Source of the DNA: Mitsuokella multacida DSM 20544
Lineage (GTDB): Bacteria; Bacillota; Negativicutes; Selenomonadales; Selenomonadaceae
NCBI RefSeq assembly: GCF_000155955.1
Contig: NZ_GG697141.2
Span: 444,855-508,854 of the forward strand
Reading direction: 5' to 3'
Length of the DNA stretch: 64,000 nt
Shown here piece by piece: positions 1-64,000 of this stretch. A model generated the notes under the pieces. It saw only the letters and a list, made by a program, of their open reading frames with translations. It made no database searches and was not told where the DNA came from. How positions within the stretch are numbered: position 1 is the first letter of the stretch; each line of letters opens with the position of its first letter. The position numbers and the translations under genes were made by a program.

Positions 1-388
1 AACTGTCGCGCACGACGACGATGACGGAGTTGTTGACCGTGTAGCCCGTGACCTCATTGCGATGGTCTTTTTCCGTGCTGTAGTTCGGATAGAAGGAGTA
101 GTTGCGCGTCTGGATGTCCTTGTCCTCGATGCCGAGACTCCGGACGGCGCTCTGGATCTGGTTCGAGACCCAGGCGTTATCGTTCTGCGCCTTGGCCGCA
201 TCCTCGCCCTGCGTCGTCACGCCGATTGTGACGGTCGCCATGTCCGGCGTCGCCGTGCCCGTGCCCTGGCCGTCGACGGAGAGCGTCGGGCGCGGCGCTT
301 CCTGCTGCTGCGGTGCGGCAAACGCTGCGCTGCAGCTCAGCATGAGCAGGGCGCAGATGAGCGCGAGGATGTGTCTTGTCTTTGTCAT
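1..388 (-). CDS. SIMPL-domain (DUF541) exported protein, copy A, partial
   Basis: This is the N-terminal half of a second copy of the SIMPL-domain gene at 662-1384; the rest lies beyond the left window edge. The ATG at 388 follows a GGAGG site, and a signal peptide (MTKTRHILALICALLM, ending near AFAA) is visible. Over positions 4-388 it differs from copy B at only 224 and 227, both synonymous changes. The match to copy B stops at the first three bases of the window, so the distal part may have diverged, or the edge may be a contig end. SIMPL proteins (YggE/BP26 type) are exported and of unclear function. Whether this copy is intact cannot be judged here. Confidence 0.8.
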   Translation of the reverse strand, partial: MTKTRHILALICALLMLSCSAAFAAPQQQEAPRPTLSVDGQGTGTATPDMATVTIGVTTQGEDAAKAQNDNAWVSNQIQSAVRSLGIEDKDIQTRNYSFYPNYSTEKDHRNEVTGYTVNNSVIVVVRDS

Positions 389-481
389 GGTAAAACCTCC
401 AATCATTTGGTACAGATGGCTTTATTCTAACATACTTTCGGCTATGGCGCATGAAAATTCGCAGGATGTCCATGAATTGCG
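4..481. repeat. Direct repeat, copy A of a 996-bp tandem duplication
   Basis: Positions 4-481 match 1000-1477 with a constant offset of 996 bp and two mismatches (224/1220 and 227/1223). The repeated stretch holds the SIMPL promoter region and the first part of the gene. At the right end the copies part at 482 versus 1478. The layout is that of a tandem duplication whose unit is 482-1477. Confidence 0.95.
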
Positions 482-615
482 GACATGAGGTACTGCGAAC
501 CGACGTGGATGGCGATGACGCCCATCATCGCGATGCCGCGGATGTATTCGATGGCAGGCAGGCGGGGCTTCCGCTTTTTCACGGGAGCTGCTGCCGGGGA
601 TTCTTGCTCAGTCAA
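442..615 (-). pseudogene. 5' stub of an acyltransferase-3 (OafA/YrhL-type) gene
   Basis: Reading leftward from a TTG at 615, with an AAGGAG site 8 nt upstream, the frame encodes MTEQESPAAAPVKK, then a basic stretch, then IEYIRGIAMMGVIAIHVGS. That last stretch is the typical start of the first membrane segment of acyltransferase-3 family proteins. After about 45 codons the sequence runs into the duplicated SIMPL promoter region at 481 and reads 12 unrelated codons to a TAG at 442. The fragment therefore looks like the beginning of the gene that follows SIMPL, copied and cut off by the tandem duplication. A full-length version is expected to the left of the window. The family call rests on this short N-terminus only. 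Confidence 0.7.
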
Positions 616-661
616 AAGAAAAACTCCTTACTTCTTGTGTTGCTGGCTCCTGTCAGCTGCT

Positions 662-1384
662 TCAGTCGCTGAGGATAAAGTCGACGTGGACGTTGGCGGT
701 CAGGGAAAGGCTGCCCGGGGCAATCGGCGTGGCGGCGTCCTTCGCAGCGGCCATGAGCATGTTGCCTCCGAAGCGGCGCGTCTCGATGTAGCCCGTGCTC
801 TCGCTGACGCTCTGGATGCCGACGATGCGCTTGCCGAGGCCTTTGGCGATGATGTCAGCCTTGTCGCGGGCGTCCTGGACGGCGTTCAGGAGGGCGACCT
901 TGCGGACGGCCTTCGTGTCGCTTGCCGAGAAGTCGAGCGAGTTGATCTCGTTAGCACCATTATTGAGTGCGGCGTCGATGACCTTGCCCGTCAGCTTGAT
1001 GTCGCGCACGACGACGATGACGGAGTTGTTGACCGTGTAGCCCGTGACCTCATTGCGATGGTCTTTTTCCGTGCTGTAGTTCGGATAGAAGGAGTAGTTG
1101 CGCGTCTGGATGTCCTTGTCCTCGATGCCGAGACTCCGGACGGCGCTCTGGATCTGGTTCGAGACCCAGGCGTTATCGTTCTGCGCCTTGGCCGCATCCT
1201 CGCCCTGCGTCGTCACGCCAATCGTGACGGTCGCCATGTCCGGCGTCGCCGTGCCCGTGCCCTGGCCGTCGACGGAGAGCGTCGGGCGCGGCGCTTCCTG
1301 CTGCTGCGGTGCGGCAAACGCTGCGCTGCAGCTCAGCATGAGCAGGGCGCAGATGAGCGCGAGGATGTGTCTTGTCTTTGTCAT
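662..1384 (-). CDS. SIMPL-domain (DUF541) exported protein, copy B
   Basis: A complete 240-residue protein starting at the ATG at 1384, which has a GGAGG site 7 nt upstream; an in-frame ATG at 1402 overlaps that site and is less likely. It has a signal peptide (residues 1 to about 24) and then the SIMPL domain typical of YggE/BP26-type proteins (LSVDGQGTGTATPDMATVTI onward). Members are periplasmic or envelope proteins, sometimes linked to stress tolerance, without a settled biochemical role. It lies directly upstream of the acyltransferase stub, so the two were probably one transcription unit before the duplication. Confidence 0.88.
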   Translation of the reverse strand: MTKTRHILALICALLMLSCSAAFAAPQQQEAPRPTLSVDGQGTGTATPDMATVTIGVTTQGEDAAKAQNDNAWVSNQIQSAVRSLGIEDKDIQTRNYSFYPNYSTEKDHRNEVTGYTVNNSVIVVVRDIKLTGKVIDAALNNGANEINSLDFSASDTKAVRKVALLNAVQDARDKADIIAKGLGKRIVGIQSVSESTGYIETRRFGGNMLMAAAKDAATPIAPGSLSLTANVHVDFILSD

Positions 1385-1477
1385 GGTAAAACCTCCAATC
1401 ATTTGGTACAGATGGCTTTATTCTAACATACTTTCGGCTATGGCGCATGAAAATTCGCAGGATGTCCATGAATTGCG
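1000..1477. repeat. Direct repeat, copy B of a 996-bp tandem duplication
   Basis: Partner of positions 4-481. It covers the 5' part of SIMPL copy B and the upstream region. Only two synonymous differences over 478 bp point to a recent event or to ongoing gene conversion. Confidence 0.95.
1420..1425 (-). promoter_or_regulatory. Extended -10 element upstream of SIMPL copy B
   Basis: On the minus strand the sequence reads TGTTAGAAT, an extended -10 (TG-N-TAGAAT), about 35 nt before the start codon. I see no good -35 hexamer. The same element is duplicated upstream of copy A at 424-429. Confidence 0.45.
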
Positions 1478-1656
1478 TACAGTCCGGTGAGGAATTTTTT
1501 CTGGATTTTCGCGCAGGATAGCAGGATTCTGGCAGTATGGGGGAGAATTATAGAAGCAAAACGTAAGCACATGAGCATGAGCGCATCGATGCATGTGATG
1601 TGTATAATGTATATAATGTATTTGGAATGAGAGATTCAGATAGGAGATGCTTTATC

Positions 1657-2037
1657 ATGATGGCGTTGAATTTCCAGGCAGCCAAGCACAAGAAGATGAT
1701 CATGGAGCGCACGAAGAACTGCACCGTGCGCCTCGGCGATGTCAGCAAGCTCTATCCGGAGGGCTCGATCGTCTGGATCACCTCGGGCAAGAAGGGCGAG
1801 CCGAAGCATCGCATCTACACGGCTTACCTCGACAAGGTCCGCGTCAAGACGATGGGCACGCTGACGAGCGCCGACCTCGGCCACCAGAACCCCGAGATCA
1901 ATTCGCGCGAGGAGCTCATCGCCGACTTCGAGCGCATCTACAAGCGCCGCATCCTCATGGAGGATACGGTGACGGTCATCTATTTCAGTGAGGTCCACAA
2001 TGACCTCAACGACGAGAAGGACGACTCGGCGGAGTGA
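1657..2037 (+). CDS. ASCH-domain protein (PUA-like fold)
   Basis: A 126-residue protein. The start is set by a TAGGAG site at 1641-1646 before two adjacent ATGs (1657 and 1660); a longer in-frame extension upstream lacks a ribosome site. The sequence fits the ASCH domain: a TVRLGD segment, a strand with IVWITSGKKG, a central DKVRVKTMGTLTSADL, and a C-terminal DTVTVIYF. ASCH domains share the PUA-like fold and are thought to bind RNA or act on nucleosides. The C-terminal tail is acidic (NDEKDDSAE). It is followed by a terminator and stands alone. The substrate is unknown. Confidence 0.65.
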   Translation: MMALNFQAAKHKKMIMERTKNCTVRLGDVSKLYPEGSIVWITSGKKGEPKHRIYTAYLDKVRVKTMGTLTSADLGHQNPEINSREELIADFERIYKRRILMEDTVTVIYFSEVHNDLNDEKDDSAE

Positions 2038-2040
2038 TGG

Positions 2041-2085
2041 AAAAGCGGTCTGGGCGGGGGATTTTCCTCCGCTCGGGCTTTTTTT
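2041..2085 (+). terminator. Rho-independent terminator after the ASCH gene
   Basis: An outer AAAAGC/GCTTTT pairing and an inner stem, GCGGGGGA (2054-2061) with TCCTCCGC (2065-2072), run into a T tract at 2079-2085. Confidence 0.7.
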
Positions 2086-2106
2086 GAAAAAGATGGCGAA
2101 AAGGTG

Positions 2107-2135
2107 TTGACAAGATGCCGCATCGTCCGTATAAT
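2107..2135 (+). promoter_or_regulatory. Consensus sigma-70 promoter of the tRNA cluster
   Basis: TTGACA at 2107-2112 and TATAAT at 2130-2135 with a 17-nt spacer: a perfect consensus 40 nt before the first tRNA, as expected for a strongly expressed stable-RNA operon. Confidence 0.9.
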
Positions 2136-2174
2136 AATACATGTCGCTGAAACACAGCGGCACAAAAGAAGAAC

Positions 2175-2251
2175 GGCCCGGTAGTTTAGTTGGTTAGAAT
2201 GCCGCCCTGTCACGGCGGAGGTCATGGGTTCAAGTCCCATTCGGGTCGCCA
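2175..2251 (+). tRNA. tRNA-Asp (GTC)
   Basis: The 77-nt sequence folds as a cloverleaf: acceptor GGCCCGG with TCGGGTC (two G-U pairs), D arm with TTGGTTAGA, anticodon loop CTGTCAC giving GTC, T loop GGTTCAAGTCC, and an encoded CCA. First of five tRNAs in one unit. Confidence 0.95.
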
Positions 2252-2256
2252 TTCAT

Positions 2257-2331
2257 GCGGAAATAGCTCAGTGGTAGAGCACCACCTTGCCAAGGTGGGG
2301 GTCGCGAGTTCGAGCCTCGTTTTCCGCTCCA
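2257..2331 (+). tRNA. tRNA-Gly (GCC), first copy
   Basis: Starts GCGGAAATAGCTCAG, has anticodon GCC in loop TTGCCAA, T loop GAGTTCGAGCC and an encoded CCA. It is identical to the copy at 2425-2499. Confidence 0.95.
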
Positions 2332-2338
2332 TTTTATC

Positions 2339-2412
2339 GGCGACATAGCCAAGTGGTAAGGCCGAGGTCTGCAAAACCTTTATCCCCAGTTCGATTCTGG
2401 GTGTCGCCTCCA
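2339..2412 (+). tRNA. tRNA-Cys (GCA), first copy
   Basis: Starts GGCGACATAGCCAAG, has anticodon GCA in loop TCTGCAAA, T loop AGTTCGATTCT and an encoded CCA. The acceptor GGCGACA pairs with TGTCGCC. Confidence 0.95.
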
Positions 2413-2424
2413 ATTTCATATCAT

Positions 2425-2499
2425 GCGGAAATAGCTCAGTGGTAGAGCACCACCTTGCCAAGGTGGGGGTCGCGAGTTCGAGCCTCGTTTTCCGCTCCA
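2425..2499 (+). tRNA. tRNA-Gly (GCC), second copy
   Basis: Base-for-base identical to the tRNA-Gly at 2257-2331, including the encoded CCA. Confidence 0.95.
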
Positions 2500-2508
2500 T
2501 TTTATTTT

Positions 2509-2582
2509 GGCGACATAGCCAAGTGGTAAGGCCGAGGTCTGCAAAACCTTTATCCCCAGTTCGATTCTGGGTGTCGCCTCCA
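2509..2582 (+). tRNA. tRNA-Cys (GCA), second copy
   Basis: Base-for-base identical to the tRNA-Cys at 2339-2412. Last gene of the cluster; a terminator follows within 15 nt. Confidence 0.95.
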
Positions 2583-2594
2583 AGATGAAATGCA

Positions 2595-2622
2595 GCCTGG
2601 AAGGTTTCCTTCCGGGCTTTTT
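2595..2622 (+). terminator. Terminator of the tRNA operon
   Basis: A 10-bp stem, GCCTGGAAGG with CCTTCCGGGC (one T-G pair, 3-nt loop), is followed by TTTTT. Confidence 0.9.
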
Positions 2623-2671
2623 ATTTTGTTTAAGATATGTTATAGGTAAATCAGGATAGGAGTGTCGACTC

Positions 2672-3589
2672 ATGGCCAATGAACCGTCCCGCATCACGGA
2701 CAATCTGCTGAATATCTTCAATTATTCCTTCGTGGAGACTGTGCCCTATGAGTTCTTCAAGCCGCGGCCGGAGCGCGACATCGCTGTCAAGCTTGTGGAC
2801 AAGGAGTACCACTGCGCGGGCTGCGGCAAGGTGACGCATGTCGTCTATCAGGAGCGCCCGTTGACGTATTTCTCAAAGGGCAAGCTCCGTGAGCAGCAGG
2901 CCATCTACGAGAAGCTCGGCAAGCGCTTCCCGACGCAGGAGGAGATTGACGGGGGACAGCCGTTCACGAATGAGGCCATCGGCTACTGCCGCGACTGCGC
3001 AGCAAAAGACATCCTGCAGGACAAAGCGGCCGGCCAGCGCGTCTGCAACCTCGCACTGCAGCTTCACGGCGAGGATGAGCTCGTCGTCGCGAAGGCGCGC
3101 GCTGTGATGGAGGGCGCGCTCAAGAAGTGGCTCGCGGGCATCGAGAGCGCTGATGCGTTCCTGCAGTACGGCCTCGGCGACTTCAATGCCGTCCGCGACC
3201 TCATCTGTTCCGTCATGCTGCAGGATACGGCTGAAGAAGAAGCTGTTCTTGCGGCCTATACGGAGAAAGTCGCTGCCATCAAGGAAGAGATCGGCAAATT
3301 GCTCGAGTCCCTGCCCGACACATGGCAGGCGTATGCCGCGCGCTCGACGGGCGTCTACGAGTCGATGAACGACAAGATGTACCACGAGTACACGGTCATC
3401 TTCCCGAAGCCGGGCGTGATCCCGGAAGACTACTACATCTACCGCAGCATCGAGAAGAGCCGCGTGCAGATGTTCCTCGAGCAGCCGCGCATCGAATCGC
3501 TCGAGGAACTCCTGATGGAAGTCGGCTTCCACGGCGAGTGGATCGACCTCGTGAACCAGCGCCTGCAGGAGCTGGTCGCGCAGGCATGA
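2672..3589 (+). CDS. Uncharacterised protein with a CxxC...CxxC zinc-ribbon-like pattern
   Basis: A 305-residue protein I do not recognise. The ATG at 2672 follows ATAGGAG (2656-2662). Two CxxC pairs, C48/C51 (CAGC) and C106/C109 (CRDC), are about 55 residues apart and could hold one metal ion. The remainder is mostly helical and charged, with an aromatic-rich stretch (YHEYTVIF, EDYYIYRSIEK) near the C-terminus. No signal peptide or membrane segment is seen. It precedes a LysR gene by 44 nt and may share its transcript. Family unknown; probably lineage-restricted. Confidence 0.75.
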   Translation: MANEPSRITDNLLNIFNYSFVETVPYEFFKPRPERDIAVKLVDKEYHCAGCGKVTHVVYQERPLTYFSKGKLREQQAIYEKLGKRFPTQEEIDGGQPFTNEAIGYCRDCAAKDILQDKAAGQRVCNLALQLHGEDELVVAKARAVMEGALKKWLAGIESADAFLQYGLGDFNAVRDLICSVMLQDTAEEEAVLAAYTEKVAAIKEEIGKLLESLPDTWQAYAARSTGVYESMNDKMYHEYTVIFPKPGVIPEDYYIYRSIEKSRVQMFLEQPRIESLEELLMEVGFHGEWIDLVNQRLQELVAQA

Positions 3590-3633
3590 GAAAGACGATA
3601 TGAGTGGCCGCCTGCACAGATGGGGGAGATACG

Positions 3634-4548
3634 ATGGAATTTCGTCAATTAGAATATTTTTGCACGATCAGTGAGCTGGAGAACTTCACGCGCACGGCGA
3701 AAGTCCTGCACGTCTCGCAGCCGTCGGTCACGAAGGCCATCAAGGCGCTTGAGGCGGAGCTCGGTCTCACGCTGATCGACCGGAGCCAGAAGCATGTCAC
3801 CTTGACGGAGGCGGGCCGCGCCTTCCTGATCCATGCGCGGCGCATCATGCAGGATGCGGAGCTCGCCAAGCAGGATATGATGCGCTTCTGCGTCGGCAGT
3901 GCCGGCACGATCCACTTTGGCGTGCCGCCGATGTTCGAGGCTTATCTCTTCCCGACGTTCTTCAAGGAGTTCCGCGAGAAGTTCCCGACGACGCTTCTTG
4001 ATGTGCAGGAGTTCGGCGACTCGGACGAGGTGCGTGAGCGCGTCGAGATTGGTGACCTCGACTTCGGTGTGATCTTCGGCAGCCCGGAGACGACCTTCCC
4101 GCATGAGTTCGTCATCATGCACGATGCGATGAGCCTCTGCCTGCCAGAAGGCCATCCGCTCTCAGTGAAGAAAGAGGTCGCCTTTGAGAGCCTCAGGCGC
4201 GAGCGCTTCATCCTGCAGCAGCCGCGCACGTATCAGTACCGGGCCATCTTCGCGCGCTGCATCGAGGCGGGCTTCACCCCGGACGTCATGTTGACGACGT
4301 CGCAGCTCAAGACAATCAAGCAGCTTGTAGCCAACGGCACGGGCATCTCCATCCTGCCGGACTTCGTGCTCCGGGAGGAGAAGTCCTTTGTCAGGCGGCC
4401 GCTCGCGCCGCGCCTCATGTCGCGCACGGCGCTCTACTGGAGTGCGCACAAGGTATTTTCTCCACTCGACCGGGATTTCCTGACATTCATGAAGCAGTAT
4501 GTAGCGGCGGGCAAGTTCCAGGCTCCGGCCGCAGACGGGCAGGTGTGA
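3634..4548 (+). CDS. LysR-family transcriptional regulator
   Basis: A 304-residue LysR protein. The ATG at 3634 follows GGGGGAG; an upstream ATG at 3604 has no such site. Residues 1-60 are the winged helix-turn-helix (MEFRQLEYFCTISELENFTR, VSQPSVTKAIKALE), and the rest is the effector-binding domain with the opening GTIHFGVPPMFEAYLFP. That segment closely resembles the LysR protein at 14658-15566, so the two look like paralogues. It ends 3 nt before smc and is probably cotranscribed with it, an odd place for such a regulator. No divergent target gene is present, so its regulon cannot be inferred from context. Confidence 0.9.
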   Translation: MEFRQLEYFCTISELENFTRTAKVLHVSQPSVTKAIKALEAELGLTLIDRSQKHVTLTEAGRAFLIHARRIMQDAELAKQDMMRFCVGSAGTIHFGVPPMFEAYLFPTFFKEFREKFPTTLLDVQEFGDSDEVRERVEIGDLDFGVIFGSPETTFPHEFVIMHDAMSLCLPEGHPLSVKKEVAFESLRRERFILQQPRTYQYRAIFARCIEAGFTPDVMLTTSQLKTIKQLVANGTGISILPDFVLREEKSFVRRPLAPRLMSRTALYWSAHKVFSPLDRDFLTFMKQYVAAGKFQAPAADGQV

Positions 4549-4551
4549 CGA

Positions 4552-7500
4552 TTGCAGTTAAAACGCCTTGAGGCATATGGATTCAAGTCCTTTGCCGACA
4601 AGATTACCATTGAATTCGACCACGGCATCACGGCGATTGTCGGCCCGAACGGCAGTGGCAAGAGCAATATCACGGATGCTGTGCGCTGGGTGCTCGGCGA
4701 GCAGAACATCCGCAACCTGCGCGGCACGCGCTCGGAGGACATTATCTTTGCGGGGTCGGCGCAGCGGCGGCCGCTGAACATCGCGGAGGTCTCCCTGATC
4801 TTCGACAACGACGGCACGCTGCCCGTGGACTTCCGCGAGGTGGCGGTGACGCGCCGGCTCTACCGCAGCGGGGAGAGCGAGTACTTCATCAACCGCTCCC
4901 GCTGCCGCCTCAAGGATATCTACCAGCTCTTTGCCGACACGGGCATCGGCCACGACGGCATGAGCATCATCGGCCAGAACCGCATGGAGGACATCCTCAA
5001 CAGCCGTCCGGAGGACCGCCGCGCCTTCTTCGAGGAGACGGCGGGCATCACGAAGTTTCGCGATCGCAAGCGCGAGACGGTGAAGAAGCTCACGGACACA
5101 GAGGCCAACCTGCTGCGCGTGCAGGACATCATGCAGGAGATCGAGACGCAGCTCGAGCCGCTCGCGCGCCATGCGGAGAAGACGCGCCAGTACAATGCAT
5201 TGCATGAGGAGTACCAGAAGTGCAAGCTGACGAAGTTCGCGCGCAGTGCCCGCCGCGAGGCGGACCGCAAGGCGGCCAATGAGGAGAAGCTCCAGAAGGT
5301 CCGCGACGAGTCGCTCGGCTTCGAGACGGCCGTGGGGCGGGCCGCAGCGGAGCGCGAGGCGATGCAGAAGGAGATTCTCGAGCTTGAGCAGTGCATGAAG
5401 ACGGGCGCCGAGGCCAATGAGTCCTTGCGCCAGAAACTCGAGGCGGCCAACCGCGAGATCGCGGCGCTCGAGGAGCGCCAGGGGCAGAGCGGTGCGGAAA
5501 AGGTGCGCATCGAGGCGCGGCGCGCCGAGCTGCAGGAAGCGCTCGTGCAGTCGGTCCGCGAGATCGGCAGGCTCTCGGGAGAGGCCGCGGAGAAGAAGCG
5601 GAAGCTCACCGAAGCCGATGCGCATGCCGAGGGCCAGCAGGAGCGCGCCGCAAAAATTGCCGCCATCGTGGCGGAGCGCAAGAAGGCGGCGGAAACGCTC
5701 GGCAAGCAGCGCGAGACAAAACAGGAAGAGCTCGCAGCGGCCAAGCAGGCGCTCGCCGTCCTCGACCGCGACATCGAGGCGGGCAGCGAGGGACGCGCGG
5801 AGCGCCAGGCTGCCATCGCGGCGGCAAAGGCCAAGCAGTCGTCACTTGAAAAGCAGCAACAGGAACTGACCGCCTCGCTTGCCGAGAAAGAGGTGGCACT
5901 CCAGCAGGCCGTCAAGGCCCAGCAGCAGGCGCGCCATGCCCAGCAGAGTGCCCAGCAGGAAAAAGCGGCGCTGCGCGAGCAGCAGGAGAAACTCGCGCAG
6001 CGCGCGGCCGGCCTGCAGGAGAAGATTGACTTCCTGCAGCACATGCAGGAGGAGTACGAGGGCTTCGGCAAGGCGCCGAAGGCTGTGCTGCAGAGCAAAG
6101 AGCCATGGCATGATGGCGTCGCCGGCGCCATCGCGGAGCTCCTGACAATCCCAGCAGCTTACATGACGGCCATCGAGATTGCTCTCGGCGGCAACCAGCA
6201 GAACATCGTGACGGAGGACACGGAGACGGCCAAGGAGGCCATCGCCTACCTCAAGCGCAAGCACCTCGGCCGCGTGACCTTCCTGCCGCTCTCGACGCTC
6301 TCTGTGCAGTACCCGAAGGACCGGGAGAAGGAGGCGGAGCGCGGCGAGGGCGCGATTGGCTGGGCCAACGAGCTCGTGGAGGTCGAGGAAAAGTACCGCA
6401 AGGCGGCCGACTTCCTGCTCGCGCGCATCCTCGTCGTCGACACGCTCGACCATGCGCTCGCCCTCGCCAAGAAGCAGGATTACCGCCTGCGCATCGTGAC
6501 GCTCTCGGGCGAATTCCTCGCGCCGGGCGGCTCGCTCTCAGGCGGCGGCCGTGCACGTCGCGAGGCGAGCTTCCTCAACCGCAGCGGCGAGATCGAGTCC
6601 CTGCACGAGAAGCAGGCAGACGCTCGCGAGAAGCTCAAGGAAAAGCAGGCAGAGGTACAGCAGGCAGCGGAGGCAGCAGCCGAGGCGGAGCGCCGCCAGT
6701 CGGAGGCGCTCGCGCTCGTGCAGCAGCAGAGCGTCGCGCGCGCCGAAGCGCGCGTGAGCCTCGAGCGCCTGAAGGAGAGCCTCGCGGCGCAGGTACAGAC
6801 CGTGCAGGAACTCTTCGCAGCCGATGCCAAGCGCCAGGCGACGTTTGCCGAGAACCAGAACAAGCGCGTCCTGCAGGCGCGCTCCGTCAAGCTGCTTGCG
6901 GAGGCCGTCGAAGCGGCTAAGAAGCAGGCGGAGGAGAGCCTCTTAGACCTCGAGGATGTCGAGCAGGACGCGGCGGCGCTCGGCAAGTGCATGCAGGAAG
7001 AAGCCCTGCAGCGCACGGTGCTCGAACAGGAATGGAAGCGCAGCGCCGAGCAGATGGCGCTCTACCGCCAGGAGAAGCAGCGCGGCGAGCAGTCGCTCGC
7101 GGAGCTCGAGCAGGAGGAAAAGCAGCTCGCAACGCGCACGGCAGAGAGCGCAGCGCGCCTGCAGGAACTCGAGCGCAGCTCGCAGGGGTGGCAGGATTCC
7201 TTTGATGCCGCGCAGAAGAAGCAGCGCGACCTCTACGGCCTGCGCATGGAGAAGATGGCCGCCGGCCAGGAGCTCGAGGCGAAGGGCCGCGAGCTCTCGC
7301 GCAAACTCAGCCGCAAGCAGGAGGAGGCACACCAGCTCGAGATCCTCGCCGCTAAGATCCAGATGACCCTGCAGGACAGCCAGCAGTCCATCCTGCACGA
7401 GTTCGGCCTGACGCCGGAGCGCGCGCTTGAAGAAGCATTAGACCTCGAGCCGCAGGAACTGCGCAGCCGCATGCAGTCCCTCAAACGTCAGATGGATGCC

Positions 7501-8145
7501 ATCGGGCCGGTCAACCCCAACGCCGTCGAGGAGTACGAGAACCTGCAGAAGCGCCACGCCTTCATGAAGAAGCAGTCGACCGACCTCATCGAGGCCAAGG
7601 AGAACCTCGGCCGCATCCTCGCGGAGATGGACGAGGCCATGACGAAGCAGTTCCAGTCCGCCTTTGCGGACATCCAGCGCTACTTCGGCGAGATTTTCGT
7701 GCGCCTCTTCGGCGGCGGCAAGGCCGAGCTCAAGATGCTCGACGAGAGCGATGTGCTCCACACGGGCATCGACATCCTTGTGACCCTGCCGCAGAAGAAG
7801 CGCCAGAGCCTCGCCGCACTCTCGGGCGGCGAGCGCGCCCTGACGGTCATCGCACTGCTCTTCGCCTTCCTGCGCTACCGCCCGTCGCCTTTCTCGGTGC
7901 TCGATGAGATCGATGCACCGCTCGACGAGGCGAATGTCATGCGCTTTGGCCGCTTCCTGCAGGAGTTCGCGGAGCAGACGCAGTTCATCGTCGTCACGCA
8001 CCGCAAGGGAACGATGGAGGTGGCCGACACGATGTACGGCGTGACGGTCGAAGAGTCGGGCGTCTCGCGCCTGCTGTCCGTGCGGCTTGACGAGCTCGAC
8101 GACGATGCAGCTGGCATCGAGAAAAGTGAGAGAAGTGAGAAGTAA
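4552..8145 (+). CDS. smc: Chromosome segregation ATPase SMC
   Basis: A full-length 1197-residue condensin subunit. The TTG at 4552 begins QLKRLEAYGFKSFADK, the standard SMC N-terminus. Walker A is GPNGSGKSN at residues 31-39. Two coiled-coil arms (about 170-500 and 670-1020) flank a hinge at about 503-662 that ends in GGSLSGG. The signature LSGGERAL is at about 1090 and Walker B SVLDEIDAPLDE at about 1114. SMC works with ScpA and ScpB to compact and resolve chromosomes; neither is in this window. ftsY follows 42 nt downstream as in many Firmicutes, but rnc, often upstream, is replaced here by the LysR gene. Confidence 0.97.
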   Translation: MQLKRLEAYGFKSFADKITIEFDHGITAIVGPNGSGKSNITDAVRWVLGEQNIRNLRGTRSEDIIFAGSAQRRPLNIAEVSLIFDNDGTLPVDFREVAVTRRLYRSGESEYFINRSRCRLKDIYQLFADTGIGHDGMSIIGQNRMEDILNSRPEDRRAFFEETAGITKFRDRKRETVKKLTDTEANLLRVQDIMQEIETQLEPLARHAEKTRQYNALHEEYQKCKLTKFARSARREADRKAANEEKLQKVRDESLGFETAVGRAAAEREAMQKEILELEQCMKTGAEANESLRQKLEAANREIAALEERQGQSGAEKVRIEARRAELQEALVQSVREIGRLSGEAAEKKRKLTEADAHAEGQQERAAKIAAIVAERKKAAETLGKQRETKQEELAAAKQALAVLDRDIEAGSEGRAERQAAIAAAKAKQSSLEKQQQELTASLAEKEVALQQAVKAQQQARHAQQSAQQEKAALREQQEKLAQRAAGLQEKIDFLQHMQEEYEGFGKAPKAVLQSKEPWHDGVAGAIAELLTIPAAYMTAIEIALGGNQQNIVTEDTETAKEAIAYLKRKHLGRVTFLPLSTLSVQYPKDREKEAERGEGAIGWANELVEVEEKYRKAADFLLARILVVDTLDHALALAKKQDYRLRIVTLSGEFLAPGGSLSGGGRARREASFLNRSGEIESLHEKQADAREKLKEKQAEVQQAAEAAAEAERRQSEALALVQQQSVARAEARVSLERLKESLAAQVQTVQELFAADAKRQATFAENQNKRVLQARSVKLLAEAVEAAKKQAEESLLDLEDVEQDAAALGKCMQEEALQRTVLEQEWKRSAEQMALYRQEKQRGEQSLAELEQEEKQLATRTAESAARLQELERSSQGWQDSFDAAQKKQRDLYGLRMEKMAAGQELEAKGRELSRKLSRKQEEAHQLEILAAKIQMTLQDSQQSILHEFGLTPERALEEALDLEPQELRSRMQSLKRQMDAIGPVNPNAVEEYENLQKRHAFMKKQSTDLIEAKENLGRILAEMDEAMTKQFQSAFADIQRYFGEIFVRLFGGGKAELKMLDESDVLHTGIDILVTLPQKKRQSLAALSGGERALTVIALLFAFLRYRPSPFSVLDEIDAPLDEANVMRFGRFLQEFAEQTQFIVVTHRKGTMEVADTMYGVTVEESGVSRLLSVRLDELDDDAAGIEKSERSEK

Positions 8146-8187
8146 GAGGAATGCGTTTTTAGCATTTTTAGATAGGGAGGAATCATC

Positions 8188-9102
8188 ATGGGATTTTTTG
8201 ACCGGCTCAAGAAGGGCCTCAATAAGACCCGCGAAAACCTGACGAACAAGATCGAGAAGATCATCATCGGCTATGCCGACATCGACGATGACCTGCTCGA
8301 TGAGCTCGAGGAGACGCTCATCATGGCGGACGTCGGTGTCCAGACGACGGACAAGCTCATGACGGCTGTGCGCAAGGGCATCAAGAAAAAGGAAATCAAC
8401 ACGCCGGAGAACCTCAAGCCGTTCCTGCAGAAGCAGATTGTCGAGATCCTGACGGCGGGCGAGGACACGACGCGCATCGCTGAGCAGGGGCCGACGGTCT
8501 TGCTCGTCATCGGCGTCAATGGCGCGGGCAAGACGACGACAATCGGCAAGCTCGCCGCCTACTACAAGGGGCAGGGCAAGTCGGTCCTGCTCGCCGCGGC
8601 CGATACCTTCCGCGCGGCGGCCATCGACCAGCTCGAGGTCTGGGGCCAGCGCACGGGCGTGCCCGTCATCAAGCACGAGGAGGGTTCCGACCCGGCGGCC
8701 GTTGCCTTCGACGCCGTCAAGGCAGCCGTCGCGCGCAAGGTCGACATGCTGATCATCGACACGGCGGGCCGCCTGCAGACGAAGTCCAACCTTATGCAGG
8801 AGCTCGAGAAGATCAACCGCGTCATCGGCCGTGAGATCCCGGGCGCGCCGCACGAGACGCTGCTCGTGCTCGACGCGACGACGGGGCAGAACGCCATCAG
8901 CCAGGCCGAGCTCTTCACCAAGGCCGCACCGATTACGGGTGTTGTCCTGACAAAGCTCGACGGCACGGCCAAGGGCGGCGTCGTCATTGGCATCAAGAGC
9001 CAGCTCTCCATGCCGGTCAAGTGGATTGGCGTCGGCGAGGGTGTCGAGGACCTGCGCCCCTTCAACGCCGAGGACTTTGCCAAGGCGCTCTTTGGCGAAT
9101 GA
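8188..9102 (+). CDS. ftsY: Signal recognition particle receptor FtsY
   Basis: A 304-residue SRP GTPase. The ATG at 8188 follows GGGAGG. It is the short form without a long acidic A domain: the N domain starts almost at once, and the G domain has P-loop GVNGAGKT (109-116), DTAGR from about 191 and TKLDGTAKGG from about 255. It docks SRP-ribosome complexes to the membrane for cotranslational insertion. It ends at a strong terminator and is probably cotranscribed with smc. Confidence 0.97.
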   Translation: MGFFDRLKKGLNKTRENLTNKIEKIIIGYADIDDDLLDELEETLIMADVGVQTTDKLMTAVRKGIKKKEINTPENLKPFLQKQIVEILTAGEDTTRIAEQGPTVLLVIGVNGAGKTTTIGKLAAYYKGQGKSVLLAAADTFRAAAIDQLEVWGQRTGVPVIKHEEGSDPAAVAFDAVKAAVARKVDMLIIDTAGRLQTKSNLMQELEKINRVIGREIPGAPHETLLVLDATTGQNAISQAELFTKAAPITGVVLTKLDGTAKGGVVIGIKSQLSMPVKWIGVGEGVEDLRPFNAEDFAKALFGE

Positions 9103-9127
9103 CGGTAATCGGAATATCATAAAAGTA

Positions 9128-9172
9128 AAAGACGAGGTCACATGTGAGAGGATACATGTGACCTCGTCTTTT
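9128..9172. terminator. Bidirectional terminator between ftsY and the citC/citX relic
   Basis: An 18-bp perfect stem, with arms ending at GGTCACATGT (9145) and starting at ACATGTGACC (9154), an 8-nt loop, an A run on the left and a T run on the right, serves both strands. Confidence 0.9.
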
Positions 9173-9186
9173 TCAATTCAGTGGTG

Positions 9187-9318
9187 TCAGTGGTGTAGGT
9201 ATGCTGAAAGCATCTTGCTGATGCGCTTCGTCAAATCCTCGACGGAATGGCGGCGACTGCGCGAGCAGACCTGCGCCTGCTCGCCGCAAAGCAGGCAGCG
9301 GCGCGGCGGCATCGCTTC
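9187..9318 (-). pseudogene. citX: Remnant of citX (apo-citrate lyase phosphoribosyl-dephospho-CoA transferase), C-terminal end
   Basis: In a frame shifted against the citC remnant, about 43 codons read EAMPPRRCLLCGEQ, AQVCSRSRRHSVEDL and a final helix to a TGA at 9187. As I remember the family, the CLLC...CSRSRRHSVEEL-type pattern is the conserved C-terminus of CitX, which attaches the prosthetic group to the citrate lyase acyl carrier protein. The catalytic part of CitX is missing, and the fragment sits directly behind the citC remnant where citD, citE and citF would be expected in a cit operon. A remnant left by deletion is the simplest reading. Confidence 0.6.
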
Positions 9319-9924
9319 GGAGCCAGTCGTACGTCGCCTTGGGCACGAGCTCCTGCAGGTGCTGCCAGTCGCCGTCCTTGACGCACTGGCGGACGTCGGA
9401 GGCGCTGACGGCGCGGCCCGCGATGGCGAGGCGCGGGATGACGCGGCACTCGACGCCGAGCTCCGGCAGCTTTTCGCGCATCACCTTGTTGTAGAGGCCC
9501 GTGACCTGGCTGAAGGGCTCTTCGCCGCCGCGATCTTGGCGAACAGCGTGAGGTCGAGCTCGGCGTGACCGACACTCGCGGTGTCGTCGTCCGGCAGGAA
9601 GTAGCTCGGGAAGGTCGCGTTGCTGATGATGTACGGGCCGCTCGCGTGCAGGACGACGTTGCCGAAGCCGGCGATGCCGCGCTCTGCGAGGAATGCCTGT
9701 GTCTCCCTCTCGAAGCGGCTGAGGCAATGACGGAACCCGTCGGCTGATTCTCCATAAAGACGAGGCGGTCGGGCACGCGCGATCTCGTAGAAGCCGAGGT
9801 CGTGGAAGAAGCGCGCGGAGGCGACTTTCGTGTAGAGGAAGAGGTCGAGGTTGCCGCGCTCGAGTTCCTTCTCCATCAGGTGGCTGATGACGCGGTTTAA
9901 GAGCCCCTCGCCGCGGTGGCGGTG
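9314..9924 (-). pseudogene. citC: Degraded citC (citrate lyase ligase) gene
   Basis: Segments of [citrate (pro-3S)-lyase] ligase are found in order but in different frames. From a stop at 9927 the first frame gives RGEGLLNRVISHLMEKELE and FLYTKVASARFFHDLGFYEI (end of the acetyltransferase-like domain), then ASGPYIISNATFPSYFL and AELDLTLFAKIA. The frame then shifts near 9525 to EEPFSQVTGLYNKVMREKLP, VIPRLAIAGRAVSASDVR and ELVPKATYDWLRS. The stretch that should carry the HxGH-type nucleotidyltransferase motif (NANPFTLGH in relatives) is deleted, the N-terminus is missing, and about 10 codons are lost at the frameshift. It cannot yield an active ligase. Confidence 0.8.
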
Positions 9925-9951
9925 CTATCCCGCTGAACACGATCGCAATAG

Positions 9952-9990
9952 AAAAGCCTCTGCAATCCATCGATTGCAGAGGCTTTTTTT
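9952..9990. terminator. Bidirectional terminator downstream of dapL
   Basis: A 16-bp stem, AAAAGCCTCTGCAATC (9952-9967) with its complement at 9972-9987, loop CATC, A run left and T run right. It ends the minus-strand dapL transcript. Confidence 0.92.
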
Positions 9991-10006
9991 ATGGCAAGTT
10001 TGCGTA

Positions 10007-11239
10007 TCAGAACTTGAGCTTGGCAAAGCGTGCGACGGCGCGCTTCGTGTTCTCGCGGCTGCCGAACGACGTGAGGCGGAAGTAGCCCTCGCCGCACGGG
10101 CCGAAGCCTGCGCCCGGCGTGCCGACGATGTTGACTTCATGCAGCAGCTTGTCGAAGAAGTCCCACGAGCTCATATTGTTCGGCGTCTTGAGCCAGATGT
10201 ATGGAGCGTTGACGCCGCCAAAAGCCTGGAGGCCGGCAGCCTTGAGGCCCTCGCGGATGATGCGGGCGTTCTCCATGTAGTAGGAGACGAGTTCTTTGAC
10301 CTGCTTCTGGCCCTCTTCCGTGTAGATGGCCGCAGCGCCGCGCTGCACGATGTAGGCCGTGCCGTTGAACTTCGTCGTATGACGGCGGTTCCAGAGCTTG
10401 TTGAACGGCACGAGGGAGCCGTCCGCAGCGCGGCCCTTGACCGTCTTCGGGATAATCGTGTAGCCGCAGCGCGTGCCCGTGAAGCCCGCGGTCTTGGAGA
10501 AGGAGCGGAACTCGATGGCAACGTCCTTGGCACCCGGGATCTCATAGATGGAGCGCGGCACATCGTCTTCCGTGATGTAGGCGGCATAAGCGGCGTCGAA
10601 GAGGATGACCGACTCATTTTCCTTGGCGTAGTTGACCCACTTCGTCAGTTCCTCGCGCGAGAGTGTCGTGCCCGTCGGGTTGTTCGGGCAGCAGAGGTAG
10701 ATCATGTCGACCTTTTCCTTCGGCAGGTCCGGTGCGAAGTTGTTCTCCGCCGTGCAGGGCAGATAGACGACGCCTTCGAAGTGGCCGTCGTCCTGCAGCG
10801 TGCCTGTGCGGCCGGCCATGACGTTCGTGTCGAGGTAGACCGGGTAAACAGGGTCCGTGATGGCGACCTTGTTGGCCGTGCCGAAGATCTCCTGGATGTT
10901 GCCGCAGTCGCTCTTCGAGCCGTCGCTGACGAAAATCTCATCCGGCGCGATCTCGATGCCGCGGTCCGTGTAGTTGTGCTTGATGATGGCTTCCGTCAGG
11001 AAGGAGTAGCCCTGCTCCGGGCCGTAGCCGTGGAACGTCTCAGCCTTGGCCTGATCGTCGACGGCCTTGTGCATGGCCTCGATGCAGACCTGCGGCAGCG
11101 GCTGCGTGACATCGCCGATGCCGAGACGGATGATGTCGGCATCCGGGTTCGCTTCCTTGTAGGCGGCGACGCGGCGGGCGATTTCGGCGAAGAGATAGCT
11201 GCCGGGCAGCTTCAGATAGTTATCATTAATGGTAGCCAT
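10007..11239 (-). CDS. dapL: LL-diaminopimelate aminotransferase
   Basis: A 410-residue class I/II PLP aminotransferase that converts tetrahydrodipicolinate directly to LL-diaminopimelate with glutamate, bypassing the succinyl or acetyl steps of lysine synthesis. The start at 11239 follows GAGGAGG. The N-terminus ([19 protein letters not shown]) and [13 protein letters not shown] are typical of DapL. PNNPTG is at 185-190 and the PLP lysine is K249 in SFSKTAG. It works with asd (56276) and dapB (55421) in this window. It is a single-gene unit with its own promoter and terminator. Confidence 0.95.
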
Positions 11240-11288
11240 AGAATGAAATCCTCCTCATAGAATTGTTATCAATATAACTTTTTAGCAT

Positions 11289-11294
11289 ATTATA
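11289..11294 (-). promoter_or_regulatory. Extended -10 element of dapL
   Basis: On the minus strand the sequence reads TGGTATAAT, an extended -10 about 50 nt before the start codon, without a clear -35. Confidence 0.5.
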
Positions 11295-11490
11295 CCACAA
11301 CATTATGCATATGGCACGTATTTTCCAGCGTGAAATCCGAAAAACGCAAATTTATTCTGTGTGTATTTTACGATGTATTCATGTACTGCAATTAAATTAT
11401 GCATTCAATACATAACAATAAAAATGATTAATAGTATTTAGACAAGAATAATCGATGATTATCATTAAAATATTTTATGATAAATAGTAT

Positions 11491-11519
11491 TTACTTATGA
11501 TTATGGTATATTGTATAAT
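11491..11519 (+). promoter_or_regulatory. Candidate promoter of dcuB
   Basis: A perfect TATAAT at 11514-11519 with a poor -35 (TTACTT, 11491-11496) at 17 nt. In this AT-rich region chance matches are likely, so the call is tentative. Confidence 0.3.
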
Positions 11520-11807
11520 AAACAATGTGTTTAGGTGAAATGTTTCAAAAGACGTCCTGAGCCATTTGCCGGTTCCTATCCATATCAAAAAGCAATCATC
11601 TCGATACATTTTTCGTATGATTTTTTTTACAGGTGGCAGGATTTGAACGATGGATGGCGAAAACCTAATAACAAGCGGAAATAATCTCTTGGTTTAAATT
11701 GTTCCATAGGGAAACAGATTTGCTTGTCAAGGGGGGATTCAATAGGAACGTAGAGAGATTCATTTCACGAAGGCAAGTATATGTTTTTTAGGAAGGGGAG
11801 TTCTACC

Positions 11808-13151
11808 TTGAGCTTACTACTTGGTATCTTTATCCTGCTTGCGTGCCTGATCGTCGGCGTACGTTATGGCAGCCTTGGCCTTCCGGTCATCAGCGGCATC
11901 GGCCTCATCATTTATGTCTTTGTGCTTGGATACAAGCCGGGCACGCCACCAATCGCCGTCATGCTCACGATTATCGCAGTCGTCACCTGCGCGGGCTATC
12001 TGCAGACGTCTGGCGGCCTCACGGTCATGCTGAAGTACGCAGAGAAATTCCTGCGCAGTAACCCGAAGCGCGTCACGATTTACGCTCCGCTCACGACTTG
12101 GCTGCTGACGATCCTCTGCGGCACGGGCCATGTCGTTTACACGATGTTCCCAATCATCTATGATGTCGCAATCCACGAGAATATCCGTCCTGAGCGCCCG
12201 ATGGCTGTTGCTTCTGTCGCTTCGCAGATGGGTATTTCGGCATCGCCGGTATCGGTCGCGCTGGTCAGCATGGCTGGTTTCATCAGTGCAGCAGGCCTGC
12301 CGTTCACGGTCATCAATCTGCTGGCTGTCTCCATCCCGGCTACGTTCTGCGGCGTCATGGTTGCAGCAATTTGGAGCTATCGTCGCGGCAAGGATCTGGA
12401 AGAAGATCCGATTTTCCAGGCGTACATCAAAGATCCGGCTCATTACCAGGATGTATACGGTAATCAGACGGAATCGCTGCAGGATAAGGAACTGCCGAGC
12501 TCGTTCTATCGTGCTATGTACATCTTCTTCCTCGGCATCATCATCATTGCCGTGCTCGGTAACTTCCCGCAGATTCTGCCGTCCTTCCCGGATGCAAAGG
12601 GCACGATGAAGGCAATCTCCATGACGACGGTCATCCAGATGATCATGCTCGTCATCGCAGCGGCTATCCTGATTTTCTGCAAGGTCAATGCAAAGGATGT
12701 TGGCAAGAGCCAGGTCTTCCACGCTGGCCTCGGCGCAGTCGTCTGCGTCTATGGTGTTGCTTGGATGGCAGATACCTGCTTCTCCAACCACATGGCAGAC
12801 CTCAAGGCAATCATCGGCGGTCTCGTTCAGGCATATCCTTGGACGTATGCACTGGCTATGTTCCTCACGTCGAAACTCGTTAACTCGCAGGCAGCTGCCG
12901 TTTCGATCATCGTTCCGCTGGCTCTGACCATCGGTGTTGACCCGATTGTCATCCTGTCCTTCATCTCTGCTTGCTACGGTTACTTCTTCCTGCCGACGTA
13001 TCCTTCGGACCTCGCCTGCATCAACTTTGACCGTTCTGGCACGACGCATATCGGTAAATATGTCCTGAACCACAGCTTCATGATTCCGGGTCTTCTCGGT
13101 GTCTTCACGGGCTGCTGTGTCGGTTATGTCATTGCTCACATTCTCTATTGA
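11808..13151 (+). CDS. dcuB: Anaerobic C4-dicarboxylate transporter, Dcu family
   Basis: A 447-residue membrane carrier with about 12 hydrophobic segments. I place the start at the TTG at 11808: AGGAAGGGGAG lies 7 nt upstream, and the resulting N-terminus (SLLLGIFILLACLIVGVRYG) lines up with Dcu proteins; an ATG at 11781 has no ribosome site. Segments CGTGHVVYT, IIYDVAI and NIRPERPMA, and the C-terminal YPSDLACINFDRSGTTHIG, match DcuB-type antiporters closely. These exchange fumarate, malate or aspartate for succinate during anaerobic growth. Codons are more T-rich than in neighbours, as is usual for a highly expressed gene. A larA-family racemase follows 89 bp downstream. Confidence 0.93.
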   Translation: MSLLLGIFILLACLIVGVRYGSLGLPVISGIGLIIYVFVLGYKPGTPPIAVMLTIIAVVTCAGYLQTSGGLTVMLKYAEKFLRSNPKRVTIYAPLTTWLLTILCGTGHVVYTMFPIIYDVAIHENIRPERPMAVASVASQMGISASPVSVALVSMAGFISAAGLPFTVINLLAVSIPATFCGVMVAAIWSYRRGKDLEEDPIFQAYIKDPAHYQDVYGNQTESLQDKELPSSFYRAMYIFFLGIIIIAVLGNFPQILPSFPDAKGTMKAISMTTVIQMIMLVIAAAILIFCKVNAKDVGKSQVFHAGLGAVVCVYGVAWMADTCFSNHMADLKAIIGGLVQAYPWTYALAMFLTSKLVNSQAAAVSIIVPLALTIGVDPIVILSFISACYGYFFLPTYPSDLACINFDRSGTTHIGKYVLNHSFMIPGLLGVFTGCCVGYVIAHILY

Positions 13152-13192
13152 TGGATCATTGATCGATAGAGCGTGTAGTTTAACCGCATGAT

Positions 13193-13225
13193 AAGGGAGA
13201 CACTGACAGAGTGTCTCCCTTTTTT
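13193..13225 (+). terminator. Terminator or attenuator between dcuB and larA
   Basis: A perfect 12-bp stem (AAGGGAGACACT, 13193-13204, with its complement at 13210-13221) and a T run. The AGGAGG site of the next gene begins only a few bases further on, so any transcription of larA from the dcuB promoter must pass this hairpin. Confidence 0.85.
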
Positions 13226-13240
13226 ATAGGAGGAATCTGG

Positions 13241-14518
13241 ATGAAACAGTATACTTTTCATTATGGTCGTGGCACGAAGAGCTTTTCCCTCGATGAGAGC
13301 AAGGTCATCAAGGAAGTCGATATGCCGGCGGTCAAGCCTTTGACGGACATCAAGCAGGCCGTGCTCGATGCGGTTTACCATCCGATTGGACAGAAGCCAA
13401 TCAATGAGATCATCAAGCCGGGGGATACCGTGACCTTTATCTGCAATGACCCGACGCGTGTGGCCAACAGCTTTGACTTCATGCCGGTCTTGGTCAATGA
13501 GATGAATCGGCTCGGGGTCCCGGATGAGAACATGCAGATCGTTTTCTCGCTCGGGACGCATCGCCTGATGACGCAGGAAGAAATGGCAGAAGGGGTCGGC
13601 AAAGAAGTAGCTAGCCGTCTGCGGATGTATAACAGTGACTGCAATGTGCCCAGTGACTTTGAGTATTTCGGCACGACGAGTCGCTTCACGCCTGTCCTGA
13701 TCAATAAGCACATCTGCCATAGTGATCACGTGATTTTGACCGGCACAATCGTGCATCATTATTTCAGCGGCTACGGCGGAGGCCGTAAGGCTGTGCTGCC
13801 GGGGTGCGCAGCCATGGAAACCGTGCGTCACAACCATAGCTTCATGATGGACCCAAATGCTGGCCTCGGTCGCACGACGGGCAACCCTGTCTATGAGGAT
13901 CAGATGGAAGGCGTGGCACTCTGGGCTAAAGGACGCAGTGTCATTCTGTTCAACGCGATCTTGGATGCCGAACATCGCTTCCTGAAGATGTTTGCGGGAG
14001 ACTATATCGAAGCGCATCATGAAGCCTGCAAATTCGTAGATGAGGTTTACGGTGTCAAGATTCCTGCTCAAGCAGACATCACGATTGCCAGCTGCGGCGG
14101 CTATCCAAAGGATATCAATGTCTACCAGATGCAGAAGACGATGGATAATGCGGTGCTGGCGACGAAGCAGGGTGGTGTGGTCATCCTGCTGGCCGATTGT
14201 GAGGAAGGCAGTGGCAGCAAGGTGCTGGAGGAAACCTGCCGCACGTTGAAGACGGCTGATGCGATTGAGGCCAAGCTGCGTGACCGCTTCCTGATTGGTG
14301 CGAATAAGGCCTACGCCATTACGCGCCTGACGAAGAAAGCCCATTTCATCTTGGTCACGGGGCTCGACCGACAGCTGGCTAAGGACATGCTGTTTGATGG
14401 TGCTGTTGACACGGTAGAAGAGGCCTTGGAATTGGCGAAACAGTATGTTGGCGATGATGTGCATTACATCCTCATGCCGACGGGGAGCCTGACGGTGCCA
14501 CTTTATCGTCCCGAATGA
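13241..14518 (+). CDS. larA: LarA-family nickel-dependent 2-hydroxyacid racemase
   Basis: A 425-residue member of the lactate racemase superfamily (DUF2088). The ATG at 13241 follows AGGAGG. Key residues of Lactobacillus LarA are present: the HH pair at 172-173 (H174 in LarA), K183 in SGYGGGRKAVLPG (K184, which binds the nickel-pincer nucleotide), and FSLGTHRLM with its histidine. The superfamily includes racemases for lactate, malate and other hydroxyacids. The close partnership with a C4-dicarboxylate carrier makes malate a plausible substrate here; that is inference. The cofactor genes larB, larC and larE are not in the window. Confidence 0.85.
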   Translation: MKQYTFHYGRGTKSFSLDESKVIKEVDMPAVKPLTDIKQAVLDAVYHPIGQKPINEIIKPGDTVTFICNDPTRVANSFDFMPVLVNEMNRLGVPDENMQIVFSLGTHRLMTQEEMAEGVGKEVASRLRMYNSDCNVPSDFEYFGTTSRFTPVLINKHICHSDHVILTGTIVHHYFSGYGGGRKAVLPGCAAMETVRHNHSFMMDPNAGLGRTTGNPVYEDQMEGVALWAKGRSVILFNAILDAEHRFLKMFAGDYIEAHHEACKFVDEVYGVKIPAQADITIASCGGYPKDINVYQMQKTMDNAVLATKQGGVVILLADCEEGSGSKVLEETCRTLKTADAIEAKLRDRFLIGANKAYAITRLTKKAHFILVTGLDRQLAKDMLFDGAVDTVEEALELAKQYVGDDVHYILMPTGSLTVPLYRPE

Positions 14519-14570
14519 AATGCCGAGACAAATATATGCTGACAAGGCATAAAGCGTAAGAGCATGCGAA

Positions 14571-14622
14571 AAAAAGCCTGTATGGGTTCGACATCTTACA
14601 TGTTGAACCCATACAGGCTTTC
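14571..14622. terminator. Bidirectional terminator between larA and the LysR gene
   Basis: A long near-perfect stem, AAAGCCTGTATGGGTTC with GAACCCATACAGGCTTT, separates the converging genes; the left side has an A run and the right side a short T run. Confidence 0.88.
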
Positions 14623-14657
14623 GTGGTTAAAAATCGGTTCTATTCGTTTTTATTGGC

Positions 14658-15566
14658 TTATTTGGCATCGGTAGTATCATCGAATGACGTATTCTTCTTG
14701 AGCAGGTCCTTGCAGAAGTCGATGAAGGACTGCGCGGCCTTGGAAATGTAGCGATCTTTCTTCCAGGCGAGGCCGACGTCGACGAAGATGGGGTCGGCGA
14801 GCGGCAGGGTCTTGAGGCCCGGCATCTCGTCGGCGACCATGTCGAGGCGGAAGGTGATGCCGACGCCGTTGGCGACGAGACCCTTCAAGGTGTTAATCTG
14901 GTTGGATTCGAGCACGATGTTCGGCGTGATGCCCTCGTCCTTCATGCGGCCGAGGATGGTCTGGCGCAGGAAGGAGCCCTCCTTGAGCATGACGATCTTT
15001 GTGTCGGCCACATCGTTCATCGAGATGGCCTTCTTCTTGGCGAGCGGGCTGCTCGCCGGCACGCAGCAGACGATCTGGTTCTTGGACATGGGCAAGAGCT
15101 GCAGGCGGTTCGAGGCGCCGGAGAGGATGATGATGCCGAAGTCGAGCTCATCGTGCTCGAGCTGTTCGCGGATCGACATCGAGGCTTCCTCGTGCATGAA
15201 GATGTCGAGATGCGAGTAGCGGCGTTGGAAGCTCGAGAAGATGCGCGGGAAGAGGTAGGCGCCCATCATCGGCGGCACGCCAATCTTGATGGTGCCTTTC
15301 TGGAGTTGCTTGTAGTCATTGACCTCCAGTACCGCATCCTGGATGTTGCGCAGGGCGAGCTCGACCCGGTTGAGGAAGACAGCACCTTCTGGCGTTAGCG
15401 CGAGCTGTTTCTGGCTGCGGTCGAAGAGCTGGATGCCGAGCTCGGCCTCGAGCTTCTTGATGGCGACCGTGATATTTGGTTGGGAAACACGCAGGCGTTC
15501 CGCAGCGCGGGTGATATTCCGCAGACGGCTGGCCATCTGGAAATATTCGAGTTGTCTGAGTTCCAT
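14658..15566 (-). CDS. LysR-family transcriptional regulator
   Basis: A 302-residue LysR protein starting MELRQLEYFQMASRLRNITR, with helix-turn-helix core VSQPNITVAIKKLE. Its effector domain begins GTIKIGVPPMMGAYLFP, close to the LysR at 3634-4548. It faces larA across a shared terminator and is divergent from acpS, with 205 nt of AT-rich DNA between. The ribosome site is weak (AAGAAG). It could control dcuB-larA, but the arrangement is convergent rather than the usual divergent one. Confidence 0.9.
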   Translation of the reverse strand: MELRQLEYFQMASRLRNITRAAERLRVSQPNITVAIKKLEAELGIQLFDRSQKQLALTPEGAVFLNRVELALRNIQDAVLEVNDYKQLQKGTIKIGVPPMMGAYLFPRIFSSFQRRYSHLDIFMHEEASMSIREQLEHDELDFGIIILSGASNRLQLLPMSKNQIVCCVPASSPLAKKKAISMNDVADTKIVMLKEGSFLRQTILGRMKDEGITPNIVLESNQINTLKGLVANGVGITFRLDMVADEMPGLKTLPLADPIFVDVGLAWKKDRYISKAAQSFIDFCKDLLKKNTSFDDTTDAK

Positions 15567-15771
15567 TCAAATCGCTTCTTTCTTTATAAATTCGCTTTAT
15601 TTAATGCCATTATACCATACTTTTGATGCATATATGATAGTATAACCAAAAATTATTAAAAATATAGTGGAAACAGTTCCATAAAACGGCTTGATTTTGG
15701 TAAAAGCAGGAAAATAAAGCCGTTGTGGGGAACTTAAATAAGGACATATGATGCATTAGGAGGTGGATGTC

Positions 15772-16143
15772 TTGATTCGAGGAATCGGAACGGACATTGT
15801 GGAGATTGCGCGCGTCAAGCGTGCGGCGGACAGCGAGGCGTTCTGTCGGCGCGTCTACACGCAGGCGGAGCGCGCTTACTGTGAGAGCCGCGGCGTGCAG
15901 CAGATGGCGAGCTATGCGGCGCGTTTCGCGGGCAAGGAGGCCGTCTTGAAGGCGCTCGGCACGGGGCTGCGCGGTGGCACGCTGCACGACGTCGAGATCT
16001 TGCTGGATGAGCTCGGGGCGCCGCAGGTGCACCTCAGCGGCTACTTTGCGCAGCTAGCCCGCCGCCGCGGCGTCCTGCGCGTCTGGATCTCGCTGAGTCA
16101 TTCGCGCGACTATGCGACGGCGCAGTGTGTATTGGAGGGATGA
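15772..16143 (+). CDS. acpS: Holo-[acyl-carrier-protein] synthase
   Basis: A 123-residue 4'-phosphopantetheinyl transferase that activates the fatty-acid acyl carrier protein using CoA. The TTG at 15772 is chosen because AGGAGG (15758-15763) lies 8 nt upstream and the protein then begins MIRGIGTDIVEIARV; a GTG at 15763 overlaps that site. Magnesium ligands D8 and E56 (FAGKEAVLKALGTG) are present. It is followed after 2 nt by the NAD(P)HX repair gene, a common pairing in Firmicutes. Confidence 0.95.
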   Translation: MIRGIGTDIVEIARVKRAADSEAFCRRVYTQAERAYCESRGVQQMASYAARFAGKEAVLKALGTGLRGGTLHDVEILLDELGAPQVHLSGYFAQLARRRGVLRVWISLSHSRDYATAQCVLEG

Positions 16144-16145
16144 CG

Positions 16146-17732
16146 ATGAAGGTATCTTTGGTCAAGGAGATGCGCGCCGTCGACCGGCGCGCCGGAGAGG
16201 AGTACGGCCTGCCGGAAGTCGTGCTGATGGAGAATGCCGGCCGGCAGACGGCGGCGGCCATGGTCTCACTGCTCGGCTCCGTGCGCGGCAAGACCATCTG
16301 TGTCCTAGCCGGCAGCGGCAACAATGGCGGCGACGCCTTTGCGGCGGCGCGCTACCTCTACAATGAGGGCGCCGTCCTCAAGGTCTTCCTGACGGGCAAT
16401 CCGGACCACATCAAGGCCTCGCCCTCCATCATGAAGCAGGCGCTGACGGCGATGGGCATCGCCGTCCACGGCCTCGCAGGCGACCGCGACATGGACCGGC
16501 TGCGCCTCGCGCTGCGCTTTGCCGACGGCGTGCTTGATGGCATCCTCGGCACGGGCTTCCGCGGCACGCTGCGCCCCGTCGTGCGGCAGGCGGTGGAACT
16601 CGTCAATGCGGCGGGAAAGCCCGTGCTCGCCATCGACATCCCGAGCGGGGTGGAGGCCGATACGGGGGCGGTTAGCGATGTGGCGGTGCACGCCGCGAAG
16701 ACCATCGCGCTCGGCCTGCCGAAGCCCGGCCATCTGCTCGGCCAGGGGGCGGTGTACACAGGCGCGCTCACCGTCGACTCCATCGGCATCCCGCGCCAAC
16801 TATTAGAAGATGAGGCCATCTTGCAGGCGTGCATCGACGATGGACTTGCGGCCTCCCTGCTGCCCGTGCGCCCGCGGACAGCCCACAAGGGGACCTGCGG
16901 CCGCATCCTCATCGTCGCGGGCTCGCATGGCATGACGGGCGCGGCGGCACTTTGCACGGAGGCCAGCCTGCGTGCGGGCTGCGGCATCGCGACGCTCGCC
17001 GTGCCCGAGAGCCAGCAGCCCATCCTGGCCGTCAAGCTCACGGAGGCGATGACGGTGCCGGTGCCCGAGCAGGAGCCGGGCGTCCTCGGCGGCAGCGAAG
17101 CGCTCAAGGTGCTCATGCCTCTCGTTGAGGGGTACGATGCCGTCCTCGTTGGGCCGGGGCTCGGCCGCGCACAGGTGACGGGCGAGCTCGTCAAGGCGCT
17201 CGTGCGCGAGGCAGACAAGCCATTGATCCTTGATGCCGATGCCATCTACGCCCTGCGCGGCGCGCCCGAGATCCTGCGTGAGGCGAAGCATGTGCCAATC
17301 CTCACGCCGCACCTCGGCGAGATGGCGGGGCTCCTCGGGCTCTCGGTCGCAGACCTGCGCGAGGACCTTGCAGGCATCGCGCGCGACGTTGCCGCCGAGT
17401 ACCATGCCGTCTTCGTGCTCAAGAGCGAGTGCACGCTCGTGGCCTTCCCAGACGGCCGCGTCTACTTCACGACGAAGGGCAATGCCGGCATGGCGACGGC
17501 CGGCGCAGGCGATGTCCTCGCCGGCACGATAGCGGGCCTCATGAAGCAGGCGGCAGAGGGCATGGCCCCCGTGCTCGGCGTCTACCTGCACGGCCTCGCG
17601 GGCGACCTTGCCTATCAGGAGAAGGCCGAGGGGCTCCTCGCGGGGGACATCCTCGCCAAGCTGCCCGAGGCGCGCCGTCGCCTGCAGGCGCATTCTCTTC
17701 CTTATAATAAGAAGCACGATGAAAACGAATAA
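16146..17732 (+). CDS. nnr: Bifunctional NAD(P)H-hydrate epimerase / dehydratase
   Basis: A 528-residue fusion. The N-terminal YjeF-N domain (about 1-215) carries GSGNNGGD at 56-63 and epimerises damaged NAD(P)HX. The C-terminal ribokinase-like domain (about 225-528) carries HKGTCGRILIVAGS and the anion-hole motif AGAGD ending at D456, and dehydrates S-NAD(P)HX using ADP or ATP. The ATG at 16146 has GGAGGG upstream, inside the end of acpS. This is a metabolite-repair enzyme of the cytosol. Confidence 0.95.
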   Translation: MKVSLVKEMRAVDRRAGEEYGLPEVVLMENAGRQTAAAMVSLLGSVRGKTICVLAGSGNNGGDAFAAARYLYNEGAVLKVFLTGNPDHIKASPSIMKQALTAMGIAVHGLAGDRDMDRLRLALRFADGVLDGILGTGFRGTLRPVVRQAVELVNAAGKPVLAIDIPSGVEADTGAVSDVAVHAAKTIALGLPKPGHLLGQGAVYTGALTVDSIGIPRQLLEDEAILQACIDDGLAASLLPVRPRTAHKGTCGRILIVAGSHGMTGAAALCTEASLRAGCGIATLAVPESQQPILAVKLTEAMTVPVPEQEPGVLGGSEALKVLMPLVEGYDAVLVGPGLGRAQVTGELVKALVREADKPLILDADAIYALRGAPEILREAKHVPILTPHLGEMAGLLGLSVADLREDLAGIARDVAAEYHAVFVLKSECTLVAFPDGRVYFTTKGNAGMATAGAGDVLAGTIAGLMKQAAEGMAPVLGVYLHGLAGDLAYQEKAEGLLAGDILAKLPEARRRLQAHSLPYNKKHDENE

Positions 17733-17805
17733 AAGTACATGTAGCCTTACGCAAGACAAAGATACATGTTCTGTGTAAAATCCCATCATTTTCTGGAATG
17801 GACTA

Positions 17806-17834
17806 TTGACAAACTGTACAGTCGGGGCTATGAT
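17806..17834 (+). promoter_or_regulatory. Promoter of ilvE
   Basis: TTGACA at 17806-17811, a 17-nt spacer, and TATGAT at 17829-17834, leaving a leader of about 30 nt. A strong near-consensus promoter. Confidence 0.85.
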
Positions 17835-17870
17835 AGAGTTACTTTAACGGAAAGAAAAGAGGAGTTTTCA

Positions 17871-18896
17871 ATGGCAAAAGTAAATGTGGATTGGAATAAC
17901 CTGGGCTTCGCTTACCAGCCAATCTCCCAGCGTTACGTCGCAAACTTCAAGGATGGCAAATGGGGCGAGGGTCATCTGACGGATGACGCCAACGTCACGA
18001 TCAATGAGTGCGCCGGCATCCTGCAGTACTGCCAGGAAGTCTTCGAGGGCCTCAAGGCCTATAAGACGAAGGATGGCCGTGTCGTCACGTTCCGTCCGGA
18101 CATGAATGCAAAGCGCATGATCGACTCGGCAAAGCGCCTCGAGATGCCGCCGGTCTCCGAGGAGATGTTCCTCGAGGCTGTCGATCAGGTCGTTGCAGCC
18201 AACAAGGATTGGATTCCTCCTTTCGAGTCGGGCGGTGCCCTCTACCTGCGTCCGTACCTCTTCGCTACGGGCCCGGTCATCGGTGTCAAGCCGTCGGATG
18301 AGTACCAGTTCCGCCTGTTCGGCACGCCGGTCGGCTCTTACTTCAAGAACGGCGTCAAGCCGATCACGATCTGCGTCAGCGACTACGACCGCGCTGCACC
18401 GCACGGCACGGGCAACATCAAGGCCGGCCTGAACTACGCGATGAGCCTCTATCCGTACATCCTCGCACACCAGAAGGGCTTCGACGAGAACATGTACCTC
18501 GATGCTGCTACGCGCACGTACGTTGAGGAGACGGGCGGCGCCAACTTCCTGTTCGTCACGAAGGACGGCAAGCTCGTCACGCCGAAATCCGACAGCATCC
18601 TGCCGTCGATCACGCGCCGTTCGCTCGTCACGATCGCGGAGCATCTCGGCTACACGGTCGAGCATCGCCCGGTCAAATTCACGGAGCTCAAGGACTTCGC
18701 CGAGGCTGGCCTCTGCGGCACGGCTGCCGTCATCTGCCCGGTCGGCAAGGTTGTCGGCAACGGCGAGACGATCGAGTTCCCGAGCGGCATGAAGGAAATG
18801 GGCCCTGTCCTCACGAAACTCTACAACACGCTGCGTGGCATCCAGCTCGGCACGGTCGAAGCACCGGAAGAGGGATGGATCCGCGAGATCAAGTAA
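17871..18896 (+). CDS. ilvE: Branched-chain amino acid aminotransferase
   Basis: A 341-residue fold-type IV PLP enzyme that transaminates the 2-oxo acids of leucine, isoleucine and valine. The ATG at 17871 follows GAGGAG and begins MAKVNVDWNNLGFAYQP. Characteristic features are CQEVFEGLKAYKTKDG, the PLP lysine K184 in NIKAGLNYA, YVEETGGANFLFV and GTAAVICPVG. It is a single-gene unit with a strong promoter and its own terminator; no other branched-chain gene adjoins it. Confidence 0.95.
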   Translation: MAKVNVDWNNLGFAYQPISQRYVANFKDGKWGEGHLTDDANVTINECAGILQYCQEVFEGLKAYKTKDGRVVTFRPDMNAKRMIDSAKRLEMPPVSEEMFLEAVDQVVAANKDWIPPFESGGALYLRPYLFATGPVIGVKPSDEYQFRLFGTPVGSYFKNGVKPITICVSDYDRAAPHGTGNIKAGLNYAMSLYPYILAHQKGFDENMYLDAATRTYVEETGGANFLFVTKDGKLVTPKSDSILPSITRRSLVTIAEHLGYTVEHRPVKFTELKDFAEAGLCGTAAVICPVGKVVGNGETIEFPSGMKEMGPVLTKLYNTLRGIQLGTVEAPEEGWIREIK

Positions 18897-18918
18897 GCAA
18901 AACAGGAATACCTGTTCC

Positions 18919-18950
18919 GGCTCGGCTGCCCTTTGGCAGCCGGGCCTTTT
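18919..18950 (+). terminator. Terminator of ilvE
   Basis: Stem GGC-T-CGGCTGCC with GGCAGCCG-G-GCC, loop CTTT, followed by TTTT. Confidence 0.85.
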
Positions 18951-19022
18951 GCTTTCTTCTGGCAGCGCCTGCTCGCCGTTTTTTGGCTTCAGGAAGCCTT
19001 CATGACTTAGGAGTAAAATTTT

Positions 19023-19051
19023 TTGACAGTCACAAGGAATTCTTGTACCAT
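19023..19051 (+). promoter_or_regulatory. Promoter of the cdaA operon
   Basis: TTGACA (19023-19028), a 17-nt spacer and TACCAT (19046-19051). The leader holds a small hairpin, TGACATC with GATGTCA, at 19080-19097. Confidence 0.75.
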
Positions 19052-19166
19052 GGCGAGAATAGCTTTAATATACCCAGTGTGACATCTATCGATGTCATGC
19101 ATTCATGAAATAAATTGGATTTATCTTGATTCATTCCTATCTCATATATCTTTAGGAGTTTTGCTT

Positions 19167-20006
19167 ATGCCATTTGAGCTGCCATATCCACTACAATTCC
19201 ACGGTATCATCTCGACAATCGGCCCGATGGACATCCTCGATATCTTCATCGTGGCCGTCATCCTCTATAAGGTCTACGTCATGCTGCAGGACACGCGCGC
19301 GATCACGCTCGTCAAGGGCATCCTCGTGCTCTTAGGCGTGACGATGGTCTGTAGCTGGCTGGAGCTGCACGTCATCTCCTGGCTCCTGCAGAAGGCTGTG
19401 ACGCTGCTCTTCGTCGCGCTGCCGATCGTCTTCCAGCCGGAGCTGCGGCGCGCGCTCGAGCATCTCGGCCAGGGTAAGTTCCTCGGGCCGTCGGTGCTCT
19501 TAGACGACGAGGAGGCGCAGTCTGTCGTGCGCGAGCTCGCCAAGGCGGTCAAGGTCATGTCCGCCAATAAGACGGGCGCGCTCATTGTCATCGAGCGCAA
19601 CATGGGCCTCAACGACATCAGCGCGACGGGCATCCAGATCGACGGCCTCATCACGGCGGACTTTCTCTTGAACGTCTTCATCCCGAACACGCCGCTGCAC
19701 GACGGCGCGGCCATCGTGCGCGGCAAGCGCCTGATCGCGGCCGGCTGCCTGCTGCCGCTGACGGAGAACCGCTCGCTCTCGACGGAGCTCGGCACGCGCC
19801 ACCGCGCGGCCATCGGTCTCTCGGAGCAGTGCGATGCGCTCGTCGTCGTCGTCAGTGAGGAGACTGGCACGATATCGGTGGCGGAGAACGGGCGCATGGT
19901 ACGCCATCTCGACACGGAGAAGCTCAAGAACATCCTGCGGCCGGCATTCACTTCCCCGCAGAAAGGTCTCAAGGACCTCATCAGGAACTGGAGGAAGAAG
20001 AAATGA
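19167..20006 (+). CDS. cdaA: Diadenylate cyclase CdaA
   Basis: A 279-residue membrane-anchored DisA-N enzyme that makes c-di-AMP from two ATP. The ATG at 19167 follows TAGGAG. Three hydrophobic segments lie in residues about 15-85, and the cyclase domain carries LHDGAAIV (DGA at 179-181) and GTRHRAAIG (RHR at 211-213). c-di-AMP controls potassium and osmolyte balance and wall stability in Firmicutes. The next gene, its regulator, overlaps by 4 bp, and glmM is two genes downstream, the usual association. Confidence 0.96.
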   Translation: MPFELPYPLQFHGIISTIGPMDILDIFIVAVILYKVYVMLQDTRAITLVKGILVLLGVTMVCSWLELHVISWLLQKAVTLLFVALPIVFQPELRRALEHLGQGKFLGPSVLLDDEEAQSVVRELAKAVKVMSANKTGALIVIERNMGLNDISATGIQIDGLITADFLLNVFIPNTPLHDGAAIVRGKRLIAAGCLLPLTENRSLSTELGTRHRAAIGLSEQCDALVVVVSEETGTISVAENGRMVRHLDTEKLKNILRPAFTSPQKGLKDLIRNWRKKK

Positions 20007-20962
20007 TTTCAAGAATGCGCAATATCGTGCAGCACAACCTGCCGGCCAAGATCCTGGCGCTCGTCATCGCGGTCATCCTCTGGGGCTACGTCATGAACGA
20101 CCAGAATCCTTCTATCGAGAACACCTATACGGTGCAGCTCGATGTCGTCAACGCGCCAGAAGGCTATAAGATCACGAAGGATGCATCGAATGTCAAGCTC
20201 CGCGTGCGCGGCCCGCGCTCGCTCTTCGTCTCGGCGAGCGAGAGCGACTTCAAGGCGTACGTCGATCTCTCGAAGGTGGAGGAGGGCAAGCACGCCGTCA
20301 AGGTGCAGACCGTCCTGCCGCAGGGCTTCGAGCTCGTCGAGGCCAAGCCGGACACCGTGACCTTCACGCTCGACCGCATCGTGCAGAAGAAGATCAAGGC
20401 GGAGTTCATCGTGACGGGCTCGACGGCGCCGGGCACGACGGTCGCGCACGTCGAGCCGTCTGTGGAGACGGTCACGATTGAGGGCGCGGAGTCGGACATC
20501 AAGGAAGTCACGCGCGTCATCGGCTATGTCGGCCTCGCGGGCAACAGCGATGACTTCAAGCTTAAGGTGCCACTGACGGCCATCAACGCCGATGGCCGCG
20601 AGGTTGCCGGCGTCACGGTCAAGCCTGCCTCGGCTGAGGTCAGCGTGCAGCTCGCGCGCGGCCTCATGAAGAAGGTCGTCACGGTCAAGCCGATCCTCGG
20701 CGATGACCTCGCGTCCGGCTATGAAGTCGGCACGGTCAAGAGTGACCCCGTGAAGATCGAGGTCGCCGGCCCGGAGGACATCCTCTCAAAGCTCTCGAGC
20801 ATCGAGACGCAGAAGATCTCGCTCGACGGCCTGACGAAGACGACGGACCTGAATGCTCAGCTTGCGCCGCCCGACGGCGTCACGGTGACGAACAGCAGCG
20901 TGACGGTCCACATCGAGATCAAGGCCAAGAAGAAGACGGCGTCTGGCACGGCCAGCCCCTGA
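20003..20962 (+). CDS. cdaR: YbbR-domain regulator of CdaA
   Basis: A 319-residue protein with one N-terminal membrane segment (NLPAKILALVIAVILWGYV) and an extracytoplasmic part made of YbbR repeats; recurring segments include VKLRVRGP, VTIEGAESDI and VKIEVAGPEDIL. CdaR binds the cyclase in the membrane and tunes its activity in Bacillus and Listeria. The start overlaps the cdaA stop (ATGA), so translation is coupled. Confidence 0.93.
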   Translation: MISRMRNIVQHNLPAKILALVIAVILWGYVMNDQNPSIENTYTVQLDVVNAPEGYKITKDASNVKLRVRGPRSLFVSASESDFKAYVDLSKVEEGKHAVKVQTVLPQGFELVEAKPDTVTFTLDRIVQKKIKAEFIVTGSTAPGTTVAHVEPSVETVTIEGAESDIKEVTRVIGYVGLAGNSDDFKLKVPLTAINADGREVAGVTVKPASAEVSVQLARGLMKKVVTVKPILGDDLASGYEVGTVKSDPVKIEVAGPEDILSKLSSIETQKISLDGLTKTTDLNAQLAPPDGVTVTNSSVTVHIEIKAKKKTASGTASP

Positions 20963-21028
20963 CGGGCCCCATTACGATGCATACATGTCCAAGCTAACAA
21001 GATAAAACAAGATAATAGGAGGTCTGCA

Positions 21029-22636
21029 ATGATCCGCATCCGCAATCTGGCTGTGCCGTTCACGGAGACGGCCAGCCTCGAAGATCTTGCAGCCAAGCGC
21101 CTCATGTTACCACCTCAGCAGATTGCGGGGGTGGTAATTGTGCGTAAGGCTGTCGACGCGCGCCGCTATCACGGTGCGCCCATCCAATTCGTCTACATCC
21201 TCGACGTCCGGCTCGAGCCGAAGCTCGAGAAGAAGGTGCTGCAGAAGCTGCGCCGCGACCGCAATGTCGAGGCGGCGCCAGAGCCAGAGGCCGCAGCGCC
21301 GCTTCCCAAGCTCCATCTCGAGAGGCGGCCCGTCGTCGTCGGCTTCGGCCCGGCGGGCATGTTCGCCGCCTTGACGCTCGCGCGCCAGGGCTGCGAGCCG
21401 CTCGTGCTCGAGCGCGGCCACGATGTCGACACGCGCCACGAGGACATCCAGCGCTTCTGGCGCGGCGGCGCGCTCGACCCGCAGTCGAACGTGCAGTTCG
21501 GCGAGGGCGGCGCGGGGACGTTCTCCGATGGCAAGCTCACGACGCGCATCAACGACCCGCACATGAAGGACGTCATCGAGGCGTTCGTCGCGGCGGGGGC
21601 GCCCGAGGAGATCCGCTACCTGCACAAGCCGCACATCGGCACGGACATCTTGCGCGACGTCGTGCGCAACATCCGCAAGGAAATCATCCGCCTCGGCGGC
21701 ACGGTCCGCTTCGGCGCGCAGGTCACGGACCTCGAGCTCGGCGAGGAGGGCGTCGAGGCCGTCATCGTCAACGACGAGGAGCGCATCGAGACGGATGTCG
21801 TCTTCTTCGGCATCGGCCATTCGGCGCGTGACACCTACCGCATGCTTCTCGAGCGCGGCGTCGCAATGGAGGCGAAGCCCTTCGCGATGGGCGTGCGCAT
21901 CGAGCACCCGCAGGAGTTCATCGACCGCGCGCAGTACGGCGAGGACGCGGGCCACCCGTTGCTTCCAGTCGCCGACTACGCCCTGACCTACAAGGACCCC
22001 GCGACGGGGCGCGGCGCCTACTCCTTCTGCATGTGCCCGGGCGGCTTCGTCGTCGCGGCCGCCTCGGAGAAGGAGCGCGTCGTCACGAACGGCATGAGCA
22101 ACTACCGCCGCGATTCGGGCATCGCCAACAGCGCGCTTCTCGTGCAGGTCGCGCCCGCCGACTTCGGGCAGGAGGTCCTCTCGGGCATGGCCCTGCAGCA
22201 GGAGCTCGAAGGGCTGGCCTTTGCGCTAGGCGGCCGCAATTACTTTGCGCCCGTGCAGACGGTCGGCGACTTCCTCAAGGGAACGAGCGGCTCGACGGAC
22301 TTCCTGACAAAGCCGACGTATGCGCCCGGCGTCCGCGCAGTCGACCTGCACCGCTGCCTGCCGGACTTCATCACGAAGACGCTCGCGGGTGCCTTGCCGT
22401 ACTTTGACCGCAAGATACCGGGCTTTGCCGACGCGGGCGCTGTCATGACGGGCGTGGAGACGCGCTCGTCGGCGCCGTGCCGCATCCGCCGCGACCGCGC
22501 GACCTTCGTCGCCGAGGCGACACCGGGGCTCTATCCGATGGGCGAGGGCGCGGGCTACGCGGGCGGCATCATGAGCGCCGCCGTCGACGGCATGAAAGCC
22601 GCACTTGCATGCCTGCACCAAAATGTGCAATACTAA
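21029..22636 (+). CDS. Uncharacterised FAD-dependent dehydrogenase (COG2509 type)
   Basis: A 535-residue flavoprotein. The ATG at 21029 follows AGGAGG. An N-terminal domain of about 90 residues (MIRIRNLAVPF...) precedes the dinucleotide-binding motif VVGFGPAGMFAALTLARQG. Further family marks are FGEGGAGTFSDGKLTTRIND, SFCMCPGGFVVAA and a C-terminal EGAGYAGGIMSAAVDG. The reaction is not established. It sits between cdaR and glmM, and I recall similar placement in other anaerobes, so it may belong functionally to the cell-envelope cluster. No membrane segment is present. Confidence 0.88.
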   Translation: MIRIRNLAVPFTETASLEDLAAKRLMLPPQQIAGVVIVRKAVDARRYHGAPIQFVYILDVRLEPKLEKKVLQKLRRDRNVEAAPEPEAAAPLPKLHLERRPVVVGFGPAGMFAALTLARQGCEPLVLERGHDVDTRHEDIQRFWRGGALDPQSNVQFGEGGAGTFSDGKLTTRINDPHMKDVIEAFVAAGAPEEIRYLHKPHIGTDILRDVVRNIRKEIIRLGGTVRFGAQVTDLELGEEGVEAVIVNDEERIETDVVFFGIGHSARDTYRMLLERGVAMEAKPFAMGVRIEHPQEFIDRAQYGEDAGHPLLPVADYALTYKDPATGRGAYSFCMCPGGFVVAAASEKERVVTNGMSNYRRDSGIANSALLVQVAPADFGQEVLSGMALQQELEGLAFALGGRNYFAPVQTVGDFLKGTSGSTDFLTKPTYAPGVRAVDLHRCLPDFITKTLAGALPYFDRKIPGFADAGAVMTGVETRSSAPCRIRRDRATFVAEATPGLYPMGEGAGYAGGIMSAAVDGMKAALACLHQNVQY

Positions 22637-22677
22637 TAAGAAGTAAAAAGTAACTGAGATATCAGGGGGAAAGAAAT

Positions 22678-24027
22678 ATGGCAAGATTATTCGGTACGGA
22701 CGGTGTCCGCGGAGAGGCAAACGTGACGCTGCTGCCGGAGATGGCTTACCGTCTCGGCCGCGCAGCGACGATCTACTTCGGCAAGGAGTCGGAGGAGCAG
22801 CCGCTCATCATCATCGGACGCGACACGCGCATCTCGGGCGAGATGTTCGAGTCGGCGCTGACGGCCGGCATCTGCTCGGCAGGTGGCCGCGCCATGCTCG
22901 CGGGCATCATCCCGACGCCGGCCATCGCCTACCTCGCGCGCAAGCACAAGGCCAAGGCGGGCATCGTCATCTCGGCTTCGCACAATCCGTTCCACGACAA
23001 CGGCATCAAGTTCTTCGGCGGCGACGGCTACAAGCTGCCGGATGCCGTCGAGGATGAGCTCGAGGCCATCGTGCACCAGCTCGAGACGGACGACAACTAC
23101 CCGCGCCCGACGGCAGAGCACATCGGCCACATCGAGTACCGCACGGACCTTCTCAACCAGTACATGGAATTCGTGCTCTCGACATGCAAGGAGCGCTTTG
23201 ACGGCGTCAAGGTTGTGCTCGACTGCGCCAACGGTGCGGCCTACGAGGCAATGCCGAAGATCCTGCGCCGCCTCGGTGCCAATGTCAAGGTTATCCACGC
23301 GCTGCCGAACGGCACGAACATCAACGACGGCTGCGGCTCGACGCATCTCGAGTCCCTGCAGAAGGCCGTCCTCGAGAACGGCGCGGACTTCGGTATCGCG
23401 CATGACGGCGACGCCGACCGCTGCCTCTGCGTCGACGAGAAGGGCCAGGTCATCGACGGCGACCACATCCTCGTCATGTGCGCAATGGACATGATGAAGG
23501 AGGGCAAGCTGCCCTACAACACGGTCGTCACGACGGTCATGGCCAACATCGGCTTCCACCAGGCCATCAAGAAGGCCGGCGGCCGTGCTGAGATCACGAA
23601 GGTCGGCGACCGCTACGTCCTCGAGAACATGCTCAAGAACGGCTATAAGATCGGCGGTGAGCAGTCCGGCCACATCATCTTCACCGACTACAGCACGACG
23701 GGCGACGGCCTCATCACGGCCCTGCAGGTGCTCTCCTCGCTCAAGCGCAGCGGCCGCAAGGCGTCTGACCTCACGGCGCTGATGACGACGTACCCGCAGC
23801 TGCTCGTCAACGTCAAGGTCGCGACGAAAGAGGGTTGGGAGACGAACGAGGCCATCAAGAAGGCCATCGCCGAAGGCGACAAGGAGCTCGGCGAGAACGG
23901 CCGCATCCTCGTGCGCCCGTCCGGCACGGAGCCGCTGATCCGCGTCATGGCAGAAGGCCCTGACCAGGCACAGCTCGACCGCATCTGCCACGCCATCGCC
24001 GACGTCGTCAAGAAGGAACAGGGCTGA
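22678..24027 (+). CDS. glmM: Phosphoglucosamine mutase
   Basis: A 449-residue alpha-D-phosphohexomutase that converts glucosamine-6-phosphate to glucosamine-1-phosphate for peptidoglycan and outer-layer sugar synthesis. It begins MARLFGTDGVRGEAN. The phosphorylated serine is S101 in ISASHNPF, the metal loop is DGDADR, and the sugar loop is GGEQSGH. The C-terminal VRPSGTEPLIRVM binds phosphate. The last base of its stop codon is the first base of the cbiK start. Confidence 0.97.
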   Translation: MARLFGTDGVRGEANVTLLPEMAYRLGRAATIYFGKESEEQPLIIIGRDTRISGEMFESALTAGICSAGGRAMLAGIIPTPAIAYLARKHKAKAGIVISASHNPFHDNGIKFFGGDGYKLPDAVEDELEAIVHQLETDDNYPRPTAEHIGHIEYRTDLLNQYMEFVLSTCKERFDGVKVVLDCANGAAYEAMPKILRRLGANVKVIHALPNGTNINDGCGSTHLESLQKAVLENGADFGIAHDGDADRCLCVDEKGQVIDGDHILVMCAMDMMKEGKLPYNTVVTTVMANIGFHQAIKKAGGRAEITKVGDRYVLENMLKNGYKIGGEQSGHIIFTDYSTTGDGLITALQVLSSLKRSGRKASDLTALMTTYPQLLVNVKVATKEGWETNEAIKKAIAEGDKELGENGRILVRPSGTEPLIRVMAEGPDQAQLDRICHAIADVVKKEQG

Positions 24028-24809
24028 TGAAACAGGCAATCGTGCTCACGAGCTTCGGCGCGCTCGATGACGGCTCGCGCGAGCGCTGCCTCGACGCACT
24101 CGCGGAGGACTTCCGCGCGGAATTCCCCGAAGCCGTCATCGTGCAGGCCTTCACCTCGGTCTTCATCCGAAATGCCCTCGAGAAGCGCGGCATCCATGTG
24201 GACTCGCTCGAGGACGCCCTGCTGCGTCTCGCCGAAGAGGATGTCACGCACGTTCTCGTGCAGCCGACCTACATGACGCCGGGCGAGGAATTCGAGAAGA
24301 AAGTGCTCGAAACCGTGCCGAAGTATGCCTCGCGCTACGAGAAGCTCCTCGTCGGCGAGCCGGCCTTTGCTGAGGCGTCCGACTACACGCAGAACCTCAT
24401 CGCGCTCTGCCGCAGCATCTTCGTGCCGCGCGACGCCGAGCTCGTGTTGCTCGGCCACGGCTCGCCGCACCGCCACAACCCCGTCTACGAGCAGTTGCAG
24501 GCCGAGATCGACGCCCAGCAGCTGCCCATCCACGTCGGCGTGCTCGAGTCGACGGATACGCCGGACTTTTCGATGGTGCTCGCGCGCCTGCAGCAGAAGC
24601 ACGTGCGCGCGGTCTTGCTCGCACCGCTTCTGTTGACGAGCGGCATGCATGTGGCGCGCGACCTCGCAGGCGATGGCGACGGCTCCTGGAAGACGCGCCT
24701 CGAGCAGGCGGGCCTCTCGGTCACGCCGATTCTCGAGGGACTCGGCGAGTCGCCGATCTTCCGCCAGATCTACATCGAAAAGGCGCGCAGGGCATTGGGC
24801 GAATCCTGA
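24027..24809 (+). CDS. cbiK: Sirohydrochlorin cobaltochelatase CbiK
   Basis: A 260-residue class II chelatase that inserts cobalt into sirohydrochlorin early in anaerobic cobalamin synthesis. It starts MKQAIVLTSFGALD; the two metal-binding histidines correspond to H144 (LLGHGSP) and H208 (LLTSGMHVARD), close to H145 and H207 of Salmonella CbiK. The GDGDGSWKTRL segment near the C-terminus is typical. It is translationally coupled to glmM, and a terminator follows. cbiL starts a new unit just downstream, so cobalt metabolism spans both units. Confidence 0.93.
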   Translation: MKQAIVLTSFGALDDGSRERCLDALAEDFRAEFPEAVIVQAFTSVFIRNALEKRGIHVDSLEDALLRLAEEDVTHVLVQPTYMTPGEEFEKKVLETVPKYASRYEKLLVGEPAFAEASDYTQNLIALCRSIFVPRDAELVLLGHGSPHRHNPVYEQLQAEIDAQQLPIHVGVLESTDTPDFSMVLARLQQKHVRAVLLAPLLLTSGMHVARDLAGDGDGSWKTRLEQAGLSVTPILEGLGESPIFRQIYIEKARRALGES

Positions 24810-24844
24810 TGCGCCCTGCCGCCCGCTTATCCTCATAGAATGAT

Positions 24845-24901
24845 AAAAAGCTCTCATCCATAGCAGCTGCCCCGCGGCTTTATCTGGATGAGAGCTTTTT
24901 T
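24845..24901 (+). terminator. Terminator of the cdaA-cbiK operon
   Basis: A 15-bp stem, AAAAGCTCTCATCCA with TGGATGAGAGCTTTT, a 24-nt loop and a T run. Confidence 0.85.
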
Positions 24902-24907
24902 CGCTGG

Positions 24908-24936
24908 TTGACAGTGGGGAGAGGAGAAGCTACCAT
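24908..24936 (+). promoter_or_regulatory. Promoter of the cbiL-ABC operon
   Basis: TTGACA (24908-24913), 17 nt, and TACCAT (24931-24936), the same -10 as the cdaA promoter. About 75 nt of leader follow, with a short CCCGC/GCGGG hairpin; no cobalamin-riboswitch core is recognisable. Confidence 0.75.
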
Positions 24937-25017
24937 GAAGGAGAGCCCGCAAGGTGCGGGTAATGTATCGATTTTCTTTCAGAAAGGATTGGTTACCATG
25001 TTAGGAGGATATTTGCG

Positions 25018-25767
25018 ATGAAGAACGGGATTTTTTTTGGTATTGGCGTCGGGCCTGGTGATCCAGAGCTCCTGACCGTCAAGGCCATCCACGCCATACA
25101 GCGGGCGGATGTGCTGATTGCGCCGAAGACCGAGAAGAAGGACGGCAGCGTCGCCCTGTCGATTGCAAGGCCGTACCTCAAGCCGGATGTGGAGATCGTC
25201 TATCAGGTCTTCCCGATGGTCCGCGATTTCGCGGAGGACCCGTCGGCCTGGCAGGAGAACAAGGAGGAGATTCTCGCCCTCTTGCGAGCGGGCAAGAACG
25301 TCGCCTTCCTGACGCTCGGCGATCCGATGTTCTTCAGCACCTACATCTACGTCTACCGATTGCTCCAGCACGAGGATGTCACGATCGAGACCATCCCCGG
25401 CGTGCCGGCGTTTGCCGCGATCGCGAGCGCGAGTGGGCACCCGATTGTCGAGGGCGATGACATCCTCACGATCATCCCGGCGACTGCCCGACCAGAAAAA
25501 ATCCAGCAGGCCATGCAGGCCTCCGACAATGTCGTCCTGATGAAAGTCTACAAGAACTTCCCTGCCATCGTAGGGCAGCTCAAGGAGAACGATATGCTGC
25601 GACGTGCCGTGCTCGTGAGCCGCGCAGGCCTCGACGGCGAGTGCGTCATCGAGGACCTTGAGGCGCAGAAGGGCAGGAAGCTCAACTATTTATCCACCAT
25701 CTTGACGCGCAGGGAGACTGCGAATCAAGATGGCGCAGAGGAGCGGAAGGAGTGCGACAAGCGATGA
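25018..25767 (+). CDS. cbiL: Cobalt-factor II C20-methyltransferase
   Basis: A 249-residue SAM-dependent tetrapyrrole methyltransferase. The ATG at 25018 follows TTAGGAGG. The family N-terminus IGVGPGDPELLTVKA is present, and LTLGDPMFFSTY is the SAM-loop motif; TIPGVPAFAAIAS follows. The enzyme methylates C20 of cobalt-factor II after CbiK acts. It overlaps the lipoprotein gene by 4 bp, so this step is expressed together with an importer. The long charged C-terminal tail (ANQDGAEERKECDKR) is outside the domain. Confidence 0.92.
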   Translation: MKNGIFFGIGVGPGDPELLTVKAIHAIQRADVLIAPKTEKKDGSVALSIARPYLKPDVEIVYQVFPMVRDFAEDPSAWQENKEEILALLRAGKNVAFLTLGDPMFFSTYIYVYRLLQHEDVTIETIPGVPAFAAIASASGHPIVEGDDILTIIPATARPEKIQQAMQASDNVVLMKVYKNFPAIVGQLKENDMLRRAVLVSRAGLDGECVIEDLEAQKGRKLNYLSTILTRRETANQDGAEERKECDKR

Positions 25768-26714
25768 AACGGATTTTATGCGCACTCGTAAGCCTTTTGG
25801 CGCTCACCGTGCTCGCGGGCTGCGGCGGGCCGCAGCAGGCAGCGCCTTCTTCTAGTGCAGCGCCGTTTGCCGTGATCCACGATGCCATGGGCCGCGATGT
25901 CGAGCTCGCGAAGAAGCCGGAGCGCATTGTCGTGACGTCGGCGTCCTTCCTCGAGCCGCTGCATGAAGTCGGCGGCGATGTCGTCGGCCGACCCGACTCG
26001 AAGACGAAGATGCCCGACTACGCGAAGGACAAGGCGAGTGTCGGCAAGGTCTACCAGATCGACGTCGAGAAGGTCCTCGCCTGTGAGCCGGACCTCGTCA
26101 TCCTCAACAAGGGCATGAACGAGAAGCTCGTCGGCACCTTGGAGCAGAATGGCATCAAGACGCTCGTGCTCGACATGAAGAGCTACGACGACGTCAAGGC
26201 AGAGGTCCGCGCACTCGCCGAGGTCACGGGCGAGCGCGAGAAGGGCGAGGTCTTGATTGCCTCGATGGACGAGAAAATCGCGGACGTCCGCGCGAAGATC
26301 CCTGCGGAGCCGCGCCGCGTCTCCATCATCCACAGCACGAATCAGGGGCTGACGGTGCAGCTCGACGGCAGCATCGCGGGCTGCACGGCAAACCTTCTCG
26401 GCTGGCAGAACGTCGCTTCGGGCACGGCACCGCTCGAGAAGAACCCTGATGCTGCGCCCTACAGCCTCGAGACACTTGTCGAGCAAAATCCTGAGGCCAT
26501 CTTCATCACGAGCATGGGGGACATGGCGGAGGCGAAGGCCGGCATGGACCGCCTCATGCAGGAGAATCCGGCCTGGCAGACCATCGCGGCCGTCAAAGAG
26601 GGCCGTGTCTACTACCTGCCGCAGGACCTCTTCCTGCTGAGCCCGGGTCTCCACTATCCTGAAGCAGTGGAGACGATGGCGAAGTGCCTCTACCCGGAGG
26701 CGTTCGCGAAATGA
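25764..26714 (+). CDS. Periplasmic-binding lipoprotein of an iron/corrinoid-type ABC importer
   Basis: A 316-residue substrate-binding protein. The start is the ATG at 25764, 11 nt after AAGGAG and inside the cbiL stop. A lipoprotein signal (LLALTVLAGCGG) is followed by the class III periplasmic-binding fold: VIHDAMGRDVELAKKPERIV, a long linking helix, and INPAWQ-like and PQDLFLLSPG segments near the end. Members bind ferric siderophores, haem or cobalamin. Coupling to cbiL and proximity to cbiK favour a corrinoid or cobalt-related ligand, but siderophore or haem uptake fits the fold equally. Confidence 0.88.
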   Translation: MKRILCALVSLLALTVLAGCGGPQQAAPSSSAAPFAVIHDAMGRDVELAKKPERIVVTSASFLEPLHEVGGDVVGRPDSKTKMPDYAKDKASVGKVYQIDVEKVLACEPDLVILNKGMNEKLVGTLEQNGIKTLVLDMKSYDDVKAEVRALAEVTGEREKGEVLIASMDEKIADVRAKIPAEPRRVSIIHSTNQGLTVQLDGSIAGCTANLLGWQNVASGTAPLEKNPDAAPYSLETLVEQNPEAIFITSMGDMAEAKAGMDRLMQENPAWQTIAAVKEGRVYYLPQDLFLLSPGLHYPEAVETMAKCLYPEAFAK

Positions 26715-27700
26715 TGGGCGCCAATCCGGGACGCGGGCGCATCGCCCTCGTGCTGCTGTTCTTCCTCATGCTGGCACTCGTGGGCGGCATCGTCAGCATG
26801 ATGATGGGGGCGGTTGAGATCCCGTTGCAGGAGATTCTCGGCGCCCTCGCGGGGACGGGCGGCACGCACGCGCAGATCCTCTGGAACATCCGGCTGCCGC
26901 GCACGCTCGTTGCGGCGCTCGTCGGCATCGACCTCGCGCTCGCGGGCACCATCCTGCAGGCCATCATGAAGAATCCGCTGGCGGATCCGCACATCATCGG
27001 CATCTCGTCGGGCGCGGGGCTCATGGGCATCCTCGTGCTGCTGCTCTTCCCCGAGCACAGCAATCTCGTCACGCCGGCGGCCTTCGTCGGTGCGATGGGT
27101 GCGGCGGTGCTCATCTACCTGCTCGCCTGGAAGAACGGCATCCAGCCCATCCGCATCATCCTTGCGGGCGTGGCCGTCTCCGCCTTTCTCGGCGCCGGCA
27201 TCTCGGCCCTGATGATCCTCTACAGCGACCGCGTGCACAATGCGCTCATGTGGATGGTCGGCGGCCTCTCGGCGCGCAGCTGGCCGCACGTGGCGATGCT
27301 CTGGCCCTACACGCTCGTGGGCTTCGTGCTCGCCGTCATCGCCGCACGCCACCTCAACATCCTGCAGCTCGGCGATGCGATGGCGCGCAGCCTCGGCATG
27401 CGCGTCGAGCTCACGCGCCTCGCGCTGACGGCCGTCGCGGCCATCCTCGCGGCGAGCGCCGTCGCTGTCGTCGGCCTGCTCGGCTTCGTCGGCCTCATCG
27501 TGCCGCACGTGGCTCGGCTGCTCGTCGGCTCCGACCACCGCGCGCTGCTGCCGGCCGCCGCGCTCCTCGGCGCGGCAACGCTGCTCTATAGCGACACGTT
27601 CGCGCGCGTGGCCTTCGCGCCGGTGGAGCTGCCCGTGGGCATCATCATGGCCGCGCTCGGCGCGCCGTTCTTCTTGTTCCTGCTCAGGAGGCAATTATGA
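26711..27700 (+). CDS. FecCD/BtuC-type ABC permease
   Basis: A 329-residue permease with about 9-10 hydrophobic segments. The start is the ATG at 26711, 10 nt after GGAGG and overlapping the previous stop. Family marks are IRLPRTLVAALVGIDLALAG, NPLADPHIIGISSGAG, WMVGGLSARSW and a C-terminal GFVGLIVPHVAR coupling loop that contacts the ATPase. It transports the ligand delivered by the lipoprotein encoded just upstream. Confidence 0.93.
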   Translation: MMGANPGRGRIALVLLFFLMLALVGGIVSMMMGAVEIPLQEILGALAGTGGTHAQILWNIRLPRTLVAALVGIDLALAGTILQAIMKNPLADPHIIGISSGAGLMGILVLLLFPEHSNLVTPAAFVGAMGAAVLIYLLAWKNGIQPIRIILAGVAVSAFLGAGISALMILYSDRVHNALMWMVGGLSARSWPHVAMLWPYTLVGFVLAVIAARHLNILQLGDAMARSLGMRVELTRLALTAVAAILAASAVAVVGLLGFVGLIVPHVARLLVGSDHRALLPAAALLGAATLLYSDTFARVAFAPVELPVGIIMAALGAPFFLFLLRRQL

Positions 27701-28488
27701 CGACGATACTCTCGGCAGACCATCTCTCGTACCGCGTGGGCCATGCGACGATTCTCGCGGACCTTTCGCTCGCCATCGAAGCGGGCCGCCGCACGGCCAT
27801 CATCGGGCCGAACGGCGCGGGCAAGTCGACGCTGCTGCGCCTGCTCGCAGGCCTTGCGCGGCCCACCTCGGGCAGAGTCCTGCTGGCGGGGCGCGACATC
27901 CACGAGTTCAAGCGGCAGGCACTCGCGCGCAGGCTCGCCGTGCTGCCGCAGGGCGTCGAGGCGCCGGCGGACATGACGGTGCGGCGCCTCGTCGACTGCG
28001 GCCGCTTTCCCTACCGCTCGTACTTCCGCGCGGAGGATCCCCAAAAAGACCGCGAGGCCGTCGACTGGGCCATGGAGGTCACGCATGTCGCAAATCTACA
28101 GGGGCGCGAGGTGCAGTCGCTCTCGGGCGGCGAGCGCCAGCGCGCCTTCCTTGCTATGGTGCTCGCGCAGCAGCCCAAAGTCTTGCTGCTCGACGAGCCG
28201 ACGACGTACCTCGACATGGCCCATCAGCTCGAAGTCATGCAGATTATCGCCGCGGTCAACCGGCAGTACGGCATGACCGTCGTCATGGTCCTGCACGACA
28301 TCAACCACGCCCTGCAGTACGCCGATGCCGTCGCCGTGCTGCACGAGCATTGCATCGTGCGGCAGGGAAGTCCCCAGGACGTCATCTCGGCAGAGCTGCT
28401 GGCCGACGTCTTCGGCGTCGAGGCCGACTCATTCACCGACCGGGCGGGCAGGCGTGTGCTCTCGCCCGTGGCGTTAGTCCGACACTGA
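27697..28488 (+). CDS. ABC transporter ATPase, FecE/BtuD type
   Basis: A 263-residue ATPase. Walker A is GPNGAGKST at 37-45, the signature LSGGERQR starts near 142, Walker B LLLDEPTTYLD is near 163-173, and the switch histidine is in VLHDINHAL. The start overlaps the permease stop by 4 bp, giving four coupled genes cbiL-lipoprotein-permease-ATPase. The C-terminal 20 residues (FTDRAGRRVLSPVALVRH) fit the regulatory tail of this family. Confidence 0.93.
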   Translation: MTTILSADHLSYRVGHATILADLSLAIEAGRRTAIIGPNGAGKSTLLRLLAGLARPTSGRVLLAGRDIHEFKRQALARRLAVLPQGVEAPADMTVRRLVDCGRFPYRSYFRAEDPQKDREAVDWAMEVTHVANLQGREVQSLSGGERQRAFLAMVLAQQPKVLLLDEPTTYLDMAHQLEVMQIIAAVNRQYGMTVVMVLHDINHALQYADAVAVLHEHCIVRQGSPQDVISAELLADVFGVEADSFTDRAGRRVLSPVALVRH

Positions 28489-28525
28489 ATGCTGATCGTC
28501 GGACTGAGACCGCCAGAAGTCCGAC
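28476..28525 (+). repeat. Alternating complementary octamers at the end of the ABC operon
   Basis: AGTCCGAC (28476-28483), GTCGGACT (28498-28505) and AGTCCGAC (28518-28525) allow two mutually exclusive 8-bp hairpins. The terminator that follows reuses the related ACTCCGAC/GTCGGAGT. Confidence 0.7.
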
Positions 28526-28543
28526 TGCCTGACTGCCTGTTGT

Positions 28544-28587
28544 ATCACTCCGACTATGCGCGTTTGCGCTGGTCGGAGTGATTTTTT
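28544..28587 (+). terminator. Terminator of the cbiL-ABC operon
   Basis: An 11-bp stem, ATCACTCCGAC (28544-28554) with GTCGGAGTGAT (28572-28582), then a T run. Confidence 0.88.
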
Positions 28588-28638
28588 CATATTTGCCATT
28601 GCTACTGAAAATATTTTTCAAAAAGCCCGCGTTTCGCC

Positions 28639-28668
28639 TTGACAGTTGATAATGAGATGGGCTATCAT
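28639..28668 (+). promoter_or_regulatory. Promoter of the feo operon
   Basis: TTGACA (28639-28644), an 18-nt spacer and TATCAT (28663-28668). Confidence 0.75.
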
Positions 28669-28696
28669 AATCGTATAAGAAATAATCTCATTATCA
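28647..28696 (+). promoter_or_regulatory. Fur-like operator arms flanking the feo -10 region
   Basis: TGATAATGAGAT (28647-28658) and its exact complement ATCTCATTATCA (28685-28696) flank the -10 box and likely start point. Each arm resembles the GATAAT hexamer series of Fur boxes. Binding by an iron-responsive repressor here would block transcription; which regulator binds is inferred, not shown. Confidence 0.55.
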
Positions 28697-28730
28697 TAAT
28701 GCATTGAGATGCATTTAGGAGGCGTTTGAT

Positions 28731-28955
28731 TTGACACTTAAAGACGGCAAGACCGGCATGACGCTGAAGATCGTCAAGATCCACGAATCGGACCTGAAGC
28801 AGCGCATGATGACGATGGGGCTGATCCCGGGAACGAAGGTCAAAGTCCTTCGCTCCGCACCGCTCGGTGACCCAATCGCCATCGGCGTGCGCTCGTACAA
28901 CCTCGCTCTGCGCAAGGCAGATGCCGAGAACATCGAAGTTCAGCAGGTCGGCTGA
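28731..28955 (+). CDS. feoA: FeoA, SH3-like ferrous iron transport protein
   Basis: A 74-residue cytosolic protein. The TTG at 28731 lies 8 nt after AGGAGG. The sequence follows FeoA: LKDGKTGMTLKIVKI, RMMTMGLIPGTKVKV, and PLGDPIAIGVRSYNLALRKADAENI at the end. FeoA is thought to assist the FeoB transporter. feoB follows after an 87-nt gap. Confidence 0.93.
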   Translation: MTLKDGKTGMTLKIVKIHESDLKQRMMTMGLIPGTKVKVLRSAPLGDPIAIGVRSYNLALRKADAENIEVQQVG

Positions 28956-29042
28956 CCCCTGGATAAACGGTACAAAGCAGCAAGGCAGACCTCTGGGGCA
29001 ATCGCCCTGGGGCAAGCAGCGAAAGGAGACGTATTTTCATCT

Positions 29043-30941
29043 ATGTCAACATTAGCAGTAGCATTGACCGGCAATCCGAATACCGGTAAATCCACTATCT
29101 TCAACGAACTCACCGGCGCGCGCCAGAAGATCGGCAACTGGCCGGGCGTCACGGTCGACAAGAAAGTCGGTTACACGCGCTACAAGGACCGCGCCATCTC
29201 GATCGTCGACCTGCCGGGCACGTACAGCGTCAACGCGCGCAGCCCGGAGGAGAAGATCGTCATCGACTACCTCATGAACAACAAGCTCGACCTCGTCATG
29301 GACGTCGTCGACAGCTCGAACATCGAGCGCAACCTCTTTTTGACGGTCCAGCTCCTCGAGCAGGGCATCCCTTTGCTCATCGACCTCAACATGCAGGACG
29401 ATGCGGCGCGCCGCGGCATCAAGATCGACGTGAAGAAGCTCGAAGAGGCCATCGGCATGCCGGTCGTCGAGACCGTCGGCCGCAGCAGCAAGAGCACGAA
29501 GAAGCTGCTCGATGTCTTCACGAGCACGGTCATGTCGCAGTATCATGTGAGCCCGCAGGTGCAGGAGCACATCGACAAAGTACAGGCCATCAAGGCGGGC
29601 AGCCAGTCGGAGAGCGATAAGGAAGAGGCCATCATCGAGGCCCGCTACGCGCTCATCGACAAGATTATGGCGCAGGCCGTCGACATGGGCAATGTCGGTC
29701 AGTCGAAGTCCGAGAAGATCGACCACTTCCTCGCGAACGGCTTCCTGGCCCTGCCGATTTTCCTCTTGATCCTCTACGCGGTCTTCCAGATCACGTTCAC
29801 CTGGATTGGCCAGCCGATTGCGGATTTTCTCGACGATGCCATTAACACGGACTTCGTCGACTTCATGACGGACTTCCTGACGGATGCCGGCGTAGCGGAC
29901 TGGATGGTCTCGCTCGTCTGTGACGGCATCATCTCGGGCGTCGGCGCGGTGCTGACGTTCGTGCCGCTGATCTTCGTCCTGTTCTTTTGCCTGTCCTTCC
30001 TCGACGGCACGGGCTACATGGCCCGCATCGCCTTCATCATGGACCCGATCATGCGCCGCTGCGGCCTGACGGGCAAAGGCGTCATGCCGCTGATGATGGG
30101 CTTTGGCTGCGGCGTGCCGGCCATCATGGGCGCGCGCGCACTCGACTCGGAGAAGGACCGCATGGTCTCCATCCTCGTCACGCCGTTCCTCACCTGCGGT
30201 GCAAAGCTGCCGATCATGGCACTCTTCGCCGCGATGTTCTTCCCGGATAACGCCGCCAACGTCGTCTTCGCGATGTACATCATCGGCATGGTCATGGCCA
30301 TCGTCGTCGCCAAAGGCCTCGGCTCGACCATCTTCAAGGACAAGGGCTCGACCTTCCTTCTCGAGCTGCCGCCGTACCGCGTACCGGATATGAAGACGGT
30401 CCTCCTCGAGACCTGGGACAAGGGCAAGGGTTACCTCATCAAAGCCGGTACCATCATCTTTGCCGCATCCGTCCTGCTCTGGGTCATGTCGAACTACAAC
30501 TTCAGCGGCCCGGCTGAGATCGAGGACTCCATCCTCGCGACGGTCGGCAGCTGGATGTCGCATCTCTTCGTCTTCCAGGGCTTCGACACCTGGGAGGCTG
30601 GCGCAGCTGTCCTCTCGGGCATCATGGCGAAGGAGACGGTCGTCGCGACGATCGGTATTCTCTACGGTGCCGGCGATGTCTCGACGGAGGCAGAGGATGC
30701 CGCCGATACGGCAACCACGATGATGCAGACGGGCATGGCCACGGCCTTCACGAGCCTCTCGGCTTTTGCCTTCATGGTCTTCTCGCAGCTCTACACGCCT
30801 TGCGTGACGGCGCTCGGCACGATCAAGAAGGAAGCGGGCGGCTGGAAATGGGTCGCGTTCTCCGCGCTCTACATGTTCGCGATTGCCTGGTTCGTTTCGC
30901 TGTTGGTCTACCAGATCGGCCGCCTGCTCGGCTTTGAATAA
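29043..30941 (+). CDS. feoB: Ferrous iron transporter FeoB
   Basis: A 632-residue membrane GTPase that imports Fe(II). The N-terminal G domain carries GNPNTGKS (10-17), NWPGVTV, DLPG (56-59) and NMQD (116-119). After a helical linker the membrane part has about 8 segments with two FeoB gates, including MGFGCGVPAIMGAR and FLTCGAKLPIMALF. It is shorter than the E. coli protein, as in many Firmicutes. The ATG at 29043 has its AGGAG site 14 nt upstream, wider than usual, but no better start is visible. Confidence 0.96.
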   Translation: MSTLAVALTGNPNTGKSTIFNELTGARQKIGNWPGVTVDKKVGYTRYKDRAISIVDLPGTYSVNARSPEEKIVIDYLMNNKLDLVMDVVDSSNIERNLFLTVQLLEQGIPLLIDLNMQDDAARRGIKIDVKKLEEAIGMPVVETVGRSSKSTKKLLDVFTSTVMSQYHVSPQVQEHIDKVQAIKAGSQSESDKEEAIIEARYALIDKIMAQAVDMGNVGQSKSEKIDHFLANGFLALPIFLLILYAVFQITFTWIGQPIADFLDDAINTDFVDFMTDFLTDAGVADWMVSLVCDGIISGVGAVLTFVPLIFVLFFCLSFLDGTGYMARIAFIMDPIMRRCGLTGKGVMPLMMGFGCGVPAIMGARALDSEKDRMVSILVTPFLTCGAKLPIMALFAAMFFPDNAANVVFAMYIIGMVMAIVVAKGLGSTIFKDKGSTFLLELPPYRVPDMKTVLLETWDKGKGYLIKAGTIIFAASVLLWVMSNYNFSGPAEIEDSILATVGSWMSHLFVFQGFDTWEAGAAVLSGIMAKETVVATIGILYGAGDVSTEAEDAADTATTMMQTGMATAFTSLSAFAFMVFSQLYTPCVTALGTIKKEAGGWKWVAFSALYMFAIAWFVSLLVYQIGRLLGFE

Positions 30942-31001
30942 GCCCTGTACCACAGCGGTACATGCGTGTATAATCAATTGTATCTGAATGGAGGGATTGA
31001 A

Positions 31002-31172
31002 ATGGCAACCTTTATCACCGGCGCAATCGTCGCAGTGGGTCTCTACTACGCGCTGCGCCATGTCTACCGGAATTTCCGCATGGGGCGGGAGGACTGCTGC
31101 GGCGGCAACTGCTCGGCATGCAGCGGCCACTGCATGGGTGGCCACGCCGCCCTGCCGAAGAAGGGCGCATGA
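31002..31172 (+). CDS. FeoB-associated Cys-rich membrane protein
   Basis: A 56-residue protein directly after feoB. The ATG at 31002 follows GGAGGG. One hydrophobic segment (FITGAIVAVGLYYALRHVY) is followed by a cysteine cluster (CCGGNCSACSGHC) with a histidine. Small proteins of this kind regularly accompany feoB in Firmicutes and are annotated as FeoB-associated; a role in metal handling on the cytosolic face is plausible but unproven. Confidence 0.85.
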   Translation: MATFITGAIVAVGLYYALRHVYRNFRMGREDCCGGNCSACSGHCMGGHAALPKKGA

Positions 31173-31209
31173 TGCGTCCGCGCTGATATGCCTTTGATAC
31201 AGTTTTGAG

Positions 31210-31275
31210 ACAGTTCCGCGCTCCTTCTTTCATCTGAGCGATTGCGCAGATGAGTAGACAGGAGCGCGGAACTGT
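31210..31275. repeat. Perfect 16-bp inverted repeat with a nested stem
   Basis: ACAGTTCCGCGCTCCT (31210-31225) is matched exactly by its complement at 31260-31275. The loop contains a further 7-bp stem, TCATCTG (31230-31236) with CAGATGA (31247-31253). No T run follows, so it is not a standard terminator for the rightward strand. The right arm overlaps the ribD promoter. Confidence 0.85.
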
Positions 31276-31283
31276 GCTATCAT
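31255..31283 (+). promoter_or_regulatory. Promoter of the rib operon
   Basis: TAGACA (31255-31260, one mismatch to consensus), a 17-nt spacer and TATCAT (31278-31283). It lies just upstream of the riboswitch, and its -35 and spacer fall in the right arm of the inverted repeat. Confidence 0.7.
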
Positions 31284-31297
31284 AGGTCATAGAGATT

Positions 31298-31412
31298 TGT
31301 CTTTGAGGCGGGGAGCATTTCCCCACCGGCGGTAGAGCCCGCGAGCCCTGGATTTCCGGGGCATGATCCGGTGAGATTCCGGAGCCGACCGTATAGTCGG
31401 GATGAGAAAAGG
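31298..31412 (+). promoter_or_regulatory. FMN riboswitch (RFN element)
   Basis: The conserved RFN segments are all present in order: GAGGCGGGGAGCATTTCCCC, ACCGGCGGTAGAGCCCGCGAG, GATCCGGTGAGATTCCGGAG and CCGACCGTATAGTCGGGATG. When FMN binds, the downstream terminator should form and switch off riboflavin synthesis. The exact ends of the closing helix are approximate. Confidence 0.95.
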
Positions 31413-31440
31413 CATGTACGTGTGATTTGCATGTAAGAGA

Positions 31441-31472
31441 GCCGTCGGAAGAAGATCTTCCGGCGGCTTTTT
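31441..31472 (+). terminator. Riboswitch-controlled terminator
   Basis: A 12-bp stem, GCCGTCGGAAGA (31441-31452) with TCTTCCGGCGGC (31456-31467), and TTTTT, 67 nt before ribD: the expression platform of the FMN riboswitch. Confidence 0.92.
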
Positions 31473-31539
31473 GTTTTCTCGTGTCTCATGAGCAGGTCCA
31501 TCAAAGAAAACAGAGTTTGATAGTTTGAGGTGATGGAAA

Positions 31540-32631
31540 ATGCAGGATGAAGAGTTCATGCGGGAGGCGCTGGAGCTCGCGCGCAATGCCGAGGGGCGGA
31601 CCTCGCCGAACCCGATGGTCGGCGCCGTCATCGTGCAGGGCGGCCGCATCGTCGCCGCGGGTTGGCACCGCAAGGCCGGCACGCCGCATGCGGAGATCCA
31701 CGCGCTGCGCATGGCAGGCGAGCTCGCGAAGGGCGCGACGCTCTACGTGACGCTCGAGCCGTGCTCGCATTACGGGCGCACGGGCCCGTGCGCCAAGGCT
31801 GTGGTGGAGGCAGGCATCAAGCGCTGCGTCATCGCGATGAAGGACCCGAATCCGCTCGTCGCGGGCCGCGGCATCAAGATACTCGAAGACGCTGGCGTCG
31901 AAACGGTCTGCGGCGTCCTCGAGGAGGAGGCGAGACGGCTCAACGAGGTATTCCTCAAGTGGGTGCCCGAGAAGATCCCGTTCGTCGCGCTCAAGACGGC
32001 GATGACGCTCGACGGCAAGATCGCGACGCGGACGGGCGAGTCGCAGTGGATCACGAATGAGACCTCGCGCCGCCGCGTCCACGAATACCGCGACCGCTAC
32101 GACGGCATCTTCGTCGGCATTGGCACGGTACTCCACGACGACCCGAGCCTGACGACGCGGCTGCCGGACGGCACGGGCAAGAACCCCGTCCGCATCATCG
32201 TCGACAGCCAGGCGCGCACGCCGCTGACGGCGAAGGTCGTCTGCGACGGTCAGGCCAAGACCATCGTGGCCGTGACGGAGCAGGCACCAGCAGAGCGCTG
32301 TGAGGCGCTCGAGGCGGCAGGCGTCGAGGTCGTGCGCGCGGGCAAGGGCGCGCATGTCGACCTCAGGGCCCTCATGCAGATGCTCGGCCAGCGCGAGATC
32401 TGCTCCGTCTTTGTCGAGGGCGGCGGCAGAGTCAACTTCTCGCTCTTGCGGGCAGGGCTTGTCGACAAGGTCTACGCCTTCATCGCGCCGAAGCTCATCG
32501 GCGGCAGCGAGGCGCTGACGCCGGTCGAGGGCGAGGGCTTTGCCGCGCTCAAGGACTGTGTCGAGCTTTCAGGCATCCAGGTCGAGGAGATGGCGGGCGA
32601 CATCCTGCTGACCGCCTACACGCGGCACTGA
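31540..32631 (+). CDS. ribD: Bifunctional riboflavin biosynthesis deaminase/reductase
   Basis: A 363-residue fusion. The N-terminal deaminase domain has zinc ligands H50 (TPHAEIHAL), C75 and C84 (PCSHYGRTGPC) and opens the pathway after GTP cyclohydrolase II. The C-terminal reductase domain, from about residue 147 (FVALKTAMTLDGKIAT), contains VEGGGRVNFSLL and uses NADPH. The ATG at 31540 follows TGAGGTGA. First gene of ribD-ribE-ribBA-ribH under the FMN riboswitch. Confidence 0.96.
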   Translation: MQDEEFMREALELARNAEGRTSPNPMVGAVIVQGGRIVAAGWHRKAGTPHAEIHALRMAGELAKGATLYVTLEPCSHYGRTGPCAKAVVEAGIKRCVIAMKDPNPLVAGRGIKILEDAGVETVCGVLEEEARRLNEVFLKWVPEKIPFVALKTAMTLDGKIATRTGESQWITNETSRRRVHEYRDRYDGIFVGIGTVLHDDPSLTTRLPDGTGKNPVRIIVDSQARTPLTAKVVCDGQAKTIVAVTEQAPAERCEALEAAGVEVVRAGKGAHVDLRALMQMLGQREICSVFVEGGGRVNFSLLRAGLVDKVYAFIAPKLIGGSEALTPVEGEGFAALKDCVELSGIQVEEMAGDILLTAYTRH

Positions 32632-32652
32632 TTGCGGCAGGGAGGAGAGGTC

Positions 32653-33306
32653 ATGTTTACTGGTATCATAGAAGAAGTCGGCACGGTGCAGCGCATCGGC
32701 GGCGGCTCGCTTGCCATCGCGGCCGAGACGGTCCTCACGGATGTGCATCTAGGCGACAGCATCGCCGTCAACGGCATCTGCCTGACGGTCACCTCGTTTG
32801 ACCGCCATCACTTCACGGCGGACGTCATGCCGGAGACGGTGCGGCGCACGTCGCTCGCGGAGCTCAAGAAGGGCAGTCCCGTCAATCTCGAGCGGGCGCT
32901 CTCGCTTTCCTCGCGGCTCGGCGGCCATATCGTCAGCGGCCATATCGACGGCACGGGCAGCATCCGCTCGCTCGAGAGGGAGGGCAATGCGCTGCTGCTC
33001 AAGGTAGCAGTCGAGCCCGCCATCCTGCGCGGCATCGTCGAGAAGGGCTCCGTCGCCCTCGACGGCATCAGCCTGACGGTCGCCGCCGTCACGGAAGAAG
33101 ACTTCACGGTCTCGCTGATCCCGCACACGCGCGAGGTCACGAACCTCCGCGAAAAGAAGGCCGGCAGCATCCTCAACATTGAGACGGATGTCATCGGCAA
33201 GTACGTCGAGAAGATGATGCAGAGGGTCTATACACAGGAGGGCAGCAAGGCTGTGCCGGAGAAGAGTGCTCTCACGCGCGCGTTCCTGCTCGAGAACGGC
33301 TTCTGA
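32653..33306 (+). CDS. ribE: Riboflavin synthase alpha subunit
   Basis: A 217-residue enzyme made of two lumazine-binding barrels: MFTGIIEEVG opens the first, and SGHIDGTGSIRSLEREGN opens the second. It dismutates two molecules of 6,7-dimethyl-8-ribityllumazine into riboflavin. The ATG at 32653 follows GGGAGGAGAGG; a start further upstream at 32632 would overlap that site. Confidence 0.95.
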   Translation: MFTGIIEEVGTVQRIGGGSLAIAAETVLTDVHLGDSIAVNGICLTVTSFDRHHFTADVMPETVRRTSLAELKKGSPVNLERALSLSSRLGGHIVSGHIDGTGSIRSLEREGNALLLKVAVEPAILRGIVEKGSVALDGISLTVAAVTEEDFTVSLIPHTREVTNLREKKAGSILNIETDVIGKYVEKMMQRVYTQEGSKAVPEKSALTRAFLLENGF

Positions 33307-33384
33307 GCCCTTTGAACCCTTTATGATAATTGATTATAATTGATTTACAATAACGAGATACGATAAAGAATTGGAGTGAAACAC

Positions 33385-34596
33385 ATGTCAGATTTTGCAA
33401 CGGTGGAACAGGCCATCGAGGATATCAAGAACGGCAAGATGGTCGTCGTCGTCGACGATGAGGACCGCGAGAACGAGGGCGACCTGATTGTCGCCGCTGC
33501 GACGGTCACGCCGGAGGACATCAACTTCATGGCGACGTACGCCAAGGGGCTCATCTGCACGCCGATTGACGGCAAGCGCCTCGACGAGCTCAACATCGGC
33601 CAGATGGTCGTCAACAACACGGACAACCACGAGACGGCCTTCACCGTCTCGATCGATGCCTACGACACGGAGACGGGCATCTCGGCCTTCGAGCGCTGCC
33701 ACACGATCAAGAAGCTGCTCGACCCGAAGGCGAAGCCGGCGTCCTTCCGCCGTCCGGGCCACGTCTTCCCGCTGCGCTCCGTCGAGGGCGGCGTGCTGCG
33801 CCGCGCCGGCCACACGGAGACGACGACGGACCTCGCGCGCCTCGCAGGCTTCTACCCGGCAGGCCTCTGCTGCGAGATCATGGACGATGACGGCCATATG
33901 ATGCGCACGCCACGCCTCAAGGAGTTCGCCAAGAAGCACGGCCTCCACATCATCACGGTCCAGTCGCTCATCGAGTACCGCAAGCGCACGGAGAACTTCG
34001 TACACGAGGTCGCCGACGTCGACTTCCCGAGCAAGTACGGCCACTTCCGCATCCACGCCTACGAGAACGAGCTCAACAACAAGTGCGACATTGCCATCGT
34101 CAAGGGCGATGTGCGCGGCAAGAAGGACGTGCTCGTGCGCGTCCACTCGGAGTGCCTCACGGGCGATGCGCTCGGCTCCATGCGCTGCGACTGCGGCGAC
34201 CAGCTCGCGCTCGCACTCAAGAAAATCGAGGCAGAGGGCGAGGGCGTCGTGCTCTACATGCGCCAGGAAGGCCGCGGCATCGGCCTCGCCAACAAGATGC
34301 GCGCCTATGCGCTGCAGGACAAGGGGCGCGACACGGTCGAGGCCAACGTCGAGCTCGGCTTCGCGCCCGACCTGCGCGACTACGGCATCGGCGCTCAGAT
34401 CCTTGCGGACCTCGGCCTCACGAGCATCCGCCTGATGACCAACAACCCGGCCAAGCGCGCCGGCCTCGAGGGCTACGGCCTCGAGATCACGGGCCGCGTG
34501 CCGCTGCAGGTCCACGCCAATAAGTTCGACAAGCGCTACCTGACGGTCAAGAAAGTCAAGATGGGCCATCTCTTCAGCGACGACACGCTGAAGTAA
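33385..34596 (+). CDS. ribBA: Bifunctional DHBP synthase / GTP cyclohydrolase II
   Basis: A 403-residue fusion. The N-terminal part (about 1-205) makes 3,4-dihydroxy-2-butanone-4-phosphate and has VVVVDDEDRENEGDLI and RPGHVFPL. The C-terminal cyclohydrolase II has the zinc cysteines C257, C268 and C270 (ECLTGDALGSMRCDCG) and RQEGRGIGL. The ATG at 33385 lies 8 nt after GGAG. Together the two halves feed both branches of riboflavin synthesis. Confidence 0.96.
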   Translation: MSDFATVEQAIEDIKNGKMVVVVDDEDRENEGDLIVAAATVTPEDINFMATYAKGLICTPIDGKRLDELNIGQMVVNNTDNHETAFTVSIDAYDTETGISAFERCHTIKKLLDPKAKPASFRRPGHVFPLRSVEGGVLRRAGHTETTTDLARLAGFYPAGLCCEIMDDDGHMMRTPRLKEFAKKHGLHIITVQSLIEYRKRTENFVHEVADVDFPSKYGHFRIHAYENELNNKCDIAIVKGDVRGKKDVLVRVHSECLTGDALGSMRCDCGDQLALALKKIEAEGEGVVLYMRQEGRGIGLANKMRAYALQDKGRDTVEANVELGFAPDLRDYGIGAQILADLGLTSIRLMTNNPAKRAGLEGYGLEITGRVPLQVHANKFDKRYLTVKKVKMGHLFSDDTLK

Positions 34597-34629
34597 GAGA
34601 AGGCTATGAGAGCAAGGGAGGAAACACAC

Positions 34630-35097
34630 ATGGCAAATGTATATGAAGGTTTTGTATCCGGCAAGGGGCTGAAGTTCGGCATCGTCGTCGCCCGCTTCAA
34701 TGAATTCATCACGAGCAAGCTCTTGGGCGGCGCACTCGACACGCTGCACCGCCACGAGACGAACGACGATGACATCGACGTTGCCTGGGTGCCGGGCGCG
34801 TTTGAGCTGCCGATCGTCGCCAAGAAGATGGCGGAATCGGGCAAGTACGACGCCGTCATCTGCCTCGGCGCTGTCATCCGCGGCTCGACGACGCATTACG
34901 ACTACGTCTGCAACGAGGCCTCGAAGGGCATCGCGCAGGTCGGCATGCAGACGGGCGTGCCGACAATCTTTTCGGTCGTGACGACGGAGAACATCGAGCA
35001 GGCCATCGAGCGCGCCGGCACGAAGGCGGGCAACAAGGGCGCCGACGGTGCTATGTCCGCCATGGAGATGGCCAACCTCCTGAAGAAGCTCGGCTGA
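34630..35097 (+). CDS. ribH: 6,7-dimethyl-8-ribityllumazine synthase
   Basis: A 155-residue enzyme that joins the RibD/RibBA products into the lumazine. The ATG at 34630 follows GGGAGG. Typical segments are [50 protein letters not shown] and the [18 protein letters not shown] stretch. Last gene of the rib operon; a hairpin follows. Confidence 0.96.
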
Positions 35098-35138
35098 GTG
35101 CCAGAACGCCAGCAAATTGGAAGTAAATGAGATACAAG

Positions 35139-35178
35139 AGACCGTTGACCGCTGCCAGAGGGCAACGGCCAGCGGTCT
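35139..35178 (+). terminator. Hairpin after ribH
   Basis: An 18-bp imperfect stem starting AGACCGTTGACCG and ending CCAGCGGTCT. It lacks a proper T run, so termination may be partial or factor-dependent. Confidence 0.5.
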
Positions 35179-35255
35179 TGCTGTACCCATAGATAATCAT
35201 AGATAACTGAAGACAACCGATACGATTGCGATATAGATAAGAAAGGGGAATCCTC

Positions 35256-35813
35256 ATGAAAATCGGGATCATCAGCGATACACACGGCCATGAGATGGCC
35301 TGGGCCAATGCCTGCGAGCGCTTCTTCAAGGGCGCCGACCTCATCCTGCATGCAGGTGACGTGCTCTACCACGGCCCGCGCAATCCGATGAAGGCCGACT
35401 ACAATCCGGCCGGGCTCGTCGCGCGCATCAACAGCTGCGACATCCCCGTCGTCATCGCCAAGGGCAACTGCGACTCCTCCGTCGACGCGAGCTGCCTCGA
35501 CCTGCCGATCGAGGCGCCGTACGCCTACGTCGTCTGGGAGGGCCTGCGCATCATCGTCACGCACGGCGACGCCGTCATGAGCGATGCCGAGAAGGATGCG
35601 ATGGCGAAGCATCTCAAGGCCGACCTCTTCATCAGCGGCCACATCCACCAGACCGTCCTCGAGAAGCGCGGCGCGACCGTGTTCCTCAACCCGGGCTCGG
35701 CTGCACTCTCCAAGCGCGCCGACGGCCGCAACACGGTCGCCGTGCTCGAGAATGGCACCATCCGCATCTTCGACATCGATACGGGCGACGTGCTCCACGA
35801 GCTCGCCCTCTGA
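35256..35813 (+). CDS. YfcE/MJ0936-type metallophosphoesterase
   Basis: A 185-residue calcineurin-like phosphodiesterase. The ATG at 35256 follows GAAAGGGG. The metal ligands are in order: D8 and H10 (IISDTHG), GD in LHAGDV, GNCD, THGD and GHIHQ. YfcE of E. coli hydrolyses phosphodiester test substrates; the physiological substrate is unknown. hslO follows 39 nt later and may share its transcript. Confidence 0.92.
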   Translation: MKIGIISDTHGHEMAWANACERFFKGADLILHAGDVLYHGPRNPMKADYNPAGLVARINSCDIPVVIAKGNCDSSVDASCLDLPIEAPYAYVVWEGLRIIVTHGDAVMSDAEKDAMAKHLKADLFISGHIHQTVLEKRGATVFLNPGSAALSKRADGRNTVAVLENGTIRIFDIDTGDVLHELAL

Positions 35814-35852
35814 GATAGAATCAGATACGTTGAGAAAGGAAAAAACGATACT

Positions 35853-36752
35853 ATGAAGGATCATCTCGTCAAAGCGGTGGCAGACGGCGTGCGCGTCTAC
35901 GCCGCAGTCACCACGGACCTCGTCAATGAGGCCATCCGCCGCCATGGCTGCCACCCCGTCGCCGCCGCTGCGCTCGGCCGCACGATGACGGGCGCACTGC
36001 TGCTCGCGGCCAACCTCAAGAACCGCGAGGCACTTACGGTCACATTCGATGGCCATGGGCCGCTCGGCAAAGTCACGGCTGACGCGACGCCGGAGGGCTT
36101 CGTGCGCGGCTACGTCACCAACCCGTACGTCGACCTGCCGCAGAACGCCAAAGGCAAGATCGATGTCGGCGGCGGTGTCGGCACGGACGGCACGGTCACC
36201 GTCACACGCTTCACGGGCCTGCGCAACCCTGTCACGGGCAGCGCGCCGCTGACGGACGGCGAGATCGCCGACGACCTGACGAAGTACCTCTACGTCTCGG
36301 AGCAGACGCCGTCGAGCGTCGGCCTCGGCGTCCTCATTGGCCATGCGGGCGAGGAGATGGCCTGCATCGGCGCGGGCGGCTTCATCATCCAGCCCATGCC
36401 CGACGCGACGGATGAGACCATCGACAAGCTCGAGGCCAACCTCAAGAAGGTCAACTCCGTCTCGCATATGGTCGAGCACGGCCTCGACGCCAAGGGCATC
36501 ATCGCCGAGCTCTTGCAGGGCTTTGCCGTCGACTACCTGACGACGACCGAGCTTGCCTTCCGCTGCCCGTGCTCGAAGGAGCGCATCAGCGAGGTCCTGC
36601 TGAGCCTCGGCCAGTCCGACCTCGAGTCCCTCATTGAGGACGGCCATGCCGAAGTCTGCTGCCACTTCTGCAACGAGCGCTACCAGTTCAGCAAAGAAGA
36701 GCTGCAGGCCATCTACGACAAGGCCATGGCGCACCGTCAGCAGGAGAGCTGA
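35853..36752 (+). CDS. hslO: Redox-regulated chaperone Hsp33
   Basis: A 299-residue cytosolic holdase that is activated by oxidants. It begins MKDHLVKAVADGVRVYAAVTT. The redox switch cysteines are present as CPC (C238/C240) and CHFC (C270/C273), which bind zinc when reduced and form disulfides under oxidative heat stress. The presence of all four suggests regulated activation in an otherwise anaerobic lifestyle. Confidence 0.96.
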   Translation: MKDHLVKAVADGVRVYAAVTTDLVNEAIRRHGCHPVAAAALGRTMTGALLLAANLKNREALTVTFDGHGPLGKVTADATPEGFVRGYVTNPYVDLPQNAKGKIDVGGGVGTDGTVTVTRFTGLRNPVTGSAPLTDGEIADDLTKYLYVSEQTPSSVGLGVLIGHAGEEMACIGAGGFIIQPMPDATDETIDKLEANLKKVNSVSHMVEHGLDAKGIIAELLQGFAVDYLTTTELAFRCPCSKERISEVLLSLGQSDLESLIEDGHAEVCCHFCNERYQFSKEELQAIYDKAMAHRQQES

Positions 36753-36787
36753 TTTTAACCATCCTGCAAGATTTTGCAGGGCGCTCG

Positions 36788-36816
36788 TTGCAAAACATCT
36801 GCGAACATGGTAGTAT
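36788..36816 (+). promoter_or_regulatory. Promoter of the L,D-transpeptidase gene
   Basis: TTGCAA (36788-36793), a 17-nt spacer and TAGTAT (36811-36816), about 50 nt before the start. A small CCTGCAA/TTGCAGG hairpin at 36764-36781 precedes it. Confidence 0.6.
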
Positions 36817-36870
36817 GTAGTGGTGTGCCGGGGAAATCGGCATAATATCCAAAGAAAAGAGATTTTGACT

Positions 36871-38109
36871 ATGACTATGTGGAAAAAAGTTTGCGCTGGT
36901 ATGCTCAGCGCTGCGCTCGTGACGAGTGCAGCCGGAACGGTCTTCGCTGCTGAGTCAAGTGACGAAGTCGTCTCGCTCGTCACGCAGCCGGGCCAGCCGC
37001 TCGTCACGACGACGGCCACGACGACGGCCGCTGCTCCTGCAAAGGAGACGGCTGCCAAGGCTGAAGCACCGGCCAAGGTAGAACTTGCAGATAAACTCGT
37101 CATCAACCTCGCTGCCCGCTCGATTGCCGCCATCCGCGACAACCAGAAGGTCGCCCTCTATCCGGTCGGCCCGGGCAAGGTCTCGACGCCGACGCCGACG
37201 GGTTACTATAAGGTCATCGACAAGGAAGTCAACCCGACCTGGACGGACCCGGGCGATGCCTCCGCATCCATCCCGTCCGGCCCGTCGAACCCGCTCGGCT
37301 ATCGCTGGATCGGCATCGGCGGCAACTACGGCATCCACGGCACGAACCGTCCGGAGTCGATCGGTCATTACGTCTCCAACGGCTGCATCCGCATGCATGA
37401 GGAAGACGTCGAGAAGATCTACGACATGGTAGAGGTCGGCACGCCGGTTGAGATCACCTACAACCGCATCGTCGTCGAGAAGACGCCGGACGACCAGATT
37501 GCCTATTACATCTATCCGGACGGCTACGGCTGGCAGAATGTCACGACGGCTGACGTCAACAAGTGGCTCGCTGGCTACGGCGTGTCTGATTTCGTCACGG
37601 ATGCCGATGTCGAGCAGAAGATCCAGGCATCGGACGGCAACCCGACGTATGTCGCAAAGGTCTATCCGCTCTACGTCAACGGCCAGAAGCTCAAGGGCAA
37701 GGCCGTCGTACAGGATGACATTACGTACCTGCCGGCTGTCGACCTCGCCGAGGCCGCTAAGGTATCCCTCGGCTGGAAGCCGGAGGAGAAGGTGCTCGTG
37801 AGCTCCTATGGCCAGGCTGTCGGCTACAAGAAGAAGGACACGCTCTATTGCAATGCCGACGACGTCGCCACGCTCTATCACCTCGACGGCGGCCTCAATG
37901 CTGGCAAGTTCGAGCTGAAGACGCAGACCAAGAAGCAGGAGACCGTACCGGTCGTCGAGAACGGCAAGGCTGTCGAGAATGGCACGGCCAAGACCGAGGC
38001 TGAAGTCTATGCCGAGGCTACGAAAGAAACTGCCAAGAACGCTAAGGCAGCCGTGACGGATGCAAAAGCAGCAGCCAAGGATGTCAAGGCCGAAGCAAAA
38101 GCAAAATAA
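36871..38109 (+). CDS. Exported L,D-transpeptidase (YkuD) with extra C-terminal domains
   Basis: A 412-residue secreted protein. A signal peptide (about 1-28, ending VFAAES) is followed by an Ala/Thr-rich linker and the YkuD domain with H156 (IHGTN) and catalytic C172 (SNGCIRMH). Such enzymes make 3-3 cross-links or attach proteins to peptidoglycan. The region after about residue 260 (KVYPLYVNGQKLKGKAVVQD) resembles the copper-amine-oxidase-N-like surface domain common in Negativicutes. The final 60 residues are a Lys/Ala/Glu-rich tail. ATG at 36871 or 36877 could be used; the site upstream is only purine-rich. Confidence 0.9.
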   Translation: MTMWKKVCAGMLSAALVTSAAGTVFAAESSDEVVSLVTQPGQPLVTTTATTTAAAPAKETAAKAEAPAKVELADKLVINLAARSIAAIRDNQKVALYPVGPGKVSTPTPTGYYKVIDKEVNPTWTDPGDASASIPSGPSNPLGYRWIGIGGNYGIHGTNRPESIGHYVSNGCIRMHEEDVEKIYDMVEVGTPVEITYNRIVVEKTPDDQIAYYIYPDGYGWQNVTTADVNKWLAGYGVSDFVTDADVEQKIQASDGNPTYVAKVYPLYVNGQKLKGKAVVQDDITYLPAVDLAEAAKVSLGWKPEEKVLVSSYGQAVGYKKKDTLYCNADDVATLYHLDGGLNAGKFELKTQTKKQETVPVVENGKAVENGTAKTEAEVYAEATKETAKNAKAAVTDAKAAAKDVKAEAKAK

Positions 38110-38135
38110 GCGGTTATCCGCATCAGATTTTATCC

Positions 38136-38160
38136 GGGACCGGCAAGCGCTGGTCCCTTT
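38136..38160 (+). terminator. Terminator after the L,D-transpeptidase gene
   Basis: Stem GGGACC (38136-38141) with GGTCCC (38152-38157), extended inward by GC pairs; only a short TTT follows. Confidence 0.55.
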
Positions 38161-38189
38161 CGCTTTCTAGAAGAAAAGGGGGAACCTAC

Positions 38190-40826
38190 GTGAAGCAGGA
38201 ACACAGCAGCGAGCAGAAGCGCTTCCTCGTTCTCGACGGCAGCAGTCTGATCTTCCGCGCCTTTTACGCACTGCCACCAGATCTCAGCGATTCGCATGGT
38301 CAGCCGACGGGGGCCATCTTCGGCTTCTCAAACATGCTGACGAAGCTCATTGCCGAGCAGCAGCCCGACCTCATGGCGCTGGCCTTTGACAAGAGCCGCC
38401 ATACCTTCCGCACGGAGCGCTATGCCGACTACAAGGGCACGCGCGACAAGACGCCGGAGGAACTCCTCTCGCAGTTCCCACTCCTGCGCGAGTTCGCCGC
38501 GAACATGGGCATCCCGTTCCTCGAGAAGGACAACTACGAGGCCGACGACATCATCGGCACGCTCGCGACGCAGGCCGCGGCTGAGGGCTATGATGTGCGC
38601 GTCGTCACGGGCGACCGCGACGCCCTGCAGCTCGTGCGGCCAAACCTGCGCGTGCTCTTGACCAAGAAGGGCATCTCGGAGCTCAAGGACTATGACACGG
38701 CTGCCTTTGAGGAGGAGTATGGCTTTGAGCCGCTCAAGCTCATCGATCTCAAGGGACTCATGGGCGATACGTCCGATAACATCCCGGGCATCCCGGGTGT
38801 CGGCCCGAAGACAGCTTCGAAGCTGCTGCTGGCCTACGGTTCCGTCGAGAACGTGCTCGCACATGTGGAGGATGTCTCCGGCAAGAAGCTCAAGGAGCGC
38901 CTGATGGAATACGCCGACCAGGCACGCCTCTCGAAGGAGCTCGCGACGATCGAGCTCCATGTGCCGGAGTTCGAGTTTGTCGAGGCGGACTACCGCATCC
39001 AGCCGGACATGGAGAAGATGCAGGCGTTCTGTGACGCGCACGAGTTGCGCGCCGTCTGGCGCAATTTCGAGCGCCTTTACGGACCAGCTGAGCTGGCGCT
39101 CGACCTCGGCGATACAGGAGATGCGGCCGCAGAGGACCTCTCCTATGATCTCTGGGATGAGACGGCCGTCAGGGCCGCGGCCGAGGCGCCGTATCTGGCC
39201 GTCTCCGGTATCTTCGAGGGCCTCGCGCCGTTTGTCTCGATTGAGGGCTTGGCCGTCGTGGCGAGACCGGATGCAGAGAAGGCCGGCTTCGTGCCGAAGG
39301 ACAGCGCGGCCTTCCCCGCGCTGCTGAGCCTGCTTGAATCGGAGAAACAAGTGGCCGTCTTTGGCCTTAAGCGCTACGACCAGGCAGGTGTCAGGGGGCA
39401 GAACGACTTCTTCGATATCGAGCTCGCAGCATATCTCCTGGAGCCGGAGCGCTCGAAATACGCCCTGCCAGAGCTCTCGCAGAAGTACCTGCAGGAGATG
39501 GCACCCGAATCGTTTGCCGACGAGCGGAGCAGGGCCGTCTGGGAGGCCAAGACCATCAGCCGCCTCTATCCGCTGCTCGGTGCGAAACTCGAGGAAGAAG
39601 AGCTCACGCACCTCATGAAAACGGTCGAGCTGCCGCTCGTCGAAGTCCTCGCCGCGATGGAGCAGAACGGCGTCTACGTCAACCGCGCGCACCTCGCCGA
39701 GAAGACGGAGGAGGTCGCTGACCGCCTGCAGACGATCGAGCAGTCCATCTACGAGATGGCGGGCCATACATTCAACCTCAATTCGCCCAAGCAGCTCGGC
39801 ACCGTGCTGTTTGAAGAGCTCGACCTGCCCGTGCGCAAGAAGACAAAGACGGGCTACTCGACGAATGCCGAGGTGCTCGAGAGCCTGCGCCTCGAGCACC
39901 CGATCGTCGAGCAGATCCTCGCCTACCGCCTCTGGAGCAAGCTCAAGTCGACCTACCTCGACGGCATCACGGGGCTCATCCGCACGGACACGGGCCGTGT
40001 CCACACGAGCTTCAACCAGACGGTCACGGCGACGGGCCGCCTCTCGAGCTCTGACCCCAACCTCCAGAACATCCCCGTGCGCACGGAAGAAGGGCGCATG
40101 ATCCGCGCGCTGTTTGAGCCGGGCGAGGGGTATGACTACCTCCTGTCGGCCGACTATTCGCAGATCGAGCTGCGCCTGCTCGCACACATGTCGGGCGACG
40201 AGAACTTCATCGATGTGTTCAAGCGCGGCCAAGACATCCACGCGCGCACAGCCGCTGAGGTCTTCGGCATCCCCTTGGAAGAAGTCACGCCGGAGCTGCG
40301 CCGCCATGCGAAGGCCGTCAACTTCGGCATCGTCTACGGCATCAGCGACTTCGGCCTCGCGCGCAACCTGCACATCTCGCGCAAGGAAGCCGGCGACTAC
40401 ATCAGCCGCTATTTCGAGCGCTACCCCGGCGTGCGCGCCTTCATGGACAAGGTCGTCGCCGAAGCACATGAGACGGGCTACGTCACGACGATGTTCGGCC
40501 GCCGCCGCGAGCTGCCCGCCATCAAGAGCCGCAATTTCAACCAGCGCATGCTCGCCGAGCGCATGGCCATGAACACGCCGATACAGGGCACGGCCGCCGA
40601 TGTCATCAAGCTCGCGATGATCGCCGCCTATCATAGGCTCAAGGAGGCGGGCGTCAAGAGCCGCATCCTGCTGCAGGTCCACGATGAGCTCGTGCTCGAA
40701 GTCGTCGAGAGCGAGCTCGATGTGGTGCAGGCCATCCTGCGCGAGTCGATGGAGCACGTCGTGGCGCTCTCCGTGCCGCTCATCATCGACATCCACTGGG
40801 GCCGCAATTGGGCCGAAGCAAAGTGA
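38190..40826 (+). CDS. polA: DNA polymerase I
   Basis: An 878-residue polymerase for Okazaki-fragment processing and repair. The GTG at 38190 follows AAAAGGGGGA. The 5'-3' nuclease domain (about 10-275) has LVLDGSSLIFRAFYALP and GDTSDNIPGIPGVGPKTA. The middle domain lacks the acidic exonuclease motif (SGIFEG where D-x-E is expected), so proofreading is probably absent. The polymerase domain has DYSQIELR with D655, the O-helix RRHAKAVNFGIVYG, and VHDELVLEV with D832. mutM and coaE follow, a usual repair-linked order in Firmicutes. Confidence 0.96.
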   Translation: MKQEHSSEQKRFLVLDGSSLIFRAFYALPPDLSDSHGQPTGAIFGFSNMLTKLIAEQQPDLMALAFDKSRHTFRTERYADYKGTRDKTPEELLSQFPLLREFAANMGIPFLEKDNYEADDIIGTLATQAAAEGYDVRVVTGDRDALQLVRPNLRVLLTKKGISELKDYDTAAFEEEYGFEPLKLIDLKGLMGDTSDNIPGIPGVGPKTASKLLLAYGSVENVLAHVEDVSGKKLKERLMEYADQARLSKELATIELHVPEFEFVEADYRIQPDMEKMQAFCDAHELRAVWRNFERLYGPAELALDLGDTGDAAAEDLSYDLWDETAVRAAAEAPYLAVSGIFEGLAPFVSIEGLAVVARPDAEKAGFVPKDSAAFPALLSLLESEKQVAVFGLKRYDQAGVRGQNDFFDIELAAYLLEPERSKYALPELSQKYLQEMAPESFADERSRAVWEAKTISRLYPLLGAKLEEEELTHLMKTVELPLVEVLAAMEQNGVYVNRAHLAEKTEEVADRLQTIEQSIYEMAGHTFNLNSPKQLGTVLFEELDLPVRKKTKTGYSTNAEVLESLRLEHPIVEQILAYRLWSKLKSTYLDGITGLIRTDTGRVHTSFNQTVTATGRLSSSDPNLQNIPVRTEEGRMIRALFEPGEGYDYLLSADYSQIELRLLAHMSGDENFIDVFKRGQDIHARTAAEVFGIPLEEVTPELRRHAKAVNFGIVYGISDFGLARNLHISRKEAGDYISRYFERYPGVRAFMDKVVAEAHETGYVTTMFGRRRELPAIKSRNFNQRMLAERMAMNTPIQGTAADVIKLAMIAAYHRLKEAGVKSRILLQVHDELVLEVVESELDVVQAILRESMEHVVALSVPLIIDIHWGRNWAEAK

Positions 40827-40841
40827 GAGGAGGGACGCGCG

Positions 40842-41666
40842 ATGCCAGAACTTCCTGAGGTAGAAATCATCCGCCAGTACCTCGATGAGCAGCTGCCGGG
40901 CCGCACGATCGCCTGTGCCGACATCCTGCTGACGCGCCAGCTAAAGTACCCGGAGCCCGAGGCATTCCAGTCGCTCGTCGCAGGCAAGCGCATGAAGGGC
41001 ATGCGGCGCCGCGGCAAGTACCTGCTGCTCGACTTGCAGGACGGCAGCACCATCGTCTTCCACCTGCGCATGACGGGCAGCCTCGTCTACGACCCGTCCG
41101 GCAACCAGCGCGACGCCTACGCGCGCATGGTCTTCCACCTCGCGGGCGGCGGTGCGCTCGTCTTCGCCGACGTGCGCACCTTCGGCTGCGTCTACGGCTT
41201 TGCCGCAGGCGAGGAGATTGCCGTGTCGGGCCTCCAGTCGCTCGGGCCGGAGCCCTTGTCAGAGGCCTTCACGCCGGCGTATCTCGCGCAGGCCATCCGC
41301 GGCAGGAAGCAGCCCATCAAGTCGTTCCTGCTCGACCAGCGCCGCATCGCAGGGCTCGGCAATATCTACGCCGATGAGTCCCTGTTCCTCGCAGGGATCC
41401 ATCCGCGCCGCGAGGCCGGCAGCCTGACCCAGGCAGAGTGCAAGAAGCTCGCAGCGGCCATCCAGCACGTCCTTCGCGACGGCCTTGCCGACGGTGGCAC
41501 GACCTTCCGCAACTACCGCAACGGCGAGGGCGGCTACGGCCGCCATCAGGAGCACCTCTGCGTCTACCACCGCGCAGGCAAGCCGTGCCCCACTTGCGGC
41601 CGACCCATCGAGAAGATTACCGTCGGCGGCCGCGGCACGCATTTCTGTCCGTATTGTCAGCACTGA
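40842..41666 (+). CDS. mutM: Formamidopyrimidine-DNA glycosylase
   Basis: A 274-residue glycosylase/AP lyase that removes oxidised purines such as 8-oxoguanine. It starts MPELPEVEI, with P2 as nucleophile and E3 as acid. The helix-two-turn-helix has IAGLGNIYADESLF, and the C-terminal zinc finger is CPTC...CPYC. It starts 15 nt after polA, with GGAGGGA as ribosome site. Confidence 0.96.
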   Translation: MPELPEVEIIRQYLDEQLPGRTIACADILLTRQLKYPEPEAFQSLVAGKRMKGMRRRGKYLLLDLQDGSTIVFHLRMTGSLVYDPSGNQRDAYARMVFHLAGGGALVFADVRTFGCVYGFAAGEEIAVSGLQSLGPEPLSEAFTPAYLAQAIRGRKQPIKSFLLDQRRIAGLGNIYADESLFLAGIHPRREAGSLTQAECKKLAAAIQHVLRDGLADGGTTFRNYRNGEGGYGRHQEHLCVYHRAGKPCPTCGRPIEKITVGGRGTHFCPYCQH

Positions 41667-41820
41667 AAGATAGTTCCTCCCCGTAAGGGGAGTATCTGTC
41701 TGAGTGGCATCTTCATCAGGGGCTTCTGATTTTGCGGGCGTTACTTTCATGCGTTTTTTAGAGTTGATTGGTACTATCATCTTGAAGTATGCATTGATTT
41801 TTAGAGAAGGGGATGGAACC

Positions 41821-42456
41821 ATGAAGCGCATCGGCCTGACGGGTGGCATCGCGAGCGGCAAGAGCACGGCCTCGGCCATCCTGCGCGGCTGGGGGGCCTG
41901 CATCATTGATGCCGACGCCATCGCGCATGGGCTTATGGAGCCGCAGGCACCGCTCTACGAAGCCTACCGTGCGCATTTCGGCGAGGGCGTCATCCTGCCG
42001 GACGGGCAGCTCAATCGGCGCCGCATCGGTCAGATTGCCTTTGCCGACCCCGCCGAGAAGCGCTGGCTCGATGAGACGGCGCATCCCGTGATCCGCAGGG
42101 CCATAGAGCAGGAGCTCGAGCGCGCTGAGGCGGCAGGGGAGCCCGCTGTCATCCTCGACATCCCCCTGCTCTTCGAGACGGGCTGGCAGGCGCATGTCGA
42201 CGAATCATGGCTGATCGACGTGCCAGAGCCCCTGCAGCTCGCGCGCCTGCAGAGCCGCAATGGCTACAGCCGCGAGGAGGCGACGCGCCGCATCGCCGCG
42301 CAGATGCCGCTATCAGAGAAGCGCCGGCTCGCCGACGTCATCATCGACAACAGCGGCACGGAGCAGGAGCTCATGGAGAGGCTGCACGTCCTCTGGCAGA
42401 AGCAGCCGCATCAAGCGGCAGGATCAAACAGCAGGAAGGAAGAGACCCACATTTGA
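41821..42456 (+). CDS. coaE: Dephospho-CoA kinase
   Basis: A 211-residue kinase for the last step of coenzyme A synthesis. The ATG at 41821 begins MKRIGLTGGIASGKST, with the P-loop at 8-16; possible starts upstream are not supported by a ribosome site. DADAIAHGLM, HPVIRRAI and DIPLLFE are family motifs. The last bases overlap the start of the lytic transglycosylase gene (TTGA). Confidence 0.95.
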   Translation: MKRIGLTGGIASGKSTASAILRGWGACIIDADAIAHGLMEPQAPLYEAYRAHFGEGVILPDGQLNRRRIGQIAFADPAEKRWLDETAHPVIRRAIEQELERAEAAGEPAVILDIPLLFETGWQAHVDESWLIDVPEPLQLARLQSRNGYSREEATRRIAAQMPLSEKRRLADVIIDNSGTEQELMERLHVLWQKQPHQAAGSNSRKEETHI

Positions 42457-43097
42457 AACGACCTGATTTTCTGGAGCGCGTCGCACAGGCGCGCAGGACG
42501 GCACACCGCAAGTACCTCTACGCCATCGCGAGTGCCGTCATCTTCCTCGCGTTTGCCATCTACCTGACCTTCGCGTCCGAGGCCTTCCAGCGCCACTACC
42601 TCTATCCCTTCCCATATCGTGACACCGTCGAGACCTACTCTGACCGCTACCGCGTCGACCCGTACTTGGCCATCGCCGTCATCAAGACCGAGAGCAAGTT
42701 CCAGGACGGCGTGCACTCGCACCGCGGCGCCATCGGCCTCATGCAGCTCATGCCCGACACCGCCGAGTGGATTGCCGGCCAGCTCGAAGACCCCTCGTAT
42801 TCCATCGAGGCCATCCACGAGCCCGAGCGCAATATCCGCTACGGCATCTGGTACCTGAGCACCCTGCAGCACGAATTCGACGGCAACGACGTCCTCGCCC
42901 TCGCCGCCTACAACGCCGGCCGAGGCAACGTCCAGTCCTGGATCCGCGAATACGGCTGGCCCGCCGACTTCCACGACATCGACGCAATCCCCTACAAGGA
43001 AACCCGCGAATACGTCCGCAAAGTCCTGCTGACCGAACACAAATACCGCAGCCTCTACCCCGAGGCAGACGGGATAGGCAGCGGCATGAAAGACTGA
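42453..43097 (+). CDS. Membrane-anchored lytic transglycosylase
   Basis: A 214-residue protein with a TTG start inside the coaE stop. The N-terminus has one membrane segment (about 21-40, YLYAIASAVIFLAFAIYLTF), and the rest is an SLT-type domain with catalytic E80 (AVIKTESKF), GAIGLMQLMP, and AAYNAGRGNV. It cleaves peptidoglycan glycan strands outside the membrane. Pairing of this gene with coaE is frequent in Firmicutes. Confidence 0.92.
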   Translation: MKRPDFLERVAQARRTAHRKYLYAIASAVIFLAFAIYLTFASEAFQRHYLYPFPYRDTVETYSDRYRVDPYLAIAVIKTESKFQDGVHSHRGAIGLMQLMPDTAEWIAGQLEDPSYSIEAIHEPERNIRYGIWYLSTLQHEFDGNDVLALAAYNAGRGNVQSWIREYGWPADFHDIDAIPYKETREYVRKVLLTEHKYRSLYPEADGIGSGMKD

Positions 43098-43108
43098 ACT
43101 CAGTAAAC

Positions 43109-43149
43109 AAACGCCTTCGAGAGCAGCAATGCTTCTCGGAGGCGTTTTT
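43109..43149 (+). terminator. Terminator of the polA-to-transglycosylase unit
   Basis: Stem AACGCCTTCGAGA with TTCTCGGAGGCGTT, a short loop, then TTTTT. Confidence 0.82.
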
Positions 43150-43286
43150 GCATGCAGGAATGTTAATCTACTCATAAAAAGCAGGATTTCTATTTTTGAT
43201 AAAGAAATTTATCAAAGGAACAAAGGAAAAAATTAAGATTTCAACAATTATTGATCTGCACAATGAGATGATTGGAGATGTGTGAT

Positions 43287-43769
43287 ATGATGTTTCGCAA
43301 GATGAGACGGTTTAAGCAGCAGCTGCCGGCGGAGGAGTGCGTGGCGATCATGAAGCGGGAGAAGCGCGGGGTGCTTTCGGTGCTTGGGGATGATGGGTAT
43401 CCTTATGGCGTACCGCTCGATCATTACTACGATGAGGAGAGCGGCAAGCTCTATTTCCACTGTGCGTTGGCGGGCCACAAGCTCGATGCGATTCGCGCGT
43501 GCGACAAGGTCTCGTACTGCATCGTGGGTGATGGGCATCATGAGGATGGCGTCGAATGGTCGCTGACGTTCCGCAGTGTCATCGTCTTTGGCCGCATGCG
43601 CGTGCTCGAGGATAAGGAGATGGCACTGCGCTTTGCGCGGCTGCTCGGCGAGAAGTTCACGCAGGACAAGGCGTACCTCGACAACGAGATCGAGCACGCC
43701 GGCCCGCGCATGCTGATGCTCGAGCTGACGCCGGAGCACATCACGGGCAAACGCGTCAATGAGTCGTGA
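43287..43769 (+). CDS. Nim-type pyridoxamine 5'-phosphate oxidase-like flavoprotein
   Basis: A 160-residue split-barrel protein. The ATG at 43287 lies 9 nt after GGAG. The N-terminus FRKMRRFKQQLPAEECVAIM and GVLSVLGDDGYPYGVPLDHYY, then LYFHCALAGHKLDAIRACDKVSYC, match the NimA family of 5-nitroimidazole reductase-like proteins closely. Members bind flavin; some reduce nitroimidazoles to harmless amines, but most chromosomal copies have no shown resistance role. It is a monocistronic gene with its own terminator. Confidence 0.85.
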   Translation: MMFRKMRRFKQQLPAEECVAIMKREKRGVLSVLGDDGYPYGVPLDHYYDEESGKLYFHCALAGHKLDAIRACDKVSYCIVGDGHHEDGVEWSLTFRSVIVFGRMRVLEDKEMALRFARLLGEKFTQDKAYLDNEIEHAGPRMLMLELTPEHITGKRVNES

Positions 43770-43848
43770 AGCGCGAGCTGCACGGGGATGACATAGCTGT
43801 GCCATGCCGTGATATGAGCGATGCGCTGCAAAGGAGAATGGCTGCAAG

Positions 43849-43880
43849 GCGGTCTGCCACAAGGTGGTGGGCCGCTTTTT
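43849..43880 (+). terminator. Terminator after the Nim-type gene
   Basis: A 12-bp stem with G-U pairs, GCGGTCTGCCAC (43849-43860) with GTGGTGGGCCGC (43864-43875), then TTTTT. Confidence 0.82.
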
Positions 43881-43998
43881 GCTGTGGTCGTGTGCTCTGC
43901 TGACTTCTTGTTCAGAATATAAAGGATTTTCTCATATCTTGTAGAAATAGTAATTGAGAATACAGTTGAGAATGAAGCGTAGAACAGGGGGGATTGTG

Positions 43999-45231
43999 TT
44001 GGAGACGCCAGAATTGCTTTGGCAGAATCTCGTGCGGGAGTCGGTGCGGGAGGTGCGCTATGGCATGCGGTCGGAGGTGCCGGGCATCATCCGGCTCGTC
44101 GACCATTTGCTTGAGCGGGCGGTGGCCCTGCATGCGAGCGACATCCATCTGGAGCCGCAGGAGATGCGGGTCCGGCTGCGCTTTCGCATTGACGGTATCC
44201 TACGCGAGACTATGACGATGCCTGCGAATCTCGGCCCGGCGGTGACGTCGCGCATCAAAGTCATGGCGGGCATGGACATCGCCGTGCACCAGCAGCCGCA
44301 GGACGGCCACATCTTGTTCCAGCCAAAGGGCAGGCGCATCGACATCCGCGTGTCCTCGCTGCCCGCCTCATCGGGCGAAGTCATCGTCATGCGCCTGATG
44401 GATGTCTCGGCGCAGCTCTTCTCGCTCGATGAGCTCGGCTTTTCAAAGGAGGACACGGCGCTCTTGCGCGAGCTCATCCACCGGCCCGCCGGCATGATCG
44501 TGCTCTGCGGCCCGATGAACTCGGGCAAGACGTCCTCGCTCTACGCCGCACTGACGGAGCTCAACACGGAGTCGCGCAACCTCGTGACGCTCGAGGACCC
44601 GATAGAGCGCATCCTGCCGGGCGTCAATCAGGTGCAGATCCATCCGAAGGCGGGCATGACGTTCGTCGCGGGCCTGCGCGCGGTGCTGCGTCAGGATGTC
44701 ACGGGCATCCTGCTCGGCGAGATACGCGACGAGGAGACGGCGGCCATGGCCGTGCGCATCGCGCTGACAGGTCATCTCCTGATGACGACGATCCACACGG
44801 AGGATGCCGTCTCGGCGCTCTACCGCATGCTCGAGATGGGCATCGCGCCGTATCTCTTAGCGGCGACGCTCTCGGGCATCGTCTCGCAGCGGCTCGTGCG
44901 CAGGCTCTGCCCGGATTGCCGCGAAGCGTACCGCGTCGCAGAGGGCTCTGATGAGGCGGCGTTCTTTGCGTGCGCAGAGGGCACACAGCTCTACCAGAGC
45001 CGCGGCTGCGCTGCATGCCACGGCACGGGCTATCGTGGGCGCACGGTCCTCGCGGAACTCCTCGTGCCGCATGAAGCGGTGCGCGAGGGCATCCTGCAGA
45101 AGATTCCGCGGCGTGAGATGGTGGAGCGGGCGAAGGCCTGCGGCATGCGCTCGTTGCTCGAAGACGGCAGGGAGAAGGCAAAGGCGGGCATCACCTCGTG
45201 GCAGGAGGTCAGGAGGGTGCTCTATGGCTGA
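43999..45231 (+). CDS. pilB: Type IV pilus/type II secretion assembly ATPase
   Basis: A 410-residue GspE/PilB ATPase. I take the TTG at 43999, 6 nt after AGGGGGG; a GTG at 43996 and an ATG at 43972 are alternatives. The start lacks the long N1 domain of full PilB. Present are HASDIHLEP, Walker A GPMNSGKT (171-178), the Asp box, Walker B LLGEIRDEETA, and the zinc tetracysteine motif CPDC...CAACHGTGYRGR. It powers pilus or pseudopilus assembly. pilT overlaps by 8 nt. Confidence 0.92.
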   Translation: METPELLWQNLVRESVREVRYGMRSEVPGIIRLVDHLLERAVALHASDIHLEPQEMRVRLRFRIDGILRETMTMPANLGPAVTSRIKVMAGMDIAVHQQPQDGHILFQPKGRRIDIRVSSLPASSGEVIVMRLMDVSAQLFSLDELGFSKEDTALLRELIHRPAGMIVLCGPMNSGKTSSLYAALTELNTESRNLVTLEDPIERILPGVNQVQIHPKAGMTFVAGLRAVLRQDVTGILLGEIRDEETAAMAVRIALTGHLLMTTIHTEDAVSALYRMLEMGIAPYLLAATLSGIVSQRLVRRLCPDCREAYRVAEGSDEAAFFACAEGTQLYQSRGCAACHGTGYRGRTVLAELLVPHEAVREGILQKIPRREMVERAKACGMRSLLEDGREKAKAGITSWQEVRRVLYG

Positions 45232-46273
45232 ATCGAGGCAGGTAATCTGGGATGCCATCTTGATGGAGGCCATCGAGGCATGTGCCAATGACATCTATCT
45301 GACGGTGGGGCAAGCGGTCTGGCTGCGCGTCGACGGCAGTCTTTGCAGGCTGTCGCGCGCGGAATGGCAGCCGGATGATGCATTTATGGAGTCAATGGCG
45401 GAGGTCCTGCTGTCGCCTGCACAACGGGAGTCGCTGCGTGAGGGCCATGCCATCGACTTCTCGCTGGCGCATGCGGGGCGGCGGCTGCGTGGCAATCTCT
45501 ACCGGCAGCAGGCGCATCTGGCAATGGTCCTGCGCCTGCTGCCAAGCAGCATCCCGACGCTAGCGGCCATCCATGCGCCGCAGGCACTGCAGGGGCTGCT
45601 AGAGGCGAGGCAGGGGCTCGTGCTCGTGACGGGGCGCACGGGCTCGGGCAAGACGACGACGATGGCCTCGTTCCTGCAGGCGGTCAACGAGAGCCGCGCC
45701 GCGCACATCCTGACGCTCGAGGACCCCATCGAGTATGTTTTCACGCCATCCCGGTGCTTTATCAGCCAGCGCGAGCTCGGCCGCGACTTCCGCTCGTTCC
45801 CCGAGGCCCTGAGGAGTGCTCTGCGTGAGATGCCGGACATCCTGCTCGTCGGAGAGATACGCGACTGCGAGACGATGACGACGGCGCTCGCGGCAGCGGA
45901 GACGGGCATGCTCGTGCTCGGCACGCTGCACACGCGCGGTGCGGCCGAGGCGGTGCGGCGCATCGAGGGCTTCTATCTGCAGGAGCAGCAGAGCATCGTG
46001 CGCGCGCAGGTCGCCGATGTCTTCTGTGCAATCTTTGCGCAGGAGCTCCTGCCCGCGCGCAAGGAAGGCCGCGTGCCGCTCGTGGAGGTGCTGTTGCGCG
46101 AGCCGTCTGTCGCTAGCCTGATCCGTCAGGGCAAGTACAGCCAGATTGAGATGGCGATGATGACGCATCAGGCACAGGGCATGCAGACGCGCGCACAGGC
46201 GCTGCAGAAACTCCTGCAGCAGGGCTTGATCGCGCGCGAGGTCTATGAGCGGGCGGAGCGGCGCATGGTCTGA
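45224..46273 (+). CDS. pilT: Type IV pilus retraction ATPase
   Basis: A 349-residue PilT-like ATPase. The ATG at 45224 follows AGGAGGG and lies inside pilB. Walker A is GRTGSGKT (137-144), then LEDPIEYVF, Walker B ILLVGEIRDCETM, and a His box LGTLHTRGAAEAVRRI. No tetracysteine motif is present, which separates it from PilB. It would drive pilus retraction, as used in twitching and DNA uptake. Confidence 0.93.
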   Translation: MAESRQVIWDAILMEAIEACANDIYLTVGQAVWLRVDGSLCRLSRAEWQPDDAFMESMAEVLLSPAQRESLREGHAIDFSLAHAGRRLRGNLYRQQAHLAMVLRLLPSSIPTLAAIHAPQALQGLLEARQGLVLVTGRTGSGKTTTMASFLQAVNESRAAHILTLEDPIEYVFTPSRCFISQRELGRDFRSFPEALRSALREMPDILLVGEIRDCETMTTALAAAETGMLVLGTLHTRGAAEAVRRIEGFYLQEQQSIVRAQVADVFCAIFAQELLPARKEGRVPLVEVLLREPSVASLIRQGKYSQIEMAMMTHQAQGMQTRAQALQKLLQQGLIAREVYERAERRMV

Positions 46274-46294
46274 TGTTTGGAGAAAGGAGGCTTT

Positions 46295-47521
46295 ATGGGC
46301 GTTTTCTTATACGAAGCGAGGAACCGCGCGGGCGAGCTCTTCGCGGGCACGATCGAGGCGAAAGACAAGCGCGAGGCGGCGGGGATCATCCGGCGGCGCG
46401 GGCTCTGGATCGCTTCGCTGAGTCCGCAGGAGGAGAAGAAAGCGGGCGGCCCTGCATGGCGGATGCAGTTTACCAAGCTCAATGCGATGTCGGCGGCTAA
46501 ACTGCGCGTGCTGTTCCTGCGGCAGATGGCTGCGATGATGCAGGCGGGCATGCCCGTCCATCAGGCGCTGGAGATCCTCTCGCGGTCGGACGGCAATCCG
46601 CCGTACCAGTCGTTTCTGCAGGACCTCCTCAAGGGCATCATGGCGGGCCATCCGCTCCACGAGATGCTCGCGCAGCACCCGCAGCTCTTCTCGGCTTCGC
46701 TCTGTGGGCTCGTGCGGGCGGGCGAAGCGAGCGGCTCGCTGACGCAGATCTTCGCGCAGCTCGCGGACTTCGAGGAGCACCGCTACGAGGCGCGCGAGGC
46801 GCTGAAGTCGGCGCTTCTCTATCCCGTCATCCTGCTCGTCGTCGCCGTCGTCTCGCTCGTGCTCATGACGGTCTTTGTGCTGCCGGCCTTTGCGGCCATG
46901 CTGCAGGACCTGCGGGCGGAGCTGCCGTGGACGACGAAGCTGTTGCTCACCCTTATGGCGTTCGTAGAAAGCCATCTCGCCCTGCTCGTGGCGGGGATTG
47001 TCCTTGCCGCGGCCGCCCTGTTTGCCTTGCTGCGGCACGAGAAAAGTCGGACCGTCATCGACGGCATCTTGCTGAAGCTGCCAATCTTGGGCCCACTGCA
47101 GTGTTATGCGGCCTGGCGCATCCTCTTGGAGCTGCTCTCGGTCATGCTGGCAAACGGCATCCCGCTGACGACGGCGCTCGAGATGGCGCGAGATGTGCCC
47201 GCAAACCTGCAGGTCCGGCTCGAGATGCGGGCGCTCCAGCAACAGGTCGAGGCGGGGCAGCCCTTTGCCGTGAGCCTGCGCCAGCGGACGTCCTGCCCTG
47301 GCCTGCTCGTCGAGCTCCTGATGGCCGGCGAGACGACTGGCACGCTCGACGCCATGATGGGAAAAGCCGCGGCGTTTGCCGCGGCTGATGTCCGTCACCG
47401 CTCGGCAAGGGTCGAAGCCCTCGCCGAGCCAATCATGATTTTCTTTGTCGGTGGCCTGATTTTCTTCTTCGTGCTCTCCATCGTCCTGCCACTCCTGACG
47501 ACGATGGATGCCCTGATGTAG
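46295..47521 (+). CDS. pilC: Type IV pilus inner-membrane platform protein
   Basis: A 408-residue GspF/PilC protein with two repeated cytoplasmic domains (about 60-160 and 265-370) and three membrane segments (near 165-195, 215-240 and 370-400). The ATG at 46295 follows AAAGGAGG. Family marks are FLRQMAAMMQAGMPVHQALE and, in the second repeat, LLSVMLANGIPLTTALE. It completes the pilB-pilT-pilC operon; pilins, prepilin peptidase and secretin are absent from the window. Confidence 0.92.
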   Translation: MGVFLYEARNRAGELFAGTIEAKDKREAAGIIRRRGLWIASLSPQEEKKAGGPAWRMQFTKLNAMSAAKLRVLFLRQMAAMMQAGMPVHQALEILSRSDGNPPYQSFLQDLLKGIMAGHPLHEMLAQHPQLFSASLCGLVRAGEASGSLTQIFAQLADFEEHRYEAREALKSALLYPVILLVVAVVSLVLMTVFVLPAFAAMLQDLRAELPWTTKLLLTLMAFVESHLALLVAGIVLAAAALFALLRHEKSRTVIDGILLKLPILGPLQCYAAWRILLELLSVMLANGIPLTTALEMARDVPANLQVRLEMRALQQQVEAGQPFAVSLRQRTSCPGLLVELLMAGETTGTLDAMMGKAAAFAAADVRHRSARVEALAEPIMIFFVGGLIFFFVLSIVLPLLTTMDALM

Positions 47522-47530
47522 CCCGCTTAC

Positions 47531-49432
47531 TTATTTCGCGAGCAGTTCTGCCTTGAGCTCACGGTAGCGGCGCGTGTAGTAAGCACCGTTCTGGGCTTCG
47601 CGGTGGTCGAAGCCGTAGGCGCGGCGGCTGACGGCGAGGATTGGCGGAGCCTGGATGCGCTTGGCAATCGCCATGCCCGTGAAGAGGTTCCACCAGCGCT
47701 CGAGGTCTTGGATGAAGTCGGCTGCCGTCGGGAAGTATTTCGCGACGAGCCCCGCTTCGCAGCCGAGGTTCGCTTCGACCGTGCCGGCCTTATACCATTC
47801 GAGCAGGTCCTCCGGCGTCGCCTTCTGCCAGCGCTCGACGAAGGAACGGAAGAGGAAGTCGTGGTATGGGTACTTGATCGGGTCGCCCTTGCCCTCGTCG
47901 ACGTTCTGGGCGGAGGAGAGCTCGGCCGACGGCACGATGTCGATGATGCCCTGCGGCACGACCTCTCGGCCGTAGACCGTCGTGTTCATGTAGTGGGCGA
48001 GCGCGTAGACCTGGTACTTCCAGAGGTCGGCGAGCGCGGCGAGGAAGCCAGACTGGTCGCCGTAGAGCGTCGAGTAGCCGACCGTCGTCTCGGCCTTGTT
48101 GGCGTTGCAGGTGAAGCCGCCGCCAAACGCCGCTGCGGCGCCGGCGAGCACGCGGGCGCTGCGGTCGCGCGCCTGGATGTTCTCGGCGACGAAGGAGGAG
48201 ACGCGAAGATGCGACTCGCTGCCCGTGCCGAGGTGGACCATCGGCGTTTCCTCGAGCTGCTTGATCGTGTGGTCGACCGACTCCTGGATCGGGATGATCA
48301 TGTACTGGCAGCCGAGGTTGTTGGCGAGCTCTTGCGAGAGTCCCTTCGTCGTCGCGGAGTTGAAGACGCTCGGCATGTTGACGAGCAGCAGGTTCTCCGG
48401 GCCGACGACCTTCGCGTAGAGCGCGGCGGCCACGGCCGAGTCGATGCCGCCCGAGATGCCGATGACGATCTTCTTCATGTGGATGTTCGCGAGGAAGTGG
48501 CCGATGCCGTAGTGGAGCGCGCGGTAGATGTGGGCGATGTCCGGCTCATCCGCCTCTTTCTCGGCCGGCATATCCTTCATCCCGGCGAGCGGCAGGATGG
48601 TCAGCACCTCTTCGTACTCCGGCAGCGTGCGCACGACATGGCCCGACTCGTTGTAAGCCGTGCTCGAGCCGTCGAAGGTGTAGACGGTCTTGCCGTTGTT
48701 CTGCAGGCCGATGCAGTTGACATAGAAGAGCGGCACGCCGGCCTCGCGCGCCTGGCGGCCGAAGACGCGGTTGCGCTTGTCGTTCTTGCCGAGCGTGTAC
48801 GGCGAGGCGGAGATGTTGACGTAGAAGTCGAGCTGTTCCTTCTCCTCGAGCAGCTCGAACGGCGCGAATTCGTAGTCGTCGCTCCAGCCGTCCTCGCAGA
48901 GCAGGCAGCCCACGCGGTAGTAGTCGTCGCGGATCTTGAGCGTGACAGGGGAGAGCAGTTTCGACGGCGTCGTGCCGAGCTCGCGCGCGAGCTTCTGCAG
49001 GCTGAAGAAGTGGCGCGTGTCGTCGAACTCGCGGTAGTTCGGCATGAGCGTCTTGATGGTGTAGGGGTAGGGCATGTTGTCCGGCTGGATGAGCTCGCCG
49101 TCGCGCGCGATGAAGAAGGCGTTGTACTTGCGCACGCGGCCGTCGTTGTTCTTCTTCTGCCAGTCGATGGCGACGTTGCCGAACATGACGGTGATGTCCT
49201 TCGAGGCCGCGATGATGTCGCGGCCATAGCTCTCGCAGTCGCGCAGGAAGGCGCTCTGCTCCCACGTGTCGCCGAGGAAGTATCCAGGCACCGCCATCTC
49301 CGGGAAGATGACGACGTCGGCGCCCTTAGCGCGCGCCTCTTCAATGAAGCGCAGGATCGTGGCGGTGTTCACATCTGGATGGCCGGGGACGACCTCCATC
49401 TGAGCCATGGCAATTTTCAACAACTTCAACAT
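47531..49432 (-). CDS. nadE: Glutamine-dependent NAD+ synthetase
   Basis: A two-domain enzyme of about 633 residues. The N-terminal nitrilase-like glutaminase has E45 (FPEMAVPGY) and the nucleophile C179 (GCLLCEDGW); the C-terminal ATP-pyrophosphatase has SGGIDS at 327-332. It amidates deamido-NAD with ammonia channelled from glutamine. The start is uncertain: the ATG at 49432 directly abuts the GAAAGG site, so a TTG three codons on (49423) may be the true initiator. It converges with pilC, with only 9 bp between the stops. Confidence 0.94.
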   Translation of the reverse strand: MLKLLKIAMAQMEVVPGHPDVNTATILRFIEEARAKGADVVIFPEMAVPGYFLGDTWEQSAFLRDCESYGRDIIAASKDITVMFGNVAIDWQKKNNDGRVRKYNAFFIARDGELIQPDNMPYPYTIKTLMPNYREFDDTRHFFSLQKLARELGTTPSKLLSPVTLKIRDDYYRVGCLLCEDGWSDDYEFAPFELLEEKEQLDFYVNISASPYTLGKNDKRNRVFGRQAREAGVPLFYVNCIGLQNNGKTVYTFDGSSTAYNESGHVVRTLPEYEEVLTILPLAGMKDMPAEKEADEPDIAHIYRALHYGIGHFLANIHMKKIVIGISGGIDSAVAAALYAKVVGPENLLLVNMPSVFNSATTKGLSQELANNLGCQYMIIPIQESVDHTIKQLEETPMVHLGTGSESHLRVSSFVAENIQARDRSARVLAGAAAAFGGGFTCNANKAETTVGYSTLYGDQSGFLAALADLWKYQVYALAHYMNTTVYGREVVPQGIIDIVPSAELSSAQNVDEGKGDPIKYPYHDFLFRSFVERWQKATPEDLLEWYKAGTVEANLGCEAGLVAKYFPTAADFIQDLERWWNLFTGMAIAKRIQAPPILAVSRRAYGFDHREAQNGAYYTRRYRELKAELLAK

Positions 49433-49557
49433 CCTTTCTGTTACAAAAAGAGAAAGAAAAACCAATGTTATCCATTATAATGTAACGACAATGTCCGAGC
49501 CGTATCCCGGGAGCTGACAATTTGCAGATTTCTATAGGATTCGCCGGGATTCTATGG

Positions 49558-49563
49558 TATAAT
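49558..49563 (+). promoter_or_regulatory. Extended -10 promoter of thrC
   Basis: TGGTATAAT, with TATAAT at 49558-49563, about 95 nt before the start; no clear -35. It resembles the dapL promoter. Confidence 0.55.
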
Positions 49564-49659
49564 GACAGTTGTCCGGTTGCGCAGGCCCTTTGCCCGCGCG
49601 GCCCGCTATCATTCTATCATAGTTCCGACTATTTATAAATGAAGAAAGAGGCGATTGTT

Positions 49660-51162
49660 TTGAAATACAGCAGCACCAGAGGAAATGCCGAACAGCTTGA
49701 TTCCGCCAAGGCCATCATCCGCGGCCTGGCAGCAGACGGCGGTCTCTTCGTGCCCGATGCGATGCCGCAGGTCGACATGGCGTTCATTGAAGGGCTCAAG
49801 GCCCTGTCGTATGAGGAGCGTGCCGAGAAAGTCCTCGGGCTCTTCCTGACGGATTACACGGCCGAGGAGCTCGCAGGCTGCGTTACGCGCGCCTACGCAA
49901 ATGGCCGCTTCGACACGGAGAAGCGCGCGCCTGTCAAGGCCGTCGGCGAGAAGAGCGTCCTCGAGCTCTGGCATGGTCCGACGAGTGCCTTCAAGGACAT
50001 GGCGCTGCAGCTCCTGCCGCAGCTCATGAGCACGGCGCTCAAGAAGACGGGCGAGAAGGACGAGGTGCTGATTCTCGTCGCGACCTCTGGTGACACGGGT
50101 AAGGCGGCGCTCGAGGGCTTCCGCGATGTGCCGCAGATCCGCATCATGGTCTTCTACCCGCAGGGCGGTGTCAGCCGCATCCAGCAGCTGCAGATGCTCA
50201 CGCAGGAGGGCAGCAACGTCAACGTCACGGCCGTCACGGGCAATTTCGACGACGCCCAGAGCGGCGTCAAGCGCATCTTCGGCGACAAGGACTTCAATGA
50301 GGCGCTCGCCGCGAAGGGTATCCGCCTCTCGTCGGCCAACTCCATCAACTGGGGCCGCCTCGTGCCGCAGATCGTCTACTACTTCAGCGCCTATGCAGAC
50401 CTCCTTTCCGCCGGCACGATCGAGCCGGGCGAGGCCATCGACTTCACGGTGCCGACGGGCAACTTCGGCGACATCCTCGCGGGCTTCTACGCGAAGTGCA
50501 TGGGCCTGCCGGTGCACAAGCTCATCTGCGCCTCGAACGCCAACAACGTCCTGACCGATTTCCTGCGCACGGGCGTCTACGACCGCCAGCGCGACTTCTT
50601 CAAGACGATCTCGCCGTCGATGGACATCCTGATCTCGAGCAACCTCGAGCGCCTGCTCTACCATATGACAGAGGACAAGGAAAAGGTCGCCTCTTGGATG
50701 CAGCAGCTGCAGCAGCAGGGTCGCTACGATGTCGGCAGTGAGCTGCTCGCGAAGATCCAGGAGACTTTCTGGGCGGACTGGACTTCGGACGAGGATACGG
50801 AAGCGTGCATCGCAGAGGTCTACCGCAAGCATCACTACGTCGCGGACCCGCACACGGCCGTCGCCTGGAGCGTCGCCGAGAAGTACCAGCAGGCGACGGG
50901 CGATGCGCATCACATGGTCGTCGTCTCGACGGCGAGCCCTTACAAGTTCAACGGCAGCGTGCTCGACGCGCTCGGCGTCAAGACGCAGGGCGTCGACGAG
51001 TTCACCCTGCTCGACGAGCTGCAGCAGCGCAATGAAGACCCAATCCCTGAAGGCCTCGCCTCGCTGCGCAAGAAAGCCGTGCGCCACGACGGCGTCTGCG
51101 CGCCGGCGACGATGGAGAAGGCCGTCATGCTCTTCGCGTCGGCAGATTCCGTTCAAAAATAA
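49660..51162 (+). CDS. thrC: Threonine synthase
   Basis: A 500-residue PLP enzyme that converts O-phosphohomoserine to threonine. I start it at the TTG at 49660, where AAAGAGG lies at proper spacing and the protein begins MKYSSTRGNAEQ as in relatives; an ATG at 49639 lacks a site. The PLP lysine is K112 (GPTSAFKDMALQ), with VATSGDTGKAAL and VPTGNFGDILAG further on. The long form fits the bacterial and fungal class. It is a single-gene unit ended by a terminator. Confidence 0.94.
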   Translation: MKYSSTRGNAEQLDSAKAIIRGLAADGGLFVPDAMPQVDMAFIEGLKALSYEERAEKVLGLFLTDYTAEELAGCVTRAYANGRFDTEKRAPVKAVGEKSVLELWHGPTSAFKDMALQLLPQLMSTALKKTGEKDEVLILVATSGDTGKAALEGFRDVPQIRIMVFYPQGGVSRIQQLQMLTQEGSNVNVTAVTGNFDDAQSGVKRIFGDKDFNEALAAKGIRLSSANSINWGRLVPQIVYYFSAYADLLSAGTIEPGEAIDFTVPTGNFGDILAGFYAKCMGLPVHKLICASNANNVLTDFLRTGVYDRQRDFFKTISPSMDILISSNLERLLYHMTEDKEKVASWMQQLQQQGRYDVGSELLAKIQETFWADWTSDEDTEACIAEVYRKHHYVADPHTAVAWSVAEKYQQATGDAHHMVVVSTASPYKFNGSVLDALGVKTQGVDEFTLLDELQQRNEDPIPEGLASLRKKAVRHDGVCAPATMEKAVMLFASADSVQK

Positions 51163-51172
51163 GTGAATTGAT

Positions 51173-51215
51173 AAGAGGAATGATGCAGAATTTCTGCGTT
51201 ATTCCTCTTATTTTT
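51173..51215 (+). terminator. Terminator of thrC
   Basis: Stem AAGAGGAAT with ATTCCTCTT around an inner GCAGAA/TTCTGC stem, then TTTTT. Confidence 0.85.
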
Positions 51216-51275
51216 ATGGAAGTGAATGTGAATAAGAGGAATAAATAAAACGTTAAAAAAAGTGCAAATAAATAT

Positions 51276-51304
51276 TTGACATTTATGAATGAATAAGTTA
51301 ATAT
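51276..51304 (+). promoter_or_regulatory. Promoter of pckA
   Basis: TTGACA (51276-51281), 17 nt, and TAATAT (51299-51304), in an AT-rich stretch. It predicts a leader of about 135 nt. Confidence 0.78.
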
Positions 51305-51321
51305 AATAGCTGTGATGAGGA

Positions 51322-51338
51322 GTTCACATGAAGTGAAC
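51322..51338 (+). promoter_or_regulatory. Operator-like inverted repeat in the pckA leader
   Basis: GTTCAC-ATGAA-GTGAAC lies about 10 nt past the predicted transcription start, a position suited to a repressor or roadblock site. The binding protein is unknown. Confidence 0.4.
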
Positions 51339-51446
51339 AGCAGATTGCGGATGATGAACGGTTTTCATCCCGACTGTAAGGCTGCGTTATGTGAGATGCC
51401 TCAGAGGTTTACCAGGACCAATATTAATGAAAGAGGTTGAATGCAA

Positions 51447-53096
51447 ATGGCAAACATCGATCTTAGTCAGTATGGTATCACGGGTACGACGGAAATCATC
51501 TACAATCCTTCCTACAAGACCCTGTTCGAGGAAGAGACGAAGGAAGGCCTGACGGGCTATGAGAAGGGCCAGGTTTCCGAGCTCGGCGCTGTTGATGTCA
51601 AGACGGGCATTTTCACGGGCCGTTCGCCTAAAGATAAATTCATCGTCGATGACGAGACGTCGCACGACACGGTTTGGTGGGATTCTGAGGAATATCACAA
51701 CGATAACCACAGAGCAACCAAGGAAGCTTGGGCTGCTGTAAAGGATATCGCCAAGAAAGAGCTGTCCAACAAGCGCCTGTTCGTCGTCGATGGTTTCTGC
51801 GGTGCAAACACGAATACGCGCATGGCTGTCCGCTTCATCGTTGAAGTCGCATGGCAGGCACATTTCGTCCGCAACATGTTCATCAAACCGACCCCGGAAG
51901 AGGAAGCAAACTTCAAGCCGGACTTCGTCGTCTTCAACGCTTCGAAGGCAAAAGTCGAGAACTACAAAGAGCTCGGCCTGCATTCCGACACGGCTGTCGT
52001 CTTCAACCTCACGGAGCGCCAGCAGGTCATCATCAACACCTGGTACGGCGGCGAGATGAAGAAGGGCATGTTCTCCATGATGAACTACTTCCTGCCGCTC
52101 AAGGGCATCGCTGCGATGCACTGCTCCGCTAACACGGATAAGCAGGGCAAGAACACGGCTATCTTCTTCGGCCTCTCCGGCACGGGCAAGACGACGCTGT
52201 CGACGGATCCGAAACGCCTGCTGATCGGCGATGATGAGCACGGCTGGGATGACGATGGTATCTTCAACTTCGAGGGTGGCTGCTATGCAAAGGTCATCAA
52301 CCTCGATCAGGAATCCGAGCCGGATATCTTCGGTGCCATCAAGCGCAATGCTCTCTTGGAGAACGTTGTCCTCGACGAGAACGGCAAGATTGACTTCGCC
52401 GACAAGAGCATCACGGAGAATACGCGTGTATCCTATCCGATTGACCACATTAAGAGCACGGTCAAGGGCTTTGTCAACGACCGCAGCGCTGCTCCGGCTG
52501 CTAAGAGCGTCATCTTCCTCGCAGCTGATGCATTCGGCGTACTGCCGCCGGTCTCCATCCTGACGCCGGAACAGATGCAGTACTACTTCCTCTCCGGCTT
52601 CACGTCCAAGCTGGCTGGCACGGAGCGCGGCATCACGGAGCCGACTCCGACGTTCTCCGCTTGCTTCGGCCAGGCATTCCTCGAGCTGCCGCCGACGAAA
52701 TATGCGCATGAGCTCGTTAAGCGCGTAAAGGCAAACGGCACGAAAGCATACCTCGTCAACACGGGCTGGAACGGCTATGGCAAGCGCATCTCCATCAAGG
52801 ATACGCGCGGCATCATCGACGCTATCCACAGCGGTGCCATCAACGAAGCTCCGACGAAGAAGATCCCGTACTTCGGTCTCGAGATCCCGACGAAGCTCGA
52901 AGGCGTTGCTACGGAAGTCCTCGACCCGAAGGATACCTACAAGGATCCGTCCAAGTCGAAGTGGGATTACAAAGATGAGTCCGAGTGGGATACGAGAGCT
53001 AAGAAACTCGCTCAGATGTTCATCGACAACTTCGCCAAGAAGTATGCGAACACGGAAATCGGCAAAGGCCTCGTTGCAGCTGGCCCGCAGCTCTGA
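51447..53096 (+). CDS. pckA: ATP-dependent phosphoenolpyruvate carboxykinase
   Basis: A 549-residue enzyme that interconverts oxaloacetate and PEP with ATP/ADP; in succinate and propionate formers it often works in the carboxylating direction and yields ATP. ATG at 51447 (spacing 10 from GAGG) is preferred over 51441. Motifs are [17 protein letters not shown]-loop GLSGTGKT (242-249) and the LIGDDEHGW metal site. Its codons are strongly biased, like dcuB, suggesting high expression. It is monocistronic. Confidence 0.96.
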
Positions 53097-53123
53097 TTTC
53101 ACTGAACGCATTGCCAATACGGT

Positions 53124-53154
53124 AAAAAAGAGTCTCCTCGTGAGACTCTTTTTT
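53124..53154 (+). terminator. Terminator of pckA
   Basis: Stem AAAAAAGAGTCTC with GAGACTCTTTTTT, loop CTCGT; the flanking A and T runs would allow use on both strands. Confidence 0.88.
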
Positions 53155-53259
53155 TGTGCCTGTGCGCGTGTGGTGCTCATCTGGCAAACGTGGTAGAATA
53201 AGGGCAAGACCATTCGTCAAGTAAGTCTAATAAAAATAAGAAAGGATTCGATTCTCTCC

Positions 53260-55323
53260 ATGAAGATCACGGATTCGGTCCAGTACCTCAAGGGCGTCGG
53301 GCCGAAGAAGAAGGCGGAGCTCGCGCGGCTCGGCATCGCGCGGGTCTACGACGTCCTGACGTACTTTCCACGCACGTATGAGGACCAGAGCGCGCTGACG
53401 CGCATCGCTGACCTGCGGCCGGGCACGGTCGCGACAGTCGCGGGCACCATCGTCAACCTGCAGGAGCAGACGGGGCGGCGCGGCCTGACGATCCTGACGG
53501 CCTACCTCAATGACGGCTCTGGCCTCCTGCAGGTCACCTGGTTCAACCAGAAGTACCTCAAGAACAAGCTCAAGGTCGGTCGGCGCGTCTTCGTTAGCGG
53601 CAAGCCCGCCTACGCCTACGGCGGCCACGGCCAGTTCGCGATGAGCCAGCTGCGTTACTTCCAGATCCTCGATGAGGGGGAGCAGGCAGCCGGTCTCTGC
53701 GGCATTCTGCCCGTCTATGCGGCGACGGAGCGCCTGAACCAGAAGTTCTTCCGCACGCTCGTCGAGGAGGCGCTGGAGGCCGCTGACGAGCTGCCTGAGC
53801 TCATCCCCGCGCGCATCCTCGCCGAGCGCAAGCTCATGGGCCGACGCGAGGCCCTGCGCGCCGTGCACTTCCCGAAGGACGGGGAGGAGCTCAAGCGGGC
53901 ACGCTACCGGTTGGCGTTCTCGGAGCTCTACCTCATCCAGTGCGGCCTGCTGCTCATCAAGAAGCAGTCGCAGCAGACGCGGCTCGGCATCCGCCACCAG
54001 CCCAATGGCAAGCTCGTGGCGGCCGTCCTCTCTGGCCTGCCCTTCACGCTGACGCACGACCAGCAGCAGGCGTGGCAGGAGATCTGCCGCGACATGGAGC
54101 GGACCGTGCCGATGCGGCGGCTCGTGCAGGGTGACGTTGGCTCCGGCAAGACGGTCATCGCCATGCTCGCTCTCGTCAAGACGGTCGAGACCGGCTGGCA
54201 GGGCGCGATGATGGCGCCGACTGAGATCCTCGCCGCTCAGCACTATGAGAATCTCTCGGCGAAGCTCGCGCCACTCGGCATCCGCGTCGGCTACCTCTCG
54301 GGCCACCTGACGCCAAGAGAGCGGCGCGAGATGCACGAGGCCATCGCGTGCCACGAGGTCGACATCGTCATCGGCACGCACGCGCTGATCCAGGATGACG
54401 TTCACTTCGCGCGGCTCGGCCTCGTCATCACCGACGAGCAGCACCGCTTCGGCATCGCGCAGCGCGCAGCGCTCGAGAAGAAGGGCGCGCATGTGCCGGA
54501 CGTGCTCGTCATGACGGCGACGCCAATCCCGCGCACGATGACCCTGACGGTCTACGGCGACCTCGACGTCTCGCTGATCCGCGAGCTGCCGCCGGGGCGC
54601 CAGCCCATCCGCACGTTCGTGCGCCGACCCGACCGCCGGCCGCTGATTTACCAGTACGTGCGCAGCCAGATCGAGGCGGGGCGCCAGGCCTACGTCGTCT
54701 GCCCGCTCATCGAGATGAACGAGGAGAGCGACCTGCCGTCGGCCGAGGAGGTCTACGACGAGCTGCGCTTCGGCATCTTCCGCGGCATCCCGTGCGGCCT
54801 CGTGCACGGCAAGCTCGCGCCTGCCGAGAAGGAGCGCGTCATGCAGGACTTCTACGCAGACAAGATCAAGCTGCTCGTCTCGACGACCGTCATCGAGGTC
54901 GGCGTCAACGTGCCGAATGCCAGCATCATGGTCATCGAGCACGCCGAGCGCTTCGGCCTCGCCCAGCTCCACCAGCTGCGCGGCCGTATCGGGCGCGGCT
55001 CCTACGCCTCGTACTGCATCCTCGTCTCTGAGGGAAAGACCGAGAATGCGCGCGAGCGCCTGAGGATCATGGCCACGGTCTCCGATGGCTTCAAGCTCGC
55101 GGAGGAGGACTTGCGGCTGCGCGGCCCGGGCCAGTTCTTCGGCTCGATGCAGCACGGCCTGCCCGACCTCAAGATCGCGCGCGTGCCGGAGGACATCGCC
55201 ATCCTCTTGGAGGCCCACAGGGCCGCCGAGGCGACGCTCACGAGCCAGGGCGACCTCGACTTCATCCGGCCCATCCTCGCGCTGCAATATAAGGAGAGAT
55301 TCCAGCATATCATGGAAAATTGA
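53260..55323 (+). CDS. recG: ATP-dependent DNA helicase RecG
   Basis: A 687-residue branch-migration helicase that remodels stalled forks and Holliday junctions. The N-terminal wedge/OB domain (about 1-190, with YLKGVGPKKKAELARLGI) is followed by two helicase domains: Walker A GDVGSGKT (291-298), DEQH near 392, TATPIPRT, and HQLRGRIGRG. The ATG at 53260 has AAAGGA 13 nt upstream. Its length and order match the family. Confidence 0.96.
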   Translation: MKITDSVQYLKGVGPKKKAELARLGIARVYDVLTYFPRTYEDQSALTRIADLRPGTVATVAGTIVNLQEQTGRRGLTILTAYLNDGSGLLQVTWFNQKYLKNKLKVGRRVFVSGKPAYAYGGHGQFAMSQLRYFQILDEGEQAAGLCGILPVYAATERLNQKFFRTLVEEALEAADELPELIPARILAERKLMGRREALRAVHFPKDGEELKRARYRLAFSELYLIQCGLLLIKKQSQQTRLGIRHQPNGKLVAAVLSGLPFTLTHDQQQAWQEICRDMERTVPMRRLVQGDVGSGKTVIAMLALVKTVETGWQGAMMAPTEILAAQHYENLSAKLAPLGIRVGYLSGHLTPRERREMHEAIACHEVDIVIGTHALIQDDVHFARLGLVITDEQHRFGIAQRAALEKKGAHVPDVLVMTATPIPRTMTLTVYGDLDVSLIRELPPGRQPIRTFVRRPDRRPLIYQYVRSQIEAGRQAYVVCPLIEMNEESDLPSAEEVYDELRFGIFRGIPCGLVHGKLAPAEKERVMQDFYADKIKLLVSTTVIEVGVNVPNASIMVIEHAERFGLAQLHQLRGRIGRGSYASYCILVSEGKTENARERLRIMATVSDGFKLAEEDLRLRGPGQFFGSMQHGLPDLKIARVPEDIAILLEAHRAAEATLTSQGDLDFIRPILALQYKERFQHIMEN

Positions 55324-55353
55324 ATCGAAAATCGTCTTTTTCAACGGGACGTC

Positions 55354-55383
55354 TTGACACGAATGGCGGACATGCTATACAAT
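55354..55383 (+). promoter_or_regulatory. Promoter of dapB-asd
   Basis: TTGACA (55354-55359) and TATACAAT (55376-55383); the spacer is 16 or 18 nt depending on which hexamer is used. Confidence 0.75.
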
Positions 55384-55420
55384 AGCAATATCTTTTGACG
55401 CTAACAGGAGGCGCATACTT

Positions 55421-56212
55421 TTGACTACGGTAATCGTAAATGGTGCCTGCGGCCGCATGGGCCAGGCAGTCTTGAAAGCGGTACAGGAAGCGGACGGGCT
55501 CGAGCTCGTCGGCGCAGTGGATATCAAGGGCGGTGCGGATACGGGCGCACTCGTCGGACTGCCGGCAAACGGCATCCTCGTCGAGACGGACCTCGAGGCG
55601 CTGCTCACGCGCAAGAAGCCGGAGGTCATGGTCGACTTCACGCGCCCGGACGTCGTCTTCGGCAATGTCATGACGGCTCTGAAGCACGGCACGTCGCCGG
55701 TCGTCGGCACGACAGGCCTCTCGGACGAGCAGAAGGCCGAGATTGCCAAGGCTTCGGAAGAGAACAACACGCCGGCTTTCATCGCACCGAACTTCGCCAT
55801 CGGCGCTGTGCTCTTGATGGTCATGTCGCGTCAGGCAGCCAAGTACATGCCGGATGTCGAGATCATCGAGCTGCACCACGACAAGAAGCTCGACGCACCA
55901 TCTGGCACGGCCATCCAGACGGCGGCCATGATCGCCGAGGTCCGCAAGGCCCACAAGCAGGGCAATCCGGACGAGTTCGAGAAGCTCGAGGGAGCGCGCG
56001 GCGCCGACTATGAGGGCATGCACATCCACAGCGTGCGCCTGCCGGGCTACGTCGCTCATCAGGAAGTCATCTTCGGCGGCCTCGGCCAGACGCTGACGAT
56101 CCGCCACGACTCGATGAACCGCGAGTCGTTCATGCCGGGCGTCGTGCTCGCCGCGAAGAAAGTCCGCAGCCTCAAGGGCCTGACGGTCGGACTCGACAAG
56201 CTGCTCGACTGA
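55421..56212 (+). CDS. dapB: 4-hydroxy-tetrahydrodipicolinate reductase
   Basis: A 263-residue NAD(P)H-dependent enzyme of lysine/diaminopimelate synthesis. The TTG at 55421 follows AGGAGG at good spacing. The dinucleotide motif is NGACGRMG near the N-terminus, with GTTGLS, APNFAIGAVLLM and the catalytic ELHHDKKLDAPSGTA. Its product is the substrate of DapL (10007-11239). asd follows in the same unit. Confidence 0.95.
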   Translation: MTTVIVNGACGRMGQAVLKAVQEADGLELVGAVDIKGGADTGALVGLPANGILVETDLEALLTRKKPEVMVDFTRPDVVFGNVMTALKHGTSPVVGTTGLSDEQKAEIAKASEENNTPAFIAPNFAIGAVLLMVMSRQAAKYMPDVEIIELHHDKKLDAPSGTAIQTAAMIAEVRKAHKQGNPDEFEKLEGARGADYEGMHIHSVRLPGYVAHQEVIFGGLGQTLTIRHDSMNRESFMPGVVLAAKKVRSLKGLTVGLDKLLD

Positions 56213-56275
56213 TTTTGCTTTCCTTATCCATATCATAAATGACTGCATCGCAGGAACCAGAAAGGAACGATGGAC

Positions 56276-57307
56276 ATGAAGAAGTACAATGTAGCAATCC
56301 TTGGCGCGACGGGCGCTGTCGGCCAGGAATTCCTCAACCTCATCGAGGAGCGCAATTTCCCGTTTGCCAACCTCAAGATGCTCGCCTCGAAGCGCAGCGC
56401 TGGCAAGAAGATCCAGTTCATGGGCAAAGAGTACACGGTCGAGGAGACGACGGATGACTCCTTCAAGGACGTCGAGATCGCGCTGTTCGCCGGCGGCGCT
56501 GCGAGCAAGCAGTTCGCTCCGGCTGCGGTCAAGGCCGGTGCTGTCGTCATCGACAACTCGAGTGCCTTCCGCATGGACCCTGAGGTCCCGCTCGTCGTTC
56601 CGGAAGTCAACCCGCAGGCCATCGCGCGCCATAAGGGCATCATCGCCAATCCGAACTGCTCGACGATCATCATGATGATGGCGCTCAAGCCGCTCTACGA
56701 TCTCTCGAAGATCAAGCGCATCGTCGTCTCGACGTATCAGGCCGTCTCGGGCGGCGGCAAGGAAGCCATGGCCGAGCTCGAGCAGCAGGTCGATGACATC
56801 GTCGCCGGCCGCGAGCCGCAGGCGAACATCCTGCCGGGCGCGAAGTTCCCGAAGCATTACCAGATCGCCTTCAACCTCATCCCGCAGATCGACGTCTTCT
56901 ACGACAACCTCTACACGAAAGAGGAGATGAAGATGGTCAACGAGACGAAGAAGATTCTCGAGGATGACAGCCTGCGCATCACGGCGACGACGGTCCGCGT
57001 GCCGGTCTACCGCAGCCATGCCGAGTCCGTCAACGTCGAGTTCGAGGACGAGGTCAGCGTCGAGGCGGCCCGCAAGGCCATTGATGCCTTCCCGGGCGCC
57101 ATCGTCCGCGACAACCCGGCCGAGCAGATCTACCCGATGCCGCTCTTCACGTCCGGCAAGAACGACGTCGAAGTCGGCCGCATCCGCAAGGACGAGTCCA
57201 TCGAGCACGGCCTGAACTTCTGGGTCTGCGGCGACCAGATTCGCAAAGGCGCTGCTCTCAACGCCCTGCAGATTGCCGAGTACATGATCGAGCACGACAT
57301 GATCTGA
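56276..57307 (+). CDS. asd: Aspartate-semialdehyde dehydrogenase
   Basis: A 343-residue enzyme that reduces aspartyl phosphate to the semialdehyde, the branch point to lysine/DAP, threonine and methionine. ATG at 56276 is preferred because AAAGGA lies 9 nt upstream; ATG at 56270 is too close. Motifs are ILGATGAVGQEFL, catalytic C128 (ANPNCSTI), STYQAVSGGG and PVYRSHAESV with the active-site histidine. It shares a transcript with dapB. Confidence 0.96.
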   Translation: MKKYNVAILGATGAVGQEFLNLIEERNFPFANLKMLASKRSAGKKIQFMGKEYTVEETTDDSFKDVEIALFAGGAASKQFAPAAVKAGAVVIDNSSAFRMDPEVPLVVPEVNPQAIARHKGIIANPNCSTIIMMMALKPLYDLSKIKRIVVSTYQAVSGGGKEAMAELEQQVDDIVAGREPQANILPGAKFPKHYQIAFNLIPQIDVFYDNLYTKEEMKMVNETKKILEDDSLRITATTVRVPVYRSHAESVNVEFEDEVSVEAARKAIDAFPGAIVRDNPAEQIYPMPLFTSGKNDVEVGRIRKDESIEHGLNFWVCGDQIRKGAALNALQIAEYMIEHDMI

Positions 57308-57335
57308 ATACCCGAACGCAAATCATTTGCATAAA

Positions 57336-57371
57336 GAAAAAGACTGCCTCATCTGAGGCAGTCTTTTTTTG
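57336..57371. terminator. Bidirectional terminator between asd and the LysR gene
   Basis: Stem AAAAGACTGCCTC with GAGGCAGTCTTTT, loop ATCT, A run left and T run right; it ends both converging transcripts. Confidence 0.92.
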
Positions 57372-57381
57372 CATGACAGAA

Positions 57382-58359
57382 TCATCCGTGCTGCTCTGCA
57401 TCGGTGGACGGGGCCCCTGCGACAGGTGAGCGCTTCTGCACGAGCGCGATGAAGCACTTCATCTTATGCGAGACGTAGCTGTTCTTCCGCAGGATGGCGT
57501 GGAAATGGCGGACGGCATGAGGGGAGGGCACCTTGTAGTAGAGCAGCCGGTCATCCTGTCCCTCTGCGATCATGAACTCCGTCACGAAGGTCGCGCCGAG
57601 TCCATGGCGCGCCATGTGCCAGGCCGTTTCCAGCTGCTCGACGCAGAAGCGGACTTGTGGCGAAAAGCCATTTTCCGCGCAGATGGCCAGCGCGCGCGTG
57701 CGCAGCTGATTGCTCTCCGTCAGCAACAGGAAGGGGGTCTCGTGGAAGTCCGAGAGGGCCTGCACGGAGCAGTCATCCTGGAGGAAGCGGTGCGCGGCGA
57801 CTTCCTGCCAGCTGAGCCCCTGCGCGATGGCATCCTCTGGCACATGGGCGCGCGGGACGGCCAGAAGCAGATGGTCGGCACATACGGCCTGACTCGTGAA
57901 CCGCTCTTCCTCGACCGGCGCGCTGCGGAAATTGATGTCGGTCTCTCCGTCCAGCAGCCACTGGTCGATGCGGTTGGCATTGTCTTCCCGAAGCGTCAGA
58001 TGCACGGCCGGATACTGGGCCTGATAATCCTGCAGGACGTCCGGCAACACGTAGGAATTGAAGTACTGCGTGCCGCCTATGCGCAGCTCGCCGGCATCCA
58101 TCTGGCGCAGGTCGTCGAGCTCGCGGGCAGTGTTCTCCTCGATCTGGCGGATCTCTGCGATGCGGGCGATGTAGATGCGCCCCGCCTCGGTGAGCGTCAG
58201 CGGCTGCTGGCTCCGGTCAAATAGGGGCATGCCGATGGCCTGCTCGACCTTCTTGATGGCGATGCTCAGGGTCGGCTGCGTCAGGTAGAGATTCCGGGCT
58301 GCCTGCGAGAAACTGCCTGTGCGGTATATTTCATAAATGTAATTCAGTTCTGCCTGCAT
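57382..58359 (-). CDS. LysR-family transcriptional regulator divergent from leuCD
   Basis: A 325-residue LysR protein. The helix-turn-helix is at residues 1-60 (YIYEIYRTGSFSQAARNLYL, TQPTLSIAIKKVE), followed by an effector domain beginning ELRIGGTQYFNSYVLP. It is transcribed away from the leuC-like gene with 137 bp between, the classic LysR layout, so it most likely controls that pair and responds to its substrate or product. The C-terminal tail (KRSPVAGAPSTDAEQHG) is unstructured. Confidence 0.92.
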   Translation of the reverse strand: MQAELNYIYEIYRTGSFSQAARNLYLTQPTLSIAIKKVEQAIGMPLFDRSQQPLTLTEAGRIYIARIAEIRQIEENTARELDDLRQMDAGELRIGGTQYFNSYVLPDVLQDYQAQYPAVHLTLREDNANRIDQWLLDGETDINFRSAPVEEERFTSQAVCADHLLLAVPRAHVPEDAIAQGLSWQEVAAHRFLQDDCSVQALSDFHETPFLLLTESNQLRTRALAICAENGFSPQVRFCVEQLETAWHMARHGLGATFVTEFMIAEGQDDRLLYYKVPSPHAVRHFHAILRKNSYVSHKMKCFIALVQKRSPVAGAPSTDAEQHG

Positions 58360-58496
58360 CTGCTATTCATCTCCATATTAATCTTCTTTATGGGCATATA
58401 TTATCTTCTAAATTGATTTTATATGGTTCGTGCGCTAAAATCAAGTCAGACAGCAGATAGAAGATACACCATAAGCGAGAAAGAGGGCTGAACATC

Positions 58497-59768
58497 ATGC
58501 ATGCCATTGAAAAGATACTGGCGGCAAAGGCCGGCAAATCCTCCGTCCATGCGGGTGAGATCGTCAACTGCCGCGTGGATTGGGCGGGCATCAACGATCT
58601 CTACTACCAGACGGTCAAGTCGTTCTACGAGATGGGCGGCGAGCGCGTCGTCGACCCGGAGCACGTCGTCCTGTTCTTCGACCACTACGCGCCGTGCGCG
58701 ACCGAGAAGCAGGCGGACAACCACAAGCGCTTCCGCGCCTTTGCACGCGAGCAGGGCATCCGTCACCTGATGGATATCAATGAGGGTGTCTGCCATCAGG
58801 TCATGGCGGACCACGGCTTCTCGGCGCCGGGCGAGGTCATCGTCATCACGGACTCGCATACGACGACGCACGGCGCCTTTGGCGCCTTCGGCACGGGCGT
58901 CGGCGCGACGGACCTTGCCGTGATCCTCGCGACGGGCCGGCTTTGGTTCAAGGTGCCGGAGGTCATCCGCATCAACCTGACGGGAAAGATCCCCGCCGGC
59001 GTGTACGCCAAGGACATCGTCCTGTCCATCATCGGGAAGCTCAAGGCCGACTACGCGGTCTACAAGGCCGTGGAATTTGCTGGCCCCGCTCTGCAGCAGC
59101 TGAGCATCTCGGAGCGCATGGCGCTCTGCAACATGACGACGGAGATGGGCGCCAAGACGAGCTACATCCAGCCGGATGCAATTACCCTGCAGTTCCTGAA
59201 GGAGCGCGGCCGTCAGGATTTCACGGTCTACGAGACCGATGCGGATTACGTCTACGCGGCGGACCTCACCTTCGATGTGAGCGAGGTCGAGCCGCAACTG
59301 GCCGCCCCGTTCAGCGTGGACAATGTGCAGGCATTGTCGGCTTATGCTGGCATGCATGTCGACCAGGCCTACTTAGGTTCCTGCACGGGCGGGCGCACCG
59401 AAGACTTCGCGGTGGCGGCGAAGATCCTCGCTGGCCAGCACATCCCCGCGGGGACGCGCATGGTGATGGTGCCGGCTTCAAAGGCTGTGCTTGCGGAGTG
59501 CCTGGCGAAGGGCTACATCCAGACACTGCTGGCCGCCGGTGCGACGCTGACGGCATCGGGCTGCGCCGCCTGCCTCGGCATCCATCAGGGCCTGCTGGCC
59601 GCTGACGAGGTCTGCCTGTCGTCGACGAACCGCAACTTCCCCGGCCGCATGGGCAGCGTCAAGGGGCGTATCTATCTTGGCTCGCCGGCCTCCGTTGCCG
59701 CAGCGGCCAGGAACGGCGTGGTGACAGACCCGCGCCAGTATCTGGATGAGAAAGGGGAGCAGGCATGA
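58497..59768 (+). CDS. leuC: 3-isopropylmalate dehydratase-type large subunit
   Basis: A 423-residue aconitase-family subunit holding the 4Fe-4S cluster. It begins MHAIEKILAAKAGKSSVHAGEIV. Cluster cysteines are in GSCTGGRTEDF and SGCAACLGIH; ITDSHTTTHGAFGAFGTGVG is the family motif. This 420-residue type includes LeuC of archaea and anaerobes, homoaconitase and dimethylmalate dehydratase, so the substrate is not fixed by sequence alone. No leuA or leuB is nearby; the small subunit overlaps by 4 bp. Confidence 0.85.
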   Translation: MHAIEKILAAKAGKSSVHAGEIVNCRVDWAGINDLYYQTVKSFYEMGGERVVDPEHVVLFFDHYAPCATEKQADNHKRFRAFAREQGIRHLMDINEGVCHQVMADHGFSAPGEVIVITDSHTTTHGAFGAFGTGVGATDLAVILATGRLWFKVPEVIRINLTGKIPAGVYAKDIVLSIIGKLKADYAVYKAVEFAGPALQQLSISERMALCNMTTEMGAKTSYIQPDAITLQFLKERGRQDFTVYETDADYVYAADLTFDVSEVEPQLAAPFSVDNVQALSAYAGMHVDQAYLGSCTGGRTEDFAVAAKILAGQHIPAGTRMVMVPASKAVLAECLAKGYIQTLLAAGATLTASGCAACLGIHQGLLAADEVCLSSTNRNFPGRMGSVKGRIYLGSPASVAAAARNGVVTDPRQYLDEKGEQA

Positions 59769-60304
59769 TGAACGCAGAAGAAAAGAAAGCAATGACGCAG
59801 ATGGTCCATGGGAAGGCCTTTGTGTTCGGCGACAATGTGGACACGGATCAGATCTATCCGAGCAAATACGTGGAGTACACGGAAATCGAAGACATCCGCA
59901 AGTACGCGATGAGCGGCAGCGCGATGCCGGACCTCGTCAAGAGATTCCATCCCGGCGATATTATCGTCGCGGGCCGCAATTTCGGCTGCGGCTCCTCGCG
60001 CGAACATGCCGTCATGACCCTCAAGGGCATCGGCGTCGGCGCAATCCTCGCGGAATCATTCGGCCGCATCTTCTTCCGCAACGCCATCAACCTCGGCCTG
60101 CCGGTCATTACCTGCAAGGGCATCGGCACGTTCTTCCAAAATGGCGATACCGCAGACGTCGACCTGATCACCGGTACGATCACCAATGAGACCGCCGGCA
60201 CCTCCGTGCAGGCAGAGCCGCTGAGCGACTACATCATGGATATCCTGCAGCACGGCGGCATCAAGCCCTTGATCCGGGCTCGCCTGGACAAGGGAGCGCT
60301 CTGA
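59765..60304 (+). CDS. leuD: 3-isopropylmalate dehydratase-type small subunit
   Basis: A 179-residue partner of the preceding large subunit; the start overlaps its stop (ATGA). Typical segments are GDNVDTDQIYPSKY, PGDIIVAGRNFGCGSSREHA and AILAESFGRIFFRNAINLGLP. The small subunit sets substrate specificity; the residues between VDTDQIYPSKY and the GCGSSREH loop should be compared with characterised enzymes to decide between isopropylmalate and related acids. Confidence 0.87.
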   Translation: MMNAEEKKAMTQMVHGKAFVFGDNVDTDQIYPSKYVEYTEIEDIRKYAMSGSAMPDLVKRFHPGDIIVAGRNFGCGSSREHAVMTLKGIGVGAILAESFGRIFFRNAINLGLPVITCKGIGTFFQNGDTADVDLITGTITNETAGTSVQAEPLSDYIMDILQHGGIKPLIRARLDKGAL

Positions 60305-60315
60305 GGCGGCGCGAC

Positions 60316-60353
60316 AAAAAGCACAAACGATCCATAAAGGTCGTTTGTGCTTT
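60316..60353. terminator. Bidirectional terminator between leuD and the zinc-ribbon gene
   Basis: Stem AAAGCACAAACGA with TCGTTTGTGCTTT and a 10-nt loop, between converging genes. Confidence 0.85.
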
Positions 60354-60391
60354 CTGCGTTTCTGCGATTATGCGGTTGGATAACAGCGGAA

Positions 60392-60997
60392 TCAGCGCGA
60401 TGGCACGACGAGGCGGTTCGTTCCTTTGCGGGCACCGCATTCACCGCAGTAGTTGTGCGTCGTGTTTCGCGTGCCGCAGACCTGGCAGACCCATTCATCG
60501 TACGAGGGGACTACGAATGAGTCAACCGGGCCCTTGCCGTGCTGCTCCGTGGGAATCGTCTCACCGGGCCGCGGCTTGCCGCAGTACTTGCAGGTCGTAT
60601 CCTTGTCGAGCAGCATCTGGCCGCAATGCGGGCAGACCCAGTGGCTGACTTCCAGCGTGAAGATGCCGCCGGCCCGCACGTTGAGCTTCCGGCTGCCATC
60701 CCGGAAGATGAAATCTCCGTAGTAGTTCTGGCGCCAGCTCACCTTGTAGCGGTTGGCCGGGCATTTGCGCAACAGCTTCTGCACCGACTCTGCGTCGAGC
60801 TTGCCAATCAGGTAGTCCGGGAACCGCGGATCGTCCTCGGCAAAGTAGATGTAGTAGTCGTACGGCCCTTCCTGCACGAGCACATACTTGTTGGAAGTGC
60901 CCGCCCGCTGCATCATGTAGTCATAGTCATCCCACTCCGCGCGCGTGGGATTCTTGTCGAACGGGTAGATCGCAGTGACGGTCAGCGGCTTGTACAT
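60392..60997 (-). CDS. Uncharacterised protein with two C-terminal zinc ribbons
   Basis: A 201-residue protein I cannot assign. The start at 60997 has AAGGAG 10 nt upstream. Residues 1-118 form an alpha/beta-looking domain with many aromatic and acidic residues (YDYMMQRAGTSNKYVLVQEG, YDYYIYFAEDD). Two zinc ribbons follow: C122/C125 with C136/C139, and C171/C174 with C184/C187, joined by a flexible linker. It looks cytosolic. Tandem ribbons suggest protein or nucleic-acid binding. It stands alone between two terminator-bounded units. Confidence 0.78.
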   Translation of the reverse strand: MYKPLTVTAIYPFDKNPTRAEWDDYDYMMQRAGTSNKYVLVQEGPYDYYIYFAEDDPRFPDYLIGKLDAESVQKLLRKCPANRYKVSWRQNYYGDFIFRDGSRKLNVRAGGIFTLEVSHWVCPHCGQMLLDKDTTCKYCGKPRPGETIPTEQHGKGPVDSFVVPSYDEWVCQVCGTRNTTHNYCGECGARKGTNRLVVPSR

Positions 60998-61089
60998 GAT
61001 TAGGCATCTCCTTAGTAGGTTTTCTTATTTTTAGATTTCGATGCAGCACCATGAAATCCTGCTGAGTATCGTGACGAATCGTCCACTAC

Positions 61090-61119
61090 TTGGCGGATGG
61101 CATGTGGATGGCGTATAAT
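61090..61119 (+). promoter_or_regulatory. Promoter of the TSCPD gene
   Basis: TATAAT at 61114-61119 with TTGGCG (61090-61095) at 18 nt; the start codon follows 32 nt later. Confidence 0.6.
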
Positions 61120-61151
61120 GGAGGAGAATATCTGAGAAAGAAAGTGAAATC

Positions 61152-61406
61152 ATGAAGACGTATTCCTTTACCCCGCAGGGTGTCTGTGCCAAGCAGATCA
61201 CGTTTGCCATTGACGAGCAGGGCAAGCTCCACGATGTGCGCTTCATCGGCGGTTGTCCGGGCAATCTCAGTGCCATCAGCAAGCTCCTCGAAGGTGCTGA
61301 CCCCAAGAACGTAGCGGTCCTGCTCAAGGGCAACGACTGCGGCGGCCGCGGCACCTCATGCGCCGACCAGCTCGCCATTGCGCTGAACGATGCCCTGAAC
61401 GAATAG
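61152..61406 (+). CDS. TSCPD-domain protein (TIGR03905 type)
   Basis: An 84-residue protein with four conserved cysteines (C12, C35 in GGCPGN, C63 in DCGGRGTSC, C70) and the ending TSCADQLAIALNDAL. The same domain forms the C-terminus of some B12-dependent ribonucleotide reductases, where it is thought to bind zinc. The free-standing form is common in anaerobes and has no known function. It is a single gene with promoter and terminator. Confidence 0.88.
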   Translation: MKTYSFTPQGVCAKQITFAIDEQGKLHDVRFIGGCPGNLSAISKLLEGADPKNVAVLLKGNDCGGRGTSCADQLAIALNDALNE

Positions 61407-61413
61407 TGAATCT

Positions 61414-61456
61414 AAAAGGCACAGATGACACTTGACGGGCCGTCTGTGCTTTTTTC
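61414..61456 (+). terminator. Terminator after the TSCPD gene
   Basis: Stem GGCACAGA with TCTGTGC enclosing a 17-nt loop, followed by a T run at 61450-61455. Confidence 0.7.
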
Positions 61457-61592
61457 GTGAGACTTCTTGGAGAAAGGGATTTTCAGAGAAATTATAGGTT
61501 TGGGGCGTATGATGGTCCTCAAAGCCAAGATGTGGTAAGATAGAAGCAACAGAGCGGGCGAGCCCGCACGAGTGCTTTTGGAGGAATGAACT

Positions 61593-61853
61593 ATGGCAAA
61601 CAATGAAGAGACCATGATGTTCCGTTTTGGGAACGATGAGAATAAGGCGGAGAAGATCATCCGCTCGGTCTGCGCGGCGATGGAGGAGAAGGGGTACAAC
61701 CCGATCAATCAGCTCGTCGGCTATCTGCTCTCGGGCGATCCGGCGTATGTGACGAGCCATAACGATGCGCGCAGCAAGATCCGTACGCTCGAGCGTGATG
61801 AGCTCTTAGAGGAGCTCGTGCGCTCGTATCTGGAAAAGGGAAACAAGAAATGA
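61593..61853 (+). CDS. ireB: IreB/UPF0297 family regulatory phosphoprotein
   Basis: An 86-residue protein, [17 protein letters not shown]..., with [26 protein letters not shown], the hallmark of the UPF0297 (DUF965) family. In enterococci IreB is phosphorylated by the PASTA kinase IreK and affects cephalosporin tolerance. The ATG follows GGAGGAATGAACT. ruvX overlaps by 4 bp; ireB-ruvX-DUF1292 is a conserved Firmicutes order, often next to alaS. Confidence 0.94.
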
Positions 61854-62266
61854 AGCGATATATGTCACTCGATATCGGCGACCGCACGATCGGCATCGCG
61901 GTCAGCGATCTCTTAGGGCTGACGGCGCAGGGCGTCGAGACAATCCGGCGCAAGTCGCTCGCGGACGACCTCAAGCGGCTCGGCGAGCTCATGCAGGCGT
62001 ATGAGACGAAGTCGCTCGTCTCGGGGCTCCCGAAGAACATGGACGGCACGGAGGGCGACCGCTGCGCCATCGTCAAGGAGTTCATGGCGGAGGTCAAGAA
62101 GGCGTATCCCGACGTGGAGGTCTTCTTCTGGGACGAGCGCCTCTCGACGGTCGCGGCCACGCGCTCGCTCATAGAGGCAGATGTCTCGCGCCGCAAGCGC
62201 AAGAAGGTCATCGACAAGATGGCGGCAGTCTTCATCCTGCAGGGCTTTTTGGACAGCAAGCGTTGA
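61850..62266 (+). CDS. ruvX: Putative pre-16S rRNA nuclease RuvX/YqgF
   Basis: A 138-residue RNase H-like protein beginning [20 protein letters not shown], with [13 protein letters not shown] and the C-terminal [13 protein letters not shown] and [14 protein letters not shown]. YqgF processes the 5' end of 16S rRNA in E. coli and was also proposed as a Holliday-junction resolvase. The start overlaps the ireB stop (ATGA). Confidence 0.94.
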
Positions 62267-62292
62267 CAAGCCTTCCCGCGATACGTTAAAAT
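62263..62292 (+). promoter_or_regulatory. Promoter of the DUF1292 gene
   Basis: TTGACA (62263-62268) overlaps the ruvX stop; an 18-nt spacer leads to TAAAAT (62287-62292). Confidence 0.75.
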
Positions 62293-62350
62293 GAAGGCAG
62301 TTATCTACAGTCGTTTATATGGATAGGAATCAGAAAGAAGGGCGAGACCT

Positions 62351-62671
62351 ATGGCAGATGATATGATGAATGAAGACGACATCGTCGTCGTCATGACGGA
62401 CGAGGACGGCAATGAATACTACTACCGCGAAGAGATGATCATCCCGGTGGAGGAAGAGAAATACGCACTGCTCGTCGGCATCCACGATGAGGATGAGGAG
62501 CACACGCATACATGTGGCTGCGGCTGCGAAGACGACGATGAAGACGTCATCATCGCGAAGATCGTCACGAACGACGACGGTGAGGATGAGTACGTCGAGC
62601 CGACGGACGAGGAGTTCGAGGCCGTCCAACAGGCGTACAACGCGCTGGTTGATGAAGCCGAAAAGGACTGA
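62351..62671 (+). CDS. DUF1292 family protein
   Basis: A 106-residue, very acidic protein. The N-terminal DDIVVVMTDEDGNEYYY and the C-terminal EYVEPTDEEFEAVQQAYNAL fit the DUF1292 family found downstream of ruvX in Firmicutes. Its middle carries a His/Cys cluster (H51, H53, C55, C57, C59, in EEHTHTCGCGCEDDDED) that could bind metal. Function unknown. Confidence 0.9.
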   Translation: MADDMMNEDDIVVVMTDEDGNEYYYREEMIIPVEEEKYALLVGIHDEDEEHTHTCGCGCEDDDEDVIIAKIVTNDDGEDEYVEPTDEEFEAVQQAYNALVDEAEKD

Positions 62672-62685
62672 ATGACGAAATGATT

Positions 62686-62714
62686 GCTGCTATCCATCTG
62701 GATGGCGGCTTTTT
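62686..62714 (+). terminator. Terminator of the DUF1292 gene
   Basis: A 10-bp stem with two G-U pairs, GCTGCTATCC (62686-62695) with GGATGGCGGC (62700-62709), then TTTTT. Confidence 0.82.
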
Positions 62715-62732
62715 CATGTACGGAGAATTTTT

Positions 62733-64000
62733 ATGCAGGATGGAAAGAAGAACGCGCCGGAGTCGCTGAACGAGCAGTCGGCCGGCGAGCAGCCGGCAAA
62801 GAGCACAGAGCGGCCGGAAGCATCCGAAGGTGCAGAAGGTGCAAAAGGACCGAAAGAGCCGAAGAACTCGGAGGCTCAAGAGGCTGGCAAGCAGTCGGCA
62901 GAGTCCGCCAAGTCGGATGCGCAGCCGTCGGACAAGACGGTGAAAGAGGCGTCGGCTCAAGAAACGTCGGACAGGACTGTGTCGGACGGAGCCTCCGACG
63001 CCAAACCGGCGGCGAAAGCAGCTGAATCGACTGAATCGACTGAACCGGCGAAAGAGGCGGACTCGGAGAAGGAGCCAAAGCAGTCCTCATCGAAGCAGCC
63101 TGTCAAGTCTGCCGAGACAGAGACGGCAGACAAGGCAAAGCCGGAGGACAAGGCAAAGAAGCCCGCTCAGGGGGAAAAAGAAGATAAGGGAGATAAGGGC
63201 AAGGTGCTGGCGGAGCCCGCGCGATTCGAGAAGCTCCGCGCGGCGGTGCTCAATCTCGGTTGGAAGAAGTGGACGGCCATTGCGGTCGTCGCAGCCGTCC
63301 TGCTCGGCGCCGGTCTTTTCCTCGCCTTTGGCACCTCACATACCATCGAGCGGTCGGACCGCGATGCCGGGGAGAACATCTACATGGTCGTCAAGCCGGG
63401 CACGACGGCGTCGGAGATCTCGGACCGCCTGATGCAGCTCGGCGTCATCGACAGCCGCCTGCGCTTCTGGTGGCTCATGAAGTTGCAGGGCGATGCGAGC
63501 AAGTTCAAGACGGGCACGTACGCGTTCACGCCGCACATGGATGAGCAGGCCGTGCTTGACAAGCTCGTCGCGGGCGACACGACGGTCGTCAAGTTCACGA
63601 TACCGGAGGGCTTCGGCATCAAGGAAATCGCGAAGCGCCTCGCTGACGAGGGCCTCGTCGACGAGCAGGAGTTTCTCGCCGAGGCGAAGGACTTCGCGCC
63701 ATATGACTACATGAAGAAGCGTCCGAATGTGCGCTATGCGGCGGAGGGCTATCTCTTCCCCGACACGTACGTGATCCACAGCGATGTTTCCGCCGAAGGC
63801 ATCATGAAGATGATGGCGGAGGACTTCGACACGCGCCTGACGCCGGCGCTGCGCCAGCAGGCCGCGGCAAAGGGCCTCTCCATCCACGACCTCATCACGC
63901 TGGCCTCGCTCGTCGAGAAGGAGGCGCGCTACGATGAGGACCGCCCAATCATCGCGCAGGTCTTCTTCAAGCGCCTGCAGATGGGCATGCCGCTGCAGTC
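62733..64000 (+). CDS. mltG: Endolytic transglycosylase MltG, partial, with a long acidic N-terminal extension
   Basis: The gene runs off the right edge; 422 codons are visible. The ATG at 62733 follows GGAG. Residues 1-176 are low-complexity, rich in Glu, Ala, Lys and Ser, with repeats such as ESTESTEPAKEAD. One membrane segment (about 177-200, WTAIAVVAAVLLGAGLFLAF) precedes the YceG domain with a LysM-like start (MVVKPGTTASEISDRLMQLG), EGYLFPDTY and the catalytic glutamate near E395 (LASLVEKEA). MltG cuts nascent glycan strands and ends their polymerisation. The extension should lie in the cytosol. Confidence 0.93.
   Translation, partial: MQDGKKNAPESLNEQSAGEQPAKSTERPEASEGAEGAKGPKEPKNSEAQEAGKQSAESAKSDAQPSDKTVKEASAQETSDRTVSDGASDAKPAAKAAESTESTEPAKEADSEKEPKQSSSKQPVKSAETETADKAKPEDKAKKPAQGEKEDKGDKGKVLAEPARFEKLRAAVLNLGWKKWTAIAVVAAVLLGAGLFLAFGTSHTIERSDRDAGENIYMVVKPGTTASEISDRLMQLGVIDSRLRFWWLMKLQGDASKFKTGTYAFTPHMDEQAVLDKLVAGDTTVVKFTIPEGFGIKEIAKRLADEGLVDEQEFLAEAKDFAPYDYMKKRPNVRYAAEGYLFPDTYVIHSDVSAEGIMKMMAEDFDTRLTPALRQQAAAKGLSIHDLITLASLVEKEARYDEDRPIIAQVFFKRLQMGMPLQ

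Follow-up and report, generated by a model that had tools for sequence, protein, structure and literature searches.

The product of the larA homologue beside dcuB in Mitsuokella multacida DSM 20544 is probably a nickel-pincer-nucleotide enzyme. It would interconvert the D- and L-forms of a C4 2-hydroxydicarboxylate, with malate as the likeliest substrate, and, with import by DcuB, would open a route from L-malate to succinate. Both genes lie in the window, the whole stretch of 64,000 nucleotides that was analyzed. If this is true, gut and rumen anaerobes, Succiniclasticum, Schwartzia and Phascolarctobacterium among them, spend a rare nickel cofactor on feeding mirror-image malate or a close relative into dicarboxylate metabolism. 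These three genera are succinate users. The two genes are as follows.

11808-13151, forward strand: dcuB, anaerobic C4-dicarboxylate carrier (447 aa, TTG start; from profile matches, start context and identity to DcuB)
13241-14518, forward strand: larA homologue, NPN-dependent 2-hydroxyacid racemase/epimerase, probably for malate (425 aa; from domains, residues, tree and model)

Both genes are intact. The dcuB product matched Pfam DcuA_DcuB (E=2.4e-138) and scored 508 bits against the NCBIfam Dcu model, whose cut-off is 331. It was 53.3% identical to E. coli DcuB and 34.7% to DcuA, compared with 36.3% between DcuB and DcuA. A carrier that passes the family model and is nearer to DcuB than to DcuA belongs to the DcuB class, in agreement with the preliminary description, which had called it DcuB-like. 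K353, T394 and D398 of E. coli DcuB, which we take to be functional positions, are kept in this carrier, whereas DcuA lacks two of them. The likely start is TTG 11808, as the preliminary description had placed it: the 11 relatives examined have a start codon at this place (ATG; TTG in L094) behind a good ribosome site, and ATG 11781 was rejected as the start. No other Dcu was found in the genome. The E. coli dcuB gene has fumB and dcuSR as neighbors, whereas dcuB here adjoins larA, together with a LysR regulator. The candidate control elements around the pair are listed below.

11461-11481, forward strand: LysR-type dyad ATCAT-N11-ATGAT, which may be the operator of the dcuB promoter
11490-11519, forward strand: sigma-70-type promoter of dcuB, TTTACT-N18-TATAAT (10 of 12 consensus letters)
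13193-13221, forward strand: terminator-like hairpin between dcuB and larA (12 pairs and a T-run)
13228-13233, forward strand: ribosome site AGGAGG of larA, from the sequence, immediately 3' of the T-run
14658-15566, reverse strand: LysR-family regulator, convergent with larA and a candidate for controlling dcuB-larA (Pfam LysR_substrate and HTH_1)

Among 12 upstream regions, which are related sequences (some of the same genus) and not independent, TTTAC followed by TATAAT was present in all 12, and ATNAT-N11-ATNAT stood exactly 8 nt 5' of the -35 element in eight, the window included; shuffles gave 0.9-4% per sequence. Folding of 13149-13240 gave z = -3.15. A hairpin with a T-run was found in 15 of the 15 Selenomonadaceae dcuB-larA spacers examined, a set related in the same way, and several different stem sequences were seen. 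Since a conserved terminator hairpin precedes larA, dcuB-larA is not a plain operon. In 10 of 80 named loci, a relative of the LysR gene ended at a distance of 67-152 bp from larA, and all 10 had Dcu upstream. A known riboswitch near larA or dcuB was rejected, as Rfam over 9000-17000 returned two snoRNA matches (E 0.25 and 0.48), far under the gathering scores.

A Dcu gene was present in the examined flanks of larA in 19 of the 80 named loci. Thirteen of these were of Selenomonadaceae type with Dcu directly upstream, and six were from Sutterellaceae, where Dcu was upstream (L116, L117), beyond larE-larC-larB (L115, L124, L127), or downstream on the opposite strand (L095). LarB relatives were found in the examined flanks of 19 loci out of the 80 and LarC relatives in those of 18, and LarE stood beside larA in a cluster of 14 loci, the one member tested (L102) scoring 150.8 bits (cut-off 150). 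The other larA neighbors in many loci had no evident malate tie. Among 60 genomes searched, nine encode a LarA with Asn-Lys (N-K) at the helix positions considered below. Because six of the nine gave no Dcu match, the Dcu-LarA link is lineage-specific. Dcu was over its cut-off, without an N-K LarA, in 35 of the 51 other genomes.

Given that each gene occurs without the other and that a terminator-like hairpin separates the two in the Selenomonadaceae spacers, dcuB and larA might owe their proximity to descent and share no function, LarA then acting on an endogenous metabolite. We consider this explanation doubtful. The Dcu-LarA neighborhood recurs in Sutterellaceae in differing gene orders, the genes are adjacent in all three genomes (of the 60) that have both, and the dcuB-larA-LysR block stays constant while the genes farther out vary. 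The preliminary description had called the pair a module. The recurrence of Dcu beside LarA in Selenomonadaceae and Sutterellaceae sustains this, but the terminator and the genomes without Dcu do not, and the label is valid for some lineages alone. No Dcu-LarA pair was described in the titles or abstract openings of the open-licence papers listed by the searches, and no D-malate use by Selenomonas appeared in the titles or abstract openings of the papers listed.

The codons of the larA residues on which the functional assignment depends are the following.

13559-13561, forward strand: catalytic His107 (LarA His108)
13757-13762, forward strand: catalytic His173 (LarA His174) and pocket Tyr174 (LarA F175)
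13787-13789, forward strand: pincer-attachment Lys183 (LarA K184)
13835-13837, forward strand: nickel-ligand His199 (LarA H200)
14303-14308, forward strand: Asn355 (W358 in LarA, H/Q in malate racemases) and Lys356 (T359 in LarA; malate racemase lysine)

The larA product contains the Pfam domains Lar_N (E=2.1e-60, 203.8 bits) and LarA_C (E=1.7e-21, 77.2 bits). Its AlphaFold model (mean pLDDT 91.2) matched lactate racemase structures with Z about 48-50 and rmsd 2.0-2.3, and 9eia with Z 50.5 and rmsd 2.0 over 419 residues; domains and fold together make it a member of the LarA superfamily. The NPN residues R75, K184 and H200 of LarA are all present as R73, K183 and H199, and the catalytic D72, H108, H174 and K298 as D70, H107, H173 and K299. 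The histidine pair and pincer lysine reported in the preliminary description are confirmed, and H199 and R73 can be added to them. This LarA is the sole one found in the genome. LarB (299 bits), LarC (466 bits) and LarE (328 bits), each over its own cut-off in a profile search, are encoded away from dcuB-larA. The presence of all cofactor and catalytic residues and of LarB, LarC and LarE in the genome supports the predicted use of pincer-nucleotide chemistry.

We compared the query with characterized relatives. The best solved-structure match by sequence was Mar2 (LarAH6) of Thermoanaerobacterium thermosaccharolyticum (PDB 6d6z, 7s91; E=4.4e-84), and the next match had E=1.2e-49. Mar2 shares with the query the fold, the catalytic and NPN residues, the loop Tyr, the Gln before the catalytic Lys and the Lys at the T359 position. 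Of 14 diagnostic positions, the two share 12, Gln298 and Lys356 among them, and in a structural alignment they are 36% identical. However, Mar2 has His at the W358 position and Lys in the loop, where the query has Asn and Phe, and the query forms a separate lineage under the NCBIfam cut-off of that family. Lactate racemase LarA (PDB 5huq, 6c1w, 2yjg) has the fold (Z 48-49) and the cofactor and catalytic residues in common with the query but differs in clade and pocket residues, 2yjg at four of the 14 diagnostic positions. By bits, the top NCBIfam profile was LarAH10 (432, cut-off 540), ahead of malate racemase LarAH6 (394, cut-off 500), LarAH5 (326, cut-off 462) and lactate racemase (286, cut-off 460). 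The query and the relatives tested were under every current NCBIfam naming cut-off, which leaves automatic annotation unable to give them a precise name. The query's branch of this known enzyme family has been little studied.

Placement in a LarA superfamily tree had been set beforehand as a test, and the query came out beyond the lactate racemase clade. The trees were built in the 'quick' mode, with SH-aLRT as the sole measure of support, and the program flagged long branches (also among the LarAH10-like rows). In them the query was set apart from the lactate (LAR) and short-chain (SAR) racemases (SH-aLRT 99), and its clade joined the LarAH10-like enzymes before Mar2 (SH-aLRT 96), leaving the query outside the Mar2 branch. 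In all, 11 rows were omitted from the first tree and 17 from the second, these being the frame-broken L111 and near-duplicates (by eye or record).

Malate racemases usually have H/Q and K at two helix positions, the K probably binding the second carboxylate, and hydrophobic hydroxyacid racemases generally have F/Y at the first (PMC11770544). The lysine, K356, was invariant in the query's lineage (alignments of 17 and of 35 rows), and it was absent from all eight further LarA homologues of other genomes read for pocket residues. At the W358 position, the query has Asn355 instead of His or Gln. The enzyme is probably a malate racemase, the best of the readings considered. The malate racemase lysine, the position outside the lactate clade and the DcuB partner favor what the preliminary description had proposed, but the query is not in the Mar2 branch either and has Asn for His/Gln. 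Within the query's lineage, two pocket residues change jointly, being either Phe/His or Tyr/Asn. The full 14-letter signature with Asn was found in 79 of 113 rows, the query included, and 17 relatives among the 113 have F-F with His-Lys instead. The frame-broken L111 has the N-K pair too. An independent-pairs test of this switch yielded two pairs on supported branches (p 0.5), too few for significance. LarAH62 could be a member of the H-K sister lineage, and its host, Sporomusa termitida, is of the same bacterial class as the query's host.

The coupled switch from F/H to Y/N could mean a changed ligand, and the enzyme might act mainly as a tartrate 2-epimerase, converting D- or L-tartrate to the meso form and onward. 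Tartrate would enter through DcuB, epimerization would supply L-tartrate for a dehydratase or D-tartrate for class I fumarase, and oxaloacetate would enter the reductive path, with Asn355 and Tyr174 binding the extra 3-OH. Because the genome encodes, in addition to fumarase, an L(+)-tartrate dehydratase subunit (alpha equivalog, 533 bits, cut-off 365), tartrate is a live rival substrate. Growth of E. coli on D-tartrate was found to require DcuB and FumB (PMC3565967), and known malate racemases epimerize tartrate as a side reaction (PMC11770544). However, tartrate is by far the weaker substrate of these enzymes: LarAH62 of S. termitida is a malate racemase with weak tartrate activity, with values of 6.3e5 for malate compared with 1.1e4 and 3.5e3 per M per s for tartrate (PMC11770544). 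The dehydratase gene shares a contig with larA at a distance of about 0.41 Mb, and a glycerate-type cluster lies within a few kb of it. We regard a mainly tartrate-directed enzyme as unlikely.

The top NCBIfam profile and the sister group in the tree both point to LarAH10, the hydrophobic hydroxyacid racemase of Megasphaera elsdenii, and the N-K LarA genomes without Dcu would fit a broad or different 2-hydroxyacid racemase/epimerase of this kind (hydrophobic hydroxyacids, gluconate/mannonate) beside an incidental carrier. Such an activity is nevertheless quite unlikely. The nine LarAH10-like proteins, two over the model cut-off (L020 and L022) and seven grouped by the tree, in which long branches were flagged among these rows, have Phe, Tyr or Trp at the first helix position, Val or Ile at the second, and neither the Lys nor the Gln of the dicarboxylate pocket. 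The query has both, with Asn355 rather than the F/Y expected of that class, and it scored below the LarAH10 cut-off. Lactate racemase, the default-annotation name, agrees with the Lar_N and LarA_C domains but is highly improbable, as clade, bit score and pocket are all contrary (F, F, W, E/Q there and Y, F, N, K here, with Trp358 and Phe175 not kept).

For a malate racemase, by analogy with the family, one histidine would take the 2-OH proton while the pincer cofactor, anchored by Lys183 and His199, accepts the C2 hydride. The keto intermediate would be reduced from the opposite face and then reprotonated by the second histidine, and Lys356, in the first turn of the central helix, would hold the distal carboxylate with Tyr174 and Asn355. 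DcuB would bring malate in and let succinate out, and LarA would turn D-malate into L-malate, the form taken by class I fumarase. E. coli FumA and FumB did not convert D-malate (PMC3565967). Since the fumarase gene adjoins the succinate dehydrogenase/fumarate reductase genes elsewhere in the genome (contig C5), L-malate from LarA could feed fumarate respiration, as had been suggested before, and these enzymes would carry it to succinate. The conserved promoter 5' of dcuB would drive the pair, perhaps under the neighboring LysR protein. Transcription of larA would occur by read-through of the terminator, so that less racemase than carrier would be made.

As a more speculative extension, itself rather doubtful, the Tyr174/Asn355 form might be a distinct LarA specificity class, in which the switch from Phe/His shifted a malate racemase toward a different C4 dicarboxylate, either tartrate or some other 3-substituted malate. 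In gut Negativicutes and Sutterellaceae, some with the gene beside DcuB, the enzyme would then serve as a dedicated way into fumarate respiration that depends on nickel. The switch, at two residues, gives work on substrate choice in the LarA superfamily a small, testable starting point.

The 2.58-Mb source genome encodes one Lar_N protein and one Dcu protein by genome profile search, and LarB, LarC and LarE each gave one match over the cut-off. The region under study contains the following genes:

11808-13151, forward strand: dcuB, DcuA/DcuB family (E=2.4e-138), 447 aa
13241-14518, forward strand: larA homologue, 425 aa
14658-15566, reverse strand: LysR gene, 3' end close to larA

The pairing of a carrier with a LarA homologue, proposed in the preliminary description, is real, with both genes on the forward strand. 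The TTG start at 11808 that it gave to dcuB appears correct, as the 11 relatives examined begin there with ATG or TTG. The encoded carrier shares 53.3% identity with E. coli DcuB but 34.7% with DcuA.

The LarA homologue has kept every residue that contacts the pincer cofactor or acts together with it (D70, R73, H107, H173, K183, H199, Y295, Q296 and K299; roles as given in PMC7583248 and PMC11851776), and these include the histidine pair and pincer lysine noticed earlier (H107, H173 and K183). The AlphaFold model (mean pLDDT 91.2) fitted lactate racemase structures at Z 48-50 and Mar2, the LarAH6 malate racemase of Thermoanaerobacterium thermosaccharolyticum, at Z 43 with a larger rmsd of 4.6-4.7. 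Ranked by E-value, Mar2 was the first Foldseek match of the model. No NCBIfam equivalog cut-off was reached, the bits against cut-off being 432/540 for LarAH10 (hydrophobic hydroxyacid racemase), 394/500 for the malate racemase LarAH6, 326/462 for the malate racemase LarAH5 and 286/460 for LarA. In a 102-row tree rooted on the lactate and short-chain racemases (branch support 99), Mar2 and the relative L025 formed one group (97), the LarAH10-like proteins another (98), and the query's lineage a group of its own (99) with the LarAH10-like group as its nearest neighbor (96). Since these groups are separate, the query belongs to neither the lactate racemase clade, a placement that would have spoken against the initial malate proposal, nor the Mar2 clade. 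The query matched Mar2 at 12 of 14 diagnostic positions and differed at two, having Phe for Lys in a loop and Asn355 for His. The Lys after Asn355 was retained; a Lys following this position is usual in malate racemases according to PMC11770544. We consider the protein very likely to be a racemase that uses the pincer nucleotide and acts on a C4 hydroxydicarboxylate, and malate is somewhat favored as the best single substrate. Malate racemases are an already known kind. What is new is a LarA lineage in which we could identify no tested member and which shows a changed pair of pocket residues, repeated proximity to Dcu and a conserved control region.

In an 80-row set of the query's lineage, Tyr174 occurred with Asn355 in 67 rows (N-K form, Asn355-Lys356) and Phe174 with His355 in 13 (H-K form), and no mixtures were seen. 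Each position changed three times on a tree made without these two columns. Among the columns in which each form is dominated by one residue (85% or more of the form's rows), only 174 and 355 split the forms free of exceptions; positions 189 and 383 split them with exceptions. Positions 174 and 355 correspond to LarA F175 and W358, which PMC7583248 and PMC11770544 name as substrate contacts. The coupled switch is suggestive but not significant, because independent pairs on well-supported branches number only two. Given that Mar2 and L025 have Tyr with His, Tyr alone is compatible with malate.

The closest LarA relatives were from Selenomonadaceae, both in the tree and among the best 80 of 359 larA loci found in a scan of genome contigs. 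Within these best 80 loci, the flanks contained Dcu at no fewer than 19, a minimum because many loci have truncated flanks; LarB relatives were in the flanks at 19 and LarC at 18. The LarB and LarC neighbors tie the query's own lineage to the pincer cofactor. Dcu lay directly 5' of larA at L059-L070 and L094. Six Sutterellaceae loci had other arrangements, with Dcu upstream (L116 and L117), beyond larE, larC and larB (L115, L124 and L127), or downstream on the opposite strand (L095). Nine of 60 relatives' genomes had an N-K LarA, and Dcu was present in three of them and absent from six; it was over the cut-off in 35 of the 51 others. The absence from six of nine N-K genomes counts against a universal Dcu-LarA module. 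The link to DcuB behind the dicarboxylate module put forward earlier is real among Selenomonas-like bacteria and in some of the Sutterellaceae; it is not a general one. At three of eight H-K loci with wide flanks (two genera), larA was no more than about 5 kb from a DASS-type anion carrier, and one of the three also had an aconitase/isopropylmalate dehydratase-like pair; no such carrier was seen by eye in the other five.

Several further loci were distinctive. Near larA of the H-K relative L045 (2582-6458) lie a PrpR-type sigma-54 regulator and a LeuC/LeuD-like hydratase pair; as a guess, the pair could be a maleate or citraconate hydratase that forms D-malate or D-citramalate. At L044 (5135-8970), an H-K larA is flanked by two genes named by eye as FtsZ-like. 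The larA of a metagenome bin, L111 (5001-6268), is broken into two frames. Bins labeled Pyramidobacter or Acholeplasmataceae carry larA of the query's lineage (L087, L089, L100, L104 and L107), reflecting either wrong binning or gene transfer.

The source genome offers a metabolic setting for such an enzyme. Contig C5 has a cluster of a fumarase alpha gene and a succinate dehydrogenase/fumarate reductase flavoprotein and iron-sulfur subunit, with fumarase beta-like and cytochrome b-like genes, both named by eye, between them. The two subunits best matched succinate dehydrogenase models, and the complex may act as a fumarate reductase. Malic enzyme is also encoded, as is an L(+)-tartrate dehydratase alpha subunit on contig C6. 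E. coli FumA and FumB do not act on D-malate (PMC3565967). PMC7419537 lists DcuB as an antiporter whose substrates are aspartate, malate, fumarate and succinate. With this setting and these substrates, racemization or epimerization would make D-malate, or L- and meso-tartrate, available to the fumarase pathway. A few kb from the tartrate dehydratase gene is a cluster of a sugar-diacid-type regulator, a GntP permease and a glycerate kinase (locus L154 on C6, 1452-5416 of the locus).

The 89-bp dcuB-larA spacer contains a 12-pair hairpin with a T-run (13193-13221; fold z = -3.15 over 13149-13240), and the larA ribosome site and ATG follow directly. Such hairpins, with several different stem sequences, were present in the window and in all 14 other Selenomonadaceae dcu-larA spacers examined; a similar site was not found in the two Sutterella spacers examined. 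Because the window leaves too little space for a promoter 3' of the hairpin, larA would be read through it or started inside it. Upstream of dcuB, TTTAC followed by TATAAT was present in 12/12 regions, the window included. In eight of the 12, a dyad with the form of a LysR site, ATNAT-N11-ATNAT, lay exactly 8 nt 5' of the -35 element; shuffles contained it at 0.9-4% per sequence, although the upstream sequences are A+T-rich and related. It was missing from L059, L061, L069 and L034, and the link to LysR is weakened because L069 and L034 nevertheless have a LysR gene.

Finally, the cofactor genes were surveyed in 37 genomes of the window's family, some incomplete. LarC was present in 35, and LarB and LarC were present or absent together in the 25 genomes checked for LarB. 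Of the 35 LarC genomes, 18 had no LarA of full length (at least 190 bits) and 14 had no Lar_N match over the cut-off at all; both same-genus genomes are among the 14. LarB and LarC without a visible LarA client may serve another pincer-cofactor enzyme. G022, a 99% complete genome, has a LarA homologue (204 bits), and LarB and LarC were not found there over the cut-off. Many relatives' genomes gave faint Lar_N matches some 50 residues long, in frames similar in length to a DUF362 protein of the source genome (locus L154, 16782-17906), and our guess is that DUF362-type proteins may be their source.
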